Shown in pieces: positions 1 to 64,000 of a DNA stretch of 64,000 nt (within the stretch, counting starts at the first letter, position 1; every line of letters begins with the position of its first letter). Below the pieces are notes generated by a model, which did not search any database, was not told where the DNA came from, and worked only from the letters and a program-made list of their open reading frames with translations. The translations under genes and the position numbers were made by a program. Source of the stretch: Desulfofarcimen acetoxidans DSM 771 (GTDB lineage Bacteria; Bacillota; Desulfotomaculia; Desulfotomaculales; Desulfofarciminaceae). Location: contig NC_013216.1 of assembly GCF_000024205.1 (NCBI RefSeq), positions 1,364,001-1,428,000 on the forward strand, in the 5' to 3' direction.

Positions 1-188
1 CAAACGCCGGGAGAGTATTTTCCATAGATGAGATCTATGAGAAGGTTTGGAATGAAACAGCCTTTAGTCCGGAAAATACAGTAGCAGTACATATAAGAAA
101 AATCAGAGAAAAAATTGAGATAAATCCCAAAGAGCCAAAATATCTGAAGGTGGTGTGGGGAATTGGATACAAAGTTGAAAAATTATAG
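1..188 (+). CDS. Response regulator, OmpR/VanR-like, C-terminal end only
   Basis: This is the 3' end of a gene that starts before the window, read in frame 3 to a TAG at 186-188. The visible residues form the last part of an OmpR-type winged helix: a recognition-helix segment (ENTVAVHIRKIREKIE) followed by the C-terminal hairpin (VVWGIGYKVE). The receiver domain lies outside the window. It overlaps the start of the next gene, a sensor kinase, so the two form a two-component pair. The ending is typical of VanR-like regulators, but the signal and target genes cannot be read from here. Confidence 0.85.
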   Translation, partial: NAGRVFSIDEIYEKVWNETAFSPENTVAVHIRKIREKIEINPKEPKYLKVVWGIGYKVEKL

Positions 189-2247
189 CCATTTGATAAC
201 AACGAAAACTATTGTTTTTATCCTGGTAATCCTATGTTTTACCGGATTTATTACAGCATTTGTGAATATAGCAGTACTAAATGATGGTGACTTTGGTATC
301 GTTTATGAAGATAACTACTATCTTAGCAGGTCATATATGCGGGAAAGTGAGAATATCTTGAATGATCTAACAAGACTAATAGGCGAGTATAAGAATGAAG
401 AACAGATATTAAATGGCGGGACTGTTACTGAAGATGAAATGAGAAGAGAAGAAGAAAAACTATTTTCAGAATTTCAATATAATTTCAGAAGTTATAATCC
501 AAACTTAAATGAGGAGGAAAACTATAAAAAATTTAAAGAAGTATATGCAGATAAACTCACTCAAGCAAGGGATAGGGTGATCAAGAATGATTTAAGGGAA
601 TATAATTTACTGCTGCAAAGATTAAAAGAGCACAAGGGTGTTTTATATTATGCCAGTAATGGTGTAAATGTATATACCAATAGTACTGAGCTAAAAAAAG
701 AGCATTTTAAAAGCTATCCTTCTTTTATTATATTTGATAAGTATGAAAAAGAGTTTTATCCAACGGAATTAAAAGATAATCAGTATTTATATCAATTCAC
801 AAATATTGTTAATGATTTTGACCCGGCAAGCAATGTTATTTACATTGCTTATACGAAAGAGTTTTTAGATCCGAGTATAAAGGAATGGAAGGAAGACAAG
901 GTAACAGCTACTAATAGTTTATATAGATTAGCGGGATTTTTACTGGGATTAGCACTGTCATTTGTATATCTGATTCTCGTTGTAGGGAGAAAATCATTTA
1001 AGGATCAAGAGGTACAATTAAACGTAGCAGATAGATTATATAATGACATTAATTTATTGTTGTGTATAGGACTTATAATACTGTGGGTTGGATTGTTGAG
1101 TGCGGTAAATTCTCAAAACATCCATAGAATGATAATTCCAGTAACTATCCCTGTTGCTGCAGTAGGATTAGTGCTTGTTCTTTCACTGGTAAGGCATTTT
1201 AAAAATAAAACGATTATAAAGCATACCTTGGTCTATAGCATTCTATATAAGGTGTTCAAATTTGCAAGAGATGTATATGACAGCGGAAGCGTTGGCGTAA
1301 AGATAGTATTAATTGTAGTCGCATATCCGGCATTGGTTGCTATGACGTTTTTTATGTTCCCGGTAACCCTGGGCATTGCTGCTTGGTTTGCCTTTAAGCA
1401 GATCAAGTCATTTAATGCAATCAAAGAAGGAGTGGAGAGAATAAAAGGTGGAGATATTCATCATACCATAGATGTAGATGGCAGTGGAGAGTTTAGAAGA
1501 CTTGCTGCTAATATAAACAGTATCACACAAGGTTTAAAAAGCGCAGTCCATAACGAACTCAAAAGTGAGCGGTTAAAAACGGAGCTGATCACAAATGTGT
1601 CTCATGATATAAGAACACCATTGACCTCCATTATTACCTATGTAGATTTATTGAAAAAGGAAAAGAACCCATCAAAGGTGGAGAAATATATAGAAGTACT
1701 TGATCAAAAATCACAAAGGTTAAAAATACTTACAGATGATTTATTTGAAGCGGCAAAGGCCTCCAGTGGGAATATTCCGGTAAATCTTGAGCGAATAGAT
1801 ATTGTATCTCTACTAAACCAGGGTTTAGGTGAACTTAATGATAAAATTGAAGTCTTAGATTTAGAATTTAAGATAAACTATCCTCAAAAAAATATATATA
1901 TTTCAGCCGATGGAAAGTTATTATGGAGATCTATAGAGAACTTAATATCCAATATATTTAAATATGCCCTTAAAGGGTCGAGAGTATATATAGATATCGA
2001 AGATTTAGGCAACGAAATACTGCTCACCATTAAAAACATATCAGCTTATGAGTTAAATATCTCGGCAGATGAATTAATGGAGCGTTTCAAAAGAGGTGAT
2101 GAATCCAGAAGCAGTCAAGGCAGTGGACTGGGACTATCGATTGCGAAAAGCTTGATTGATATTCAGGGTGGAAAATTTGATGTACAAGTAGACGGAGATT
2201 TATTTAAGGCTATGATCTATATGCCTATACGAAAAAGTAATGAGTGA
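163..2247 (+). CDS. Membrane sensor histidine kinase, VanS-like
   Basis: The protein is 694 residues. It has an N-terminal membrane helix, an extracytoplasmic domain of about 220 residues, then several hydrophobic segments between about residues 250 and 420. A HAMP-like linker follows, then the phosphoacceptor helix (NVSHDIRTPLTSI, His near residue 485) and a HATPase domain with an N box (ENLISNIFKYA) and G box (GSGLGLSIAKSL). The start is TTG at 163, inside the upstream regulator; TTG at 175 is an alternative. The overlap implies translational coupling. Multiple mid-protein membrane helices plus an N-terminal sensor domain are unlike a minimal VanS. The signal is unknown. Confidence 0.9.
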   Translation: MDTKLKNYSHLITTKTIVFILVILCFTGFITAFVNIAVLNDGDFGIVYEDNYYLSRSYMRESENILNDLTRLIGEYKNEEQILNGGTVTEDEMRREEEKLFSEFQYNFRSYNPNLNEEENYKKFKEVYADKLTQARDRVIKNDLREYNLLLQRLKEHKGVLYYASNGVNVYTNSTELKKEHFKSYPSFIIFDKYEKEFYPTELKDNQYLYQFTNIVNDFDPASNVIYIAYTKEFLDPSIKEWKEDKVTATNSLYRLAGFLLGLALSFVYLILVVGRKSFKDQEVQLNVADRLYNDINLLLCIGLIILWVGLLSAVNSQNIHRMIIPVTIPVAAVGLVLVLSLVRHFKNKTIIKHTLVYSILYKVFKFARDVYDSGSVGVKIVLIVVAYPALVAMTFFMFPVTLGIAAWFAFKQIKSFNAIKEGVERIKGGDIHHTIDVDGSGEFRRLAANINSITQGLKSAVHNELKSERLKTELITNVSHDIRTPLTSIITYVDLLKKEKNPSKVEKYIEVLDQKSQRLKILTDDLFEAAKASSGNIPVNLERIDIVSLLNQGLGELNDKIEVLDLEFKINYPQKNIYISADGKLLWRSIENLISNIFKYALKGSRVYIDIEDLGNEILLTIKNISAYELNISADELMERFKRGDESRSSQGSGLGLSIAKSLIDIQGGKFDVQVDGDLFKAMIYMPIRKSNE

Positions 2248-2405
2248 ATGAAATTGATTGATTATGTAATCCGGATATGATCTTCTTAGTGCTTTAAAAT
2301 TTAGCATGTCTATCATTTCTGCTTCCTCTGGCAGATAATATATGTTATAATAAAATTTAATGGGAGTATTGCCTTATTATATAAAGACAAGTGCAGGAGG
2401 GATAG

Positions 2406-3050
<645 letters not shown>

Positions 3051-3057
3051 ATCTATA

Positions 3058-3090
3058 ACAAAAAGCCTCCCGGTTAACGGGGGGCTTTTT
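3058..3090 (+). terminator. Rho-independent terminator after adk
   Basis: A GC-rich stem (AAAAAGCCTCCCG with CGGGGGGCTTTTT, loop GTTAA) ends in a T-run eight bases after the adk stop codon. It isolates adk as a single-gene unit from the methyltransferase downstream. Confidence 0.9.
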
Positions 3091-3118
3091 CAAATCGGCT
3101 TAGGGGAGGTGATCGATT

Positions 3119-3862
3119 TTGACACAATATCATGAATTAGCCGGAATATATGACTATCTGGTACAGGGAGTTGATTTTGAAGGTTGGATTGATTACATAG
3201 AAGAATTATTGGTAAAGTTTGAATATAGCCCAAAAACAATTATTGACCTGGCATGTGGTACCGGAAATACGGCTTTTCCTTTTGCCCGTAGGGGATATCG
3301 TGTTGCCGGAGTTGATTTATCTGCCAGAATGATAGATATTGCCAGAAAAAAAGCTGAAAAAGAGAATTTAAACATAAATTTCTTTGTTCAAGATATATGC
3401 TGTTTGAAATTGCCTGAACCGGTGGAACTGATAACCTGTTTTCATGACGGCTTGAATTATCTGCTTAATTATGAAGATATCAAATTAACCTTCAAAAAAG
3501 TGTTTGATAATTTGCTTTCTGGCGGGCTGTTTATTTTTGATTTGAATGCTGTTCGGTGGCTAGCTGACAGCAGTCAGGAAACCACTGTAGTTCAGGAAGA
3601 CGACCTGACGTTGATTTGGCAGACTTCCTATGAGCCTGAAAAGGATATATGGACAATAGATTTAACAGGTTTCTTTCGAGAAGGGGACTTGTATCGTAAG
3701 TTTCAGGAGCGACATAGTGAAAAGGCTTATACGCCACAAGAGATAGAAACAGCTTTGAGAGAAGCCGGGCTGGAACTGTTGGCTGCCTATCACGCTTTTA
3801 GTATTGAGACTATCAAGTATGATAGCAGAAGACATTTTTATGTAGCAAAAAAGATGGCATAG
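3119..3862 (+). CDS. Class I SAM-dependent methyltransferase
   Basis: The 247-residue protein has a Rossmann methyltransferase core. The SAM-binding loop reads IDLACGTGNTAFPFA (about residues 40-54), followed by the acidic VAGVDLSARMI strand and an FDLNAV-type strand later. It resembles the small-molecule methyltransferase 11/25 group, often annotated YqeM-like; the substrate cannot be inferred. The start is TTG at 3119 with a clear GGGGAGGTGAT ribosome binding site. It lies alone between the adk terminator and trxB. Confidence 0.85.
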   Translation: MTQYHELAGIYDYLVQGVDFEGWIDYIEELLVKFEYSPKTIIDLACGTGNTAFPFARRGYRVAGVDLSARMIDIARKKAEKENLNINFFVQDICCLKLPEPVELITCFHDGLNYLLNYEDIKLTFKKVFDNLLSGGLFIFDLNAVRWLADSSQETTVVQEDDLTLIWQTSYEPEKDIWTIDLTGFFREGDLYRKFQERHSEKAYTPQEIETALREAGLELLAAYHAFSIETIKYDSRRHFYVAKKMA

Positions 3863-3975
3863 AGATTGCAACATTTATAGTATAATAATTTACGCTTTAA
3901 ATGTTTGATTTATAAACATTTGCTTGACTAAATATCAATAACTTAAGATAATTAGGGCAGTGAGGTGTATAATAT

Positions 3976-4896
3976 ATGGACAATTTAAAAGATTTAATTA
4001 TTATCGGTGGAGGACCCGGCGGTTTGGCTGCCGGTATTTATGCAGCCAGGGCTGATTTGAAAACTGTTTTAATCGAGAAAGGTGTACCGGGCGGATTGGC
4101 TGCCACTACAGAGTTTATTGAGAATTACCCTGGTTTTTCAGAGGGTATCAGTGGTCCGGAATTGGCTATGAATATGGAAAGCCAGGCTAAAAGATTTGGC
4201 CTGGAAGTAATTTATGACTATGTAGAAGAGTTAAAACCCTTGAACAATAATTTTGCAGTAAAAACAGGCAGCGGTGAATTATATGCCAGAGCTGTAATTT
4301 TAGCTACCGGTGCCAGCCCGCAACTGCTCGGTGTCAGGGGTGAGAGCACATTGCACGGCAGGGGTGTATCTTATTGCGCTACTTGTGACGGTGCTTTTTT
4401 CAGAGGTAAAAAAGTAGCCGTTGTAGGGGGGGGTGACGCTGCGGTCGAAGAGGCGCTCTTCTTAACTAAGTTTGCTGAGGAAGTATTTATCATCCACAGG
4501 CGCGGTGAACTGCGTGCTGCTAAAATAATTCAGCAGAGAGCTAAAGATAATCCCAAAATAAAGTTTATCTGGCACTCAGTGGTTGAAGAAATTAGCGGTT
4601 CATCTGCGGTTGATGCTGTAAAATTAAAGGATGTTCGTACCGGAGAGTTTTCTGATTTGGAGGTCGGAGGGGTTTTCGTTTATGTGGGAACCAGGCCCAG
4701 TTCCGAACTGGTTAAAGATTTGATTGAATTGGACAGCCGGGGGTATATTATGACAGATGAGGATATGAAAACCTCCCACGCGGGAATATTTGCAGTCGGT
4801 GATGTGCGGCAAAAAACCTTAAGACAAGTGGTTACAGCAGTGGCTGACGGTGCTATTGCCGCGGTAGCTGCGGAAAAGTACTTGGAAGAACTGTGA
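3976..4896 (+). CDS. trxB: Thioredoxin reductase
   Basis: This flavoenzyme reduces thioredoxin with NAD(P)H. The 306-residue length is typical of the low-molecular-weight class. Visible parts are an N-terminal FAD site (IIIGGGPGGLAAG), the redox-active CATC (Cys134 and Cys137), a nucleotide-binding GGGDAAVEEAL, and the C-terminal FAD motif FAVGDVR. The motif around the second Rossmann fold (HRRGELRA) contains basic residues that often favour NADPH, but the donor could also be a reduced flavodoxin or ferredoxin in anaerobes. It may be co-transcribed with the methylmalonyl-CoA genes, since the next frame opens at its stop codon. Confidence 0.95.
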   Translation: MDNLKDLIIIGGGPGGLAAGIYAARADLKTVLIEKGVPGGLAATTEFIENYPGFSEGISGPELAMNMESQAKRFGLEVIYDYVEELKPLNNNFAVKTGSGELYARAVILATGASPQLLGVRGESTLHGRGVSYCATCDGAFFRGKKVAVVGGGDAAVEEALFLTKFAEEVFIIHRRGELRAAKIIQQRAKDNPKIKFIWHSVVEEISGSSAVDAVKLKDVRTGEFSDLEVGGVFVYVGTRPSSELVKDLIELDSRGYIMTDEDMKTSHAGIFAVGDVRQKTLRQVVTAVADGAIAAVAAEKYLEEL

Positions 4897-4931
4897 TTCA
4901 TTGGGTAATAAGTGAACGGGGGTTTCTTTCT

Positions 4932-5342
4932 TTGCCTGATGTGCCAAAAATAAATCATGTTGGGATTGCAGTAAAAAATTTAGAAAAAGCTTTAGTTGTC
5001 TACCGGGATATGGGTTTTGATATTCTTCCCGCGGAATTATTGGAAAATCACGGTTTAAAAGTTGCTAATATCTCTACCGGTGGTGTAACGCTGGAATTAA
5101 TGGAGTCGCTTGATTCCAGCGGGCCGGTAGCTAAATTTATAGCCAATAACGGGGAGGGAGTTCATCACCTGGCTTTTTCTGTTAAGAATCTGGATAAAAC
5201 AGTGAAAAAATTGCAGCAGCAAGGATATAGTATAATTGATTATCCTCATTACGGCTTAAATGGCAGCAAAATTGCTTTTATGCACCCCAAAAGCGCGGGC
5301 GGTGTGCTTATCGAACTCATTGACATACAGGAGAATGTTTAG
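4932..5342 (+). CDS. mce: Methylmalonyl-CoA epimerase
   Basis: This enzyme interconverts (S)- and (R)-methylmalonyl-CoA. The protein is a two-repeat VOC/glyoxalase fold with the family opening KINHVGIAVKNLEKAL and the metal-ligand region GVHHLAFSVKNLD. The frame is open from GTG 4893, which overlaps the trxB stop. The family begins just before INHVGIAV, so TTG 4932, preceded by a GGGGG stretch, is preferred here. GTG 4893 would add 13 residues. It overlaps the carboxyltransferase gene by one base, a tight operon for propionate formation or oxidation. Confidence 0.92.
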   Translation: MPDVPKINHVGIAVKNLEKALVVYRDMGFDILPAELLENHGLKVANISTGGVTLELMESLDSSGPVAKFIANNGEGVHHLAFSVKNLDKTVKKLQQQGYSIIDYPHYGLNGSKIAFMHPKSAGGVLIELIDIQENV

Positions 5343-6877
5343 TGGATATGCAAAAATATTTAGATGAACTAGAATTCTATAGAAAACAATTTAAGCCAGA
5401 GAATCAGGAATTCAAAGATAAAAACGGTTCTCTTTCTGCCAGACAGCGCATTGAATATCTACTGGATCAGGGAAGTTTTATGGAAATTGGAACCTTTGTT
5501 AGCTCCGACTGGGAAAACTGTCGGTCAGAAGCCCAAAAAGTAGGCAGAGAAGGTGTAATCACCGGAACAGGCAAATTAGGAGGCCGGTCGGTATATATTT
5601 TTTCTCAGGATTTTTCCGTGCGCGGTGGTTCTCTGGGAGAACTGCAGGCCTTAAAAATATGTAATATAATGGATTTGGCTTTAAAAACTGGCGCGCCAAT
5701 TATAGGCTTAAACGAATCAGGTGGTGCCAGGATACAGGAAGGCATCTATGGGTTAGTTGGTTACGGCAATATATTAAACAAAAATACCCTGGCCTCGGGT
5801 GTTGTGCCTCAAATATCGGTAGTTATGGGTGCCTGTGCCGGGGGGGCTGTCTATTCGCCTGCCCTGACTGATTTTGTTTTTATGGTTGCCGAAAAAAGCC
5901 GCATGTTTATTACCGGTCCGCAGGTAGTAAAATGTGTTACCGGTGAAGAAGTAAGTCACCAGGAATTGGGTGGGGCTATGACTCATAACCAGTCAAGTGG
6001 AGTGGCTCATTTTCTTGCGCCGGATGAAAAGGCTTGTTTAGATATGGTTAGAGCGCTATACAGTTATTTACCTCTTAATAACAGAGAAAAACCACCTCTC
6101 ATCGCGCCGGAAACACCGCAAGGAAATCCGGAGGAAATCTTAAAAATAATTCCCATACAATCCCAGAAACAGTACGATGTTCGCAGACTGTTAAAACTCA
6201 TTGCCGACAACAGTGAGTTAATGGAAATACACCGCTACTTTGCTCCCAATGTCATTACTTGTTTTACCCGTTTAAGCGGCGCAACGGTTGGCATCGTAGC
6301 AAGCCAGCCCTGCTATTTGGCCGGTTGTTTAGATATTCAGGCATCGGATAAGATTGCGCGTTTTGTAAGGTTTTGTGACTGCTTTAACATACCTTTGATT
6401 ACATTTGTAGATGTTCCTGGATTTCTACCGGGAACCGATCAGGAACATGGCGGTATTATTCGGCATGGTGCAAAAATCCTATATGCCTATGCGGAAGCTA
6501 CTGTACCCAAAATCACCGTTATACTGCGTAAAGCTTACGGTGGCGGTTATATGGCTATGTCCGGTCGCTCTCTTGGTGTGGATATGGTTTATGCCTGGCC
6601 TACTGCTGAGATAGCTGTAATGGGACCTGAAGCAGCCGCCAGTATTATCTATCGTGAGGAAATAAAAAACTCTGCCAGTCCTGATGCAATTTTGCTGGAT
6701 AAAACCAGAGAATACCGGGAAAGATTTGTTAATCCTTATATAGCCTGTGCCCGCGGTTTGGTTGATGAGGTAATTGACCCGCGTGAAACCAGGGCAAAGC
6801 TTACCAAGAGTTTGGAGGTATTATCGGATAAACGGGAGCTCAGATACTCCAAAAAACACGGCAATATTCCCCTTTAA
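5342..6877 (+). CDS. mmdA: Methylmalonyl-CoA/propionyl-CoA carboxyltransferase subunit
   Basis: The 511-residue protein is a complete acyl-CoA carboxyltransferase with two crotonase-like halves. An N-terminal glycine-rich CoA loop (GLNESGGARIQEG) and a second GAKILYAYAEAT/GGGYMAMSGR region are visible. The family covers propionyl-CoA carboxylase beta, methylmalonyl-CoA decarboxylase alpha and the transcarboxylase 12S subunit. With an epimerase upstream and a biotin carrier downstream, it acts on methylmalonyl-CoA. No biotin carboxylase or membrane decarboxylase subunit is visible here, so transcarboxylase or decarboxylase roles are both open. The start is GTG 5342; ATG 5348 is possible. Confidence 0.93.
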   Translation: MDMQKYLDELEFYRKQFKPENQEFKDKNGSLSARQRIEYLLDQGSFMEIGTFVSSDWENCRSEAQKVGREGVITGTGKLGGRSVYIFSQDFSVRGGSLGELQALKICNIMDLALKTGAPIIGLNESGGARIQEGIYGLVGYGNILNKNTLASGVVPQISVVMGACAGGAVYSPALTDFVFMVAEKSRMFITGPQVVKCVTGEEVSHQELGGAMTHNQSSGVAHFLAPDEKACLDMVRALYSYLPLNNREKPPLIAPETPQGNPEEILKIIPIQSQKQYDVRRLLKLIADNSELMEIHRYFAPNVITCFTRLSGATVGIVASQPCYLAGCLDIQASDKIARFVRFCDCFNIPLITFVDVPGFLPGTDQEHGGIIRHGAKILYAYAEATVPKITVILRKAYGGGYMAMSGRSLGVDMVYAWPTAEIAVMGPEAAASIIYREEIKNSASPDAILLDKTREYRERFVNPYIACARGLVDEVIDPRETRAKLTKSLEVLSDKRELRYSKKHGNIPL

Positions 6878-6891
6878 CGAGGTGATTAGTA

Positions 6892-7320
6892 ATGTTATTA
6901 GAAATATTGTTTAGCGATGATAAAACACTCACTGACGCACCGAAAACGAGAATATTTCAAGTCATCATTAACGGGAAAAATTACAGAGTGACTGTCGAAG
7001 AATTAGAAGACGAAACTTTAAATAAAGAAGCTGAAAGTTCTGTTAAAACAATTGATGAAAACAGTCAGAAAGTTTGTTCAGGGCAAGATAGCTGGGTAAT
7101 AGACAGCGGAAATAAGATTAAAGCACCCATGGCTGGAATAGTGGTTGATTTGTTTGTAGCTGTCGGGGTGGAAGTGGCAAAAGGGGAATTGGTTGCCGTA
7201 TTAGAAGCAATGAAAATGGAGAATGAATTGAGAGCTCATCGAAGCGGTAAAATCAATCATATAACTGTGAGCAAGGGGCAGTTTGTTAATCAAGGAGATA
7301 CAATAGTGGTTTTTGAGTGA
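6892..7320 (+). CDS. Biotin carboxyl carrier protein of the carboxyltransferase
   Basis: The 142-residue protein carries a C-terminal biotinyl domain with the biotinylation motif EAMKMENE (lysine around residue 108), preceded by KAPMAGIVVDL, the usual lipoyl/biotinyl opening. An N-terminal segment of about 60 residues (FQVIINGKNYRVTVEE) resembles that of decarboxylase gamma and oxaloacetate decarboxylase carriers. It starts 15 bases after the carboxyltransferase with a GAGGTGATTAGT spacer, so it is surely its partner. The start ATG 6892 is well placed. Confidence 0.93.
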   Translation: MLLEILFSDDKTLTDAPKTRIFQVIINGKNYRVTVEELEDETLNKEAESSVKTIDENSQKVCSGQDSWVIDSGNKIKAPMAGIVVDLFVAVGVEVAKGELVAVLEAMKMENELRAHRSGKINHITVSKGQFVNQGDTIVVFE

Positions 7321-7359
7321 ATTCAAAAGCATTAAAATTTTCTAAAAAAGGTGATAAGT

Positions 7360-8046
7360 ATGCATATTCATTTTATTGGCCACGCTTGCTTTTATTTGGA
7401 AGGTCAGGCTAAAATAATAATTGATCCTTTTATATCAGGTAATCCGGCAGCAGTACAGTCAGTAGAGGAATTTAACGTGGATTATATTTTGCTCAGCCAC
7501 GCTCACGGTGACCACCTGGGCGACGCCCTGCAAATAGCGAAAAGAACAGGAGCAGTTATTGTTTCGGTTTATGAAGTGGCCGCTTATTGTTCCGGACACG
7601 GTGCAAAAACCCATGCTATGCATATAGGAGGCAGTCACCGCTTCGGTGATATCAGAATTAAGTTAACTCCTGCCCTGCATGGGAGTTCGGTTGTAACTGA
7701 AGACGGAAGGGTTGAAACATTGGGCAATCCCTGTGGTTTTATCATTAACATGAACGGTAAGACCATTTATCATTCCGGTGACACAGGATTATTTTCCGAT
7801 ATGGGTTTGATAGGTAAATTTAATGATTTAGACTTGGCATTACTGCCTATTGGAGATAATTTTACCATGGGCCCGGAAGACGCTCTTGAGGCAGTGCGCT
7901 TTTTAAACCCTAAAACTGTTATACCTATGCATTATAATACCTGGCCTCTCATAGAACAGGATGCCGGTCTCTTCAAAAATAATGTAGAAAAAGAAACCAT
8001 GTCCCAGGTGGTAATTCTGAAGCCAGGTAAAAGTTGCCGGTTGTAA
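7360..8046 (+). CDS. Metal-dependent hydrolase, UPF0173 family (MBL fold)
   Basis: The protein is about 228 residues with a metallo-beta-lactamase fold. It starts with the family signature MHIHFIGHACFYLEG and contains the metal-binding HAHGDHLGD motif, a HSGDTG strand and a final IPMHYNTWP. The family (B. subtilis YtkL) has no firm function. GTG 7351 is in frame but the GGTGAT there is better read as the ribosome binding site for ATG 7360, which fits family starts. It follows the biotin carrier gene by 39 bases and ends five bases from a convergent gene. Confidence 0.9.
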   Translation: MHIHFIGHACFYLEGQAKIIIDPFISGNPAAVQSVEEFNVDYILLSHAHGDHLGDALQIAKRTGAVIVSVYEVAAYCSGHGAKTHAMHIGGSHRFGDIRIKLTPALHGSSVVTEDGRVETLGNPCGFIINMNGKTIYHSGDTGLFSDMGLIGKFNDLDLALLPIGDNFTMGPEDALEAVRFLNPKTVIPMHYNTWPLIEQDAGLFKNNVEKETMSQVVILKPGKSCRL

Positions 8047-8050
8047 TTTT

Positions 8051-8773
8051 TTATTTGATCAGCAGAGGTGTAAAGTTTAGATAGTCAGCGCTTACAAGTT
8101 GAAAATTTAAGCCCCATTTTTGCTCGGGTAATCTATATTTGCTGGCTTTAGCGTGCAAGTGGCCGTAAACTACCGTACTAACTCCATATTGCTGCAATAA
8201 TTCTATAAAAGCTGATTTATCATGCTTATCGTTGGTTGGCATGTAATGCATCATAACCATAATGTCTTTCACCGAGGATGTTATGCTTTTTAAGGAATTA
8301 TCCAGGCGCATTAGTTCTCTGCGAAAAATTTTCTCATCACTTTCTCCGAAAAATGAATCATTGGGACAGATCCATCCTCTTGTGCCGCATATGGCGATAT
8401 TATCAATAATTATATGGTCATTTTGCAGCAGCCGGGTGTTGACCGGCAGCCCGGCGCGAACTTTAGAGATACTCTGCCACCAGTAATCATGGTTTCCCTG
8501 TACACCTATAATATTACCGGGTAAAAAACCGAGAAACTCAAAGTCATGTACCGCCTCTGTAAGGCGCATAGCCCAGGAAATATCTCCGGGCACTAAAACA
8601 GTATCTTGGTCAGTTACAGTTTTATTCCAGTTCTCATATATTTTTCGGTAGTGTTCTGCCCAATCCTTGCCGAATATGTCCATTGGTTTATGCTGAGAAG
8701 CACTGTTCCAGTCCCTGGGGTTAACAGGCCGATCAAAGGAAAGGTGTAAATCACTGATTGCAAAAATAGCCAT
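8051..8773 (-). CDS. Metallophosphoesterase, calcineurin-like
   Basis: The 240-residue protein has the calcineurin-like metal motifs in order: ISDLHLSFD at the N-terminus, VPGDISWAM, GNHDYWW, then MMHYMPT and YGHLHAK near the end. The family includes phosphodiesterases and nucleases; the spacing here fits the YkuE/serine-threonine phosphatase-like hypothetical group common in Clostridia. The substrate is unknown. It lies 19 bases downstream of the unknown gene on the same strand, so the two probably form an operon. Confidence 0.88.
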   Translation of the reverse strand: MAIFAISDLHLSFDRPVNPRDWNSASQHKPMDIFGKDWAEHYRKIYENWNKTVTDQDTVLVPGDISWAMRLTEAVHDFEFLGFLPGNIIGVQGNHDYWWQSISKVRAGLPVNTRLLQNDHIIIDNIAICGTRGWICPNDSFFGESDEKIFRRELMRLDNSLKSITSSVKDIMVMMHYMPTNDKHDKSAFIELLQQYGVSTVVYGHLHAKASKYRLPEQKWGLNFQLVSADYLNFTPLLIK

Positions 8774-8792
8774 CTTTAGCCTCCCAAATCTA

Positions 8793-9572
8793 CTAACCGG
8801 GAAGGTAGAGTTTAAAACACTCCGGCAACTTTAAAGTAGAATTTATATTTTCTATGCTGATACTGTAATAAACCGGGTTGTTCTTGCCAGGCGTATCATA
8901 GCCGCTTGTCAATATGAATTGGCAAATATTTTTGTATTCCGCGGCCAGAGAGGCAATATGCTTTGTATAACATGTTAACAGGTCACCGGTTTCCCCTGCC
9001 TTCCGGGGAATATTAATATAGAGAATGGCAGGTTTATTGATAAGATTTATTTCTGAACATATGACGCTGAGATCGGTTTTTACCTGATCATTTGGATTGC
9101 TCTCAATAACCCGGCAGATAATATTTATCTGCGTGTCTTTCTCTTTTAAGGATAATTGGTCTGTCAGCAAAGGTTGGTAGCCCAATCTGGAATAACCTGC
9201 GGCTATTGCTTGTAAATACCGTCTTTGTAGAAATATACTCTGATTACGGCTTTTTAACATTTTTAAGTGCTCGGCAAATCCCTCCAGATGTGCACAGTCA
9301 TGCATATTAATGCCGATTTCGTAAGCGGCACTTAGTATGCCTGTCATTTTTACAAGCCCTGTTAAAGCAATCATTATTAGCTCATCGCTTGCCAAGCACC
9401 AAATTACGGCCAGCGGCGGAACTTTTTCCGCCAGTTCCCGGTAACTTTTAACAGGTGTAGAGGCAAATTCTAATTCCTTGATCTCATGTACCCATTTCTC
9501 CAGCCAGCCGGTTCCGACTGCAGCTTCTATTTTTGCTAAAACATCTTCCAGTTGTTCTTGTTTTACGGTCAA
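8793..9572 (-). CDS. Uncharacterised protein upstream of the metallophosphoesterase
   Basis: I do not recognise this 259-residue protein. The first 60 residues look helical and soluble, the middle has a hydrophobic stretch (AVIWCLASDELIMIALTGLV) that could be a buried helix or a weak membrane segment, and the C-terminal third looks like alternating beta/alpha (PAILYINIPRK). No catalytic motif is evident. The start ATG at 9572 is followed by a good reading frame and the promoter region is shared with the divergent dinG gene. Co-orientation with the phosphoesterase suggests a linked role. Confidence 0.75.
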   Translation of the reverse strand: MTVKQEQLEDVLAKIEAAVGTGWLEKWVHEIKELEFASTPVKSYRELAEKVPPLAVIWCLASDELIMIALTGLVKMTGILSAAYEIGINMHDCAHLEGFAEHLKMLKSRNQSIFLQRRYLQAIAAGYSRLGYQPLLTDQLSLKEKDTQINIICRVIESNPNDQVKTDLSVICSEINLINKPAILYINIPRKAGETGDLLTCYTKHIASLAAEYKNICQFILTSGYDTPGKNNPVYYSISIENINSTLKLPECFKLYLPG

Positions 9573-9725
9573 AATATAACCCCCGTTATGCTCTTATTGT
9601 TCTATATTATTAATTTTTCGCTGTTTACTATTATGTTCCTGCAACTAAAAAAAATATAAAGGAATTGTATTCTCCGACCAGAATAATTATATTGATAGAA
9701 AGTAATATTTATGGAGTGAAATTAG

Positions 9726-12599
9726 TTGTTGGAAAACTTTGTCGTAGCCCATATAATTACCACTGGTAATGACCCCCTAAAAGAAGACGTTATCGAAACA
9801 AGCCTGGTCAGAGTCAGCGGCTCTCAAATAGCGGAAACAATTTCTTTTTACAGCAAGCCTGCCCGTAAACTGCCTGTAAGGGTTAAAAATATAACCGGAC
9901 TTTCTGATGAGACTCTGGCAGATAAACCTTTTTTTAACGAGCTGCTGCCGGAAATACTGAGTTTTATCGGAGCTTCAACCCTGGTCAGCTGTGAAGCGGA
10001 TTTAATATATATCTTTTTTTCGGCCGCGGCAGGTTACCCACTGCCTAATCTTTGTTTGGATGTTGTACAATTGGCTCAGATATTATACCCTACTTTAATT
10101 AATTACCGGCTGGCTAATCTCTATGAGTATTTATTTAATACGGATGACATTTTATCTTCGTCTGATAATATTTTGGCCGGAGAAATGGCTTTGTTGACGG
10201 CCAGGGTTTTTCTAAAGCTCCGTGAGGGTTTTCGAGGAATGGAACCTGAGCTGTTAGTAAAATTAAATAATATTTTAAATAAAACTCCGGAAAGCCCTTT
10301 AATCAACTTTATGCAAGGCCTAACCGCCGGTGTAGTAAAAAACTACTTCCTGTCTGGCAGGCCGTTGGTCGGCACTGATTTACAGACTAACGCAGTGCTT
10401 GAAGATGAACAGAGCTCGTTCTTTGAGTCCTCAAATGAAACTGTACAAGTGTATGTCTCTAATTTGAATCAAAAACAAGTAGTTGATATCCTGGGCCCGG
10501 AAGGGGAGTTGGCCAAACAGCACCCTCATTATGAGCACCGTCCCCAACAGTTGCAAATGTCTGTGGCAGTAGCCCAAACACTTAACAAGCAGTCCCTGCT
10601 GCTTACCGAAGCAGGGACCGGTACCGGTAAATCAATGGCTTACCTGGTGCCCGCTGTATTGTGGTCCGCACAAAACCGGGAGAGAGTAGTCGTTTCAACT
10701 CACACGATAAACCTCCAGGAACAGCTATGGTTTAAGGATATTCCAATGTTGCAACAGATGTTTGGGAAAAGCTTCCGGGCAGCCTTGGTCAAGGGAAGAC
10801 AAAATTACCTGTGTCTTAGCCGGTGGTCTGAAGTATTTTCAAGCACGGATAATCATAGTCGCTGGGAAGCCTTGTTTTACAGCCGTATTCTGGTTTGGTT
10901 GACAAAAACACAGACCGGAGATCGCAGTGAGATTAATTTAAACGGTGCGGAATATGATTACTGGTCAAAAATTTCGGCTGACAGTGACAGGTGTAAAGGC
11001 AATCAATGTCACTGGTTTCAAAAAGCCTGTTTTGTCAGCAGAGCTAAAAAGACAGCGGAAAACTCGGACCTGATAATTATCAATCACTCTCTTCTATGTT
11101 CTGATTTGCAGGTGGAAAATCGAATTTTACCGTCTTATGGGCCGCTGGTAATTGATGAGGCACATCACTTAGAGAATGTTGCCACAGAGCATTTTGGCTA
11201 TATGATTTCCGAAAGCAGTATCAAGCGCTGGCTGGAAAGTACAGATAAACTGGCAATTAAGCTTTCTCACAATCCGGCTGCGGAGGCAAATAATAACTTC
11301 GACCAGAAAATTTATGCTGTTCGTAAGTCTGTTGAGGATATCCGTCATGCGTCCGGAGTATATTTTAACTTATTAAGAACCGAACATAGTATCAATGATT
11401 ATGCTGAAGAACCTGTAGAAGCGGCAAACCAAAATGCAGGCGGTTTATGCGTCAGCAGACTTTATAAAGAAGCCGGTCAAGAACAATTGTTAGTCGAAGA
11501 GGACAACTTATTAACCGGATTTAAAATTCTCATGGATAATCTGAAGAAAATAATGTTGAAGCTTGAAATCTGGGCTGCACAGTATGAGAAGTGGGTTAAC
11601 ACGGCGAAAATATTTTCACTGCATTTAAACCTGGGAACGCAGCTTTTTGCTTCCATAGAGTTTATTCTAACCCACAGTGATCCAAATTTTGTTTATTGGA
11701 TGGAAAAAAATTATTTTCAAAGCAACACTTATATAACCCTGCGCTCTTCTCCCATTGACATAGGAAAACTGCTTTATGAAAAACTCTTTGCTTCTAAAAA
11801 AGCGGTAATTTTAACTTCAGCCACATTGTCCATTGCCGGTTCTTTTGATTATTTTAAAGAACGCGTAGGATTGAATTTGTACACAGAAGAAATAAGTGAA
11901 TTGCAAATAGATTCCCCTTTTAATTACGGAAAGCAGGCCAAACTTTTTCTTACTTCCGATTTGCCAAGTCAAAACGAAGTGCCTGAGCAATTCTATCATA
12001 CGGAACTGGCGAATATAATAGAGAAATTGGTAAATGTTTCGCAGGGGAAAACCCTGGTGCTTTTTACTTCACACCGAAGCTTAAAACAAACATATTTACG
12101 GCTAAAGCCGGTATTGGAAGATAAGGAGATATTGTTATTAGGCCACAATATTGACGGATCCCGTTCAGCTTTAATTGAAGAGTTTGTTAGAAACAAGAAA
12201 GCTGTTTTATTTGGAACCGCAAGCTTTTGGGAAGGGATTGATATCCCGGGTGACAGTTTAAGTTCTGTGATCATAGTTAAGCTGCCGTTTTGGGCGCCCA
12301 GTATCCCTATTATTGAAGCCAGGTTGGAAAGCCTGATCAAGCAGGGTAAAAACGGTTTTTGGGAATTCAGCCTGCCTCAAGCAGTAATTCGTTTTAAACA
12401 GGGCTTTGGCAGATTAATTAGAAGCAGTCGAGACTACGGAGCAGTAATTGTACTTGATAAAAGAATTATACAGAAGAAATACGGGCGTTATTTCCTTAAT
12501 TCACTTCCCTTGAAGCACCACCAGAGAGGGGATATGGAAAACCTGCTGACTCAGATGACTGATTGGTTGGGCAAAAAAAAGAGCACGGTGAAAATATAA
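9726..12599 (+). CDS. dinG: DinG-family ATP-dependent helicase with degenerate DnaQ-like domain
   Basis: The 957-residue protein joins an N-terminal DnaQ/epsilon-like exonuclease fold (about 1-180) to an XPD/DinG superfamily-2 helicase. Helicase motifs visible are Walker A TEAGTGTGKS (about 294-303), VIDEAHH (DEAH box), STHTINLQEQL, the late FWEGIDIPG and a QGFGRLIR motif VI. Four cysteines between Walker A and the DEAH box (LCLS, RCKG, QCHW, ACFV) fit the 4Fe-4S cluster of this family. The exonuclease motif I, normally DLETTG, is HIITTG, so both catalytic acids are gone and nuclease activity is unlikely. The start is TTG 9726 or 9729. Confidence 0.92.
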   Translation: MLENFVVAHIITTGNDPLKEDVIETSLVRVSGSQIAETISFYSKPARKLPVRVKNITGLSDETLADKPFFNELLPEILSFIGASTLVSCEADLIYIFFSAAAGYPLPNLCLDVVQLAQILYPTLINYRLANLYEYLFNTDDILSSSDNILAGEMALLTARVFLKLREGFRGMEPELLVKLNNILNKTPESPLINFMQGLTAGVVKNYFLSGRPLVGTDLQTNAVLEDEQSSFFESSNETVQVYVSNLNQKQVVDILGPEGELAKQHPHYEHRPQQLQMSVAVAQTLNKQSLLLTEAGTGTGKSMAYLVPAVLWSAQNRERVVVSTHTINLQEQLWFKDIPMLQQMFGKSFRAALVKGRQNYLCLSRWSEVFSSTDNHSRWEALFYSRILVWLTKTQTGDRSEINLNGAEYDYWSKISADSDRCKGNQCHWFQKACFVSRAKKTAENSDLIIINHSLLCSDLQVENRILPSYGPLVIDEAHHLENVATEHFGYMISESSIKRWLESTDKLAIKLSHNPAAEANNNFDQKIYAVRKSVEDIRHASGVYFNLLRTEHSINDYAEEPVEAANQNAGGLCVSRLYKEAGQEQLLVEEDNLLTGFKILMDNLKKIMLKLEIWAAQYEKWVNTAKIFSLHLNLGTQLFASIEFILTHSDPNFVYWMEKNYFQSNTYITLRSSPIDIGKLLYEKLFASKKAVILTSATLSIAGSFDYFKERVGLNLYTEEISELQIDSPFNYGKQAKLFLTSDLPSQNEVPEQFYHTELANIIEKLVNVSQGKTLVLFTSHRSLKQTYLRLKPVLEDKEILLLGHNIDGSRSALIEEFVRNKKAVLFGTASFWEGIDIPGDSLSSVIIVKLPFWAPSIPIIEARLESLIKQGKNGFWEFSLPQAVIRFKQGFGRLIRSSRDYGAVIVLDKRIIQKKYGRYFLNSLPLKHHQRGDMENLLTQMTDWLGKKKSTVKI

Positions 12600-12661
12600 A
12601 AGTGGTATCGTGAGACGGTGATCATGTTGACAAGGCTGATATCAGGATAGCTGTTATTTTA

Positions 12662-12785
12662 TACTCTAGGAAATTATGCTTATGTTGAGTCAGTGGATTA
12701 GTAAGGTAAGCAATGCATAATTTCCGACGAGTACGAGTGCCTATGGCTGCTTGAAAGTCGCTTCAGCGACTTTCTTATGCACATT
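12662..12785 (+). repeat. Two-hairpin intergenic repeat, copy A (full length)
   Basis: The copy begins ACTCTAGG about 60 bases after dinG. Its first hairpin has 11-base perfect arms GGAAATTATGC (12669-12679) and GCATAATTTCC (12715-12725). A linker (ACGAGTGCCTATGGCTGC) leads to a second hairpin GAAAGTCGCT/AGCGACTTTC (12753-12774). The same layout is seen at 26296 and in shortened forms at 39815, 53287 and 54031. It has no coding capacity. Confidence 0.85.
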
Positions 12786-12846
12786 TGTGTGGTATGGTTA
12801 ATAGGATATAGGGATTTAATCATAGATAAAAGGGGTGGTTATCATC

Positions 12847-12912
12847 ATGAAGGTATACTATGTAAAACTTCCGTCTTTTTTAAGAACTTTTTTACTCAGG
12901 TTTTGGAAGTAG
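12847..12912 (+). CDS. spoVM: Probable stage V sporulation protein SpoVM micro-gene
   Basis: This is a 21-codon frame with a strong ribosome binding site (AAAGGGGTGG) and its own terminator 10 bases later. The product starts MKVYYVKLPSFL and ends LLRFWK. B. subtilis SpoVM is a 26-residue amphipathic helix starting MKFYTIKLPKFLGG, so the match in spacing of the K-Y-KLP-FL positions is good. SpoVM sits on the forespore membrane and anchors coat assembly. The copy is five residues shorter than the Bacillus one. The identification rests on this short match and gene layout. Confidence 0.8.
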   Translation: MKVYYVKLPSFLRTFLLRFWK

Positions 12913-12922
12913 AATAGATTTT

Positions 12923-12953
12923 GGCAGGCCAAGGGCTTGCCGTTTTTATTTTT
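12923..12953 (+). terminator. Terminator after spoVM
   Basis: GGCAGGCC and GGCTTGCC pair around an AAG loop and are followed by a TTTTTATTTTT tract. It closes the 66-base micro-gene as an independent transcription unit, which supports its being real. Confidence 0.85.
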
Positions 12954-13245
12954 AGTTTAATTATTAAAAACTTTCTCAATTTTAGAGGAATTTTAACTCT
13001 CGATATAGAAAAGAAATTAGTCAGTACTTGTTTATAGTTTCAATAGGCTGAATTTTTGAACTTTTTAAAACAAAAACAATTGTTAATCAATAATCCTCTT
13101 TATGTTATACTAATCTTAAAAAATTAATTTGTAGTATCAGTTTTTTGCCAGATGAAAAAATTGAAGGGAGTGATTATAACTTAATTTATTTAAGTTTATG
13201 ATATGCTGAGCCAATATATTTACGGACTGGAGGGAGCAAGCTTTG
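12954..13245. other. AT-rich leader in front of the first hdr operon
   Basis: No gene is seen here. A TATACT near 13104 could be a -10 box, with a poor TTGTTA -35 at too wide a spacing. No sigma-54 -24/-12 pair was found, unlike in front of the second hdr operon. The operon's ribosome binding site GGAGGG is at the end. Confidence 0.5.
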
Positions 13246-13824
13246 ATGGAAAATGAAATTTGCAGTACGGCCCCCGGAACAGAATTCTCTCCTTCGGGGT
13301 CCCTGTTGCAGGAAATCCAACAGATGACGCACCAGAATATCAGCAGGTGTTATCAGTGCAAAAAGTGCAGCGCCGGTTGTAGTGTAAATTTTGTTATGGA
13401 TTTAAAAGTCAATGAAGTTGTTAGGGCCATTCAACTGGGTGACCGGGAAAGACTTTTAGCTGCTAACAGTTATTGGGTATGTACGGCTTGTAAAACCTGT
13501 AAAAACCGTTGTCCCAATGATATTGATTCGTCTGCCATAATGGATGCTTTAAAAGCCATCGCTATTAAAGAAAACAGGGTTAAGAAGGAAAATAAAATCT
13601 GTCATTTCCATAATTCTTTCCTTACCGCTGTTAAATTGCTGGGTCGTACACATGAATTGGGGATGGTCGGCCTGTACAAGCATAAAACCAAAACTTACAC
13701 GGATGATCTGGAAATGGGTTTAGAAATGTTTAAACGCGGCAAATTTAAAATACTTCCGGAAAGAATACGAGGCACCAAACAGATTAAGAAAATATTCGAA
13801 ATGGCAAAGGAGAAGGATGCATGA
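13246..13824 (+). CDS. hdrC: Heterodisulfide reductase-like subunit C (HdrC)
   Basis: The 192-residue protein has two 4Fe-4S motifs, CYQCKKCSAGC and CTACKTCKNRC-P, in the spacing of HdrC. HdrC passes electrons between HdrA flavin and the catalytic HdrB. TTG 13243 precedes ATG 13246 directly; ATG is taken as the start, after GGAGGG. The stop overlaps the hdrB start by four bases (ATGA). The first of two complete hdrCB pairs in this window; the paralogue at 19524 has the same length and motif order. Confidence 0.93.
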   Translation: MENEICSTAPGTEFSPSGSLLQEIQQMTHQNISRCYQCKKCSAGCSVNFVMDLKVNEVVRAIQLGDRERLLAANSYWVCTACKTCKNRCPNDIDSSAIMDALKAIAIKENRVKKENKICHFHNSFLTAVKLLGRTHELGMVGLYKHKTKTYTDDLEMGLEMFKRGKFKILPERIRGTKQIKKIFEMAKEKDA

Positions 13825-14702
13825 AATACAGTTACTATCCTGGATGTTCACTGCATGCCACGGCTTTAGAATTTGATTTATCCACTAAGGCAGTTTTCAA
13901 TAGCCTCGGGCTGACCTTAGAGGAAGTTCCTGATTGGAACTGCTGTGGAGCAACTTCAGCTCACTCTACCAGTGAAAGTCTAAATATCGGTTTAAATTTA
14001 CGCAACCTGACGATTGCGGAAAGTGCACAAAATGATCTGGTTATACCTTGTGCCGCTTGCTATAACAATACTAAAATAACTGATTACCTGGTTAGAAACG
14101 GTCATGAGCAAGCTAAAGAAATAAACAGTGAGATGCTCTGGACTCTGGGAAAGAGTTATCAAGCTACTATTAATGTCAAGCATGCCCTGGAAATAGTTGC
14201 AACTGATGAGATGCTGGCAAATATCAAAAAGACAGTAGTTAACCCTCTAAAAGGCTTAAAAGTAGCCTGTTATTACGGTTGCTTATTGCTGCGCCCTTCT
14301 AAAATGGTTGCCATTGACGACCCAGAGCAGCCAAAGAAAATGAATAAGCTAATGACTGTATTAGGTGCAGAGCCGGTTAGATGGTCTGCCCAAACGGAAT
14401 GCTGCAGCGGAAGCGCTTCAATATCACAGACCGAGGTTGCTTTAGACTTGGTTAAGAACATTATTGCTTCGGCCAAAGCTTCCGGTGCTGATGTGATAGC
14501 CTGTGCCTGTCCGTTATGTTTTACCAACCTGGATACCAGGCAGCAGAAAGCCATAGAAGAAAAGATTGTTGAGAAACCGATGCCGATACTTTATTTTACT
14601 GAGCTTATGGGACTTGCTATGGGTCTCAAGGATGCCCAGGGCTGGTTAAAGACGCACCTGGTTGAAAGCGTATCTGTATTTGAGTCAGCCAATTTATTGT
14701 AA
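13821..14702 (+). CDS. hdrB: Heterodisulfide reductase-like subunit B (HdrB)
   Basis: The 293-residue protein carries both CCG domains of HdrB: YYPGCS ... WNCCGAT ... CAACY, then YYGCLLLR ... ECCSGSAS ... CPLC. In methanogens these cysteines hold two non-cubane 4Fe-4S clusters that reduce CoM-S-S-CoB; a bacterium needs another disulfide or acceptor, not known here. The soluble form without haem partner agrees with HdrABC. It is coupled to hdrC upstream and 43 bases from the giant hdrA gene downstream. Confidence 0.93.
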   Translation: MKYSYYPGCSLHATALEFDLSTKAVFNSLGLTLEEVPDWNCCGATSAHSTSESLNIGLNLRNLTIAESAQNDLVIPCAACYNNTKITDYLVRNGHEQAKEINSEMLWTLGKSYQATINVKHALEIVATDEMLANIKKTVVNPLKGLKVACYYGCLLLRPSKMVAIDDPEQPKKMNKLMTVLGAEPVRWSAQTECCSGSASISQTEVALDLVKNIIASAKASGADVIACACPLCFTNLDTRQQKAIEEKIVEKPMPILYFTELMGLAMGLKDAQGWLKTHLVESVSVFESANLL

Positions 14703-14745
14703 AATATGACTTGTCAAAAATTTTGAATAAAGGCAGTGAGATAGC

Positions 14746-17700
14746 GTGAAGAATGAAGAAAAAACAGTAGGCGCGGCTCTAGTCCTTGGGGCTGGTATTG
14801 CCGGAATGCAATCCGCCCAGGATTTAGCTAACGCGGGCTATCTTGTCCACCTGGTAACAGACAGTCCCTCTGTCGGCGGTAAAATGGGCCAACTTGATAA
14901 AACCTTCCCTACCAATGAATGTGCTATGTGTATGTTAGGTCCTGTAATGAATGAGACAATGTCTCACCCAAATATTAAACTTCATACAGTGTCCAAGTTA
15001 ATAGACGTAGAAGGGGAAGCGGGCAATTTCCAGGTAAAAATAAAGAAAGCACCTCGCTATGTTGATGTTGAGGAGTGTACAGCTTGTAGTGATTGTGAAC
15101 AGGTTTGTCCCGTGGAGCTTCCTAATAAGTACAATCAGGGGATTGGTACCGTTAAAGCTGTTTATAAGTTATTCCCCCAGGCTGTGCCAAACAAATATTT
15201 AATTGATAAAAAAGGTACACCTCCTTGCCGCGAAGCTTGTCCGGCAGGAATTAATGTGCAGGGTTATGTTCAATTAACCAAGGTTAGAAAGTTTGACGAG
15301 GCTCTGGCTCTGGTACATGAAAAGAACCCCCTGGCTTCTATTTGTGGACGCATTTGTACACGTCCCTGTGAGTCTGCTTGTAATAGAGGAAAAGCAGACG
15401 ATCCGGTAGCCATTAAAAATATTAAGCGGTTCTTAGCTGACCGCATATTGTTAGGTGATAATCCCGCTCCTGAAATTACCGTTAAGAAAAATAAAAAGAT
15501 TGCCATTATCGGTGCTGGCCCCGGTGGTTTGGCAGGCGCTAATTTCCTGGCCTTAAAAGGCTATCAAGTTACTATATTTGAAGCTTTGCCGGTTGGCGGC
15601 GGTATGTTAAGAGTTGGTATTCCCGAATACCGCTTAACCAAGGATATTATTGAAGCTGAGATTGCCCGCATTCAGAAGATGGGTGTGGAAATCAAGTATG
15701 GCCAGGCTTTAGGCAAAGACTTTACTTTGGAAAGTTTGAAAGAACAGGGTTATGAAGCGGTTCTGCTGGCTATAGGTTGCCAAAAAGGAACCACTATGAA
15801 TATAGAAGGCACTGATCTAAACGGTGTTATGAACGGTGTTGACTTTCTTCGTAAGGTTAACCTCGGCGAGCCGGTTGTTGTTGGCAAAAAAGTTGTTGTT
15901 GTCGGTGGCGGTAACGTGGCTATGGACGTTGTTCGCTCAGCTATTCGTTTGGGAGCTGAGGAAGCTACTATTGTTTATCGTCGTTCTCAGGATGAAATGC
16001 CCGCTGATCATGAAGAAATTGAACATGCCTTAGAAGAGGGTATTAATCTTGCTATTCTTACTAACCCGACAAAACTTATTGGGGATAAAGGCAGCGTAGT
16101 TAAGATTGAATTGCAAAAGCAAGCGCTGGGTGAACCTGATGCTTCCGGCAGACGCAGACCTGTTCCGGTAGAAGGTTCCGAGTATCTGATGGATGTTGAT
16201 ACTGTGATTATGGCTATTGGCCAGGCTGCCGATATGAACGGTGTCAGTGACAGTATCGTAGGTTCCGGTAAGATTGTAGTTGATAAAAACTCCATGGCTA
16301 CCGGTATGGCGGGTGTGTATGCTTGCGGTGATGTTGTTACCGGTCCTGCCACAGCTGTTGAGGCAATTGCTGCCGGTAATAAAGCTGCAAACGCTATAGA
16401 TTACTATCTGGAGGGCGGCAAGCCGGAAGAATTTAAGTTTGAGTTCTTCCAGGAGGTTCCTCCGTCTGAAAATCCTTTTGTTATGCCGGAAGATATACCG
16501 TTTGAAAATCGTCCGAAAATGCCCATGATCTCTGCCGAGAAGAGAAAGACTAATTTTGATGAGGTTGAGTTGGGTTATACTGAAGATATGGCTGTGGCTG
16601 AAGCAGAGCGCTGTTTAAATTGCGGTGGTTGTTGCGAATGCCTGCAGTGTGTGGATGTTTGTAAAAAGAATGCTATTGACCACAATGCAAGGGAAGAGAT
16701 CGTTGATTTGAATGTAGGTTCCATCGTACTGGTGCCTGGTTTTGATCTGTTTGATGCCAAGCTTAAAGGTGAATATGGCTACGGTATCTATCCAAACGTG
16801 ATCACGAGTATTGAATTTGAGCGTTTCATGAGTCCAACCGGTCCGAAGGGCGGACATATTTATCGTCCGTCTGATCATAAGGATCCGATTAGAGTGGCCT
16901 TTATTCAGTGCGTTGGCTCCAGAGATTGCAACAATGGCTCTGAGTATTGTTCTTCCATTTGTTGCATGTATTCGACCAAAGAAGCTATTATTGCAAAAGA
17001 GCATGACAATCGTATTGAGGCGACTATCTTCTATCTGGATATTCGCTCTTATGGTAAAAACTTTGACAAATACGTTAATTCTGCTAAAGAATCAGGCGTT
17101 CGCTATGTTCGCAGTATGATTTCTAAAATCAAGGAAGATCCCGCTACTAATAATCTGTTTATTAAATATATTGCAGACGGGGAAATTAAGGAAGAAGAAT
17201 TTGATCTGGTTGTACTGGCTATAGGTGTATTGCCGCCGAAGGAAGCCCAGCTTCTGTCCAAGACTGTAGGTTTTGAGTTGAACGAATACGGTTTTGCCAA
17301 GACAGACATGGCTACTCCCACTAAGACAACCCGCGACGGTGTTTTTGTTGCAGGTGCATTCCAGGGTCCGCGTGATATTCCGGAAACAGTTGTTAATGCC
17401 AGTGCTGCAGCCGGTAGTGCCGGTGGTCTGATAGCCAGTGCCCGAGGCACTATGGTTAAAGGAAAAGACTATCCGGTTGAAATTGATGTTTTGGGACAGG
17501 AACCGCGCATCGGTGTATTTGTTTGTCACTGCGGTATAAATATTGCCGGTGTAGTTGATGTTGAAAAGGTTGTAGAAGCAGCTAAAAAGATGCCCGGGGT
17601 TGAGTTTGCGAATAATTACCTGTATACCTGCTCAGAGGATACTGTTAAGAGCATTGGAGATCTCATTAAGGAAAAGGGCTTAAACCGTATTGTTGTAGCC

Positions 17701-19188
17701 TCTTGTACGGTGCGTACTCACCAAGCCTTGTTCAGAGAAGGTTTGAAATTAGGTGGTTTGAACCAGTTCTACTTTGAAATGGCTAACATTCGGGATCAGT
17801 GCTCCTGGGTGCACCGTGATAATCCGGAAAGAGCAACCGAGAAAGCCATTGACTTAGTTAAAGGCGCTATCGGTAAAGTTAAGTATCATGATCCTCTGTA
17901 TTTAGAGCCGTCACCTGTTGTACAAAAGGCACTGGTGGTAGGCGGTGGTATAGCCGGTATGACTGCTGCTCTGTCCTTTGCTGAGCAGGGCTATCCTTGC
18001 TATTTAATTGAGAAAGAAAAAGAACTGGGTGGCACAATGAAGCATATTTACACTAATTTGACCGGTGAAAATATGCAGGAACACCTTAATGAAACCATTA
18101 ACAAGGTTAAGAATAATCCGTTGATTGAGATTTACACCGAAGCGGAATTATATGATTTCCATGGTCATAAAGGTAACTTTGTTTCAACCATTAACCAAGC
18201 CGGTGCCAAGATAGATTTAAGTCATGGTGTGGCTGTTGTCGCTACCGGTGGTAAGGAGAAAACACCGCAAGAGTTTCTGTATGGTGCAAATGACAAAGTC
18301 ATTACCAACCAGCAATTAGAGAGTTTGCTTAATACAGGTAAGTTTGATCCTGCCTCCAAGCAAGTAGTCTTTATTCAGTGTGTTACAACACCGGAAATTG
18401 ACGGTTTAAAATACTGCAGCAGAACTTGTTGCGGACAGTCTGTCAAGAATGCATTGCAGATTAAGAAACAAAATCCGAATACCCAGGTATTTATACTGCA
18501 CCGTGATATGCGTACCTATGGATATATGGAAAAATATTATAAGGAAGCCAGAGAAATTGGTGTTATCTTTGTTCCTTATGACAGCAAGAAGGACATTAAG
18601 GTTAATTCTGCTGCTGATGGTAAGCTGAGTTTGCAGGTTCTGGATGCGGCTTCTCGTACTGTATTGAAGTTGAATCCGGACATCCTGTCTTTAGCCTCCT
18701 CAACAGAGGCTTCAGAAGGAGTGGAAGGTATAGCTAACTTAATGAAACTTACCTTAAACGAGGACGGTTTCTTTGTAGAGACTCACGCCAAATTAGCTCC
18801 GGTGGACTTCCCGTCTCAGGGTATTTTCCTTTGCGGTACAGCCCACTCGCCGAAGTTTGTAGGCGAAGCTATTTCCCAGGCTCAAGGTGCTGTTGCACGA
18901 GCTTGCACCATTTTATCTAAAGAGAACTTAATGGTAGGTGGTGTAGTAGCTGTAGTTGATGAAGATAAGTGTGCTGCCTGCCTGACTTGTGTCCGTACCT
19001 GTCCGTTTGGTGTACCTAAGATTAATGAGCGGCATAGGGCGCAAATTGAATCGGTACAGTGCCAGGGTTGCGGTACCTGCGTTGGAGAGTGTCCTAATAA
19101 GGCTATTCAATTGCAGCATTATAAAGATATTCAGTTAATCGGTAAGGTTGAAGGTATGTTTTATGAGATTAACGATAGTGCCAGTTAA
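14746..19188 (+). CDS. hdrA: Giant HdrA: HdrA half + GltD-like NAD(P)H/FAD module + second HdrA half
   Basis: The protein is 1480 residues, about twice a usual HdrA. In order: an HdrA FAD site (LGAGIAGMQSA, about 13) with NECAMC (Cys59/62); a 4Fe-4S motif CTACSDCEQVCP (111); a glutamate synthase small-subunit-like cysteine region (CREACP at about 160, CGRICTRPC at about 200), its FAD Rossmann fold IIGAGPGGLAG (252) and NADPH fold VVGGGNVAMD (386), ending FACGDV-like; a Cys-rich CLNCGGCCECLQC (623); the rest of HdrA; then a second HdrA starting GVFVCHCG (925), FAD site VVGGGIAGMTAA (1062) and two ferredoxin motifs (1409, 1440). The insert suggests direct NAD(P)H input. It is co-directional with hdrCB; GTG start. 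Confidence 0.9.
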   Translation: MKNEEKTVGAALVLGAGIAGMQSAQDLANAGYLVHLVTDSPSVGGKMGQLDKTFPTNECAMCMLGPVMNETMSHPNIKLHTVSKLIDVEGEAGNFQVKIKKAPRYVDVEECTACSDCEQVCPVELPNKYNQGIGTVKAVYKLFPQAVPNKYLIDKKGTPPCREACPAGINVQGYVQLTKVRKFDEALALVHEKNPLASICGRICTRPCESACNRGKADDPVAIKNIKRFLADRILLGDNPAPEITVKKNKKIAIIGAGPGGLAGANFLALKGYQVTIFEALPVGGGMLRVGIPEYRLTKDIIEAEIARIQKMGVEIKYGQALGKDFTLESLKEQGYEAVLLAIGCQKGTTMNIEGTDLNGVMNGVDFLRKVNLGEPVVVGKKVVVVGGGNVAMDVVRSAIRLGAEEATIVYRRSQDEMPADHEEIEHALEEGINLAILTNPTKLIGDKGSVVKIELQKQALGEPDASGRRRPVPVEGSEYLMDVDTVIMAIGQAADMNGVSDSIVGSGKIVVDKNSMATGMAGVYACGDVVTGPATAVEAIAAGNKAANAIDYYLEGGKPEEFKFEFFQEVPPSENPFVMPEDIPFENRPKMPMISAEKRKTNFDEVELGYTEDMAVAEAERCLNCGGCCECLQCVDVCKKNAIDHNAREEIVDLNVGSIVLVPGFDLFDAKLKGEYGYGIYPNVITSIEFERFMSPTGPKGGHIYRPSDHKDPIRVAFIQCVGSRDCNNGSEYCSSICCMYSTKEAIIAKEHDNRIEATIFYLDIRSYGKNFDKYVNSAKESGVRYVRSMISKIKEDPATNNLFIKYIADGEIKEEEFDLVVLAIGVLPPKEAQLLSKTVGFELNEYGFAKTDMATPTKTTRDGVFVAGAFQGPRDIPETVVNASAAAGSAGGLIASARGTMVKGKDYPVEIDVLGQEPRIGVFVCHCGINIAGVVDVEKVVEAAKKMPGVEFANNYLYTCSEDTVKSIGDLIKEKGLNRIVVASCTVRTHQALFREGLKLGGLNQFYFEMANIRDQCSWVHRDNPERATEKAIDLVKGAIGKVKYHDPLYLEPSPVVQKALVVGGGIAGMTAALSFAEQGYPCYLIEKEKELGGTMKHIYTNLTGENMQEHLNETINKVKNNPLIEIYTEAELYDFHGHKGNFVSTINQAGAKIDLSHGVAVVATGGKEKTPQEFLYGANDKVITNQQLESLLNTGKFDPASKQVVFIQCVTTPEIDGLKYCSRTCCGQSVKNALQIKKQNPNTQVFILHRDMRTYGYMEKYYKEAREIGVIFVPYDSKKDIKVNSAADGKLSLQVLDAASRTVLKLNPDILSLASSTEASEGVEGIANLMKLTLNEDGFFVETHAKLAPVDFPSQGIFLCGTAHSPKFVGEAISQAQGAVARACTILSKENLMVGGVVAVVDEDKCAACLTCVRTCPFGVPKINERHRAQIESVQCQGCGTCVGECPNKAIQLQHYKDIQLIGKVEGMFYEINDSAS

Positions 19189-19198
19189 GCTATAGAAT

Positions 19199-19237
19199 AA
19201 AAAACCGGGGTATGCGCTAAGCATACCCCGGTTTTTT
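19199..19237 (+). terminator. Strong terminator between the two hdr operons
   Basis: A 17-bp perfect stem, from 19199-19215 and 19221-19237, is capped by GCTAA and ends in a T-run. It separates transcription of the first hdr operon from the sigma-54 driven one, so the two are regulated independently. Confidence 0.93.
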
Positions 19238-19257
19238 ATTACTGTTGCATTTAGATA

Positions 19258-19300
19258 ATACAACTGATCATAAATACAACAAGTGTATTCTTATGATACA
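19258..19300. promoter_or_regulatory. Candidate activator-binding region with ATACA/TGTAT half-sites
   Basis: Four half-sites lie in 43 bases: ATACA at 19258, 19274 and 19296 and TGTAT at 19284. They form two overlapping inverted repeats, AATACA-N5-TGTATT (19273-19289) and TGTAT-N7-ATACA (19284-19300). The cluster sits about 100-140 bases upstream of the sigma-54 promoter, where an enhancer-binding protein usually binds. The assignment is inference; the region is AT-rich, so chance is possible. Confidence 0.45.
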
Positions 19301-19399
19301 TCATGTAGAAAAAAAAGGTCTTTTGATAATAATTGAACTCTTGATATTATATTGATATTTTCCTTTAAAACGTACGAATATATAGATTTGTCTGAAAAC

Positions 19400-19415
19400 T
19401 GGCATAAAATTTGCT
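19400..19415 (+). promoter_or_regulatory. Sigma-54 (-24/-12) promoter of hdrCBA-flxDCBA
   Basis: The bases TGGCAT-AAAAT-TTGCT match the consensus TGGCAC-N5-TTGCW. The GG and GC dinucleotides are separated by the required 10 bases. Transcription would start near 19426, about 100 bases before hdrC. Sigma-54 promoters need an ATP-driven activator; no such activator gene is in the window. Confidence 0.85.
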
Positions 19416-19523
19416 TGTATTATGGGCAAGCCTACAATCAATGCCAGTTGTTAAATATAGCGAAATATGCGATAATAAACTAGTGTACTGGCATAAGAGA
19501 TTTAAAGTAAAAGGAGTACTACT

Positions 19524-20105
19524 ATGTCAGCTATAAATTTAACAACCATAATAAAGGATAACCAGGATTTCATTAAATATGTCAGTGGTGAAAGCGGACA
19601 ACCCGTGCAGCAGTGCTACCAATGTGGTAAATGCACAGCGGGTTGTCCGGTTGCCTTAGATATGGATTATTCACCAAACAGTATTGTTCGGATGGTTCAA
19701 CTTGGCTTAAAAGACGAAGCGTTAAGGAGCCAGTCTATTTGGATCTGCGCCTATTGTTCCACCTGTACATCCAGATGCCCGCGCAACATTGACATAGCTA
19801 AAATAATGGATTGCCTGCGTGGGATGGCTAAACGGCAAGGAATAAAGCTGGAGGGCAGAGCAAAAGATATAGCTTTATTTTATGACAGCTTTTTAAATAC
19901 AGTGAAAGATAACGGAAGATTGTATGAATTGGGCATGATGCTTAATTTTAATTTGAAATCAAAGAATTATTTAAGAGATGCGGACACCGGTCTGGCCATG
20001 TTTACACGTGGTAAAATTAAATTCGTACCGATGCGCAATGAAAATTACAAGGAGATGGCTCTGCTCTTTAAAAGAGTTAAAGAATTGGAGGATAAATCCA
20101 AATGA
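19524..20105 (+). CDS. hdrC: HdrC subunit of the Flx-Hdr complex
   Basis: The 193-residue protein has two 4Fe-4S motifs, CYQCGKCTAGCP and CAYCSTCTSRCP, in HdrC order. It is paralogous to the 13246 gene. The start is ATG 19524 after AAAGGAGTAC. The stop overlaps the hdrB start by four bases. As the first gene of a seven-gene run, it would pass electrons from HdrA to HdrB in the NAD(P)H-linked complex. Confidence 0.94.
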   Translation: MSAINLTTIIKDNQDFIKYVSGESGQPVQQCYQCGKCTAGCPVALDMDYSPNSIVRMVQLGLKDEALRSQSIWICAYCSTCTSRCPRNIDIAKIMDCLRGMAKRQGIKLEGRAKDIALFYDSFLNTVKDNGRLYELGMMLNFNLKSKNYLRDADTGLAMFTRGKIKFVPMRNENYKEMALLFKRVKELEDKSK

Positions 20106-20959
20106 GATATGCCTATTATCCTGGTTGCTGTGATCATACCAGCGCCAAAGAATATGATATATCTACAAGAGCAGTCTGCAAGGCATTGGGAATAGAGTTG
20201 ATGGAGATACCTGATTGGAGTTGCTGTGGTTCCACTCCCGGACACAGCACCAGCCACCTGCTTGGAATAGCCTTGTCTGCCCGTAACCTGGCGCTGGTAG
20301 AGGAAATGGGACTTGACTGCACCGCCTCCTGTGCTGCTTGCTACCAGCGTCTGGCCATGGCTAATGTAGAGATGAAAAATGATACCCAACTTTGTGAAAA
20401 AATTAACCACATTACTGGAAAACCTTACCGAGGTGGAGTAAAGGTAAAATCCATATTGGAAGTAATTGCTGAAATGAATCAATCACAAATACTGGCAAAA
20501 GTAGTTAAAAGTTTAAAGAATCTAAAAATTGCTGTTTATTATGGTTGCTTGATGGTTAGGCCCAGGGATATTCAGATAGATGATCCGGAAAACCCGACAA
20601 TTATGGATAACTTGTTGCAGAATTTGGGAGCCCAAACACTGGAGTGGAATTATAAAACTGAATGCTGCGGAGCAGCCTTGGCTATGTCAAATGAGGACAT
20701 AGTATTAAAGTTGGCCAATAAGATTCTTGCCGATGCAAAGTCTGCCGGAGCAAATTGCATTGTTACCGCGTGTCCGCTCTGCCATTTTAATCTGGACATG
20801 CGTCAAAAGAAAGTCAATAAAGCTTATGAAACAGATTACAACTTGCCTGTGTTTTATTTTACACAGCTGGTCGGGTTGGCTCTGGGGATAAAGCCTGAGG
20901 CTTTGTGCTTAAGAGATCATTTTATAGATACCAAGCATATTCTCAAACTGATTGTTTAG
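20102..20959 (+). CDS. hdrB: HdrB subunit of the Flx-Hdr complex
   Basis: The 285-residue protein has two CCG domains: YYPGCC ... WSCCGST ... CAACY, then YYGCLMVRP ... ECCGAAL ... CPLC. Cysteine patterns for two non-cubane clusters are complete. In the Flx-Hdr complex HdrB is expected to reduce a disulfide, perhaps on a protein such as DsrC, which is an inference from Desulfovibrio. Coupled to hdrC by overlap and 35 bases from hdrA. Confidence 0.94.
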   Translation: MRYAYYPGCCDHTSAKEYDISTRAVCKALGIELMEIPDWSCCGSTPGHSTSHLLGIALSARNLALVEEMGLDCTASCAACYQRLAMANVEMKNDTQLCEKINHITGKPYRGGVKVKSILEVIAEMNQSQILAKVVKSLKNLKIAVYYGCLMVRPRDIQIDDPENPTIMDNLLQNLGAQTLEWNYKTECCGAALAMSNEDIVLKLANKILADAKSAGANCIVTACPLCHFNLDMRQKKVNKAYETDYNLPVFYFTQLVGLALGIKPEALCLRDHFIDTKHILKLIV

Positions 20960-20994
20960 AATGAATAAATAATTGGGTTATAGGGGCGATTTTT

Positions 20995-22977
20995 ATGAAG
21001 CGGGTAGGGGTTTTTGTTTGCTGGTGCGGTTCAAATATTGGCGGTGTCGTTGACGTTGCCAGACTGGCTGCTGAAGCCGGCAAATTTCCATACGTTGTGC
21101 ACAGTGTTGATTATAAATATACCTGTTCAGAACCGGGCCAAAAAATGATTGTTGATGCTATTAAAGAACACCGGCTGGACAGAGTGGTTATTGCGGCCTG
21201 CTCTCCTCGCCTGCACGAGCAAACCTTTCGCAAGACTATTGCCAGGGCCGGTCTCAACCCTTATTTATTGGAAATAGCTAATATAAGGGAGCATTGTTCC
21301 TGGGTCCATAGCAAAGAACCGGAAAAAGCTACTGAAAAAGCAATTGACTTGGTGAGGCGGGCGGTGGCTAAAGTTGTTAATCTGGAACCTCTTTCTGAAA
21401 GCAGCATTCCGATAACAAAAAGGGCGCTGGTTATCGGGGGCGGTATTGCAGGTATACAGACAGCTCTGGATATAGCAGACGCCGGGCACAAGGTAGTGCT
21501 GCTGGAAAAGGAGCCAACCATTGGTGGTAAAATGGTAATGCTGGACAAGACTTTTCCGACTATGGACTGTTCAGCCTGTATCAGTACTCCAAAAATGGTC
21601 GCGGTGGCTGAGCACCCCAATATTGAGCTTTTGACCTGCTGTGAAGTTGTTGAAGTCAGCGGTTATATAGGAAATTTTACGGTGAAGGTTAAGCAGAAAG
21701 CTCGTTTTGTGGATCATACAAAGTGTACCGGGTGCGGTACCTGTTGGGAAAAATGTCCTAAAAAGGTGCCGAGTGAATTTAATCTGAATTTAAGTTTACG
21801 TAAGGCCATATATATTCCTTTTCCCCAGGCTGTGCCCAATAAGCCCAGTATAGATGCGGAAAACTGCAGGTATTTAACTGAGCAAAAGTGCGGAGTTTGT
21901 CAGAAAGTATGCCCGGTGGGAGCTATAGACTATGAGCAAAAAGATGAAAACCTGGAAATAGAAGTCGGTGCTATAGTCATGGCTACCGGCTATGAACTTT
22001 TTGATTGGGCTAAAGCATATGGTGAATATGGTTACGGTAAGTATCCCGATGTTATTACCGGTTTGCAATTTGAGAGAATGGTTAATGCCTCGGGGCCTAC
22101 CGGCGGAAAGATTATCCGTCCGTCAGACGGCAAAGAGCCGAAAAATGTGGTTTTTGTCAAATGTGTCGGCTCCAGAGATGAGGCCAAAGGAAAAGCTTAT
22201 TGCTCACGTGCCTGCTGCATGTATACAGCCAAGCATGCCCATCAGGTTATAGAAAAAATTGCCGATGCACAGGCTTTTGTCTTCTATATTGATGTGAGGA
22301 CTCCCGGCAAAGGTTATGAAGAATTTTATAAACGCACTACGGATGAAGGAGCTCAATATATAAGGGGCAGGGTATCAAAAATCTTAACCAGCGGTGACAG
22401 GCTACTGGTTAAGGGTGCGGATACTCTGATGGGGCGCCAGGTGGAAGTAGAAGCTGACCTGGTAGTCCTGGCTACAGCTATGATACCGGCTAAAACAGCG
22501 CAAGATACTGCCAGGCTGGTAGGTTTTTCAGTAGACGGAGATGGTTTTTATCAGGAGGCTCACCCCAAGCTAAGGCCGGTGGAAACAAATACAGCCGGCA
22601 TATTTTTGGCCGGTACATGTCAGGGACCTAAAGATATTCCTGATACCGTAGCTCAGGCAAGTGCCGCCGCGGTTAAAGTTTGTGTACTCTTTTCCAGAAG
22701 GGAAATGGCAGCTGATCCTATGGTGGCACAAGTTAACCAGTCGATTTGTCATGGTTGCCTGGCCTGCCAAAAAGTATGTCCTTATAAGGCAATCGAAGCT
22801 AAAACTATATCTGAACGTTTAGGCGGGCAAGTCATTGAACGCACCGTAGCTCATGTTAACAGCGGTCTTTGCCAGGGTTGCGGTTCGTGTACTGTAGCTT
22901 GCCGTTCCGGTGCAGTTAATCTAAAAGGTTTTTCTGATGAACAGCTGTTGGCGGAGGTGGATGCTATATGTCTGTAG
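20995..22977 (+). CDS. hdrA: HdrA, flavin-containing bifurcating subunit
   Basis: The 660-residue protein has the full-length HdrA layout: an N-terminal [13 protein letters not shown] segment, an FAD site [13 protein letters not shown] (about 146), SACISTP (about 192), and ferredoxin motifs [12 protein letters not shown] (about 244), CGVCQKVCP (about 300), [12 protein letters not shown] (about 585) and [11 protein letters not shown] (about 626). HdrA FAD splits an electron pair between low- and high-potential acceptors. This one is normal in size, in contrast to the two fused HdrA proteins elsewhere in the window. The stop overlaps flxD by 10 bases. Confidence 0.95.
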
Positions 22978-23402
22978 ACACAGGTGAAAAATACGAGCCT
23001 AAAATTATAGGTTTTTGCTGCAACTGGTGTGCTTATGCAGGAGCTGATTTAGCGGGCATCAGCAGGCTCAGCTATCCCACTAACATAAAAATAATCAGGG
23101 TGCCTTGCTCCAGCAGAGTAAACCCTCAATTTATACTTAAGGCCTTTCAAAAAGGCGCTGACGGTGTAATGGTTTCCGGCTGACATCCCGGCGACTGCCA
23201 TTATGTTAATGGCAATTATTATACCAGAAGGCGTTATCAGGTGTTTAAGCGTTTAATGGAATTTGTAGGTTTTGAACCTGGAAGATTTAATACACGCTGG
23301 ATTTCCGGTTCAGAAGGGGATAAATTTGCTCAAACCGTTAAAGAGTTAAGCGAAAACATTGCCATGCTTGGCCCAAACAAAAAAATGAGGGAAGAAAAAT
23401 GA
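22968..23402 (+). CDS. flxD: FlxD/MvhD-type iron-sulfur subunit, selenoprotein (Sec at residue 72)
   Basis: MvhD-family proteins hold a [2Fe-2S]-type cluster that feeds HdrA. The frame from ATG 22968 meets TGA at 23181-23183 after 71 codons, then continues in frame to TGA at 23400-23402, giving 144 residues. The first part reads [13 protein letters not shown] ... GADGVMVSG; the second reads [17 protein letters not shown]. In cysteine homologues this junction is GxH-GDCHY with Cys at the TGA position, so the codon is read as Sec. A stem-loop follows the TGA. A standard gene finder would call a truncated 71-residue gene. The end overlaps flxC. Confidence 0.92.
23196..23214 (+). promoter_or_regulatory. 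Bacterial SECIS-like hairpin for the flxD UGA
   Basis: TGCCATTA (23196-23203) and TAATGGCA (23207-23214) form a perfect 8-bp stem with loop TGT. It begins 12 bases after the UGA, within the coding frame, as bacterial SECIS elements do. The G-U of the loop agrees with the usual SelB contact, though loop rules are loose. selB and selC are not in the window. Confidence 0.8.
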
Positions 23403-24361
23403 ATAATATCACTCTGGAATTAAGAAAACAGGCCAGGAAGTTATTAGAGGATCAGGTTGTTCAACTGGTTATCGGTTATGGAAGGGGTTCTGACCCTTTC
23501 CGTGTAACACCTGTTTTTGTACGCCACCCGGACTTTGTGGACAGCCTTATCTGGAATCCTTTTTGTATTAATAACCTGGCCAAGTATTTAATTGAATACA
23601 GGTATTTGCCCGGTAAAATAGCTGTGGTGATTAAAGGCTGTGATTCACGTGCGGTTAACCGTTTGATTCAAGATAATCAAATAGAACGGGATAAAATCGT
23701 TTTGCTGGGCGTTCCCTGCACCGGTATTCTGGAGGCGGAGAAAGTTGCCAAGACAACAGGTTATCAATTGGAACTGGAAAGGTGCAGCGAGCAAGAGGAG
23801 AAGTTTACTTTGCATACATCAAGCGGTGACTTCAGTTTTGCTGCAAAAGACAGCTTAATCACTAAATGCTATAGCTGTTATAATCATAATCCGGTAGTGT
23901 TTGATATAATGCTGGGACCTGCAGCTAAGGAAAACCCGGCAGCGGTTAAGTACTCAGAGGTTGAAAGTTTGGAGAAATTGAACGTTAAGGAAAAAAGTGA
24001 ATACTGGGATATGTATTTCAGCCGCTGCTTGCGTTGTTATGCTTGCCGCAATGTATGCACGGCCTGTACCTGCCAGGAGTGTATCTTCAATCAGGCTAAA
24101 CCTGCCTGGGTAGACAGAATAAATAACCTGTCCAACAACACCTCTTTTCATTTAATCAGAGCTTTTCACGTAGCCGGGCGCTGTGTGGATTGCGGCGAGT
24201 GTGATCGAGTCTGTCCGGTGAATATACCCTTGAGACATTTAAACCAAAAGATACTTAAAGATCTGCAGGAGTTATACGATGCCCCGATTCCCGGTGCAGA
24301 CCTTGAAACTGGCCCGGCACTGGGCTGCTTTGTGACTGAAGACCCGGAAGAATTTATGTAG
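23399..24361 (+). CDS. flxC: Flx complex iron-sulfur subunit (FlxC-like)
   Basis: The 320-residue protein starts with a non-cluster domain rich in the FrhB/HcgC-like pattern (VIKGCDSRAVNRL, VPCTGI), followed by a cysteine-rich centre (CYSC, SRCLRCYACRNVCTACTCQEC) and a CVDCGECDRVCPVNIP ferredoxin motif. In the Flx-Hdr complex it should link FlxA/B flavin and the FlxD cluster. ATG 23399 overlaps the flxD stop by four bases. Naming follows operon order rather than a strict orthology test. Confidence 0.85.
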   Translation: MNNITLELRKQARKLLEDQVVQLVIGYGRGSDPFRVTPVFVRHPDFVDSLIWNPFCINNLAKYLIEYRYLPGKIAVVIKGCDSRAVNRLIQDNQIERDKIVLLGVPCTGILEAEKVAKTTGYQLELERCSEQEEKFTLHTSSGDFSFAAKDSLITKCYSCYNHNPVVFDIMLGPAAKENPAAVKYSEVESLEKLNVKEKSEYWDMYFSRCLRCYACRNVCTACTCQECIFNQAKPAWVDRINNLSNNTSFHLIRAFHVAGRCVDCGECDRVCPVNIPLRHLNQKILKDLQELYDAPIPGADLETGPALGCFVTEDPEEFM

Positions 24362-24404
24362 CTTTTCAACTCAAATCTATTACCGGAAATGAGATGGTTG
24401 ACAG

Positions 24405-25445
24405 ATGCAATACAAAGTTTTAGAGAAGGATAAAATATCTGGCTTTTTGGACTACCTTGCCAGTAAACATAACCTGATGGCGCCTGTCTCAGAAGATGAG
24501 AGTTTTAGTCAATTTAAGAGGGTTTATCAAGCTTCCGAGATAAATCTAAACTATACTAATACTGTTATACCTCCTAAAAATTATTTTTTCCCACCTGCGG
24601 AGAATTTATTTTCTTTTTCTGCAGAAAATGGGGGAATTGAGATTAAAGAATCAAGACAAGCTGAAAACATGGTTATATTTGGCTTAAGACCTTGTGATAT
24701 CAATGGCATGTCAATGCTTGACCCGGTTTTTAACGGTAATTTCCCGGACAGTTATTATGGTCCGAAAAGGGAAAGAACTATACTTATCGGTTTAAGTTGC
24801 CAGGAGGTAATGCCTACCTGTTTTTGCAAGTCCTTTGGTACAGATCCAACTGATGGGTCAGGTGCCGATTTAATGCTGACAGGTTTAGAAAATTGTTTTT
24901 TGGTAGAAATCCTGACTGATAAAGGCGCCGGTCTGCTTGAGAATGCCGGCGGGTTTTTTAGTGATGAGTCAGTGGATAAGGCTATATCAGAAAAAAAGCT
25001 GTTAAGAGATAAACTGGCAGGCGCTTTTCTGCGCGAGCCTGATTTATCGGGGGTAAAAGAAATACTGGATAAGAATTTTGAACACCCTTACTGGGAGGAA
25101 TTGGCGGCTAAATGTATCGGCTGCGGCATATGCACTTTTGTTTGTCCTACCTGTCATTGTTTTAATATGATTGACACCAGCCGGCCTGACGCAACCGGCA
25201 GTCGCTACCGCTGCCATGATTCCTGTATGTTTCCCGGTTTTACTAAAATGGCCGGTGGACATAATCCCAGGCCAACCAGAGTGGAGCGTGTTCGAAACAG
25301 ATTTATGCATAAACTTAAATACCATCTGGATCGATATAATCTGGACGGGTGCAGTGGCTGCGGCAGGTGCATTGCCAAGTGTCCCGTAAATATAGATATC
25401 AGTCAAATAATAACTCATATCAGGGAGGTAGTTAAGGATGACTGA
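24405..25445 (+). CDS. flxB: Flx complex subunit B-like, 4Fe-4S protein related to AsrA/HydB
   Basis: The 346-residue protein shares the layout of anaerobic sulfite reductase A and NAD-linked hydrogenase beta subunits: a long N-terminal domain (FGLRPCDINGM, LIGLSCQE) and two C-terminal ferredoxin motifs (CIGCGICTFVCPTC and CSGCGRCIAKCPVN). The start is ATG 24405, 44 bases after flxC. It overlaps flxA by eight bases. It would carry electrons between the NAD(P)H flavoprotein and the Hdr part. Confidence 0.88.
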   Translation: MQYKVLEKDKISGFLDYLASKHNLMAPVSEDESFSQFKRVYQASEINLNYTNTVIPPKNYFFPPAENLFSFSAENGGIEIKESRQAENMVIFGLRPCDINGMSMLDPVFNGNFPDSYYGPKRERTILIGLSCQEVMPTCFCKSFGTDPTDGSGADLMLTGLENCFLVEILTDKGAGLLENAGGFFSDESVDKAISEKKLLRDKLAGAFLREPDLSGVKEILDKNFEHPYWEELAAKCIGCGICTFVCPTCHCFNMIDTSRPDATGSRYRCHDSCMFPGFTKMAGGHNPRPTRVERVRNRFMHKLKYHLDRYNLDGCSGCGRCIAKCPVNIDISQIITHIREVVKDD

Positions 25446-26289
25446 TTTAACCGGCGGTAATCCTTTGCTGCCTAATATAGCCACAATTGCAAGCATCAGG
25501 AGAGAGACAGGTGATGTGAAAACCTTTCAAGTGGTTTTTGATGATCCGTTGGCAGTACAAAGTTTTGCCCACAAGCCAGGCCAGGTAGCGCTTATTTCAG
25601 TTTTTGGTGAAGGGGAGGCAACTATATCTATTACCTCTTCACCCACTGTTAAAGGTTTCTTGGAATTCAGTATCAAAAAGGTAGGCCGGCTGACTTCTGT
25701 TTTGCATGAAATAGAGGCAGGTGCCAAGGTTGCTGTGCGCGGGCCTTACGGAAACGGTTTTCCCCTTGATGAGATGAAAGGTAAGAATTTGCTGTTTGTG
25801 GGCGGCGGTATCGGCCTGGCCCCGCTGCGCTCTCTAATTGATTATGTGTTGGCTGAGGAAAACCGCAGTGACTATGGAAATGTGGAGATTCTTTACGGTG
25901 CCAGGTCCATGGCGGATATATGCTTTAAAGAGGATTTATTTAATAAATGGACTGCCTGCAAGGACACCAGGGTATATACGACTATTGACCGGGAAGAGCC
26001 GGAATGGAGCGGTCATGTCGGTTTTGTACCGGCCTACCTGGAAGAAATAAAGCCAGTATCAAATAATAAGGTTGCTATTACCTGTGGTCCTCCGGTGATG
26101 ATTAAATTTATTTTGATGAGCCTGCAAAGACTGGGTTTTACTGAGGAGAGAATTATTACCACCTTGGAGATGAAAATGAAATGCGGTATTGGTAAGTGCG
26201 GCCGCTGCAATATCGGCAGCAAGTATGTATGCCTGGACGGTCCTGTTTTTACATTGAAGCAGCTGAAGGAACTGCCGCCGGAATTTTAA
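25438..26289 (+). CDS. flxA: Flx complex NAD(P)H:FAD subunit (FlxA-like)
   Basis: The 283-residue protein is a ferredoxin-NADP reductase-like flavoprotein of the AsrB/HydG kind. It has an N-terminal FAD barrel, the GPYGNGFPL flavin loop, the LLFVGGGIGLAPLRSL nucleotide site, the CGPPVMI motif, and a C-terminal [2Fe-2S]-type site CGIGKCGRCNIGSKYVC. It should take hydride from NAD(P)H for bifurcation. It is the last gene of the operon; a two-hairpin repeat rather than a T-rich terminator follows. Confidence 0.9.
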   Translation: MTDLTGGNPLLPNIATIASIRRETGDVKTFQVVFDDPLAVQSFAHKPGQVALISVFGEGEATISITSSPTVKGFLEFSIKKVGRLTSVLHEIEAGAKVAVRGPYGNGFPLDEMKGKNLLFVGGGIGLAPLRSLIDYVLAEENRSDYGNVEILYGARSMADICFKEDLFNKWTACKDTRVYTTIDREEPEWSGHVGFVPAYLEEIKPVSNNKVAITCGPPVMIKFILMSLQRLGFTEERIITTLEMKMKCGIGKCGRCNIGSKYVCLDGPVFTLKQLKELPPEF

Positions 26290-26295
26290 TTTATA

Positions 26296-26412
26296 CTTCG
26301 GGAAATTATGCTTATGATGGATTTGTGGATAAATTAAGGTTAATATTGCATAATTTCCGAGGATCACGAGTGTCTATGGCTGCAAGAAAGTCGCTCAAGG
26401 CGACTTTCTTGT
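26296..26412 (+). repeat. Two-hairpin intergenic repeat, copy B (full length)
   Basis: It starts 10 bases after flxA. Arms GGAAATTATGC (26301-26311) and GCATAATTTCC (26348-26358) are identical to copy A. The second hairpin is AAGAAAGTCG/CGACTTTCTT (26384-26393 and 26401-26410). Between the first arms lies TGTGGATAA (26324-26332), a perfect DnaA-box sequence, perhaps by chance. Confidence 0.85.
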
Positions 26413-26466
26413 CTAAATAATAAAAACACCGGAGAAAAGAGGGTATGTCGTAAGGAAGTTTTAGTT

Positions 26467-26930
26467 TTATAGAAGACGGTGTGGCCGGGAGGCTACGCCG
26501 TCTGTCTGTTTTTTGAGCATTTCATCGGTTAATTCAGGTATATTCAGTATGCCCACGCCATTATAGACAATCTCTACTTTCTGCTTACGTTTACCACTGC
26601 TTTTGTTAGGTGAATGGATGATAATCTTCGAGATAAACTCATTTAGAATTGTTGGCGTAATCTCTTGTATATCTGTATATTTTCTGACTGTTTCAAGAAA
26701 CTGATCGGTATCTTCTGCCTGCTGTTCTTCCGCAGATAGTTCTCTTGGTAAATCAAATACTTTGTTCTGTAAATTCCTCTGCTCAGCCTCTTTTGTTCAT
26801 CAGCGGATTTCTTGCTTACTTGCTTGACAAATACCTGCTCAAACTGCCTCACGTACTTTAAACTTCCCTTATGAAATGAACGGAGCATGTTCCTGTGTTG
26901 CTTTTGTAATTGGAACAAACAAATATAGTT
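26467..26930 (-). pseudogene. Remnant of a large serine recombinase (DUF4368 C-terminal end)
   Basis: Translating the minus strand gives a fragment from about 26715 down to TAA at 26467-26469 containing TPTILNEFISKIIIHSPN and KQKVEIVYNGVG, typical of the DUF4368 end of Tn1549/Tn4451-type recombinases. Further upstream a second frame carries a coiled segment (KYVRQFEQVF), with a frameshift around 26770-26790. The catalytic resolvase domain is missing. It is a decayed mobile-element relic between flxA and the ECF sigma gene. Confidence 0.75.
26474..26514 (+). terminator. Hairpin with T-run after flxA repeat
   Basis: Arms AGACGGTGTGGCC (26474-26486) and GGCTACGCCGTCT (26491-26503) pair with two G-T pairs, loop GGGA, then TTTTTT at 26509-26514. 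It could end the hdr-flx transcript 185 bases after flxA. It also overlaps the recombinase remnant. Confidence 0.7.
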
Positions 26931-27042
26931 CCGTTTTGCTGAGACTTTGAAAAAGTCTCTTGTTTTTGTAACTTTTTAATAGCAGAAGAGTCTATAATTG
27001 TGAAATGGGTTTACCGGTAACCTGTGAAAGGAAAGATTTATT
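26931..27042. other. Promoter region of the ECF sigma operon
   Basis: This is the last part of the 753-base gap that also holds repeat copy B, a terminator-like hairpin and the recombinase remnant. It contains GGAAC near 26911 and 26926 and GAGACTTT runs, but I could not fix a reliable autoregulatory ECF promoter. A ribosome binding site GAAAGGAAAG precedes the sigma gene. Confidence 0.35.
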
Positions 27043-27552
27043 TTGAATGCTGAATTTTCTACTTTATATCAGAAATATAAAGGACCTATATTCGCTTATA
27101 TTTTTTATCTTGCCGGAGATAGGGCGGTAGCTGAGGAAATATGCCAGGATGTTTTTTTAAAGGTATACTTAAACATTGCCAAATTTGAGAGCAGGTCCAG
27201 CTTTAAGACGTGGATTTATAAAATAGCAAAGAATACATATCTTGGCCATGTTCGAACCCGAAAAAAAGAATTGGCAATTGACAACATAGAAATTTTTGCT
27301 AATGAATTAGAAGACAGGGGTATGGGCCCCGAAGAACATGCTGTTAATAGTGCAACTAAGAAGCTTATAGAAAAGACATTAAATAAAATGAATGAAAAAT
27401 ATCGAATACTTTTAATTCTGCGGGATATTCAGAATTTATCCTATAAGGAAATAAGCGGTATTACAGAAATGGAGTTAAACGCCGTTAAGACTGGAATTTT
27501 TAGAGCGAGAAAAGAGTTTCAGAGAATTTATAAGGAAATGGAGGATCTCTAA
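27043..27552 (+). CDS. ECF-type RNA polymerase sigma factor (sigma-70 family)
   Basis: The 169-residue protein has region 2 (GPIFAYIFYLAGDRAVAEEICQDVFLKVY) and region 4 (LLILRDIQNLSYKEISGI) separated by a short linker, the compact ECF form. The start is TTG 27043 after GAAAGGAAAG. It lies one base from the zinc-finger anti-sigma gene. It should direct a small regulon, probably its own operon, on a cell-envelope signal. Confidence 0.92.
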   Translation: MNAEFSTLYQKYKGPIFAYIFYLAGDRAVAEEICQDVFLKVYLNIAKFESRSSFKTWIYKIAKNTYLGHVRTRKKELAIDNIEIFANELEDRGMGPEEHAVNSATKKLIEKTLNKMNEKYRILLILRDIQNLSYKEISGITEMELNAVKTGIFRARKEFQRIYKEMEDL

Positions 27553-27553
27553 A

Positions 27554-28522
27554 ATGCCCTGTGCTTATATAGAAAAAATAAAAGATTATTTAGAAGAAAA
27601 ACTCCCCAAGAAGGAGATGGAAGCCATGGAAAAACACTTGGAGAGCTGTAAGGAGTGCCAGGCAAAACTAGATAATTATCTTGATAATAAGCTGAATTTG
27701 GAGACGGAGACACCGGATGTGGAAGACAAAGTCTTAGTTAGTAAAATAAAAGCCAGGATAAAAGGGATGAGGCGAATTACCCTATATGGCCTTTTAGGAT
27801 TTACCTTGGGGTTATTCTCCAGATTTTATACTTTGGATAATTTTTTCTTAACGAAGGCAGTTATGGCTTTGCCTTATAAACTGGCGGAATTTGTTTTAAG
27901 CATTTTCTTTTCAGGAAATGTCCCACTGTTTTGGGAAGGGGGGGGTTATCATTATCAGGGGAAAATGGGCCTTTTTCCTTATCATCCAATGCTGGACATT
28001 TTGGCAACTACCGTAACGCCGTCAATAATTGCATCATTTATTGCTGTAATTATCGGTTATCTACTGAGTGATAAAAGGGTTTTCCCCCGCAAACATATTA
28101 TTAAGTTCGCAGCAACCTGGCTGATTATTTTGCTGGTTTGGATTGGTATTCTTTACGGCACATATAATCATGCATTAGGAAAAATTAATAATCTTGAGGG
28201 GATTAACGCCATGACCGTTTATACCATAGAAGAAAACAATACATCATGGCTGATAACAATTGATAATGATGCACTAATGAATGAAAAATATGCTAGGCTG
28301 ATAACTATAATATCCGAGGCAGAAAAAGTCGGGAAAAAGATTTATCCCCAAGGGAAGAATGGTTATGAAATGTTAGTAAATTTCTCCGGGGGAGGAACAA
28401 TTCCAATTTTTGTGGACAACGATAGTGGAGAAATGGTTGTGAGAGATGGTAACGCCTATCAAATTCCACCTGAAAAACTGGAATATATTAATAGAGTATT
28501 AGGAGGGATACAAAATGACTAA
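27554..28522 (+). CDS. Membrane anti-sigma factor with zinc-finger N-terminus
   Basis: The 322-residue protein opens with a zf-HC2 type motif (HLESCKEC, with Cys3 at MPC), which binds ECF sigma factors. Hydrophobic segments around residues 80-110, 155-175 and 185-215 follow, then a soluble C-terminal domain of about 110 residues. It would hold the upstream sigma factor at the membrane. It overlaps the next gene by eight bases. Confidence 0.87.
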   Translation: MPCAYIEKIKDYLEEKLPKKEMEAMEKHLESCKECQAKLDNYLDNKLNLETETPDVEDKVLVSKIKARIKGMRRITLYGLLGFTLGLFSRFYTLDNFFLTKAVMALPYKLAEFVLSIFFSGNVPLFWEGGGYHYQGKMGLFPYHPMLDILATTVTPSIIASFIAVIIGYLLSDKRVFPRKHIIKFAATWLIILLVWIGILYGTYNHALGKINNLEGINAMTVYTIEENNTSWLITIDNDALMNEKYARLITIISEAEKVGKKIYPQGKNGYEMLVNFSGGGTIPIFVDNDSGEMVVRDGNAYQIPPEKLEYINRVLGGIQND

Positions 28523-29573
28523 GGTTTTACGGGATAAAGCATTCACAATAATTGGGGCGGGCCTTTTGGGGTATTACTCGAGTATATCCCTCTTCCGCGA
28601 TCTTATCCGGGATAATCTGTTGAGAGTATTGCCGCCCATTAACGACCGCCACCTTCCGGATATATATGTAAATATTATGGGAATGGTAGTGTTTGCTATT
28701 CTTGCTTATCTATTGTTTAATATCATTGTAGAAAAAAGAAGTTTTAAGCTTCATAAAAAAAGTTATGTGACAGCAAGTATTTTACTGATTTTGGCACCAC
28801 TTATGATTGCAGGTATATTTAGAGTCCATGCTGTAAATTTGGTGGCCAAGATGGAAGGAACTACTCCTGTGAAAATTGTAATTGCACCAAATAGTAAAGG
28901 CAGTTCTATTATGTTTGCTGCTGGTTCGTCATCAGCAGGTGGTGTAAATAAATCTGGTTATATTACGGAGCCATATCTAGAGGACTTTGGGAAAGCAATC
29001 GGGAAAATGGAATTAAAGGAAGTGGTTGACGGTGAAGAACAAAAGCAGGGTTCTCACTATTTAACAATGTGGATTGATTATGAGGTGGCCGGTGAATGGT
29101 ACTCAAAAATATTAAGCTATGTCCAGGGAATGTTTGAAGAGCATGTTGCAGGCGAAAGAATAGCTTACTATAGCAATCCTGAACTTGAGAATTTATTAAA
29201 AAAGGTATTTGATGAATTAGCTGATATCAATAATTATGACCGGGCTGGAGTGATAAATTACGTGACAATTAATAAGGGAAATAAAGGTGAGGAAAAGGAA
29301 AGGCTGTTAACCCCTAATGACTTTCAAGTGTTGGTTAATTCCTTAAAAACTGATAACTTAATCAATCAGGATACAGAAGGGGTTAATCGAATTAAAAAAG
29401 CTTTAGATGGATGGATCCCCAAGGAAGAGATGAACATTTATGGGATTGAACTTTTTAAAAAGGGTTCCGCCCAAAATGTAGGCCAAAACTTTATGGTTTA
29501 TGATAAACTTACTCATACTTTGTTATTTGAAGACAAGTATTATCAAGTAGATTTGGATGATATAGTCAAATAA
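28515..29573 (+). CDS. Membrane protein of the ECF sigma operon
   Basis: The family is not recognised. The 352-residue protein has an N-terminal hydrophobic helix, a second at about residues 55-75 and a third at about 88-110, then a soluble outward or inward domain of about 240 residues with no clear motif. It is translationally coupled to the anti-sigma gene (ATGACTAA overlap), so it is likely a co-sensor or the regulon output. Confidence 0.75.
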   Translation: MTKVLRDKAFTIIGAGLLGYYSSISLFRDLIRDNLLRVLPPINDRHLPDIYVNIMGMVVFAILAYLLFNIIVEKRSFKLHKKSYVTASILLILAPLMIAGIFRVHAVNLVAKMEGTTPVKIVIAPNSKGSSIMFAAGSSSAGGVNKSGYITEPYLEDFGKAIGKMELKEVVDGEEQKQGSHYLTMWIDYEVAGEWYSKILSYVQGMFEEHVAGERIAYYSNPELENLLKKVFDELADINNYDRAGVINYVTINKGNKGEEKERLLTPNDFQVLVNSLKTDNLINQDTEGVNRIKKALDGWIPKEEMNIYGIELFKKGSAQNVGQNFMVYDKLTHTLLFEDKYYQVDLDDIVK

Positions 29574-29648
29574 TAAAGTTTTATGGGGCTATTTAAATTG
29601 TTTAGCTACGCGTTTTAATGCTTTTGGGTCTTGAGATGACACTGCAGG

Positions 29649-30038
29649 TTAAGCGGAACCAACACCCAGGACTCCCCCGAGAGCGCCGGAAGTGAGAGAT
29701 AATAATAATTTATGCAAGGAAGATAACAACAAAATATGTCCCGGTAAGATTAAGGCTGAAGCTAACCAGATGATTAAGAAAAAGAGAATACCGACAGACA
29801 GGCCATGCAGCAAGCCTTTTGTGCCGCTCATTTTACCGGCGAATAGTCCGCCACAAGTAACACTTAAGAAGATTATGCCGGCGCTTATCCAGGGAATGGT
29901 TGTTTCGGATATATCTGAATAATAAATAATCAGGCCTAATAAAGCAATTAGAACAGTGGAAAACATAAGCGCCACAAGGGTACTCTTGAGTACAGCGGTA
30001 ATCTGAATAAATGCTGCGGAATCCTGGTTAAAGGACAT
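29649..30038 (-). CDS. Small membrane protein, TIGR04086 family
   Basis: The 129-residue protein has four hydrophobic helices and little else, with the LSVGILFFLIIWLAS and LTSGALGGVLGVG segments seen in the TIGR04086/YrzE-like family of Firmicutes. The function is unknown. It is monocistronic and divergent from folE. The start ATG at 30038 is preceded on the minus strand by an AGGGAGG ribosome binding site. Confidence 0.8.
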   Translation of the reverse strand: MSFNQDSAAFIQITAVLKSTLVALMFSTVLIALLGLIIYYSDISETTIPWISAGIIFLSVTCGGLFAGKMSGTKGLLHGLSVGILFFLIIWLASALILPGHILLLSSLHKLLLSLTSGALGGVLGVGSA

Positions 30039-30283
30039 ATAAAAAAACCTCCCTTTATCAATTCTTTATATATTTCTATGTTCTGAGCTGTAATTTATGA
30101 CTTTATAACCATTGATATGAACCTAAATTTAAAAAAATTCTATTTTGTCGCGCAATTTTGTTTATTTCATGCAGGACGTTGATAAAATGTGGCGAAATAA
30201 ATATAGTCAGAGTAATTATATTGCTACAGGTTGATTTTTAAGGTATATTAACAAAGGGGTCAGATAAATTAGGAGGGGAAGCA

Positions 30284-30850
30284 ATGATCGACCAAGAAAA
30301 GATTGAAAAGGCTGTATATATGATCTTAGAAGCTATTGGTGAAGATCCCGAAAGAGAAGGTCTATTAGAAACCCCCGCCCGGGTTGCCAGAATGTATAAA
30401 GAAGTTTTTTGCGGTTTATCTGAGGATCCTAATATACACTTGCGAAAAATTTTTAATGAGGAGCACGAGGAATTGGTTTTAGTTAAAGACATAGCATTTT
30501 CCTCTATGTGTGAGCACCACCTCCTTCCTTTTTTTGGCAAGGCACATGTTGCTTATATTCCGCATAAAGGTAGAGTGACCGGTCTGTCTAAGCTGGCCCG
30601 TGTAGTAGATTCCTATGCCAAAAGGCCACAATTGCAGGAACGCTTGACTTCACAAATTGCTGATTGTATAATGAAGCATTTAAATCCTTACGGAGTTATA
30701 GTTGTTGTTGAGGCTGAGCATATGTGTATGACCTTGCGTGGTATTAAAAAACCCGGCTCAAAAACTGTTACATCTGCTGTGCGTGGTGCTTTTAAAAGCA
30801 ACGATGCTACCAGAGCAGAGGCCTTTGCATTAATCAGAACATTAAATTAG
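30284..30850 (+). CDS. folE: GTP cyclohydrolase I
   Basis: The enzyme makes dihydroneopterin triphosphate from GTP at the head of folate (and queuosine-type) synthesis. The 188-residue protein has the zinc ligands and catalytic segment [12 protein letters not shown], then GLSKLARVV and [10 protein letters not shown], and the last cysteine in [12 protein letters not shown]. The start is ATG 30284 after GGAGGGGAAGC. It is followed ten bases later by the YpmA-like gene and then surE, in one probable operon. Confidence 0.96.
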
Positions 30851-30859
30851 GGGGTCCCA

Positions 30860-31042
30860 ATGATTAAGGGAAGCGATGGACCTAAATTAGAATTAATTGC
30901 TGCCAAAAGCTTTAAAGAGTATGATCAGATGTACAAAGTGGTTGATTTCCTGAATAAAACACTTAAAGAAAAAAACGTTATGTTTGGTTTAACTAAAAAC
31001 AGTAATACTAAAGAAGTGACAATATCCATTTATGAAACATAA
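30860..31042 (+). CDS. YpmA-like small protein (DUF4264)
   Basis: The 60-residue protein reads YDQMYKVVDFLNKTLK ... NVMFGLTKN ... TISIYET, which matches the B. subtilis YpmA pattern of LYKLVDxLNRTLK, LMFGL and IYxT. The function is not known. It lies in a probable operon with folE and surE, with a GGGGGTCC ribosome binding site before ATG 30860. Confidence 0.85.
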   Translation: MIKGSDGPKLELIAAKSFKEYDQMYKVVDFLNKTLKEKNVMFGLTKNSNTKEVTISIYET

Positions 31043-31066
31043 AAATACTTGGTGCCGGAGGGAAAA

Positions 31067-31843
31067 ATGCGTCTTCTTTTAAGTAATGATGACGGGATCA
31101 ATGCTAAAGGAATAAAAACTTTAGCAGAGAGATTAAGCAAAACAGCAGAAGTGTTTGTTGTTGCTCCGGATCGGGAGAGAAGTTCAACAGGTCACGGTAT
31201 TACAGTATATAGGCCCTTAATGGTAACAGAAATGCATTTGTGTAAGGATGTTGTCGCCTGGTCGATTAGCGGAACTCCTGCTGATTGTGTGAAGCTAGGT
31301 ATAGATGAGTTATTGCCTGCCCGGCCTGATTTAATCATTTCCGGCATCAACAACGGATCAAACCTGAGTACCGATGTTCTATACTCGGGAACTGTTTCCG
31401 CCGCTATTGAAGGCGTTATTAACGGTATACCGGCGATTGCTGTTTCACTGGCCAACAATGATTGTCTTGAGCCTGATCTAGTTGAGGATTTTAGCTGCGC
31501 GGTTGGTTTTACTGAAAACATGGTCAGTAATTTTATCAGTACCGGTATGTATCCGGGGGTAATGCTCAATATTAATGTGCCCGCCGGTAAACCGTCGGGT
31601 GTTAAAGTTACCCAGTTGGGACTCAGGCGATATGTTAACTGCTTTGAGAAGAGAACTAATCCCAGAGGCAAGGTTTATTACTGGTTGGCCGGCGAACCTA
31701 TAGATGTGGAAACGGGTTTGCTGGATATAGATTCAAAAGCCGTTAAAGATAATTTTATCTCCATAACTCCAATCCACTTTAATCTAACTCATTTTGATGA
31801 AATAGAGAATCTTAATAAATGGGTAAAAGAATTGAGGGACTAG
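31067..31843 (+). CDS. surE: 5'-nucleotidase SurE
   Basis: SurE removes phosphate from nucleoside monophosphates under stress. The protein starts MRLLLSNDDGINAKGIKTL, the family metal-binding opening, followed by VAPDRERSSTGHGIT and the ISGINNGSNLSTDVLYSGTV motif. GTG 31049 is in frame, but the GGAGGG at 31057-31062 makes ATG 31067 the better start. The protein is 258 residues, normal for the family. A terminator overlaps its stop codon. Confidence 0.95.
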   Translation: MRLLLSNDDGINAKGIKTLAERLSKTAEVFVVAPDRERSSTGHGITVYRPLMVTEMHLCKDVVAWSISGTPADCVKLGIDELLPARPDLIISGINNGSNLSTDVLYSGTVSAAIEGVINGIPAIAVSLANNDCLEPDLVEDFSCAVGFTENMVSNFISTGMYPGVMLNINVPAGKPSGVKVTQLGLRRYVNCFEKRTNPRGKVYYWLAGEPIDVETGLLDIDSKAVKDNFISITPIHFNLTHFDEIENLNKWVKELRD

Positions 31844-31862
31844 CATCCCTCAATTCTTTTTT
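31831..31862 (+). terminator. Terminator of the folE-ypmA-surE operon
   Basis: ATTGAGGGA and TCCCTCAAT pair around CTAGCA, with the surE TAG in the loop, followed by TCTTTTTT. The stem begins inside the last codons of surE. Confidence 0.85.
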
Positions 31863-31893
31863 AGGATATGGGCTGCTCTTTATATATAATATT

Positions 31894-33444
31894 TTAAAAC
31901 CTGGGTTTTAAAAATCCGGTAATTTGCTTAAAGTCATCCATATCTATAGTTTTGGTGGCAACGAGCAGGCTTAAATATACCACCGTTCCGCATAATAAAA
32001 TAAAAATTAAGCTAAAGAGATTAATGGTGTGGTGATGATTTATATAAATATTAGCCTGCCACATAAAATATGCCATACCTGTCACTGCCAGAAAGGGTTT
32101 GAATAAATGAATCACAGGATTTAATTTATATCCTGTAAGATATTGTAAATCAAGATAATTCATAACAGCCATAATTAAATAGCTGGCAGACAATGATATG
32201 GCAGCCCCCCTGATACCCCATAAGCCCGTAAAATAATAAATGCCGAAAATTTTGAATAAAGAAGCTGCAACCATATTCTTGAATGGTTTGGTTGCATTGC
32301 CCAGACCTTGTAGAATACCGGTAGTGGTTTGTGTAAAATATAAAAACGGTCCTCCCAAAGCCAGAAGGCTGAGAATAAAACCGGTTTCAGAATAACCGAA
32401 AAGAATGCCGCAGATTTCATTAGCCAGTACCGCTAAAACAGCTGCGCTGGGCAGGCCTGTAAGAATTGTAATACGCAGTGACTTGTTTATTCTGTTGTGA
32501 ACCATTGTAATGTTGTTTTGTGCCATGGCATCAGAAATAGCGGGAACCAGAGCTGTGGCCAGTGAAATAGTAATAACGGTGGGTGTGAATAGAAGTGTTT
32601 CAGCTATCCCGGCTAATTGACCATAGATTGAAGTAGATGCTTTAAGAGATAAGCCTATTGCCTGAAGCTGTTGGGGTATTAATATAGCTTCCAGTGACAT
32701 TAATCCTGTAGCTACAAATCTGGTTAATGTAATAGGTGCGGCCAGGTGAAAAATCCTCTTGCTGTTTGCGGCAAATTCCAAGCTGGTTTTTTGCCTTTTA
32801 TGCTGCAAATAAGGGCGATGCTGAAAATATATGATCAGCATTAACAAAAAGCCTGAGAGCTCACCGCACACTACACCTAATGAAACCCCGATAGCCGCAT
32901 ACTCCAGTCCGCGCGGCAGCAGCAGGTAAGCGGCGGCAAGTCCTATGGTTATTCTGACTAATTGCTCAATTGTTTGTGTTGCAGCTGTGGGTGTCATGCG
33001 TTGAAGCCCCTGGAAATATCCTCGGAAAGCAGAACATATTGAAACAATAATAATTCCGGGGACTAAACACAGAAAACTATAATAAACCTTGGGATTTGGG
33101 AAAATATATTTTAATAATAAAGGAGCGGCCCAAACTATTCCAGCAGTGCATAATAGACTAAATGCTGTTAAATAAAACAAAGACACATGAAAAATATTAC
33201 GGGCGCCGGCAAAGTTATGACGGGCCGTTTCTTCGGCTACCAGTTTAGAAATAGACAGGGGTATGCCGGCAGTAGCTACGACCAGTACCAGTACATAAAT
33301 TGGGTAAACCATGTTAAAAAGGCCGATGCCCTCAGGTTGAATCAATCGAATCATAATAATTTGATATATAAACCCGATGATGCGGTTAATCAGGGCTGCG
33401 GCTAATAAAACCATCGCCCCGTAAATAAATGATTGACGTGTCAT
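31894..33444 (-). CDS. spoVB: SpoVB-type lipid II flippase-like membrane protein
   Basis: The 516-residue protein has about 14 hydrophobic helices of the MATE-like polysaccharide flippase family. Motifs IIGFIYQIIMIRLI, GIGLFNMVYPIYVLVLVVATAGIPLSISK and GIRGAAIS fit the SpoVB subgroup of spore-cortex synthesis. The frame opens at 33477, but ATG 33444 follows GGAAAGGAAA and begins the family pattern MTRQSFIYGA, so it is chosen. The gene is monocistronic and convergent with surE. Confidence 0.88.
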   Translation of the reverse strand: MTRQSFIYGAMVLLAAALINRIIGFIYQIIMIRLIQPEGIGLFNMVYPIYVLVLVVATAGIPLSISKLVAEETARHNFAGARNIFHVSLFYLTAFSLLCTAGIVWAAPLLLKYIFPNPKVYYSFLCLVPGIIIVSICSAFRGYFQGLQRMTPTAATQTIEQLVRITIGLAAAYLLLPRGLEYAAIGVSLGVVCGELSGFLLMLIIYFQHRPYLQHKRQKTSLEFAANSKRIFHLAAPITLTRFVATGLMSLEAILIPQQLQAIGLSLKASTSIYGQLAGIAETLLFTPTVITISLATALVPAISDAMAQNNITMVHNRINKSLRITILTGLPSAAVLAVLANEICGILFGYSETGFILSLLALGGPFLYFTQTTTGILQGLGNATKPFKNMVAASLFKIFGIYYFTGLWGIRGAAISLSASYLIMAVMNYLDLQYLTGYKLNPVIHLFKPFLAVTGMAYFMWQANIYINHHHTINLFSLIFILLCGTVVYLSLLVATKTIDMDDFKQITGFLKPRF

Positions 33445-33813
33445 TTGATTTTTTCCTTTCCACGATGTATACTTCAAAATATATGTATGTCCAGCAGTGG
33501 GAAGCTATGTATTCAAAAATTTTAACTAAGAATTCTTGTCCTTAAGAATTCTTTTTTAAGGTAATTTTATCTTTATGACTAAGCAAAAAAAATTATTAAA
33601 AAGCTAGTATCTACAAGGATTTAGGCATCTAGATGTAGAATAGGAAATGGATTAGTCTAAAATTATATCTATCCGTATCGGAACAAATTTTGGGTAATTT
33701 TTAAAAGAAAAATAAGCTTCAAATTATAAAACCATTATTCCCCAAGTTTGGCTCTTAAGAAGTATAGAAGGATAGTTATATGGAAACCATTATTTACAAA
33801 GGAGGCAACAGCT
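33445..33813. other. Long AT-rich region upstream of the EF-G-like gene
   Basis: No gene is seen. Two identical palindromes AAGAATTCTT lie at 33528-33537 and 33544-33553, 16 bases apart, possibly operator half-sites. A GCATCTAGATGT palindrome is near 33625. The EF-G ribosome binding site AAAGGAGGC is at 33798-33806. No clear promoter boxes were fixed. Confidence 0.4.
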
Positions 33814-35826
33814 TTGAAAAACTATCAAACCACACAGCTGCGTAACGTTGCAGTAGTGGCGCACGGGGGATCCGGAAAAACATCCCTGGTAGAGGCCATG
33901 CTGTTTAATACCGGGTTATTATCTCGTTTGGGTCGTGTTGAAGACGGTACCACCACTGCTGATTACCATCCGGAAGAAATTAACCGCCAGTTAACAATAC
34001 ATACCAGCATAGTGCCGGTTGAATGGGAAAATACCAAGATAAATCTTTTAGACACACCTGGTTTCTCAGATTTTATTGTTGACGTTAAAGGGGCTCTGCG
34101 TGTAGCAGAAGGTGCCTTGTTTGTTGTTTCTGCTGTTGATGGTGTGGAAGTTCAGCATGAAATTATCTGGGGTTTTACTAATAAAGAAGAGTTGCCCCGT
34201 CTGGTTTTTATAAATAAGATGGATCGGGAAAATGCTGATTTTGACAAAGTAGTAGACGAACTTAAAGAAAAGTTTAATGTTAATTTTGTTCCGGTTCAAA
34301 TACCTATAGGATCTTTTGACAAATTTTCCGGTGTGGTGGATGTTCTCAGAGGAAAAGCCTACAGCGGAGACGGCAAAGGCAAAGAGATACCCATACCTGA
34401 GAGTTTGCTTGATACGGTTGCCGGTTATCGGGAGGCTTTGATTGAAGCTGCGGCCGAAAGTGATGACGAATTGACCATGAAGTACCTGGAAGGTGAAGAA
34501 CTCACCCCGGAAGAAATCATAAGCGGGTTTAAAAAGTCTTTGGCCGACGGTAAAATAGTGCCTGTCTTAAGTGGTTCAGCTACTAAAAATATGGGCGTTG
34601 CTCAATTGTCAAGCTTTATAGCGGAATTTTTCCCGGCACCGCAGGAAGAAGAAGGCTCTATGGCAGCTCTTGTGTTTAAAACTATTGGTGACCCTTATGT
34701 TGGAAAAATGAACTTTTTTAAAGTATTTAAAGGTAAGCTTAAAGCAGATTCAGTTGTTTACAACAGCGTTAAAGAAGCTAATGAAAAAATTGGCCAGGTG
34801 CTTTATTTACGGGGCAAATCAACTGCTGCTACCGATGCAGTGCCAACAGGTGATATTGCTGTGCTGGTAAAACTTCACGATACCACAACAGGTGATACGC
34901 TTTGCGATAAGGATAATCCCGTCGTATTGGAAGGTATAGAGTTTCCTATTCCGACTCTTACCGCGGCAGTTAATCCTAAGAGTAAAAATGACGAGGATAA
35001 GCTCAGTGATGCCATGTCTAAAATCCTGGATGAGGATCCTACCTTAAAGCTGGAGAAAAATACTGAAACTAAGCAAACTCTGTTAACAGCCATGGGCGAA
35101 CTGCATGTTAATATCATTGTGGACAGGCTTAAGAATAAATATGGCGTTGATGTAACCTTAAGCGATGCTAAAGTTCCCTACAGGGAAACTATTCGCGGTA
35201 AGGTTGAAGTGGAAGGAAAACATAAAAAACAATCCGGTGGCAGAGGCCAGTTTGGACATGTTTGGATTCGTTTTGAATCTACAGATGATGAATTTGTATT
35301 CTCAGAAGAAGTTTTTGGTGGCGCAGTACCCAGGAATTATTTCCCCGCGGTGGAGAAAGGCCTGCGTGAAGCTATGTCGGAAGGTGTCTTGGCGGGTTAC
35401 CCGGTAACCGGTCTGAAGGCTACTTTGTACGACGGTTCTTACCACCCGGTAGACTCTTCGGAAATGGCTTTTAAAATTGCAGCATCTTTAGCTTTTAAGA
35501 AGGGTTGCGAAAAGGCTTCTCCGGCACTGTTGGAGCCGGTTATGAGTGTGGAAGTACTTGTTCCTGACAATTTTATGGGTGACATTATCAGTGATTTCAA
35601 TACAAAGCGGGGCAGAGTACTGGGCAGTGAGCAGGTAGAAGGCTTGACTAAGATTATGGCTACTGTTCCCCTTTCGGAAATGTATCGTTATGCTATTGAC
35701 TTGAAGTCTATGACACAGGGACGCGGTTCCTTTAATATGAGTTTTTCCGGCTATGATGAAGTACCGGCCCGCCTGGCAGAAGATATTATTAAAAAGGCTA
35801 AGGCGGAAAAAGAAGAGAGCAGATAA
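33814..35826 (+). CDS. Elongation factor G-like translational GTPase
   Basis: The protein is 670 residues from TTG 33814. It shows the GTPase motifs GGSGKTSL (P-loop), the DTPGFSDF G3, and NKMDRE G4, then EF-G domains II-V (HVWIRFES, HPVDSSEMAFKIAA). The P-loop reads AHGGSGKT rather than the AHIDAGKT of standard EF-G, placing it in the EF-G-like/EF-G2 group whose role in translocation is uncertain. The frame is open from 33748 but the AAAGGAGGC at 33798 supports 33814. It has its own terminator, so it is not in an str operon. Confidence 0.9.
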   Translation: MKNYQTTQLRNVAVVAHGGSGKTSLVEAMLFNTGLLSRLGRVEDGTTTADYHPEEINRQLTIHTSIVPVEWENTKINLLDTPGFSDFIVDVKGALRVAEGALFVVSAVDGVEVQHEIIWGFTNKEELPRLVFINKMDRENADFDKVVDELKEKFNVNFVPVQIPIGSFDKFSGVVDVLRGKAYSGDGKGKEIPIPESLLDTVAGYREALIEAAAESDDELTMKYLEGEELTPEEIISGFKKSLADGKIVPVLSGSATKNMGVAQLSSFIAEFFPAPQEEEGSMAALVFKTIGDPYVGKMNFFKVFKGKLKADSVVYNSVKEANEKIGQVLYLRGKSTAATDAVPTGDIAVLVKLHDTTTGDTLCDKDNPVVLEGIEFPIPTLTAAVNPKSKNDEDKLSDAMSKILDEDPTLKLEKNTETKQTLLTAMGELHVNIIVDRLKNKYGVDVTLSDAKVPYRETIRGKVEVEGKHKKQSGGRGQFGHVWIRFESTDDEFVFSEEVFGGAVPRNYFPAVEKGLREAMSEGVLAGYPVTGLKATLYDGSYHPVDSSEMAFKIAASLAFKKGCEKASPALLEPVMSVEVLVPDNFMGDIISDFNTKRGRVLGSEQVEGLTKIMATVPLSEMYRYAIDLKSMTQGRGSFNMSFSGYDEVPARLAEDIIKKAKAEKEESR

Positions 35827-35880
35827 ATACAAAGCAACTGACCCGAAAGGGCAGCAACAGTTAAGTCAAATACCAAAAAG

Positions 35881-35917
35881 AAACCCGTATCACCATAGAG
35901 GTGGTGCGGGTTTTTTG
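35881..35917 (+). terminator. Terminator of the EF-G-like gene
   Basis: AAACCCGTATCACC pairs with GGTGGTGCGGGTTT across ATAGA, with two G-T pairs, then TTTTTTG. The stem sequence resembles those at 39770 and 43374. Confidence 0.9.
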
Positions 35918-35930
35918 TTTCTAAATTAAA

Positions 35931-36317
35931 TCATCTGATTGCATTCTGGCTAAAAGCTATTAAAACAATGGCTATAAGTACGACAGAAGCAGTCATGATC
36001 AAATCTATTGTGTAAGGGAAAATACCTTCACCTTTTTCTATTTCTTTTCTGAAGAATAAAAAACGGGTTGTTGCTACCAGATTTATCACTACACCCAGCA
36101 TAATAAGTAATGAACCATATACTGCTGATTTTGACCAGTTCAACTTGTTTTCTAAGATAATCGATGATCCGGTTAAATTAAATCTAAATACAAGAAATCC
36201 TATGGCAATCATATTCAGGGCAGTGCGTGTCCAGGCTAAAAAAGTTCTTTCATTTGCCATATGCAACTGTAATCTATCTTTAAAAGGCAATTTACTGTGC
36301 GGATTTTTTTCCCTCAC
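35931..36317 (-). CDS. DUF202 family membrane protein (YidH-like)
   Basis: The 128-residue protein has the family signature HMANERTFLAWTRTAL followed by three hydrophobic helices. Function is unknown; such proteins are widespread single inner-membrane helpers. The start ATG at 36317 fits. Its 3' end lies 14 bases from the EF-G terminator, with convergent transcription. Confidence 0.9.
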   Translation of the reverse strand: MREKNPHSKLPFKDRLQLHMANERTFLAWTRTALNMIAIGFLVFRFNLTGSSIILENKLNWSKSAVYGSLLIMLGVVINLVATTRFLFFRKEIEKGEGIFPYTIDLIMTASVVLIAIVLIAFSQNAIR

Positions 36318-36401
36318 TATATCCTCTCCAAAAAAGTTCTGTGTACTTTATGTAAACAATTTTATAATAGAAAAATTCTCATGCGCATGTCTTTCCATAT
36401 A

Positions 36402-37007
36402 TCAAGTTGTATATTTAATAGATAAATTTGCTATTTTACCTCTGGGTAAATTATCATTATTAATAAATTCAAAGCCAGCAACAGGTATATTTTTGGTTTT
36501 GTTCTGCCATGATAAACGCACTTCGCTATAAAAACTGCTATTTTCAATTTGTAAAGAAACAAACATTTTATGCTTTGAATTTATAATATTTTCTAATTCA
36601 GGAGTTAAATATACCTGAACACCTCCGGCGGAAAAATCAATCATAGTTGTAAAGGCTGTAAGATTTTCCGCGTTAAAAATAAGATTATTAGAATAAAGTG
36701 ATCTTCTGTATTTTCTCTCTCTGGTTTTAATAAAATTATCAGGTATTAAAAAGCCATAGAACTTTTTACTGTCGTTATTAATCTTTTCTAAGGTTGTATT
36801 GCTCGTATATAAACCTAATTTTAAAGCCGCACTTATCTCAACATTTTGTTTTATTGTTAGAAATAAAGGTTGTTTGTTATAGTTTGGAAAATTAATCCAA
36901 AATATGTTTTCTTCGATGCTTGTGATAATTGCTTCGTGAGTATATTGATTAGCAGGTGTAATACAAATTTTATGGTTGACCACTAAAATATCTTTACCAT
37001 AGATCAA
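36402..37007 (-). CDS. PilZ-domain c-di-GMP receptor (YcgR-like)
   Basis: The 201-residue protein has an N-terminal YcgR-like beta domain (about 1-95) and a C-terminal PilZ domain. The c-di-GMP signature is visible as RERKYRRS followed by DFSAGGVQV, the RxxxR ... D/NxSxxG pair. It should bind c-di-GMP and act as a flagellar brake or secretion effector. No flagellar genes are nearby. The start ATG is at 37007. Confidence 0.9.
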   Translation of the reverse strand: MIYGKDILVVNHKICITPANQYTHEAIITSIEENIFWINFPNYNKQPLFLTIKQNVEISAALKLGLYTSNTTLEKINNDSKKFYGFLIPDNFIKTRERKYRRSLYSNNLIFNAENLTAFTTMIDFSAGGVQVYLTPELENIINSKHKMFVSLQIENSSFYSEVRLSWQNKTKNIPVAGFEFINNDNLPRGKIANLSIKYTT

Positions 37008-37076
37008 TCTAATTCCTCCATTTCAAGAGTTGCGAGAATATAACGTAATCAAAAGTTAATATGCCCAGAGCAAATG

Positions 37077-37613
37077 CTATGGGTTTAACGTAAACCTCCA
37101 GTTAATCTTCTTATCTTTAGTATTAGCAACTAAATAATAATATTTTTCTCCTTCTTTTGGTTTGAATAACAGGTATTGTTGAGGAACACTGTTAAGCTTG
37201 ACTTTCGAATTGATTAACTCCTTAATTGCGCTTTGCTCTACAGGCAGTGGATTATAGGTCCTTCCTTTTTCATCGATTAACAACCATCTTATTTTATATT
37301 CTGGTTTTGATATATAAACAGGGACAGCCATTAAGGTAAATGCCGGTTCCACAGTTACATTATTAAGAGGCAATTTTATGCTGTCAGAAGTAATAGCCAA
37401 GGGGGAATCTCCTGCTCTTACTATAACATCATGAAAACTTGTTTCCATACCACCATCTATAAAATTTTGAGGAATCGAGCCTGTATCAGGTGTCTTATTT
37501 TGACCGGATTGTATATAAAACCAAATAATCAAAAAGGCACCGGGGGCTATTAAAAGAAATAAGAACCATTTCCTCACCAGACTTAAATTTCTCATTTCCT
37601 TTTTCTTATTCAT
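37077..37613 (-). CDS. Membrane-anchored extracytoplasmic protein, unknown
   Basis: The 178-residue protein has a short positive N-terminus, a membrane helix of about 20 residues (WFLFLLIAPGAFLIIWFYI) and then a beta-rich domain that resembles DUF4352-like surface domains. No cysteine lipobox is visible. The function is unknown. It is divergent from the 38123 gene, and the upstream gap carries a 26-bp palindrome. Confidence 0.7.
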   Translation of the reverse strand: MNKKKEMRNLSLVRKWFLFLLIAPGAFLIIWFYIQSGQNKTPDTGSIPQNFIDGGMETSFHDVIVRAGDSPLAITSDSIKLPLNNVTVEPAFTLMAVPVYISKPEYKIRWLLIDEKGRTYNPLPVEQSAIKELINSKVKLNSVPQQYLLFKPKEGEKYYYLVANTKDKKINWRFTLNP

Positions 37614-38122
37614 TCACATAGACCTCCTGCTTTAAATACCCTAATTTTAGGAAACGATAATAAAGATTTACTTGATTTTAATTGTTATTAATATGAATGT
37701 TTCACTTAAGTCTCATTTTTATACTTTACCCGGTTGGAAAATCAATTGGCAACAAAGTCAATCATTAATCAATAAGTGCCGTAAATTGCTAACGGCACTT
37801 ATTGATTAATGATTGACAAGATTATTTATTAATATTTCTTTTGAAAGCAGCTAAACACCTTTTACTGCCCTAAACAACAGTTTTATCCCCATGATCTTGT
37901 TTTAATAACATTAAAATGGTAGTATAATAAACATACAGATAATTTATATTTCAACATATGGCAGCAGTTTCCTGCATAAAGCTAAAGTACCAAAAGAAAT
38001 TTTTTAAAGTTATCTCTAAGAAAGAAAGCGGGGTGAAAGAAATATAAAGCGACATAGTTGTTAACGCCAGTTTTAATGCGCAGGATTTCTTCAGGCAAAT
38101 AAATATCAGGAGGGTTGCCGTT
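37614..38122. other. Divergent intergenic region with long palindrome
   Basis: The 509-base gap separates two divergent surface-protein genes. It holds the 26-bp inverted repeat listed below and a TATAAT near 37922 with no good -35. No open frame with a fitting start was found. The remainder looks unstructured. Confidence 0.5.
37757..37817. repeat. Perfect 26-bp inverted repeat with 9-base loop
   Basis: The left arm runs 37757-37782, the right 37792-37817, with loop AAATTGCTA. The arms match at all 26 positions, and are only about one-third GC. No T-run follows, so it is not a standard terminator. It could be a cruciform, a regulatory operator pair, the stem of a small RNA or an insertion relic. 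Confidence 0.9.
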
Positions 38123-39718
38123 TTGAAAGTCAAACCGTTTATTATTATTTTCCTCAGTTTGCTCTTATGCTTTAGCGCAGTATTTTCCTCATCTGCAGCG
38201 TTGCTGTCGGCTAAAGACTTACTTATTGATAAAATTAATAATTATAAATTACCATTTAATAAGGATTTCTATAATAAGACGTCAAGTGATATCAGTTTAG
38301 AAATCAATAAGTTTAATGGCACTGTTAAGGAGCAAGCCGGTGACTATACGGGTAGTAAAATTGCCTTTAATGTACAATTGGACGAACCCAATAAGGCTAT
38401 TAAACTAAACTATGATGCAAATATACAAAAAAATAGCTGTAAAGGTGATATCTACTTGACCGAAGACAGGATTATCTTCAGCAAGGATATTATCTCGTTA
38501 ATTAAGAACTTTAATATTGATGAGTTAGACAGTTTTCCTTTGTTAGAACAAGGTCCTGATTACCTTTATATGATAAGCGGCCAGTTAAAACCTGTTTGGG
38601 AGCAGATGCAAAGCTACCAGTCCCAGAAGTTGCCCGTCGAGTATCAGGATTTTATGCTCTTTATTGTTGAAGCTATACCGGACAAGTATATTAACCAGTC
38701 ATCAGGCGAAATAACCATTAAACTGGACCAGTCAGGTTTTGAAGATGTGCTCTACTGTTTGGTAACCAAGGTGTTTAATGAAAAGGAAAGGTTTGCTGAC
38801 ATTATCTATAAAATCAATAAATATACTTTTGAGGCTCAGGGACTTAACCCCGAGGCTGCTAGAAATTTAATAATTTCCGGTTTTGCGGAGATCTCACCTC
38901 CGACCAGGGAGGAAATACACGCTATAGGCAGTTTTTTAGATGTCAGTCTGCTTTATTCTTGTTCACTGCAAACTTATGGAACGGGTAATTTTGAAATAAA
39001 CATGGCAATCAAGGCCCCTGATCAATCCGTGAAAGGCAGTATAGATATTTTATCTAAGTCTGTCACTAATAAAGATAATTACGATGGCTCATATCTAATC
39101 AAAATCAATTTTGAAGATGACAAGAGAAAAACTCTGGACGGCAGCGTTTCCGGGGCTTTTAATTACAAAGCCAGCAGCGCAACGTCAGACATGAAGCTGG
39201 ATCTTACTGCCAAAGACAATGCCGCAGGAGAGGTTTATTTTGATATCGGAGCAACCATTAAATCAAAAGATAAAATAAATCAGGCTTTACAAATAAAAGT
39301 ACCGGAATTAAATACCTCTAACAGTATAAATATTACAGATATAATGCCGGCTCCAGGCAAAACGAATCAACAGGTAAAGGATATTTTTATTGACGGGAAA
39401 AGAATCGATTGCCCCGTGAATCCTAAAATAGCTGAAAAAGGCATTATGCTGCCTGTAAGAATTATTTCCGAGGCTTTAGGTTATCAAGTTAATTGGATTG
39501 AGCCCAATGAAATTAGTATTACCGGTAAGAACAAGGTTATTACTTTGTTTGTGAACCAAAAGACTTATACTGTCAACGGTCAAGAAAAAGAACTTGAGAT
39601 GGCGCCATATGTTGAAAACAATAGCACCATGGTTTTAATGGATTTCATATCGCAAGAGTTGGGTGTTTCTATTAACCTGTCAGGTGGCAACTTGTATATT
39701 ATAAAAGCCCAGGAATAG
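38123..39718 (+). CDS. Secreted protein with C-terminal copper-amine-oxidase-like stalk domain
   Basis: The 531-residue protein has a signal peptide (IIIFLSLLLCFSAVFSSSAALLS) and a long beta-rich middle. Its last 110 residues are a copper amine oxidase N-terminal-like stalk domain (KGIMLPVRIISEALGYQVNW). The middle is homologous to the membrane protein at 50648-51817, sharing the pattern PDKY-Q-S, a LVxKVxN and the PELNTSNSINI end. Function is unknown; stalk domains bind cell wall or surface. The start TTG 38123 follows AGGAGGG. Confidence 0.8.
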   Translation: MKVKPFIIIFLSLLLCFSAVFSSSAALLSAKDLLIDKINNYKLPFNKDFYNKTSSDISLEINKFNGTVKEQAGDYTGSKIAFNVQLDEPNKAIKLNYDANIQKNSCKGDIYLTEDRIIFSKDIISLIKNFNIDELDSFPLLEQGPDYLYMISGQLKPVWEQMQSYQSQKLPVEYQDFMLFIVEAIPDKYINQSSGEITIKLDQSGFEDVLYCLVTKVFNEKERFADIIYKINKYTFEAQGLNPEAARNLIISGFAEISPPTREEIHAIGSFLDVSLLYSCSLQTYGTGNFEINMAIKAPDQSVKGSIDILSKSVTNKDNYDGSYLIKINFEDDKRKTLDGSVSGAFNYKASSATSDMKLDLTAKDNAAGEVYFDIGATIKSKDKINQALQIKVPELNTSNSINITDIMPAPGKTNQQVKDIFIDGKRIDCPVNPKIAEKGIMLPVRIISEALGYQVNWIEPNEISITGKNKVITLFVNQKTYTVNGQEKELEMAPYVENNSTMVLMDFISQELGVSINLSGGNLYIIKAQE

Positions 39719-39769
39719 AATTTAGTTAATGGATTGATTGAAAAGCAAGACATAGCTTATAAAATCTTA

Positions 39770-39814
39770 AAACAAACCCGTATCACCTAAGATAAAGTGG
39801 TACGGGTTTGTTTT
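39770..39814. terminator. Bidirectional-looking terminator after the secreted protein
   Basis: A 17-bp stem, from 39770-39786 and 39797-39813, with one G-T pair, ends in TTTT on the plus side and has A-runs on the other, so it may end transcripts from both sides. Repeat copy C follows its T-tract directly. Confidence 0.85.
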
Positions 39815-39885
39815 ACTCCAGAAATTATGCTTATGATGGCTCTGTGGATAAGTCATTGTTTAATGTGAGTGCAAATTTATATTTG
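39815..39885 (+). repeat. Intergenic repeat, copy C (left part only)
   Basis: The copy reads ACTCCAGAAATTATGCTTATGA, then a TGTGGATAA (39843-39851) and ends GTGCAAATTTATAT. It lacks the second hairpin and the exact right arm of copies A and B. It lies right after the terminator T-tract and just before the 3' end of the sulfite reductase gene. Confidence 0.75.
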
Positions 39886-39886
39886 A

Positions 39887-40540
39887 CTACAGCAGCAGTT
39901 TTTTGAATTCATCTAAACCAATACGTTCGATGAGATTGCCAATTCTCTCACCTTTTTTAGCCTGTTCGCCGTATACTTCAATTATTTTACTAATTAATTC
40001 TAGAGCTTGTTCATCAGTCAGACCTTCTGTAATCTGATCGGCAATTCTGGGACGTGCTCCGGCGCTGCCGCCTGCAACCAGGGTCCAGCCGGCGGCTTTA
40101 CCTAAAAGACCGATATCACGCACTTTGGGTTCGGCGCAACTTAAAGGACAACCGGAAACACCGATTTTTACTTTGCCGGGCAGTGCTTTACCGGAGAACA
40201 TTTCATCAATTTTAATCCCAAGCTGCAAAGAATTCTGTTGGCCGTTTTTGCATACCGCATTGCCAGGGCAGACTTGTACACTACGTACAACCGAACCGGT
40301 AGCAGGAGCCGGTTCCATGCCCAGGTCAGTCCAAATAGCCTCAATATCTTCCGCTTTCATGCCGACGAGGGCCAATCTCTGGGCGCTGGTAAGCTTAACA
40401 ATAGGTATATTATACTTCTCTACTGTAGCGGTTAATTTTTTTAATGTCGCTAGATCCAGAAGACCTCCCTTTATTTTAGGTACGATAGCGTAAGTTTGAC
40501 CGTCTCGCTGCAGTATTGCTCCTCTTGGTTTATCCGACAT
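39887..40540 (-). CDS. Small assimilatory-type sulfite reductase-like protein
   Basis: The 217-residue protein has one nitrite/sulfite reductase ferredoxin-like half and one siroheme/4Fe-4S domain. The cluster cysteines are CPGNAVC and CPLSC, spaced as C-x5-C and C-x3-C. Its length fits the low-molecular-weight sulfite reductase of Desulfovibrio vulgaris and some methanogens. The frame opens at 40684, but the GGAGGCAGCAAT ribosome binding site makes ATG 40540 the start. It probably reduces sulfite to sulfide with a low-potential donor; detoxification is an alternative role. Confidence 0.88.
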   Translation of the reverse strand: MSDKPRGAILQRDGQTYAIVPKIKGGLLDLATLKKLTATVEKYNIPIVKLTSAQRLALVGMKAEDIEAIWTDLGMEPAPATGSVVRSVQVCPGNAVCKNGQQNSLQLGIKIDEMFSGKALPGKVKIGVSGCPLSCAEPKVRDIGLLGKAAGWTLVAGGSAGARPRIADQITEGLTDEQALELISKIIEVYGEQAKKGERIGNLIERIGLDEFKKLLL

Positions 40541-40702
40541 ATTGCTGCCTCCTCGACTGAAATTTATAGTATCATAATAAGTTGTTTTCTCTGATTTTTC
40601 AATGATATTGATCACATTATATAAATTAAAATTTTGTTTTACTTTAATTATATCGCTGTGGTATATTATGGTGGTTAACGGCAACGGAAAGTGGGGATTA
40701 AA

Positions 40703-41167
40703 ATGAGCCAGGTAGAGATATATACTGACGGTGCCTGCAGCGGCAATCCCGGTCCCGGAGGCTATGGTGTAGTTTTAAAATACGGGGATAAGATAAAAGA
40801 ACTGTCTGCCGCTTACCGGAAAACGACTAATAACCGGATGGAGATATTAGCTGCCATTATTGGTCTGGAGGCTTTAAGGAGACCTTGCACGGTTACACTC
40901 TATAGTGACAGCCAGTATCTGGTCAATGCCATGACCAAGGGCTGGGTTAAACGCTGGAAGGCTAATAACTGGATGCGCAACAAACAGGAGGCTGCAAAAA
41001 ATATTGATCTATGGGAGAGAATGCTGCCCTTGCTGGAGCAGCACCAGGTTGATTGGGTCTGGGTGAAGGGTCATGCAGATAACTACTACAACAACCGCTG
41101 TGATTTTTTAGCTGTCAGGGCAATTAAGGAACAGGCGCTTTTAGAGGATGAAGGTTTTAAAAAATAG
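40703..41167 (+). CDS. rnhA: Ribonuclease HI
   Basis: RNase HI cuts RNA in RNA-DNA hybrids. The 154-residue protein has IYTDGACSGNPGPGG, NRMEILAAIIGLEAL, YSDSQYLVNA and VKGHADNYYNNRCDFLA, which provide the Asp-Glu-Asp-Asp site. GTG 40691 is in frame; ATG 40703 begins the family opening. It is followed 27 bases later by hslO in one probable unit. Confidence 0.96.
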   Translation: MSQVEIYTDGACSGNPGPGGYGVVLKYGDKIKELSAAYRKTTNNRMEILAAIIGLEALRRPCTVTLYSDSQYLVNAMTKGWVKRWKANNWMRNKQEAAKNIDLWERMLPLLEQHQVDWVWVKGHADNYYNNRCDFLAVRAIKEQALLEDEGFKK

Positions 41168-41194
41168 TGTTTTACGCTAAATTAAGGAGGAAGC

Positions 41195-42076
41195 ATGCAG
41201 GATTATCTTATTCGAGCTGTTGGAAAAAAGGGGCAGTTTCGTGTTATTGCCGCTGTGACAACCGGTTTGGTAGAGGAAGCCAGGCGCAGGCACAGTACCT
41301 GGCCCGTGGCGTCCGCAGCTCTGGGCAGAACTTTAACTGCCGGGCTTTTGCTGGGAGCCAATTTAAAAGGCGATGATTTGTTGACTGTTAGAGTTAGGGG
41401 TGACGGTCCGTTGGGAGCCATAATAGTCTCAGCTAATGGTCACGGTGATGTGCGCGGCTATGTGCAAAATCCGCAGATTCATGTGCCGGGCATTAGGCCG
41501 GGCAAACTAGGGGTAGGAAATGCTGTGGGGAAGGGGACCCTCTCTGTTTCTAAGGACTTGGGCTTAAGAGAACCTTTTACAGGCAGTGTTGAATTAGTCA
41601 GCGGTGAAATAGGTGAGGATATAGCTTATTATCTACTGGCCTCTGAGCAAACACCCTCTGCAGTATCATTAGGTGTGCTGGTGGAAACAGACAATAGTGT
41701 GCGGGCCGCAGGCGGGTTAATTGTCCAACTTTTGCCGGGAGCAGAAGAAAACATGTTGGCTGAGCTGGAGGATTGTTTAAATAGGTTGCCGCCTATAAGC
41801 AGTCTGGTCAATGAAGGAAAAATCCCTGAGGAGATAGTAAAACTGGCGCTTGGCAATTTGGATATAGATATTATAGATAATACTCCGGTGCGCTTTTACT
41901 GTTCTTGTACCAGGGAAAGAATTGAGCGCATGCTGGCGGGCCTGGGTGAACAGGAGTTGAGAGATATTTATGAAACAACAGGGCAGGTTGAGGTAATTTG
42001 CCACTTCTGTGGGGAGAAATATAATATTCAGGAGCAGGAGTTAGGTAAATTGTTGCAGGATATTAAGAAAGAATGA
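41195..42076 (+). CDS. hslO: Redox-regulated chaperone Hsp33
   Basis: Hsp33 holds unfolded proteins when oxidised. The 293-residue protein has the standard fold and the C-terminal zinc site YCSCTRERIERML ... CHFCGEKY, i.e. CxC and CxxC, the redox switch. The start is ATG 41195 after AAGGAGGAAGC. In an anaerobe it would serve in oxidative stress. It lies between rnhA and apgM, all co-oriented. Confidence 0.95.
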   Translation: MQDYLIRAVGKKGQFRVIAAVTTGLVEEARRRHSTWPVASAALGRTLTAGLLLGANLKGDDLLTVRVRGDGPLGAIIVSANGHGDVRGYVQNPQIHVPGIRPGKLGVGNAVGKGTLSVSKDLGLREPFTGSVELVSGEIGEDIAYYLLASEQTPSAVSLGVLVETDNSVRAAGGLIVQLLPGAEENMLAELEDCLNRLPPISSLVNEGKIPEEIVKLALGNLDIDIIDNTPVRFYCSCTRERIERMLAGLGEQELRDIYETTGQVEVICHFCGEKYNIQEQELGKLLQDIKKE

Positions 42077-42133
42077 AGAATATTTCATAATAACTCCCGG
42101 GATTAAGTGATTTTTAGGATAGGAGATAAAGCT

Positions 42134-43342
42134 ATGAAATATTTGATACTTTTAGGTGACGGTATGGCCGATTATAAAATACCTGAGTTGGGAGATAAAA
42201 CACCACTGCAATATGCTAAAACGCCGCATATGGATTACCTGGCTGCCAACGGAGAAATAGGCCAGGTCTGGACGGTGCCTGAGGGTTTTCCTCCGGGAAG
42301 TGACGTGGCCAACCTCTCAGCTATGGGCTATAATCCTAAAACTTGCTACTCGGGCCGCTCACCGCTGGAAGCTTACAGCATGGGTATTATCATGAGTGAA
42401 ACCGATGTTTCTTTTCGCACCAATCTGGTCACTCTGACCGAAGAGCCGGAAGAATACGAGCAAAAAACTATTCTCGACCATAGTTCAGATGAAATAACTA
42501 CGGAAGAAGCCAGGGAGTTAATAGGGGAAATAAGAAAACACCTGTCTACCGAAGAATTGCAGTTTTTTGCCGGTATCAGCTACAGGCATTTATTGATATG
42601 GAAGAACGGGCACCTGGATATAGAACTGACACCGCCTCACGATATACCCGGGAGATGTATTGCGGATTACCTGCCCAAAGGCCCGCACAGCCGGGTACTG
42701 TTGGAGATGATGAAAAAGAGCTATGTTTTGTTGAATGATCACCCGGTAAACAGGAGCAGGCGCAGGAATAACCTGCGTCCTGCCAATTCCATTTGGTTTT
42801 GGGGTGAAGGCAAGAAGCCCTCAATGGAAAACTTTTATAAGAAATACGGGCTTAAAGGCTCAGTCATTTCAGCTGTTGATTTAATCATGGGACTTGGCAA
42901 GTGTGCCGGCATGGATGTGGTTAAAGTGGAAGGGGCGACGGGCGGTACACATACAAATTTTAGAGGAAAGGCTCTGGCTGCTCTGGAGGAACTGAAGAAA
43001 GGCAAGGATTTTGTTTATATTCACGTAGAAGCCCCGGATGAAGCCGGACACAGGGGGGAACTGGATACCAAGATAAAAACCATAGAAGAAATAGACGGGC
43101 AAATGCTGTCTGTTTTGCTGCCGGGGCTGGAGGAATTCGATGATTACAAAATAATGCTGCTTCCGGATCATCCTACCCCGCTGGCTATCAGAACGCACAC
43201 CAAAGACCCTGTACCCTTTGCTATTCTGCGCAAGGGTGTGAAGAAACAGAGCAATGTCACCTACTGTGAAGAGGATGCAGCGAAAAGCGGCTTAAAATTT
43301 GCTGCCGGGCATGAGTTGATGAATTACTTTATCAACGGTTAA
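42134..43342 (+). CDS. apgM: Cofactor-independent phosphoglycerate mutase, archaeal type (or homoserine kinase-like)
   Basis: The 402-residue protein has the alkaline phosphatase fold of ApgM: LLGDGMADYKI at the N-terminus, NLSAMGYNPKTCYSGRSPLEAYSMGI with the catalytic Ser, VHVEAPDEAGH-like metal ligands (HVEAPDEAGHRGE) and LLPDHPTPL. The archaeal-type family includes phosphoglycerate mutase and a proposed homoserine kinase. No threonine genes lie near, so the first is preferred. The start is ATG 42134 after AGGAG; 42107 is upstream in frame. Confidence 0.88.
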   Translation: MKYLILLGDGMADYKIPELGDKTPLQYAKTPHMDYLAANGEIGQVWTVPEGFPPGSDVANLSAMGYNPKTCYSGRSPLEAYSMGIIMSETDVSFRTNLVTLTEEPEEYEQKTILDHSSDEITTEEARELIGEIRKHLSTEELQFFAGISYRHLLIWKNGHLDIELTPPHDIPGRCIADYLPKGPHSRVLLEMMKKSYVLLNDHPVNRSRRRNNLRPANSIWFWGEGKKPSMENFYKKYGLKGSVISAVDLIMGLGKCAGMDVVKVEGATGGTHTNFRGKALAALEELKKGKDFVYIHVEAPDEAGHRGELDTKIKTIEEIDGQMLSVLLPGLEEFDDYKIMLLPDHPTPLAIRTHTKDPVPFAILRKGVKKQSNVTYCEEDAAKSGLKFAAGHELMNYFING

Positions 43343-43373
43343 AAGGCTGTCTTAAAATCAGAATAATAAATAT

Positions 43374-43406
43374 GCCCGTACATTTTGGTGGTACGGGCGT
43401 ATTTTA
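43374..43406. terminator. Terminator between apgM and the convergent kinase
   Basis: GCCCGTAC (43374-43381) and GTACGGGC (43391-43398) pair across ATTTTGGTG, with a T-rich tail. It is placed 32 bases after the apgM stop and before the convergent histidine kinase. Confidence 0.8.
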
Positions 43407-43437
43407 TGAGTTTTATTAACTGTATTTTTCTTTTGGG

Positions 43438-44814
43438 TCAGTTTTTTATATTTTCATGCAAAGGCAACCGGACGGTAAACTCAGAGCCCTGGCCTAAAGT
43501 ACTCTTAACCTCGATTCTGGCATCATGCTGCTCGGCAATCCACCTAGCGATGGAGAGTCCCAGTCCTGTTCCTCTGGATCCCCTTGATTGGTCGATCCGG
43601 TAGAACCGTTCAAAGATTTGTTCCAGGTTTTCTTCTGCAATACCTGTCCCTGTATCTATAACGGCAATGCAGGCTTCTTTATCTGCCAGTTCTGTTTTAA
43701 GCAGCACGGAACCGCCCGGTTCTGTGTATTTAAATGCGTTGTCCAATAAAATTAAGATTAGCTTGGCCAGGTATTCTTTATTGCCATAAACATAATTGTC
43801 CTCGCTAACAAAAATATTAGTTGCTTCAAGATTAACCGGGCCGGCCAGTTTTTCTGCCCGGTGAATTACATCAGCCAGCAATTCCCGGAGTGATACAAGC
43901 TCTTCGCTCATTTTCTGCCCGGCGTCAGCCCGGGCCAGGGACAGCAAGTCCTCAACCAACCAGGACATTCTCCTGGACTCCTCCGAAATATCCGCCAGTG
44001 CCTCAGTTCTTATTTCAGGCTCGGCATCTCCCATTTGCTGCAGCAATTCTATATTGCCCCTGATGATAGTCAAGGGTGTGCGTAACTCATGTGAGGCATC
44101 AGCCAGAAAGCGCTTTTGCGAGCGGTAGGACTGGTCCAGTTTCTGATAGGCAAAGTTCAGTCTCTCCAGCATGGCGTTAATGGTTTCAGCCAGACGTGCC
44201 AGTTCATCTCCTGGTCCGTCATATTTGATACGCCGGTTTAAATCATGTGCTTCTTGAATGGCCGAGGCTGTTTTGGTTATTTCATCAATTGGCCGCAGTG
44301 CGGTACGGGCCAGGAGCCAGCCCAGTGTACCTGCCAGTACCACAGTTACACCGCTGCCGGTAAAAAGAATAAAACGAAGCCGACTGAGCGGTGTTTCAAT
44401 AGCCACCAGGGATTGACCCACCTGTAAAACTCCGATAAACTTCCCCCCCAAAATTAAAGGCAGGTTATAAATGCGCAGGGGTTGCTCGCCCGAGTAAACC
44501 GTCTCATAAAAAGCGTTGCCCTGGCTTGCCTTTTTCATGGTTGACGCACCGAGAGGAAAAGCCTGCCGTCCCAGATTATGCGAGCTGGCTTTTAGCACTC
44601 CGTGGGCATCAATTACCTGCAAATAAGTGTTAGGAGAAGCGAAAACATCTATATCAGGCAGGATGATTTGTTGCAACGGAAAATCAAAAGGACCGATAAT
44701 GGTAATGGATTGAACTACCTTTTTAGCCCTTCCGGCTATGGAGGTATCAATTTCCGAAACCAGCATTTGCCTTAAAAAAACATATACCAGCATGCCGAAC
44801 AAAAGAAGAGTCAA
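43438..44814 (-). CDS. Sensor histidine kinase, CusS/HAMP type
   Basis: The kinase has a N-terminal membrane helix, an extracytoplasmic domain of about 140 residues, a second helix, a HAMP domain (RTALRPIDEITKTASAI), the phosphoacceptor site FLADASHELRTPLTII, and HATPase boxes (DNAFKYTEPGG, DTGTGIAEENL, GLGLSIARWIAEQH). The frame remains open 5' of TTG 44814 through residues ISIRLRLTLWYSSVLS, typical of this family's first residues. No ATG, GTG or TTG is present there. ATT 44883 is in frame, overlapping the regulator's stop. It pairs with the upstream response regulator, followed by htrA on the same strand. Confidence 0.88.
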   Translation of the reverse strand: MTLLLFGMLVYVFLRQMLVSEIDTSIAGRAKKVVQSITIIGPFDFPLQQIILPDIDVFASPNTYLQVIDAHGVLKASSHNLGRQAFPLGASTMKKASQGNAFYETVYSGEQPLRIYNLPLILGGKFIGVLQVGQSLVAIETPLSRLRFILFTGSGVTVVLAGTLGWLLARTALRPIDEITKTASAIQEAHDLNRRIKYDGPGDELARLAETINAMLERLNFAYQKLDQSYRSQKRFLADASHELRTPLTIIRGNIELLQQMGDAEPEIRTEALADISEESRRMSWLVEDLLSLARADAGQKMSEELVSLRELLADVIHRAEKLAGPVNLEATNIFVSEDNYVYGNKEYLAKLILILLDNAFKYTEPGGSVLLKTELADKEACIAVIDTGTGIAEENLEQIFERFYRIDQSRGSRGTGLGLSIARWIAEQHDARIEVKSTLGQGSEFTVRLPLHENIKN

Positions 44815-44870
44815 GCTTAATACACTGCTGTACCAGAGGGTTAAACGCAGACGTATGGAAATATTGTTCT

Positions 44871-45554
44871 TTATTCTTTTAATACATAACCTGCTCCTCT
44901 CACTGTATGAATAAGGCGCTTTTCACCGCAAGCCTCCAATTTATTTCTCAGCATGACAATATAAACTTCCAAAACATTTGATTCGCCCTGGTAATCATAA
45001 CCCCATATTCTTTCCATGATCAATTCCTTGTTGAGTACCAGTCGGGGGTTTTCCATAAAAAGCTTTAACAGTTCATATTCCCTGGCAGTTGGATTAAGCT
45101 GTCTTTTATTTCTGAATACCTCTCTGGTGCCGGTATCCATGGACAAATCGGCATAACTGAGTATTGCCGGCTGAGCTTCCGTTTTACCGCTCCTGCGCAG
45201 CAGCGCGCGGATCCTGGCCAGTAACTCAGTCATGGCAAAAGGTTTGACCAGGTAATCATCGGCTCCCAAATCAAGCCCTTTTACTCTGTCTTCCACTTCA
45301 TCCCTGGCGGTCAACATTAAAACGGGTAAATCATAGTATTCCCTGATTTGCCCGCAGACTTGCCAGCCATCCAGACCGGGCATCATCACGTCCAGAATTA
45401 CTAAATCAAAATGATTATTTTCTAAGAGAGTAATCCCTGCCTTTCCGTCATTGGCTGCTTCAACCGTATATCCGTTAAAAAGAAGAGTTCTCTTTAACAA
45501 AGCTGTGATCCTGGGATCATCATCTATAACCAAAATATTGCTTGACAAGTTCAA
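44871..45554 (-). CDS. Response regulator, OmpR family
   Basis: The 227-residue protein has a receiver domain (VIDDDPRITALLKRT, phosphoacceptor in DLVILDVMMPG, ADDYLVKPFAM with the Lys) and an OmpR winged helix (NPTAREYELLKLFMENP, VRGAGYVLKE). It is directly followed by the histidine kinase, with overlap. It starts 52 bases after the HtrA-family gene ends, all co-oriented on the minus strand, so it may control that protease. Confidence 0.94.
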   Translation of the reverse strand: MNLSSNILVIDDDPRITALLKRTLLFNGYTVEAANDGKAGITLLENNHFDLVILDVMMPGLDGWQVCGQIREYYDLPVLMLTARDEVEDRVKGLDLGADDYLVKPFAMTELLARIRALLRRSGKTEAQPAILSYADLSMDTGTREVFRNKRQLNPTAREYELLKLFMENPRLVLNKELIMERIWGYDYQGESNVLEVYIVMLRNKLEACGEKRLIHTVRGAGYVLKE

Positions 45555-45606
45555 CCCCTCCGTTACTTAGCAGCCATAAGGAAACGCTAACCCTAATTAT
45601 ATCTTA

Positions 45607-46746
45607 CTACTGGCTGTTCTTGTCCTCAATAGTTGCCGTCAGAAAAATATTGTTTTTGTTTCTGACAACTACCATTACGGCGGTATCTCCCACCTTGCTT
45701 TTCTGAACGCAATCAATCAGCTTTTGTTCATTATCGATTTGTGTATCATTGTACTTGATAATAACATCCCCCCTCTGCAGTCCGGCTTTTTCCGCCGGGC
45801 CGCCGGAAGAGACACTGCCGACCAGCGCTCCCTGAGTGTTTTGCAAGCCCAGAGCGTCAGCCAGCTCCTGAGTTAATGCCTGTACAGATACTCCCAGCCA
45901 GGGATGCTTCAATTGTCCGGTTTCCAGATCATTTAGTACTGCCTGGACAGTATTGCTGGGTATAGCAAAGCCGATACCCTGCGCGCTGGCATTGATGGCT
46001 GTATTTATACCGATTACCTCGCCCTTCAAGTTGAGGAGCGGGCCGCCGCTGTTGCCGGGGTTAATGGATGCGTCAGTTTGCAATAGGTTTTTATAATGCC
46101 TGTCTTCAATATCCACCGGGCGGCTTTTAGCGCTGACCACACCTACAGTTACAGTATGATCAAGCCCGTAAGGATTACCGATAGCCACTACCCAGTCAGC
46201 AACCCTGGTATTGTCGGAATTGCCAAGCTTTAAAACCGGTAAATCCTTAGTCGGTTCAATTTTTAACACGGCTAAATCCAGATCTTTATCTTTACCAACC
46301 AGTTTGGCGGTTAGGGGATTTTTATCATTATCCAGTAATACTTCTATCTTGCTGGCGCCGTCGATGACATGCTCGTTGGTCAAAATCAAGCCTTCTTTAG
46401 AAATAATAAAGCCGGAGCCAATACCGTGCTGTACTTCGGTTCTGCTCGGCACTTGATATTGATGACCGAAAAACTCCCTGAAGAACGGGTCACTAAACAG
46501 GGGATTGACACCGGTAACCTGCTGCTCAACGGTGGTGTTTATTTTTACCACTGCTGAACTGGCTTTATCCACCATATCAGCTATGGTGTTTGGGCCGACT
46601 GCCGGCATGCTGATGGTTTGTGCCGTATTGCCTGTGTCTTCTTCGGCGGAAGACCTTTTGGCTGTGATCGTAGCGGCTATGACAGTGAAGATCAGGATAA
46701 CCAGAAGTAAATTAGTTAAAGTTATTTTTCTGTTTTTAAATACCAC
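45607..46746 (-). CDS. HtrA/DegP-type serine protease with one PDZ domain
   Basis: The 379-residue protein has a membrane anchor (LTNLLLVILIFTVIAATI), a trypsin-like domain with triad His in LTNEHVIDG, Asp in DLDLAVLKI and Ser in NPGNSGGPL, and a C-terminal PDZ (KAGLQRGDVIIKYNDTQI). It degrades or refolds damaged envelope proteins. It is first in a run with a response regulator and sensor kinase, a typical envelope-stress set (CssRS-like). Confidence 0.94.
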   Translation of the reverse strand: MVFKNRKITLTNLLLVILIFTVIAATITAKRSSAEEDTGNTAQTISMPAVGPNTIADMVDKASSAVVKINTTVEQQVTGVNPLFSDPFFREFFGHQYQVPSRTEVQHGIGSGFIISKEGLILTNEHVIDGASKIEVLLDNDKNPLTAKLVGKDKDLDLAVLKIEPTKDLPVLKLGNSDNTRVADWVVAIGNPYGLDHTVTVGVVSAKSRPVDIEDRHYKNLLQTDASINPGNSGGPLLNLKGEVIGINTAINASAQGIGFAIPSNTVQAVLNDLETGQLKHPWLGVSVQALTQELADALGLQNTQGALVGSVSSGGPAEKAGLQRGDVIIKYNDTQIDNEQKLIDCVQKSKVGDTAVMVVVRNKNNIFLTATIEDKNSQ

Positions 46747-47004
46747 TTCTAAATCCCTCCCTAAGATTTATCTTCTTATATTTTCATAGAGCAAGCTTAA
46801 AAAAAAATTAAAAAAGGAAATAAAATAACTTTGGTTTTGCTATTTAAATCTGGCAGGAATGTGTCTAAAAATATTGAATTGTTCTAATTAATATATCCCT
46901 TATATAATAGATAGTTTAACTGCATATGTTTTACCGGAAATGATACAGTAAGCCTTACTAAAATGTTCAAATATGGAGCAATGCAACTGCAAGGAGGTGT
47001 TGTT

Positions 47005-49815
47005 ATGAGAGCCGTTCTGGTTGTAGGCGCCGGTCTTGCCGGCACCAAAGCTGCATTGGATTTGGCGGAAGCCGGCTTTGATGTATATATGGTGGAAAAA
47101 TTGCCTTTTGTCGGTGGAACTATGCCTAAGCTGGATAAAATGTTTCCTACGCATGATTGCTTAATCTGCACCTTATCGCCTAGTTCTATGGACATGGGTT
47201 GTAAGCTATCGCTAGTTAACAGGCACCCGAACATTAGAACTATCATTAATGCTCAAATTTTAGACTTTACCGGAAGGCCCGGTGATTTTCAAGTTACTCT
47301 CAACGGAACCTGCAGTGTACCTACGGAGCCATTGAATTCCTGTAAAATAGGCATGGATTTAAAAGCCTTCACTGTTAATGTAGGCTCGGTTATTTTAAGT
47401 CCCGGCTTTAAAGTGGCTGATCCGGGTGAATTGAGCTATTATAAATACGGAATTTATCCTAACATTGTAACCAGCCTGGAATTTGAAGAGATATTGAAAG
47501 CTTCTAAGACATCAGAAAAAGCTATTCTAAGACCGTCAGACTATAAACCTGCGCAAAAAATTGCCTGGATACAGTGTGCGGGTTCCCGAAATGAAAAATT
47601 AAATAAAGGCTATTGTTCTTCTATTTGCTGTATGTTTGCCATTAAGGAAGCTATGATGGTCAAGGAATGTTCCGCTGAAATTAAAACGAAGATTTTTTCT
47701 ATGGATTTGCGTATACATGGCAAGGGTTATGAAAAATATCACAGAAAAGCGGAGAAGGATTACCGGATAGATTTTGTTGCTTCCAGAATTTTTGAAATTA
47801 ATCAAATTGAAGAAAGCCATAATTTGGGTATACGTTATGCCGCGGAAGACGGTACCTTGTATTATGAGGAATTTGACCTGGTGGTTTTGTCTATCGGTAT
47901 GGAACCCCCGGAAGACGCTCTGGAATTATCTGAGATATTCGGTATTGCCTTAGACAGGTTTAATTTTGCTAAAACTGTCGACTTGACGGGAGTCTGCACA
48001 ACTGCTCCCGGCATTTTTGTGGCAGGCGCTTTTGCCGGCCCAAAGGATATCCCGGAAACTATAGCTCAGGCCTCGGCCTGTGTAGCCGAGGTTGCTCTGG
48101 CAGCAGGGGAGGAAAAATATATTTCAGGGGAGCCATTGCCGTTAACAGACAATTTACCATGGAACCCCCGTACCGGTGTATTTATCTGTACCTGTAATAA
48201 CCAGTTGGACAGCATACTTGACTTGCGGAAAATTGCAGAGAAACTGGGGGCGGATTCAGTACATATAGTTTCTGAAATTTGTACCCGGGAGGGTAAATTT
48301 GCTGTTCAAAATATTATCAAGCATGAGAAATACAGTCATATTATCATTGCTGCTTGCGGTTCCAGAACCAGTGCTTTTTTTATGAAGCAATTAGTAAAAG
48401 AATGTGGTTTGCCGGAAAGCCTGCTGCAGATTGTGAATATTCGGGAACAGTGTGCCTGGGTGCATGCAAATGAACCGGCAAAGGCTACTCTAAAGGCCTT
48501 TGAACAGATTCGCATGGCATTCGTAAAAGCAAGTATGAGCACTGTTCTTCCTGTAGAATTTAGCCATATAGTTCCCGCAGTTTTAATAGTGGGAGGTGGA
48601 ATTGTTGGCCTTACCTCAGCGCTATACCTGGCTAAACTAGGTTTTAGGGTACACATGGTGGAAAAAGAAGCTGTGCTGGGGGGGAAAGTGGCACGGATCA
48701 AAGTCGGTTTAAAAGGTGAGAACATTTCCGTCCATTTGCAGCACCTGGTTAATGAGGTGATTAATCAGCCTAATATAAAGATTTATCTGAAGACTCAGGT
48801 GAAAAGTCATTCAGGTTTTGTGGGTAATTTTAAGTCTCTTTTATCCAGCGGTGAAGTTGTTAGGCATGCTGTCACCATTATAGCCAGTGGGGGACAGGAA
48901 TATATCAGCGATGAATACTATTGTAATCAAGATCCTCGTGTTTATACCCAATTGCAGTTGGAAGAGGCCATTTATAAGAATGATGCCTCTGTCAGAAAGG
49001 CTAAAAATATAGTTATGATTCAATGTGTCGGATCACGGGATAAAGACCAGAGGACCTATTGCAGCAAGATCTGCTGTACTAAATCATTAAAACTGGCCTT
49101 GCAGCTAAAGGAACAGTATCCCGACAAGAATATCTTTATATTATACAGGGATATCAGAACTTATGGAACTTTTGAAAAATATTACAGTGAGGCCAGGCTT
49201 AAGGGAATTATTTTTATTCGCTATAATTTAAATAATAAACCGGTTTTAGAAAAAACTGAAGAAAATCTGAAAGTTTATATAGACGATCACATTTTAGGAC
49301 AGAAAATGGAAATTGAGGCTGATATAATCAGCCTCGCTACCGGTGTGGCCGCTTCAGCGGAAAATCCCAAGCTGGCCCGTATTTTTAGCTTGCCCCTGGA
49401 GGATAACGGGTTTTTTAAGGAAGCTCATATGAAATTAAGGCCTATTGATTTTAATACAAACGGTGTTTTTGTTTGCGGTCTGGCTCATGCGCCTAAATCA
49501 ATTGAGGAGAGTATTGTTCAGGCCAAAGCGGCAGTCGGCCGGTCCTGTACTATCTTATATAAGGATTACCTGCAGTCTGCCGGGCCTGTTGCTGTGAATA
49601 ACGGCAAATGTGCTGCCTGTTTAACCTGCACCCGTGTCTGTCCTTACGGCATACCCAGAGTGATTAATAACAAGGTGTTTATTGACCCGGTGCAGTGTAA
49701 GGGTTGTGGAATATGTACTGTAGAGTGCCCGCATAAGGCAATTGAACTGCAGAATATGAGTGATGAGATAATGATGGCGATGATCAGGAGCTTATTTATT
49801 CCTGTTGAGTTTTAA
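47005..49815 (+). CDS. Orphan tandem HdrA-HdrA protein
   Basis: The 936-residue protein (ATG 47005 after AAGGAGGTG; frame open from 46963) has two HdrA-like halves: an FAD site VVGAGLAGTKAA at the start with HDCLICTL, a CSSICCMFAIKE segment, GVFICTCNN (about 391), a second FAD site IVGGGIVGLTSA (about 527), and two ferredoxin motifs CAACLTCTRVCP and CKGCGICTVECP (870 and 899). It matches the outer parts of the 1480-residue HdrA but lacks the GltD insert and the first ferredoxin motif. It has no HdrB/C neighbours. Confidence 0.85.
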   Translation: MRAVLVVGAGLAGTKAALDLAEAGFDVYMVEKLPFVGGTMPKLDKMFPTHDCLICTLSPSSMDMGCKLSLVNRHPNIRTIINAQILDFTGRPGDFQVTLNGTCSVPTEPLNSCKIGMDLKAFTVNVGSVILSPGFKVADPGELSYYKYGIYPNIVTSLEFEEILKASKTSEKAILRPSDYKPAQKIAWIQCAGSRNEKLNKGYCSSICCMFAIKEAMMVKECSAEIKTKIFSMDLRIHGKGYEKYHRKAEKDYRIDFVASRIFEINQIEESHNLGIRYAAEDGTLYYEEFDLVVLSIGMEPPEDALELSEIFGIALDRFNFAKTVDLTGVCTTAPGIFVAGAFAGPKDIPETIAQASACVAEVALAAGEEKYISGEPLPLTDNLPWNPRTGVFICTCNNQLDSILDLRKIAEKLGADSVHIVSEICTREGKFAVQNIIKHEKYSHIIIAACGSRTSAFFMKQLVKECGLPESLLQIVNIREQCAWVHANEPAKATLKAFEQIRMAFVKASMSTVLPVEFSHIVPAVLIVGGGIVGLTSALYLAKLGFRVHMVEKEAVLGGKVARIKVGLKGENISVHLQHLVNEVINQPNIKIYLKTQVKSHSGFVGNFKSLLSSGEVVRHAVTIIASGGQEYISDEYYCNQDPRVYTQLQLEEAIYKNDASVRKAKNIVMIQCVGSRDKDQRTYCSKICCTKSLKLALQLKEQYPDKNIFILYRDIRTYGTFEKYYSEARLKGIIFIRYNLNNKPVLEKTEENLKVYIDDHILGQKMEIEADIISLATGVAASAENPKLARIFSLPLEDNGFFKEAHMKLRPIDFNTNGVFVCGLAHAPKSIEESIVQAKAAVGRSCTILYKDYLQSAGPVAVNNGKCAACLTCTRVCPYGIPRVINNKVFIDPVQCKGCGICTVECPHKAIELQNMSDEIMMAMIRSLFIPVEF

Positions 49816-49930
49816 TTTTAAAGTCCTTTATTTTCTCGAACTAAGAAGGAGAAAGTATATTTATATAGAAATTAACATTAAGTTAGCATTCTTCATATAG
49901 GGGGGTATTGTTATATATATTGGCATATTG

Positions 49931-50635
49931 ATGAAATTGCTTAGCCTGGATGCTATGAATCAGGCCTTAAATAACTCCTCTTCTGTTGATTCCCAGGCGA
50001 ATAAAAAGGATTTTGAAATTATGCTGGCCAGGGCTATGCTTGAAAAAGCAGATCTAAACAGTGTTTTAAATTATGGAACGTTAACATCACCCAATAATTG
50101 CTCCTTAAACCGCTCTGTAACTGTGGATCGTTTGCCCTTTGAGCAGACAGCACAGGCAGAAAATAATATAAAACCGGACTGTGTAAAAGCAACATCTGAT
50201 CTTGCTGTTCCACAGGAATATTTACCCTCCGACAAAAGGTATGACTCTTTGATTGTGGTTGCAGCAGGCAAATATAAAATTAACCCGGCTCTTCTCAAGG
50301 GGTTGATTAAAGCGGAGTCGGATTTTGATGAGGCTGCCCGTTCACGTGCAGGTGCCCTTGGTTTGACCCAGTTGATGCCTTCTACAGCCCGCTCACTGGG
50401 TGTAAACCCGCTTAAGCCGGAAGAGGCGATAGAGGGTGGGGCTAAATATCTAAGCCAGATGCTTAACCGCTATAATGGTGATCAGGCTCTGGCTTTAGCC
50501 GCGTACAATGCCGGTCCCGGTAATGTGGATAAATACGGGGGAATACCTCCTTTTAGAGAAACAATTCATTACGTTAAAAAGGTTACACAGAATGCGGATA
50601 ATTACAGCAGTGATTTTGGAAACCCGGTTACCTGA
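49931..50635 (+). CDS. Lytic transglycosylase, SLT domain
   Basis: The 234-residue protein has a N-terminal non-conserved half and a C-terminal SLT domain: LLKGLIKAESDFDEAA with catalytic Glu, GALGLTQLMPSTARSLGV, and NRYNGDQALALAAYNAGPGNVDKYGG. No classical signal peptide is visible, so export is unclear. TTG 49928 is just in front of ATG 49931. It cuts peptidoglycan, perhaps in spore or wall remodelling. It is convergent with the next gene. Confidence 0.88.
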   Translation: MKLLSLDAMNQALNNSSSVDSQANKKDFEIMLARAMLEKADLNSVLNYGTLTSPNNCSLNRSVTVDRLPFEQTAQAENNIKPDCVKATSDLAVPQEYLPSDKRYDSLIVVAAGKYKINPALLKGLIKAESDFDEAARSRAGALGLTQLMPSTARSLGVNPLKPEEAIEGGAKYLSQMLNRYNGDQALALAAYNAGPGNVDKYGGIPPFRETIHYVKKVTQNADNYSSDFGNPVT

Positions 50636-50647
50636 ACCGGGTTCCGC

Positions 50648-51817
50648 TCAAAGTTTTATATCTTTAATATTAATACTATTTTGTTCATTAATATCAGGCA
50701 AACTTATATCCAGCTTTTTGACAACAGTTGTACTCGCTCCTTTAAAAATTATACTTCCTCCGTTGGGAAAAACAGGGCTTTTCTCAATACCGCAATCAAA
50801 ATCTAAAATAGTATTATATTCAGGGGGGTTATTTTTTATAGAAAGAGAAAATTTATTAAGATTAATTACCTGATTAAAGCTTAACCAGGCCTGGTTAATA
50901 TTTGTTTTTACATCACTGAGATTATTATTGCTAATAACTTCTATTATCTCCTTTTCAATTCTCTTGTTCTCCATTGAATTGCCGTCAAATGTTGTCTGAC
51001 TGATTAATCCGGCAAATGTCCTACTGTTGTTCCAAACTTTTTCAACCAGGCTGAGGCTAATTTCCTTTAAACCTGGTTGGGTAAAACTCAGGCTAAACCA
51101 TCCTTCACTGTCTTGTGAAAAGTATTTTTGCGGTACAGATTTTAAGATAAACTCTGTTAACTGTTCAACAGCAGCCTGCTGCCCGGTTTTGTTGGGATTA
51201 TTAAAAGTGTTCTCCAGTCTGTTCCACAATATATGTATATAATCTTTGGTTTCCTCGTCTGTATATATGTACTCAGGCAGTTTAGGCTTTTGTTTTTCAG
51301 GTACTATTACTTGATATAATTCTAAAAAACCAAGAGTGTTTAATATAAGTTGATCGCCTGTCAGATAAGCTTTTAACCTGTACCGGTGATGCAAATAGTC
51401 AATAGACAAATCAACAGTCATTTTACGGGGTTTAAAGCTTAACTTTCCGTTATAGAAAATTTTAGTGCCGCTTATATCCGGCGCTTTCATCATATATTTT
51501 CCTTTTATATATGAAGCAGCCAAATTTAAATTATATTTTTCAATATCCATGTGACCAAAAATTTCTGCCTGGTCAATAGCCAAAGGCTTATCAGAAATTG
51601 TTTTAATGTACTTGTACTTCGGATTATTTGTTATAAGAATTCCGGCCAGAAGCATGGTCAAGCAAATTATAATCAGCAGCAATACTACAGGCTTAACTTT
51701 AAATATTAGAGATTTTTTATGCTCGGATGATTTAATTTCCTCACGATTATTCGTTGGTTCATCTTTCCTTTTGGTTAGCTGTTCTTGCTCATCATCACTT
51801 GGCAATTCTTTAGTCAC
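50648..51817 (-). CDS. Membrane-anchored paralogue of the 38-kb secreted protein
   Basis: The 389-residue protein has a charged cytoplasmic N-terminus, one membrane helix (VVLLLIIICLTMLLAGILI) and a long extracytoplasmic part. Patterns such as VPQKYFSQDSEG, SLVEKVWNNSRTFAGLI and LPDINEQNSINI align with VEAIPDKYINQSSGE, CLVTKVFNEKERFADII and VPELNTSNSINI of the 38123 protein. The stalk domain is absent. Function unknown. The start ATG at 51817. Confidence 0.8.
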   Translation of the reverse strand: MTKELPSDDEQEQLTKRKDEPTNNREEIKSSEHKKSLIFKVKPVVLLLIIICLTMLLAGILITNNPKYKYIKTISDKPLAIDQAEIFGHMDIEKYNLNLAASYIKGKYMMKAPDISGTKIFYNGKLSFKPRKMTVDLSIDYLHHRYRLKAYLTGDQLILNTLGFLELYQVIVPEKQKPKLPEYIYTDEETKDYIHILWNRLENTFNNPNKTGQQAAVEQLTEFILKSVPQKYFSQDSEGWFSLSFTQPGLKEISLSLVEKVWNNSRTFAGLISQTTFDGNSMENKRIEKEIIEVISNNNLSDVKTNINQAWLSFNQVINLNKFSLSIKNNPPEYNTILDFDCGIEKSPVFPNGGSIIFKGASTTVVKKLDISLPDINEQNSINIKDIKL

Positions 51818-52065
51818 CTTCTTTATTTAAGATTTACAAGAAAATATATGCTGCCGGGCAAGATTACTTTCCTATAAATCTTGTTTATATTAGTTACGGT
51901 TCCAAATACAAATATTATAAAAATTATTGCAAAATTGAATGAATAACAAAGGAATATTGAAAACAATGTCAAATTATAAACTAAGCAGGCATAAAGCCAA
52001 ATTGTAGGAATATTCAGTGAAGTAGATCTCTGTGTTCAATAATAGAGAAAGGAGGAAGATCAGCT

Positions 52066-52899
52066 ATGTTCAATAAATCTCTCCTTGTACAAATTGACTT
52101 AATGAAAATAATTTATGATTTAGAGGATTGCATTGCTGTAGTAACTGATAAATTAGGTAAAATTCTGACTGTTAGCAAAAAAGCTGAGAAGGTATTTCCC
52201 AACTGGGTAGACAACTACTTAATTAACTATATAGTTTATGATAATAGAAGATTTTTGGAATTGTTTAAAAAACTGGAGGAAAAAACTTGTGTTTTTAACT
52301 GGGAGATGTTTTTTTCTTTTGCCGGAAATCTTAGCTACCTGGAGATTACTGTAATAAAACTAACAGAGTACTATCTGTTGCTGGCTAATGAAAACTCAAC
52401 AAAAATAGAATATATAGATAGAATAACCACATTGACCGGTGAAATTAATATCTTAAATCAAAAATTGAGCGGCAGAAACGTTAAAAATATTGTTAGTCCA
52501 GTTAATACCGGCAGTCCTAAAGAAAACTTAATGATAGCTATGAGTGCGGAAAGAATAAACCTGACCCCACATTTGTCGGATATAAACATTACTAAGAAGA
52601 TAGTTTATCCTGACTTTGAAATATGTGCGGTAACGAGAAAAGTAACTGTCAATGAAAAGAACGTGCGTTTGACTTCTCGTGAATTCGAGCTTCTCTGGTT
52701 AATGGCATCTCACCCTAATCAAATTTTTACCAGAAACAACCTGCTAACCACCATATGGGAAGCCGATAGCGCAGGTGATGATAATACAGTAACAGTACAT
52801 ATTAGAAGGCTCAGAAAAAAAATTGAAGTAAACCCCAATAAACCCAGATATATTAAAACAGTTTGGGGTGTAGGCTATCGTTTTGAACTATATATATAA
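52066..52899 (+). CDS. Receiver-less OmpR-type regulator with N-terminal PAS-like domain
   Basis: The 277-residue protein ends in an OmpR-family winged helix (RLTSREFELLWLMASHPNQIF, DDNTVTVHIRRLRKKIE, VWGVGYRFEL). The first 130 residues look like a PAS sensor fold (CIAVVTDKLGKILTV, FFSFAGNLSYLEITVIKLTEYYLL) and not a receiver: no Asp-Asp-Lys set is seen. A helical linker follows. It would sense a small ligand or redox state directly. ATG 52066 follows AAAGGAGGAAG. It lies alone, 86 bases before the DUF3243 gene. Confidence 0.8.
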   Translation: MFNKSLLVQIDLMKIIYDLEDCIAVVTDKLGKILTVSKKAEKVFPNWVDNYLINYIVYDNRRFLELFKKLEEKTCVFNWEMFFSFAGNLSYLEITVIKLTEYYLLLANENSTKIEYIDRITTLTGEINILNQKLSGRNVKNIVSPVNTGSPKENLMIAMSAERINLTPHLSDINITKKIVYPDFEICAVTRKVTVNEKNVRLTSREFELLWLMASHPNQIFTRNNLLTTIWEADSAGDDNTVTVHIRRLRKKIEVNPNKPRYIKTVWGVGYRFELYI

Positions 52900-52984
52900 C
52901 CAAATATTTTTTGCTGTAACCTCCGGATTGCTTGTATAAGGAACAAGTTAGAAGAAAAAGCTACCTTTAAGGAGGTGAAGCAGA

Positions 52985-53248
52985 ATGGAAATAGATGTGT
53001 CTTGGAACGGATGGAAAAAAATGTTGGGCAGAGCTGTTGATGCCGTTGAATCAATTGGCGCATCAGAAGATACTATTGACAGTGCTGCTTATCATGTGGG
53101 AAACTTTTTATCTAAAAATGTTGATCCCGCTAACCGGGAACAGTGTCTTTTGAAAGAAATGTGGGATGAAGCCGGCAGTCAGGAACGCCGGGTTATTGCT
53201 TCAGTAGTAGTCAGACTGGCTGATAAAGAGGATAGAGGTAATCTATGA
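52985..53248 (+). CDS. DUF3243 family small protein (YmfJ-like)
   Basis: The 87-residue protein matches the B. subtilis YmfJ pattern: W-x-WKKMLGRAVDAVESIGASEDTI, AAYHVGNFLSKNVDPANREQ, LWxxAxxxE-like MWDEAGSQERRVIASVVVRL. The function is unknown. The start ATG 52985 follows AAGGAGGTGAAGCAGA. A terminator follows 15 bases after the stop. Confidence 0.85.
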   Translation: MEIDVSWNGWKKMLGRAVDAVESIGASEDTIDSAAYHVGNFLSKNVDPANREQCLLKEMWDEAGSQERRVIASVVVRLADKEDRGNL

Positions 53249-53262
53249 GCTTAATATTTGTA

Positions 53263-53286
53263 ACCACCGCAGGGTGGTATTTTTTT
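53263..53286 (+). terminator. Terminator after the DUF3243 gene
   Basis: ACCACC and GGTGGT pair around GCAG, then ATTTTTTTA. Repeat copy D begins right at the end of its T-tract. Confidence 0.85.
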
Positions 53287-53352
53287 ATGCTCTGGGAAAT
53301 AGCACGAGTGTCTGTGGCTACAAGAAATTCACTTAATGCGAATTTCTTGTGT
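53287..53352 (+). repeat. Intergenic repeat, copy D (second hairpin only)
   Basis: It opens ATGCTCTGGGAAAT like the other copies, then jumps to AGCACGAGTGTCTGTGGCTAC and the second hairpin ACAAGAAATTC (53320-53330) and GAATTTCTTGT (53340-53350). The first hairpin is deleted. Stem bases differ from copies A and B by paired changes (GTC/GAC to TTC/GAA). Confidence 0.8.
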
Positions 53353-53487
53353 TTTTAGAAAGGTATTTTTAATTTAACATAGAATTAATAATTTAACACA
53401 TACTTAAAATATAGAATATAATGTATGGAGATAATTCAACCTGTGCTGTGTTGTTTTTAAGTAAGAAAAATTAGGGAGGTCATATTT

Positions 53488-53664
53488 TTGCACTGCAAAG
53501 ACTGTAAGTATTTTAAAAAGTGGTACTCCTTTAATACTGCGTTTTGCGAAAAATTAAACCAATCAATTGATTGCGATTCGAGACCCTGTGATGAGTTTGT
53601 TTCCCGTATTTTGCAGTCAGATGAATGGGGGCAATCTCTCACCAACCGCTGTGGCTGCGATTAA
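53488..53664 (+). CDS. Small cysteine-rich protein (58 residues)
   Basis: The gene starts TTG 53488, seven bases after AGGGAGGT. The protein has eight cysteines in 58 residues: CKDC at the N-terminus, then FCEKL, DCDSRPCDEF and CGCD at the C-terminus. The CxxC pair and spacing suggest a small metal-binding protein, but I do not recognise a family. The codon use and ribosome binding site look genuine. It lies between repeat D and the T-box leader. Confidence 0.75.
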   Translation: MHCKDCKYFKKWYSFNTAFCEKLNQSIDCDSRPCDEFVSRILQSDEWGQSLTNRCGCD

Positions 53665-53748
53665 GAAGGGAAGAACAAAAAAATATTGACGCGAATCTAA
53701 TGAAATGTTAACATATCTCAAAAGATAAAAAATATCATAAAAACTATG

Positions 53749-54030
53749 ATGGAGAAAAGTAGGACGGTTTTCGATCTTTCAGGGAGGGGTTAGCCGTGAC
53801 TGTAAGCAGCCCTAAGCATTCACCGTTTGAAGTTCGCTCCTGAGTTATCAGGCTGAAACACCTGCAAGTAGGCCTGATCGGAAACTTTCACCGTTAAAAG
53901 AAGATGGTATCGGAAATATTTTTTTCGGTTACTTATAGAGTTGTCTGCCGGATCTAAGACGCAGATTAATATGGGTGGTACCGCGAAAGACAGAACTTTC
54001 GTCCCGTAGTTTATACTACGGGATTTTTTT
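53749..54030 (+). promoter_or_regulatory. T-box riboswitch leader, probable tRNA-Phe specifier
   Basis: The leader has a stem I with the AGTA of the specifier loop (53758-53761) and GGGAGGGG further on, a downstream T-box core ATGGGTGGTACCGCG (53971-53985), and a terminator, CCCGTAG/CTACGGG with T-run (54003-54030). On the 3' side of the specifier loop GAA-G-TTC-G (53829-53836) puts TTC, a phenylalanine codon, at the specifier position. The paired stems GGAG/CTCC and CGGT/ACCG flank that loop. The specifier was assigned by eye. Confidence 0.88.
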
Positions 54031-54104
54031 GTACTCTGGGAAATTATGCTTATGATAAATTTGCGGTTAAGTCAATGTTTGCTGCAAGTGCAAATTTATG
54101 TTCC
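54031..54104 (+). repeat. Intergenic repeat, copy E (left part, re-paired)
   Basis: It begins GTACTCTGGGAAATTATGC directly at the T-box terminator T-tract. The arm pairing of copies A/B is lost, but ATAAATTTGC (54055-54064) and GCAAATTTAT form a new 10-bp stem. It lies between the T-box terminator and the thioesterase gene, so it is part of the read-through mRNA leader. Confidence 0.78.
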
Positions 54105-54150
54105 ATGAGCAAGATTAGTGTTATTTAGAAGTTGAAAGGAGTGAATTATT

Positions 54151-54564
54151 TTGTCAAATATTGATAATATAGAACAGTTTAAAAACAAAATTATTTCCGG
54201 AGATCTTTTCCCTAAACATTTAGGTATTGAATTTCTTGAAATAAAACCCGGTTATGCGAGTGTGAGCCTGGAAATAAAAGAACATATGGTCAATTTTCAC
54301 GGTATTACCCATGGAGGAATTGTATTGACTCTGGCTGATACTGCTTTAGGTATAGCCAGCAACTCTTACGGCAGGCCGGCTGTTGCTTTAAATTTCAGTA
54401 TGAATTTCATCAAGAAGACTGTTCCCGGACAGACAATAACTGCAACCGCGGAGGAAATTAACCGAACCTACCGTACAGCCCTGTACAGAGTCACGGTTAG
54501 AGATGAGTCAGGTGAGCAAATAGCTGTAGTTGATGGGTTGGTCTATGTAAAGGATAAAAAATAA
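54151..54564 (+). CDS. Hotdog-fold acyl-CoA thioesterase, PaaI-like
   Basis: The 137-residue protein has the PaaI thioesterase pattern: VNFHGITHGGIVLTLADTALGIAS and an N-F-S-M-NFIKKT strand. Such enzymes release CoA from phenylacetyl-CoA-type or other aryl-CoA esters. The start is TTG 54151 after AAAGGAGTG. It is followed 33 bases later by paaK, and is controlled by the T-box leader. Confidence 0.9.
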   Translation: MSNIDNIEQFKNKIISGDLFPKHLGIEFLEIKPGYASVSLEIKEHMVNFHGITHGGIVLTLADTALGIASNSYGRPAVALNFSMNFIKKTVPGQTITATAEEINRTYRTALYRVTVRDESGEQIAVVDGLVYVKDKK

Positions 54565-54597
54565 ATAGAGAATATATTTACCAGGGAGTGTAGTGAG

Positions 54598-55902
54598 ATG
54601 AAGTATTGGGATCAAAAAAACGAGACAATGTCCGGGGAAGAGCTGGCGGCCCTTCAATTGGAAAGGTTAAAGAACCTGGCAGTCAGGCTGTATGAGAATG
54701 TTCCTTTTTACAAACAGTCTTTTGATCAGACTGGCATAAAACCGGCCGATATCAAATCTATGGAAGATTTAAAATACCTGCCTTTTACCACTAAGCAGGA
54801 TTTGCGCGATAATTACCCCTTTGGCATGTTTGCTGTTCCTATGCAGGACGTTGTAAGAGTACATGCATCCTCAGGGACAACAGGCAAACCTACCGTTGTC
54901 GGTTACACAAAAAATGATCTAACCATCTGGGCGGATTTGGTGGCACGGGCTTTAACCATGGCAGGAGCTACCAGGACAGACCTGGTGCAGAATGCTTATG
55001 GCTATGGATTTTTTACCGGGGGACTGGGCGTACATTACGGTACTGAGCGTATCGGGGCCACTATAGTTCCTATTTCAGGCGGCAATAGCTCCAGACAGCT
55101 CATGATTATGCAGGATTTTAAAACTACCATCTTGACCTGTACACCAAGCTATGCACTGCACCTGGCAGAGGCTGCCTGTGAAGCCGGTATTGATTTAAAA
55201 ACTCTGCCCCTGAAAGCCGGTGTTTTCGGTGCGGAACCCTGGACAAATCAGATGCGCAACCAATTGGAGGAATTATATGGTATTATGGCTCTGGATATTT
55301 ATGGATTAAGTGAAGTGCTGGGACCGGGAGTGGGCTGTGAATGTGCTGTGAAAGATGGCCTGCATATTTTTGAAGATCACTTCATTGTAGAAATCGTAGA
55401 TCCGGAAACAGGAAAGCAAGTGCCTGACGGGGAAAGGGGTGAGTTGGTATTTACCACTTTGACCAAAGAGGCCCTGCCCATTATTCGCTACCGCACTAGG
55501 GATATTTCTGTGATTAGACGCGAACAATGCGCCTGTGGCCGTACACATGCCCGTATTGAGAGAATCACCGGCCGGACTGATGATATGCTGATTATCAGAG
55601 GTGTTAATGTGTTTCCTTCTCAAATTGAAAGCGTTCTGCTTGAATTTGGGGAAACAGAGCCTCATTATCAATTGGTAGTGGACAGAAAAGGCAGTCTGGA
55701 TAATCTGGAGGTGTGGGTCGAACTTTCCAGCAGCATGTTCTCAGACAGGGTAAGATTTTTGGAAGATTTAGAACACAGGCTGAGACATAAAATTTTATCT
55801 GTATTGGGTATTTCCGCCCGCATCAAGCTGGTAGAGCCTCATACAATACCCAGAAGTGAAGGTAAGGCTAAGCGTATAGTAGACCGCAGAGAGCTTTCTT
55901 AG
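54598..55902 (+). CDS. paaK: Phenylacetate-CoA ligase
   Basis: The enzyme activates phenylacetate (or other aryl acids) with ATP and CoA. The 434-residue protein has the AMP-binding motif [16 protein letters not shown], the [12 protein letters not shown] strand and [24 protein letters not shown], in PaaK family order. It lies in the same unit as the thioesterase, downstream of a probable Phe T-box. The start is ATG 54598. In anaerobes PaaK feeds aryl-CoA either to degradation or to reductive carboxylation into aromatic amino acids. Confidence 0.93.
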
Positions 55903-55911
55903 GGTAAAAAC

Positions 55912-57534
55912 ATGCCTCTTAGACCTATAGACTATCCAATTGAAGCCCAGACTCACCCGGCTCATTACTTGATGCATAAGTATTGGGCCAGGAAGCCCCA
56001 TAATCTGGTTAACGCGTATATCAAACATTTCACCGGGCCGGGCGATTTAGTGCTGGATCCTTTTATGGGAAGCGGAGTAACAGTAATAGAAGCACTTAAG
56101 CTAAAACGTCGAGTATGCGGGGTTGATATAAACCCGGTAGCACATTTTATTGCCACAAATACAATTGTGCCTGTTTCACTGTCTGAACTGCAAGAAAACT
56201 ATACATTATTGTCCGGTCATATTGCTCCGGTTATTAACAAGTTTTATTCGACCATCTGCATACACTGCGGAAAACCTGCCATTGCTGTTTCCTATCAATG
56301 GTTTAACGGAGAACCCAGAGAAGTAAGTTATAAATGCAGCTGCAGCTCCGGGAGAAAGTCCTTAACCAAAGCTTTTTCCACTGCCGATCAGGAGTTGTTG
56401 GAAGCTACTGAGAGAGATTTTGCCGAACTGGTTAATGTTTATGATATTTTGCTGCCTACAGGGGAATTACCCCAAAATAGTCAGATTAACGCTCCCGGTT
56501 ACCGGGTCATAGATTTGTTTACCAGGCGCAATCTTTTGGTGCTGGCCATTTTAAAAAAATATATCGAAGAAATAGTCTCCGAAGATGTCAGAGAGCTTAT
56601 GCGATTTATTTTTTCCGCTTCTTTAGTGCAAGCATCTAAAATGATATTGCATGCCAGGGGACAGGGCCCCGGGTGGAAGGTAATGGGATACTGGGTTCCG
56701 CTTGATAAAGGTTCCCAGGAGTTAAATGTTTGGCATTACTTTTCCAATAAATATAAGCGTGTTTTACGAGGCAAGACTGAAACCAATAAATTAATAAGCT
56801 CAACTGATTATTGCCTGCTTCAGCAGAGTTCTTCCGACTTGCCGCAACTGGCTGATAACAGTGTGGACTATATTTTTACCGATCCGCCTTATGGCGGTTC
56901 AGTACCTTACCTGGAGATGAGCGCACTCTGGGCAGCCTGGTTAGGTTTTTCCTTGAATTACCGGGAGGAGATTGTTGTCAGCAAAAATGAGACGTACAAT
57001 AAATCCCTGGAAAACTACCGCCAAATGCTGTTGGCTGCTTTTTCGGAAATATATAAAAAACTTAAAAACGGTTCTTACATGTCTATAACCTTTCATAATA
57101 AGGATTTGCGTACCTGGAGGGCCCTGCTTTACAGTGTGCGGGAAGCAGGTTTTACGATGGTTAACCTGGTACACCAGCCTCAGGCCAAACTGTCTTCATC
57201 CCAGGGACTTTACCATAAAAAAAGAATCACCGGAGACTTTATCCTGAATTTTATTAAATCACCTTCAAAAAATATATTTAAACCGGCCGGGCTTAATTTT
57301 GAGGCAACAGTTCTCAGCAAAACAAGAGAACTGTTGACCGGGCAGAAAAAGGTTACCACTGACTTGGTCTACAGGGAGTTAGTGCCTTTATTTGCTAATA
57401 CCGGCCTGTTGGACGAAGAAGAAGTACTGCAAAAGAATTTGGAGCAAATACTTAATAAACACTTTGAACAGGTTAGAGAGATAGAACAAACAGGAAATCG
57501 TGGTAAGGAGTTAGAGGTGTACACGTGGAAATAA
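55912..57534 (+). CDS. Orphan DNA methylase, N6-adenine/N4-cytosine type
   Basis: The 540-residue protein has a SAM-binding motif near the N-terminus (LDPFMGSGVTVIEAL, residues about 45-60) and the catalytic TDPPYGGSVPY (about 320), so order is motif I then IV. A cysteine-rich insert (CIHCGKP, KCSCSSG) lies between, possibly a zinc finger. It resembles DUF1156/site-specific DNA methylases. No restriction enzyme or specificity subunit lies nearby. Nine bases separate it from paaK. Confidence 0.82.
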   Translation: MPLRPIDYPIEAQTHPAHYLMHKYWARKPHNLVNAYIKHFTGPGDLVLDPFMGSGVTVIEALKLKRRVCGVDINPVAHFIATNTIVPVSLSELQENYTLLSGHIAPVINKFYSTICIHCGKPAIAVSYQWFNGEPREVSYKCSCSSGRKSLTKAFSTADQELLEATERDFAELVNVYDILLPTGELPQNSQINAPGYRVIDLFTRRNLLVLAILKKYIEEIVSEDVRELMRFIFSASLVQASKMILHARGQGPGWKVMGYWVPLDKGSQELNVWHYFSNKYKRVLRGKTETNKLISSTDYCLLQQSSSDLPQLADNSVDYIFTDPPYGGSVPYLEMSALWAAWLGFSLNYREEIVVSKNETYNKSLENYRQMLLAAFSEIYKKLKNGSYMSITFHNKDLRTWRALLYSVREAGFTMVNLVHQPQAKLSSSQGLYHKKRITGDFILNFIKSPSKNIFKPAGLNFEATVLSKTRELLTGQKKVTTDLVYRELVPLFANTGLLDEEEVLQKNLEQILNKHFEQVREIEQTGNRGKELEVYTWK

Positions 57535-57902
57535 TAACCGGCAGCAATGAGGCTGCCCATGCCGCGTTAACAATATTATTTCATTTATCGCTAATATTTG
57601 CCGGTCACGTTGCGGGTGATGTTTTGCTGCAGATGAACAGGCTTTCCAAATTAAAGAGAAAACATCTTTGGGCACTGGGCTTGCACGTGTTTCTGTGGAC
57701 TGCCATGATCTGTTTTGTGCTGCTATATTTAAAGATTTTTGCATTCTGGAAAATGCTTTTCCTTTATATTACTCATTTTATTATTGATTGGCTGAAATCT
57801 TTTTTTAAGCCTACTCCGGGCAGTTTAGGTGGATTAACCAAAGTAGATGTCGTGGACCAGTTGCTTCACCTGGCAACTCTGGGTCTGGTGTATTTTTTTT
57901 AG
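57525..57902 (+). CDS. DUF3307 family membrane protein
   Basis: The 125-residue protein has three or four hydrophobic helices and the family landmarks GHVAGDVLLQ, HVFLWTAMICFVLLYL, THFIIDWLK and VDQLLHLATLGLVYF. DUF3307 proteins are unknown in function but are frequent in mobile and phage-related regions. It overlaps the methylase gene by 10 bases (GTG start), implying translational coupling. Confidence 0.85.
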   Translation: MEIITGSNEAAHAALTILFHLSLIFAGHVAGDVLLQMNRLSKLKRKHLWALGLHVFLWTAMICFVLLYLKIFAFWKMLFLYITHFIIDWLKSFFKPTPGSLGGLTKVDVVDQLLHLATLGLVYFF

Positions 57903-57913
57903 AAGAATCTTGA

Positions 57914-57951
57914 GGCTAAACCGGGGTTTCGTCTAAAGACTTGGTTTAGCC
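57914..57951 (+). terminator. Hairpin after the methylase-DUF3307 unit
   Basis: GGCTAAACC and GGTTTAGCC (9 bp, arms 57914-57922 and 57943-57951) lie 12 bases after the DUF3307 stop. The T-tail is weak (CTTGATTTG), so termination is probable but not certain. Confidence 0.65.
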
Positions 57952-58003
57952 CTTGATTTGCTTCGGTTAGTATAATTTTTAGTCATTTAACTTTTTAAAA
58001 CTG

Positions 58004-58032
58004 TTGACAGGAACTCATTTTTTTTATATACT
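58004..58032 (+). promoter_or_regulatory. Sigma-A promoter of the tRNA genes
   Basis: A consensus TTGACA (58004-58009) and TATACT (58027-58032) are separated by 17 bases. Transcription would start about 58039, about 20 bases before tRNA-Asp. Confidence 0.85.
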
Positions 58033-58057
58033 AAAAAACGCAAGGAATATAATAGTT

Positions 58058-58134
58058 GGAGCTGTGGTGTAGTGGCCTAACATGCCGGCCTGTCACGCCG
58101 GAGATCGCGGGTTCGACCCCCGTCAGCTCCGCCA
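58058..58134 (+). tRNA. tRNA-Asp (GTC)
   Basis: A 77-base cloverleaf: acceptor GGAGCTG/CAGCTCC, anticodon loop with GTC, T loop GTTCGAC, with CCA encoded at 58132-58134. The promoter at 58004 and a terminator at 58233 enclose it with tRNA-Gly in one transcript. Confidence 0.96.
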
Positions 58135-58145
58135 TACATACACAC

Positions 58146-58220
58146 GCGGAAGTAGCTCAGTGGTAGAGCATCGCCTTGCCAAGGCGAGGGTCGCGAGTTC
58201 GAATCTCGTCTTCCGCTCCA
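58146..58220 (+). tRNA. tRNA-Gly (GCC)
   Basis: A 75-base cloverleaf: acceptor GCGGAAG/CTTCCGC, anticodon stem TCGCC/GGCGA with loop TTGCCAA and anticodon GCC, T loop GTTCGAA, CCA encoded at the end. It follows tRNA-Asp by 11 bases. Confidence 0.96.
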
Positions 58221-58232
58221 TTTAAAAGCCGT

Positions 58233-58264
58233 AAAGCTGTTACTTACAAGTAGCAGCTTTTAAT
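58233..58264 (+). terminator. Terminator of the tRNA pair
   Basis: AAAGCTGTTACTT and AGTAGCAGCTTT (58233-58260) form a stem with one G-T pair, followed by TAATTTTAT. It separates the tRNAs from the nurA operon. Confidence 0.75.
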
Positions 58265-58294
58265 TTTATATCTTTTATCCGGGAGAGGATATTT

Positions 58295-59278
58295 TTGATT
58301 GCAACTAAGCTTAACGAAGAACTGAAAAAGATAAATGTTGAGCTTAAAAACCGCTTCACCGGTTTTTTGTCAAAAACTGAGCTGCGCCAAAAGCTGGCCG
58401 ATAACCTGGGTAATTTAAAAGAACTGAGCAATCTTAACGCTGAAGAAATAGTAAAATGGACAGGTGGCCGCCCCGTGGCCGCGGTTGATGGCTCCGTAAA
58501 TTCCGTTGGCTCAGTTTTTCCCTACATAATATATTTGTTGCAAGCCCAAGCCATGATCTCAGACAGCAAAAATGAGGTGCTGGCAGAAATATTTTCTCCC
58601 CTGGTGCCTGAGCATTACCTGCAGCTTTCTAATCTGGCGGAAGAATTGCAGACATTGCCCGAGCAAGCAGTAATGCAAAAAAAGGATCTTGTCCTGACTG
58701 AGTTGGAATTAGCCGCGGCCATCCGGGCTGTACAAACCTATCACCCATTTTTAATATTATTTGACGGGGGTTTTGCCAGGTTTGAAAGATATGCTTTTGC
58801 TGCCTGGCAGGAATACCAAAAGCTGGCCTTGGCCGGCGGAGTGCTGACAGTTGGAGTCATAGAGGAAGCAAAATCCTTCGGTCTGGCAACCGCCCTGGGT
58901 TTATCCGGCAGCAATCCGCAGGTTTATGACCGGGAACTATTATTTGGCCTGCTGCAGCCGGGCGAGGCTTTTTTGCCTGACTTTGGGAATGTAATAAAAA
59001 AGCGGGGTTATTATACTGCTTTTGCTCGTTTTTCTCAATCTCCTCAGGCTGTAGCCTGTGATTTTCTGGACGAGCAGCAGGGACAGGCAGAACAAATCAT
59101 GAACTACCTCTATGCGATTACCCCTTCCGGCTCACGGGGCATACCACTGCTGCTGGATATCGTTGATGCAGAAATTAAAATCTCCCATAAGGAAATGGAG
59201 ATGCTGGCAGAGGTATGCCTGGATTCTGATATCAGGGAAAAATACTTGATAGCTAACAGGAAACGACGAGATTTTTAA
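58295..59278 (+). CDS. nurA: NurA-type nuclease
   Basis: NurA is a 5'-3' nuclease that works with the HerA ATPase in archaeal DNA end resection. The 327-residue protein shows AAVDGSVNSVG with Asp65, LFDGGFARF with Asp157, and KKRGYYTAFARFS near the end. This set of acidic residues and basic end motif is the NurA pattern. The start is TTG 58295 after GGGAGAGG. HerA follows 16 bases later, so they likely form the complex. Confidence 0.88.
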   Translation: MIATKLNEELKKINVELKNRFTGFLSKTELRQKLADNLGNLKELSNLNAEEIVKWTGGRPVAAVDGSVNSVGSVFPYIIYLLQAQAMISDSKNEVLAEIFSPLVPEHYLQLSNLAEELQTLPEQAVMQKKDLVLTELELAAAIRAVQTYHPFLILFDGGFARFERYAFAAWQEYQKLALAGGVLTVGVIEEAKSFGLATALGLSGSNPQVYDRELLFGLLQPGEAFLPDFGNVIKKRGYYTAFARFSQSPQAVACDFLDEQQGQAEQIMNYLYAITPSGSRGIPLLLDIVDAEIKISHKEMEMLAEVCLDSDIREKYLIANRKRRDF

Positions 59279-59294
59279 GCAGGCAGGTGAGAAG

Positions 59295-61115
59295 ATGCAG
59301 GTTGTAGGTGTAACAACTCAGCAGGAGATATTTGTCGCCTCACGTGATAGAAAGTTTGAGATAAATGAAATTTTACTGATTGAAGACAGTGAGAGGAGCA
59401 ACCCCTGCGGCGAAGTGGTGGAGACTCAGTCCTTTAACAGGTATATTCCCCTGTCCACCGAACATAATGCTATTGTCGATGAGAAGGTAATCCTTGCTTT
59501 AAAAGCAGTGGGCTATGAAATAGATAAAGAGGAAATAAACCTGGCCAAGCTGAGGATTATCGGTGAAATCAGCACGCCTGTAAGCGTCGGTTCCAAAGTC
59601 AGGCTGCCTGACTTCGGTGAAGTCAGTGATTTATTGCTTCAAGTGAAACCGCAGCAAGGACTGACTTTGGGAGAAATTAGGGGCACGGGCAGTCTTTTTT
59701 CCACAATGCCGGGAGAACTGCAAAAGGTCCTGGCCATGTATGAAGGAAACAGGGTTGCCTTGCAGAAATCGGTGCCTTTCGTATTTAATTATAAGGCTAT
59801 GAATGAATATCCTCATATCGGTATTTTCGGCGGGTCGGGTTCGGGTAAATCCTTTGGGCTCCGGGTAGTAATTGAGGAATTTATGAAAAAGCCTGTTCCC
59901 GGCCTGGTTTTAGACCCTCATTATGAAATGGATTTTTCCAGAGATTTTCCTGGTCTGAAGCCGGAACAATGTTATAATTACCGTGACAGGTTTTTACTGT
60001 TTTCCGTAGGCCGTGAGGTCGGTGTCAACTTTGAGGACCTGGATACGGGTGCCTTAAAAGGTTTGCTGGGAGCGGGAGAGCAGCTTACGGAGGCAATGGA
60101 CAACGCTGTAGGGGTTTTGCACAGCAGGAAGGATTCTTACACTTCTTTCAATTCAAAGATCAAATATATGATGCTGGCGCTGGAGGGAACCGAACCTGAG
60201 GGATTGGCAGGCGCGGAACGGAAAATATATGAGGCCATGCTAAAAATAAAAGACCGGGTCGGCCACCTGGCCACAGTAAGAGGTATTGCCTGGAGATTAA
60301 ACAACCTCTTCCATGAGGGTCTTTTTGCCTCTAATACCAGACCGATTGAGGACGCCCTGATGGCCGGTAAAACAGCTGTGCTGAGAGGCCCGCTGAAACT
60401 CTTACAGATTTACGGTGCCTATGTCTTTGACCGTCTTTATAAAAAACGCAGAGATTACCGCGATGCCTGCCAGAAAGGGGAGTCAGGCGACTGGTTTCCG
60501 CCTTTTGTCATATATACGGACGAAGCTCACTCTTTTGCCATGAAAGGTGACCGGGACACTCTTTCCAAACGGGTGATTAAAACTATAGCCCAGGAAGGCC
60601 GCAAATACGGGGTTAATATTTGCCTGGCCACACAGAGGCCGGCTCTGCTGGATGACACGGTGACTGCTCAGTTGAATACCAAAATTATCTTTCGTACCGT
60701 GCGCTCCCATGATATAGATGTGATTAAGGAAGAAACTGATTTGGGCCCGGAGGAGAGCCGGCGGCTGCCTTATCTGAACTCGGGCAATGCCTTCATTTCC
60801 TCCGCCATTACCGGCCGGGCCATCCCCATCAGGTTCAGGTGTGCTTCTACGGTAAGCCCGCATGGGATCAATCCGTTTGACGAGCTGGCCGAGTATTTTA
60901 GCGATCATGAGCAAACCTTATGGTCGGCTGTACGCGAATTGCTCCCTATCGAAGAAGGTGGTGAGCATATTTTTCTACCCTTACTGGAGAAAAAACTGGG
61001 TAAAAATATTACGGCTCAAGAGATGTTTGCCTTAATGGAGAAGTACGTGGCGGAAGGTAAAATATTAAAGGAAAAGGCACTATTCGGCAATAAGTATTTG
61101 CTCTACAATAAATAA
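59295..61115 (+). CDS. herA: HerA-type DNA translocase ATPase
   Basis: HerA is a hexameric FtsK/HerA family motor. The 606-residue protein starts with a HAS-barrel-like domain (about 1-130), followed by a DUF87 ATPase with Walker A GIFGGSGSGKSFG (about 175-187), Walker B FVIYTDEAHSF (about 403-412) and ICLATQRPALLDDT sensor region. Its neighbours NurA and Mre11-like nuclease fit an end-processing complex. The start ATG is at 59295. Confidence 0.9.
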   Translation: MQVVGVTTQQEIFVASRDRKFEINEILLIEDSERSNPCGEVVETQSFNRYIPLSTEHNAIVDEKVILALKAVGYEIDKEEINLAKLRIIGEISTPVSVGSKVRLPDFGEVSDLLLQVKPQQGLTLGEIRGTGSLFSTMPGELQKVLAMYEGNRVALQKSVPFVFNYKAMNEYPHIGIFGGSGSGKSFGLRVVIEEFMKKPVPGLVLDPHYEMDFSRDFPGLKPEQCYNYRDRFLLFSVGREVGVNFEDLDTGALKGLLGAGEQLTEAMDNAVGVLHSRKDSYTSFNSKIKYMMLALEGTEPEGLAGAERKIYEAMLKIKDRVGHLATVRGIAWRLNNLFHEGLFASNTRPIEDALMAGKTAVLRGPLKLLQIYGAYVFDRLYKKRRDYRDACQKGESGDWFPPFVIYTDEAHSFAMKGDRDTLSKRVIKTIAQEGRKYGVNICLATQRPALLDDTVTAQLNTKIIFRTVRSHDIDVIKEETDLGPEESRRLPYLNSGNAFISSAITGRAIPIRFRCASTVSPHGINPFDELAEYFSDHEQTLWSAVRELLPIEEGGEHIFLPLLEKKLGKNITAQEMFALMEKYVAEGKILKEKALFGNKYLLYNK

Positions 61116-61129
61116 GGACGTGTTGGTTA

Positions 61130-62104
61130 ATGAAGTTTCTCTACATGACTGATACCCATATCAGGGGCAACAGCCCGCAGGGACGGCTGGACAATTTTCC
61201 GGAAACACTGGCTCGAAAACTCAGTGAGGTTGTCCAACTGGCCAACCGGCTGGAAGTTGCAGCCCTGCTGCACGGGGGTGATTTGTTTGACACACCTAAT
61301 CCAACCCTGGCTGTTACGGGTATTTTTACCGATATATTAAAGCAATGCCGCGCGCCGGTGATTGCTGTAGCCGGCAACCACGATCTTTTTGCTTACAACC
61401 CGGCAACACTGGGCCGTACTATGCTGGGCTTTCTGGCCAGGCTGGGCTTGCTTAAACTGCTGCAGCCGGGAGAAAGGCTTTACTTCAAATCACCTAATTT
61501 AACAGTTCAATTGACAGGGCAGCATTTTCATGCCGAGCTGGACAGGGAAGAACCCCGCCGGGGTTACCTGACAGACAAGAAAGACTGTGATTTGGCCGTT
61601 CATATGGTGCACGGCATGCTTTTGCAAAAAAATATATTCCCGGGAGCTTTGTATACTTTGATTGAGCATATAGCCCCTCATACCCAGGCTGACTTTACAT
61701 TGTGCGGTCATGCACATCTGGGCTTTGCTGATACCAAAATAAACGAGCGCTATTTTATTAATCCCGGCGCCATGGTCAGGCTCAGCGCGATGCCGGAAGA
61801 GATTAGCCGCAGGCCTCAAGTTGTTTTGCTGGACTTTTCCTCTGCTGCAGCCAAATACAGCAAGATACCTTTACAATCTGCCCTGCCTGGCGAACAGGTG
61901 TTGGACAGATCACACATAGATGCTAAGGTTTTTCAGGAAGAAAAACTGGCCGCTTTTGTGCAAAGCATTAAAGCCGCGGGAGAATATGAAATCTCTGACA
62001 TTAACGATATTGTCAACAATATAGCCGTCAGTAAAAAGCTGCCGGATGAGGTGAGAGAGGAAGCCTTAAAACGCCTGGCCGCAGTTCAGGAGACTTTAAG
62101 CTAA
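61130..62104 (+). CDS. Mre11/SbcD-like nuclease
   Basis: The 324-residue protein has calcineurin-like nuclease motifs MTDTHIRG, LLHGGDLFDTP, VAGNHDLF, HMVHGM and LCGHAHLGFA in the order used by Mre11/SbcD. It lacks the longer C-terminal capping domain of SbcD (about 400 residues in E. coli). With HerA and NurA before it and a Rad50-like ATPase after it, it is likely the nuclease of a Mre11-Rad50-type complex. The start ATG 61130. Confidence 0.88.
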   Translation: MKFLYMTDTHIRGNSPQGRLDNFPETLARKLSEVVQLANRLEVAALLHGGDLFDTPNPTLAVTGIFTDILKQCRAPVIAVAGNHDLFAYNPATLGRTMLGFLARLGLLKLLQPGERLYFKSPNLTVQLTGQHFHAELDREEPRRGYLTDKKDCDLAVHMVHGMLLQKNIFPGALYTLIEHIAPHTQADFTLCGHAHLGFADTKINERYFINPGAMVRLSAMPEEISRRPQVVLLDFSSAAAKYSKIPLQSALPGEQVLDRSHIDAKVFQEEKLAAFVQSIKAAGEYEISDINDIVNNIAVSKKLPDEVREEALKRLAAVQETLS

Positions 62105-62131
62105 GAGTTTTTTGGGGTAGGTGGTATAAGC

Positions 62132-63712
62132 TTGTTTATTAAAAAAATCAGTCTGGAAAATTTTCAATCACATGCCAGCACGGAAATTGAATTGCCGCCC
62201 GGTCTGACTATCATTGTGGGCGAGTCTGACAGGGGCAAATCAGCTATAATCAGAGCCCTGCGTTGGGTTTTTGAAAATGAACCGAGCGGTACGGAGTTTA
62301 TCCGGGCAGGCACCAGGTCCTGCCGGGTTTCAGTGGAGACAGATGAAGGAGTTGTCGTAACGAGAGAACGTACGCCAACCAGGAACCGTTATATTGTAAG
62401 ATATGCCGACGGCAGGGAGGAAACCTTTGAAGGTTTCAGAAATGAAATACCGCAGGAAGTTATTGCCGCCCACGGCGTAACCAAAGCGAAACTGGACAAT
62501 GACCTGGAGGTGTCTTTGAATATTGCTCCCCAGTTAGACGGGCCTTTTTTGTTGACTTCTCCCGGTTCTTTGAAAGCTAAGGCCATAGGCCGCTTATATA
62601 GAGTTCACCTGATTGACGCGGCTATCAGAGATGCCGCGCAGGATATTAGCAAACTAAGCAAAGAAAGCGCGCAGATAGAAAGCCGTTTAAGTGAGTTGGA
62701 GCAAAAGCTGGCGGAATTTGAGGATTTGCCGGATATTGAAGCCAGGCTGAAAAAAGCCGGCCGGCTAATGGAAAATATGAATAAACTTACGGAACGAAGA
62801 AACATGCTGCTGCAGGTGCAGTCTAAACTGAATTTGCTGTATAACGAGAAGGAGCAGCTTGCTTTGACTGCCGAAAAACTCGATCGGTTAGAACGGGCTT
62901 CCATGCTCTGTCAAACTGCTGAAAACTTAACCGGTAAAAAACAAGAACTTTCAGCGATCTGCCGGAAATTAAACACAACAACGGACCAATTGCGAGCAGT
63001 TCGTATAATGATAGAAGCTACAGCCAGGATAGAACAGGGTCAAGAGCAATTTGAGCTTTTAAGCAAAATATCGTTGACTAAAGCTGATTTGGCTGTTTAT
63101 TACGGCAAGCTTAACAGGATAAAACCTGCCAGGCGGCTTCTTGCAGAAACTGTCCGGCAAACCGAGCCGGTGCCGGCCGCAATAAAACGCCGGCAATTGC
63201 TGGAGGACAGCGTTAATGTCTATAGCAGTTTGGATACTGTAAAAAAGAAATTAAAAGATTTAAAAAGCCGGCAAAAAGAATATCTGGCCGTAATGAACCA
63301 AACCGATAACCTTAAACTGGCATTTGTTAAGCGTGATCTGGTCAGCAAGATTGAGCAGAAATATATAGCTATGGTTAATATAAAACGCCTGTTGTCTGAA
63401 CTCAAACAGGAAATAACAGCAGAAAATATTTTTGTAAACCGGACAGATCGCCTGTCGGCAATTCAAAAGCAGTATGAGCAGATATCAGAACTAACGAATA
63501 AGTTGTCTCAGCTAAAAAACTACCTGCTTCAGAACCAAAAGCTAAGGGAAAGGATTAAAAAGGGCCATGAGTTTTTGCAGCAAAGAGAGGCCGAAATACT
63601 CTTAGCTATTGAGGAATACAGCACTCAGCTGAAAGAATTAGGCCAGTGTCCCACCTGTTTCAGTAAGTTGGACCAGTTTACTATTGAGCATATTGTCTCG
63701 GAATTAAAATAA
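62132..63712 (+). CDS. Half-Rad50-like ATPase ending at the zinc hook
   Basis: The 526-residue protein has an N-terminal ABC-type ATPase lobe with Walker A VGESDRGKS (about 29-37), a long coiled coil (about 170-500), and a CPTC zinc-hook motif (Cys506, Cys509), then ends 17 residues later. A normal Rad50/SbcC continues with a second coiled coil and a C-terminal lobe with the signature motif and Walker B. No such sequence is found downstream in the remaining 290 bases. The missing lobe must be a separate subunit, or the ATPase works without it. TTG start 62132. Confidence 0.83.
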   Translation: MFIKKISLENFQSHASTEIELPPGLTIIVGESDRGKSAIIRALRWVFENEPSGTEFIRAGTRSCRVSVETDEGVVVTRERTPTRNRYIVRYADGREETFEGFRNEIPQEVIAAHGVTKAKLDNDLEVSLNIAPQLDGPFLLTSPGSLKAKAIGRLYRVHLIDAAIRDAAQDISKLSKESAQIESRLSELEQKLAEFEDLPDIEARLKKAGRLMENMNKLTERRNMLLQVQSKLNLLYNEKEQLALTAEKLDRLERASMLCQTAENLTGKKQELSAICRKLNTTTDQLRAVRIMIEATARIEQGQEQFELLSKISLTKADLAVYYGKLNRIKPARRLLAETVRQTEPVPAAIKRRQLLEDSVNVYSSLDTVKKKLKDLKSRQKEYLAVMNQTDNLKLAFVKRDLVSKIEQKYIAMVNIKRLLSELKQEITAENIFVNRTDRLSAIQKQYEQISELTNKLSQLKNYLLQNQKLRERIKKGHEFLQQREAEILLAIEEYSTQLKELGQCPTCFSKLDQFTIEHIVSELK

Positions 63713-63724
63713 GGGGGCAGCAGC

Positions 63725-63988
63725 GTGACTGTTGATTATACGGAAAAGTTAACCCGGTTAAAAGACGGGCTGGAGAAAGCCAAAGATCTGAGAGTAAAGG
63801 CTTTAACCAAACTGGAGGGACTGGAAGCGCAAGAACAGGAACTGGTTAAAGAATTAAGAAGCAAATATGAGGTTGACCCGGAGAAATTGGAAGATGAAAT
63901 TGCTAGGCTGGAAAAACAAATTGCAGAAATGATTGCTGAAATTGAAGCCATCATCCCCTGGGATCTGTTGTCTAAATTCAAGCAATGA
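63725..63988 (+). CDS. Small coiled-coil protein of the nurA-herA cluster
   Basis: The 87-residue protein is almost wholly charged heptad helix (KLTRLKDGLEKAKDLRVKA, EDEIARLEKQIAEMIAEIEA). It has no cysteine hook and no ATPase motif, so it is not the missing Rad50 half. GTG 63725 follows GGGGGCAGCAGC. Its stop overlaps a possible next start (ATGA), so the operon continues out of the window. Confidence 0.75.
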   Translation: MTVDYTEKLTRLKDGLEKAKDLRVKALTKLEGLEAQEQELVKELRSKYEVDPEKLEDEIARLEKQIAEMIAEIEAIIPWDLLSKFKQ

Positions 63989-64000
63989 GGCCGGTGAGCA
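63985..64000 (+). CDS. Possible next gene of the cluster, cut by window end
   Basis: ATG at 63985 overlaps the stop of the coiled-coil gene in an ATGA arrangement, reading M-R-P-V-S before the window ends. The same overlap is common in this window for coupled genes. Nothing more can be said of its product. Confidence 0.3.

Follow-up and report, generated by a model that had tools for sequence, protein, structure and literature searches.

The hdrA-L gene in the window (the 64,000-nucleotide stretch of the Desulfofarcimen acetoxidans DSM 771 genome analyzed here) probably encodes the HdrA subunit of an HdrABC-type bifurcating or confurcating flavoenzyme in which, judging from its residues, a StnC-type module would make the inserted-ferredoxin (inserted-Fd) port an NAD(P)(H) port. 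Most likely, NADPH is connected here to the port at which an HdrA complex would otherwise serve ferredoxin. The domain order, the ligands, their conservation, and the operon described below are direct observations.

The hdrA-L operon

The genome of this sulfate-reducing bacterium is a single contig, and the hdrA-L frame is uninterrupted. The genes and signals of the region are as follows:

12922-12942 (+), candidate terminator ahead of hdrC1
13243-13824 (+), hdrC1, 193 aa, two [4Fe-4S] (Pfam Fer4_8/Fer4_17, NCBIfam CoB_CoM_SS_C)
13821-14702 (+), hdrB1, 293 aa, two CCG domains (PF02754, E = 1.4e-24; TIGR03288)
14746-19188 (+), hdrA-L, GTG start, tandem HdrA with a GltD/StnC-like insert, 1480 aa
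19524-20105 (+), hdrC2, 193 aa (family profile matches)
20102-20959 (+), hdrB2, 285 aa (PF02754, E = 6.2e-26)
20995-22977 (+), hdrA2, full canonical HdrA, 660 aa (NF040770 over residues 3-658, E = 2.7e-260)
22968-23402 (+), mvhD (PF02662, E = 5.8e-53), in-frame TGA at 23181-23183, predicted Sec, MVSG-U-HPGDCHY
23399-24361 (+), flxC-like Fe-S protein, 320 aa (weak FrhB/AsrA similarity)
24405-25445 (+), flxB-like (HydB/AsrA-type) Fe-S protein (NF040833, E = 3.2e-72)
25438-26289 (+), flxA-like (HydG/AsrB-type) FAD/NAD(P) subunit (PF00175; PRK08345, E = 5e-74)
26474-26503 (+), candidate intrinsic terminator past flxA, 13-pair stem and T run

A sequence-only reading had placed the chain in an operon with HdrB and HdrC. 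Both partners are indeed encoded directly upstream (hdrC1-hdrB1), but that reading did not mention the second hdrC/hdrB set downstream with hdrA2, the Sec-mvhD, or the flxC, flxB, and flxA homologues. The flxC-like gene is syntenic with flxB and flxA homologues across many loci. Promoter and terminator scans of the region gave site counts at chance level.

The mvhD gene was missed by the ORF callers. The genome encodes tRNA-Sec and SelA. A stem-loop at 23196-23214, past the TGA, folded no better than shuffled sequences in a SECIS energy test (z = -0.40). Because this energy was unremarkable, the prediction of Sec relies on the conserved position together with tRNA-Sec and SelA.

Domain organization of HdrA-L

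The chain is divided as follows:

14746-15213 (+), residues 1-156, TrxR-like FAD domain 1, first part, with C59/C62 and the inserted-Fd cluster C111, C114, C117, C121
15214-16629 (+), residues 157-628, permuted GltD/StnC-like insert (9bov_A, 2.1e-131; 8oh5_C, 3.7e-115)
16630-17490 (+), residues 629-915, second inserted-Fd cluster C629/632/635/639 and remaining FAD domain 1, with E692, K745, and C722/735/739/740
17491-17919 (+), residues 916-1058, N-terminal HdrA Fe-S domain of half 2, C927, C929, C962, C987 (5odc_A 2-174)
17920-18927 (+), residues 1059-1394, TrxR-like FAD domain 2, without inserted Fd and without Cys197, with E1192/K1234
18928-19188 (+), residues 1395-1480 and stop, C-terminal 2x[4Fe-4S] ferredoxin domain (Pfam Fer4; 5odc_A 508-652)

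The three FAD sites, single NAD(P)H Rossmann site, and many 4Fe-4S motifs claimed earlier for the 1480 residues were all located. The FAD motifs are GAGIAG (15-20), GAGPGG (256-261), and GGGIAG (1066-1071), and the NAD(P) motif is GGGNVA (387-392). Nine [4Fe-4S] sites are predicted, with conserved ligand Cys. In the FAD1 site, T38 stands where the family mostly has Glu or Asp after beta-2, a point against the mechanism proposed below.

In PDB alignments, residues 11-156 and 629-843 aligned to residues 146-291 and 293-510 of HdrA (5odc_A), the latter match being assigned to the domain 629-915, and residues 158-636 aligned to StnC/NfnB. Since the StnC/NfnB match falls between the HdrA segments, the insert is flanked on either side by one cluster of the HdrA inserted-Fd domain: C111-121 come first, then 157-628, then C629-639, the arrangement of a type III HdrA. 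The GltD-like block is thus internal, as had been proposed, and it splits the inserted-Fd domain of half 1. Structure prediction, suggested earlier as a check, gave confident models below the full 1480-aa length (pLDDT 87.7 and 89.0) with the folds of HdrA, NfnB, and StnC.

An insert of the StnC type

The FAD and NAD(P) motifs of the insert, whose binding loops had also been singled out beforehand for checking, are present, and the GltD-like FAD/NADP(H) module is complete, with R412-R413 accompanying the NADP motif. Residue mapping and conservation identified Cys 161/165/204/208/212/623/626 and K227 as ligands of two clusters; C626 and C629 are separated by only two residues. K227 and R296 correspond to K170 and R239 of StnC, and K227 is kept in 110 of 126 family sequences. 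An RCLxC motif (C623/C626) lies C-terminal to GltD, and the proximal cluster has Lys as a ligand, both as in StnC, whereas NfnB has Glu at that cluster. By these residues the insert is assigned to the permuted StnC type and not to the bifurcating NfnB type, which is new in this analysis.

It is very likely that NAD(P)H is handled within the HdrA chain, as the sequence-only reading had held, because all ligands for NAD(P)H, FAD, and 2x[4Fe-4S] are present, the predicted fold is confident, and the Moorella homologue oxidizes NADH (PMC9430772, PMC5861303). A bifurcating GltD FAD like that of NfnB, giving two bifurcating centers per chain, has been suggested for ANME-1 HdrA9-11. The fold of the modeled insert is NfnB-like (4ylf_B, TM 0.81), and R296 is retained as the counterpart of NfnB R201 and StnC R239. 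However, K227 disfavors this model, the proximal Lys being that of the non-bifurcating StnC, and the annotated genes of the operon include no NfnA-type partner; we regard a second bifurcating center as very improbable.

Two complementary HdrA halves

The second HdrA half that had been recognized earlier spans residues 918-1480, but the two halves are not equivalent: half 1 lacks the N-terminal HdrA domain and has C62, and half 2 has the N-domain and lacks Cys197 and the inserted-Fd domain. C62 corresponds to Cys197 of methanogen HdrA (phmmer to 5odc_A 146-291; invariance), and 22 related loci have a TGA codon at its position. The Cys197/inserted-Fd stretch of half 2 had no Cys in 116 of 127 aligned rows. 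The alignment suggests that the Cys197-type ligand absent from half 2 is supplied by C62 of half 1, a proposal new in this analysis. For ANME HdrA3/4, the described order of the halves is opposite to that in HdrA-L. By its domain order, HdrA-L would be a type II and a type III HdrA at once.

Counterparts of the HdrA cluster Cys386/399/403/404 occur in half 1 (C722/735/739/740) and half 2 (C1212/1224/1228/1229). The bifurcation residues E692/K745 of half 1 (E356/K409 in HdrA) were invariant (126/126), whereas their half 2 counterparts, both present in HdrA-L itself, are eroded in the family (E1192 in 77 of 126 sequences, K1234 in 87). This invariance in half 1 against drift in half 2 speaks against HdrA-L being a non-bifurcating wire that simply conducts electrons from NAD(P)H to HdrB/C or to a different partner. 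The wire is compatible with the Moorella complex, for which the published work describes NADH:benzyl viologen activity and reports neither coupled bifurcation nor a second acceptor; we consider it unlikely.

Relatives and distribution

The tandem HdrA/GltD fusion is not new; it is already partly described for Moorella, Dred_1327, HdrL, and archaeal type III HdrA. In Moorella thermoacetica, the 1487-aa HdrA that belongs to the MetFV-HdrABC-MvhD methylene-THF reductase has this architecture and oxidizes NADH (PMC9430772, PMC5861303). It resembles HdrA-L in length, in three predicted FAD sites and one NAD(P)H site, and in an E/K pair per half. The M. stamsii orthologue (L064), found with metVF, is 58% identical to HdrA-L and a near neighbor in the tree; its E696/K750 are numbered like the published pair of M. 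thermoacetica HdrA, and its NAD(P) site has Leu-Glu where HdrA-L has Arg-Arg. The Moorella operon contains metVF; the hdrA-L operon (1.377-1.390 Mb) lacks it and instead adds hdrCBA2, Sec-mvhD, and flxCBA. MTHFR genes occur at 0.55 and 1.307 Mb. A metabolic tie to metVF as in Moorella was rejected, because metVF lies about 70 kb from the operon, beside a different HdrA that has no insert.

In Desulfotomaculum reducens, NADH oxidation was proposed in 2016 for Dred_1327 (HdrA1), whose cluster is sulfate-induced (PMC4759654). This homologous tandem fusion (1481 aa, L059) is 47% identical to HdrA-L, but it has the Leu-Glu motif, no adjacent FlxA, and a 1018-aa tandem as the second HdrA. HdrL of Desulfobacterium autotrophicum is an HdrA/glutamate-synthase fusion with an NADH site and an MvhD partner (PMC2702500), likened here by description; HdrL proteins are in part selenoproteins. 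Archaeal type III HdrA and ANME-1 HdrA9-11 share the NfnB/GltD insertion within the inserted-Fd domain, but archaeal type III has one TrxR domain, and no HdrA in the survey exceeds 1182 aa, against 1480 for HdrA-L (PMC12054007, PMC9012536). StnC of the Stn transhydrogenase is a permuted GltD with a Lys ligand that serves as NADPH input module (PMC10482914, 8OH5), fused to NuoG/FdhF parts rather than to HdrA. By gene content, the hdrA-L operon combines HdrABC with FlxA/B/C-type proteins and MvhD, as does FlxABCD-HdrABC of Desulfovibrio vulgaris, but it encodes two HdrA proteins. Flx-associated HdrA is not known to carry a GltD insert.

Of 113 genomes in the host's order, at least 49 contain the fusion, and its loci were found in about a dozen phyla. 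An assembly error, which the sequence-only reading had left for checking, was rejected along with a frameshift artifact: the assembly consists of a single contig, and genomes of that order and dozens of others share the fusion.

Relatives frequently switch the NADP-binding Arg-Arg motif to Leu-Glu. Leu-Glu never occurred beside FlxA (0/14 versus 35/60), a pattern noticed post hoc. The association of FlxA with Arg-Arg (Fisher p = 3.8e-5) is likewise post hoc and involves non-independent relatives; with kinship considered, no more than three contrasts had support, none of them in the opposite direction, and the nominal p from a likelihood model was 0.016. The choice of cofactor is probably encoded at this site, Arg-Arg being NADP-type and Leu-Glu NADH-type.

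Proposed mechanism

We infer the electron route, the composition of the complex, the preference for NADPH, and the direction as follows. The single chain would fold into an HdrA pseudo-dimer by itself. The bifurcating FAD, with E692/K745, would be in half 1, together with the inserted-Fd clusters and C62, the Cys197-type ligand that would complete the N-terminal cluster domain of half 2; the C-terminal ferredoxin arm of half 2 would accept electrons from MvhD. Electrons of NAD(P)(H) would travel from the GltD FAD through the K227/Cys cluster, the C623/C626 cluster, and the inserted-Fd cluster (C629...) toward FAD1. The port that delivers low-potential electrons to ferredoxin in methanogens would thereby be an NAD(P)(H) port. 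HdrC1/HdrB1 would make up the disulfide branch, and a second, NADH-linked input would come from MvhD(Sec)-FlxCBA, perhaps via HdrA2. Ferredoxin might also be reduced by this complex via HdrA2, which would count against the scheme.

The sequence-only reading, in which the Flx donor module becomes unnecessary, is not supported for an operon carrying MvhD and FlxC/B/A homologues, nor by the presence of FlxA near the fusion in 35 of the 74 loci with enough flank. Such a chain would use NAD(P)H as mid-potential donor and send electrons to ferredoxin and HdrB with no Flx or hydrogenase partner, a model already proposed for Dred_1327 (PMC4759654) and partly for archaeal type III HdrA. HdrA-L does contain the NAD(P)H module, and the D. 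reducens (G056) and Moorella loci have no adjacent FlxA. However, the insert takes up the ferredoxin-reducing domain, and half 2 offers no inserted Fd as a substitute; this model seems improbable to us. Because the insert sits in what is the ferredoxin-reducing domain in archaeal HdrA, it may stand in for ferredoxin instead of supplying it with electrons.

A stronger and rather speculative form of the NAD(P)(H)-port proposal is that NADP(H) permanently takes ferredoxin's place at the low-potential port, giving a disulfide-driven, ferredoxin-independent transhydrogenase. NADH would enter via FlxCBA-MvhD and electron pairs would be split at FAD1, one branch reaching a disulfide (e.g., DsrC-type) via HdrC1/B1 and the other reaching NADP+ at the GltD module. 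This would explain why an Arg-Arg GltD and an NADH-type Flx module share one operon, and why Leu-Glu inserts are absent beside FlxA.

Giant fusions of HdrA occur widely among sulfate reducers, acetogens, and uncultured anaerobes, and the only biochemistry found is that of the Moorella protein. The residue evidence indicates which flavin should bifurcate, the GltD subtype, and the probable site of cofactor choice. The vague notion that NAD(P)H feeds HdrA becomes a specific, testable question of which carrier occupies the ferredoxin port, and that carrier matters for how the energy of sulfate reduction and of acetate oxidation is budgeted.

Domain layout and distribution of the fused HdrA

The window belongs to a genome of one contig (4,545,624 bases), and its ORF at 14746-19188 (+) encodes the 1480 residues of hdrA-L. 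Comparison with solved structures gave the matches below.

Residues of hdrA-L matched to solved structures
11-156: HdrA 146-291
158-636: StnC, NfnABC, and NfnB chains
629-843: HdrA 293-510
918-1090: HdrA 2-174
1333-1474: HdrA 508-652

By these boundaries, the insert falls precisely where the inserted-ferredoxin domain of half 1 (residues 1-915) passes from its first cluster motif to its second. This confirms the sequence-only reading that the GltD-like block lies inside the first HdrA and not at an end, and the last two matches bear out the second HdrA half that it had also proposed. Half 2 (916-1480) follows half 1 and, in the same comparison, lacks an inserted-ferredoxin domain. AlphaFold models of residues 1-1200 (pLDDT 87.7, pTM 0.79) and 916-1480 (pLDDT 89.0, pTM 0.83) were confident. 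They matched methanogen HdrA (e.g., 8rwn_A, TM 0.93 on target, with an alignment of sufficient length to pass over the insert; for half 2, 5odc_A, TM 0.86 on query) and also resembled NfnB (4ylf_B, TM 0.81) and StnC.

In the HdrA of Moorella thermoacetica (162.8 kDa), a GltD domain interrupts the TrxR domain, and there are sites for three FAD and for one NAD(P)H (PMC9430772). A 2016 study proposed that Dred_1327 is the NADH-oxidizing HdrA of a sulfate-induced cluster (PMC4759654); its homologue in genome G056 has a domain order identical to that of hdrA-L. Related systems are HdrL (PMC2702500), HdrA9-11 of ANME-1 (PMC9012536), and type III HdrA (PMC12054007). Proteins of this kind were thus already known, and hdrA-L adds one more example to a published architecture.

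Some match was present in 106 of the 113 genomes of the order and, counted among the matches listed, a junction-spanning fusion in at least 49. A scan of species genomes found at least 80 loci with a match; the matches listed came from Bacillota, Desulfobacterota, Chloroflexota, Spirochaetota, Armatimonadota, Cloacimonadota, Delongbacteria, Gemmatimonadota, Acidobacteriota, SAR324, and some archaea. Most loci found had the order TrxR1-[GltD]-TrxR1-Ndom-TrxR2-CFd (1350-1690 aa). A shorter GltD-inserted class (about 900 aa; loci L060, 7057-9768, and L061, 8422-11130) is common in the order; its partners are MvhD and a 577-aa HdrA.

Flavin sites, Cys62, and the type of the insert

Conservation was assessed in 126 proteins of this domain order, a few duplicates included. 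E692 and K745 of half 1, which correspond to the bifurcation residues E356/K409 of methanogen HdrA, were invariant, whereas their equivalents in half 2 were eroded (E1192 in 77/126, K1234 in 87/126). This contrast points to FAD1 as the best candidate for the flavin that bifurcates.

In the methanogen enzyme, the N-terminal cluster of an HdrA subunit takes a ligand, Cys197, from the partner subunit (PMC9012536). The equivalent here is C62 in half 1, which lacks the N-terminal domain; half 2 has that domain with its four Cys and lacks the Cys197 equivalent. Chadwick et al. described the same half-to-half complementarity in the tandem HdrA of ANME and in that of Moorella. Codon 62 is TGA in 22 related loci, a trait of many Desulfobacterota-type relatives, and automatic annotation would therefore cut these fusion proteins short.

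Loci with TGA at codon 62
(a) L067, L070, L076, L082, L085, L087, L089, L091, L092, L099, L100
(b) L103, L104, L113, L116, L118, L120, L122, L124, L129, L131, L135

The recurrence of TGA strongly hints that position 62 is a functional metal ligand, and implies that selenocysteine would ligate a [4Fe-4S] cluster in these relatives.

In canonical GltD and NfnB, RCLxC precedes PPCxxxCP, whereas in hdrA-L, as in StnC, it is placed after the GltD fold (C623/C626). K227 and R296 correspond to the StnC ligand K170 and to StnC R239, respectively; position 227 is Lys in 110 of the 126 proteins, and NfnB has Glu there. Since the FAD of StnC is reported to be non-bifurcating (PMC10482914), the insert most probably serves as an NAD(P)H input/output module rather than as a second site of bifurcation. 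C629, the first ligand of the second inserted-ferredoxin cluster, is only two residues after C626, which links the GltD chain straight to this domain; in methanogens the domain passes low-potential electrons to ferredoxin.

NAD(P) motif and association with FlxA

The NAD(P) site of hdrA-L ends in YRR (R412/R413), which we take to be an NADPH-type motif as in GltD proteins. LEN or LES replaces it in the nearest relative (L043, 75% identical) and in Moorella stamsii, and a tree of 106 sequences shows no fewer than 17 changes of the motif. Among 74 loci with enough flank, FlxA was nearby in 35 of 60 with Arg-Arg versus 0 of 14 with Leu-Glu (Fisher p 3.8e-5, for a hypothesis formed after seeing the data); the association was weaker in kinship-aware tests. 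One Leu-Glu copy 4.9 kb from a FlxA gene (L051) was not counted because an Arg-Arg fusion is closer to that gene. In G034, a Leu-Glu relative of the same family, no FlxA orthologue was found at the hdrA2 loci; its only FlxA-like gene, 50% identical, is located elsewhere.

The M. stamsii orthologue (L064) combines Leu-Glu with E696/K750, at the positions published for M. thermoacetica HdrA. That enzyme oxidizes NADH according to the literature, which agrees with our reading of the motif.

The operon and neighboring loci

hdrC1 and hdrB1 precede hdrA-L. A gap of 335 bp separates it from the genes downstream, which are, in order, hdrC2, hdrB2, hdrA2 (full-length canonical), mvhD, and FlxC-, FlxB-, and FlxA-like genes. 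The gap (19188-19524) contains an extended −10-like promoter candidate at 19323-19350. The closest terminator-like sites are before hdrC1 and after flxA, such sites occurring at chance frequency. Because of an in-frame TGA, mvhD was missing from every ORF list.

mvhD: 22968-23402, in-frame TGA at 23181-23183, context SG-U-HPGDCHY

MvhD homologues have Cys at this position. As the genome encodes tRNA-Sec (69 bits) and SelA, the TGA is probably read as selenocysteine. The supposition that the fusion makes the Flx donor module unnecessary was not borne out: mvhD and the FlxC/B/A-like genes are part of the same run of genes as the fusion, contrary to replacement in this operon.

A second MvhD with TGA occurs at about position 1,300,408 of the genome, which also has a second hdr locus (L146, 6846-16953; about 1.297-1.307 Mb) with a tandem HdrA without GltD (1005 aa), flxC/B/A, a 416-aa HdrC/HdrD-like protein, mvhD, metV, and metF, adjoining genes that resemble Wood-Ljungdahl (acs) genes. 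The window also contains a T-box leader (53737-54009, 111.9 bits) and two tRNA genes (58058-58217).

Proposed electron flow

In the scheme that we consider most likely, NADH electrons would enter through MvhD(Sec)-FlxCBA, HdrC1/B1 would form the disulfide branch, and NADPH would exchange electrons with FAD1 via the inserted-ferredoxin port. The genome encodes one DsrC, a plausible candidate for the disulfide partner. In a less likely and more novel reading, NADP+ would have replaced ferredoxin as the low-potential acceptor.
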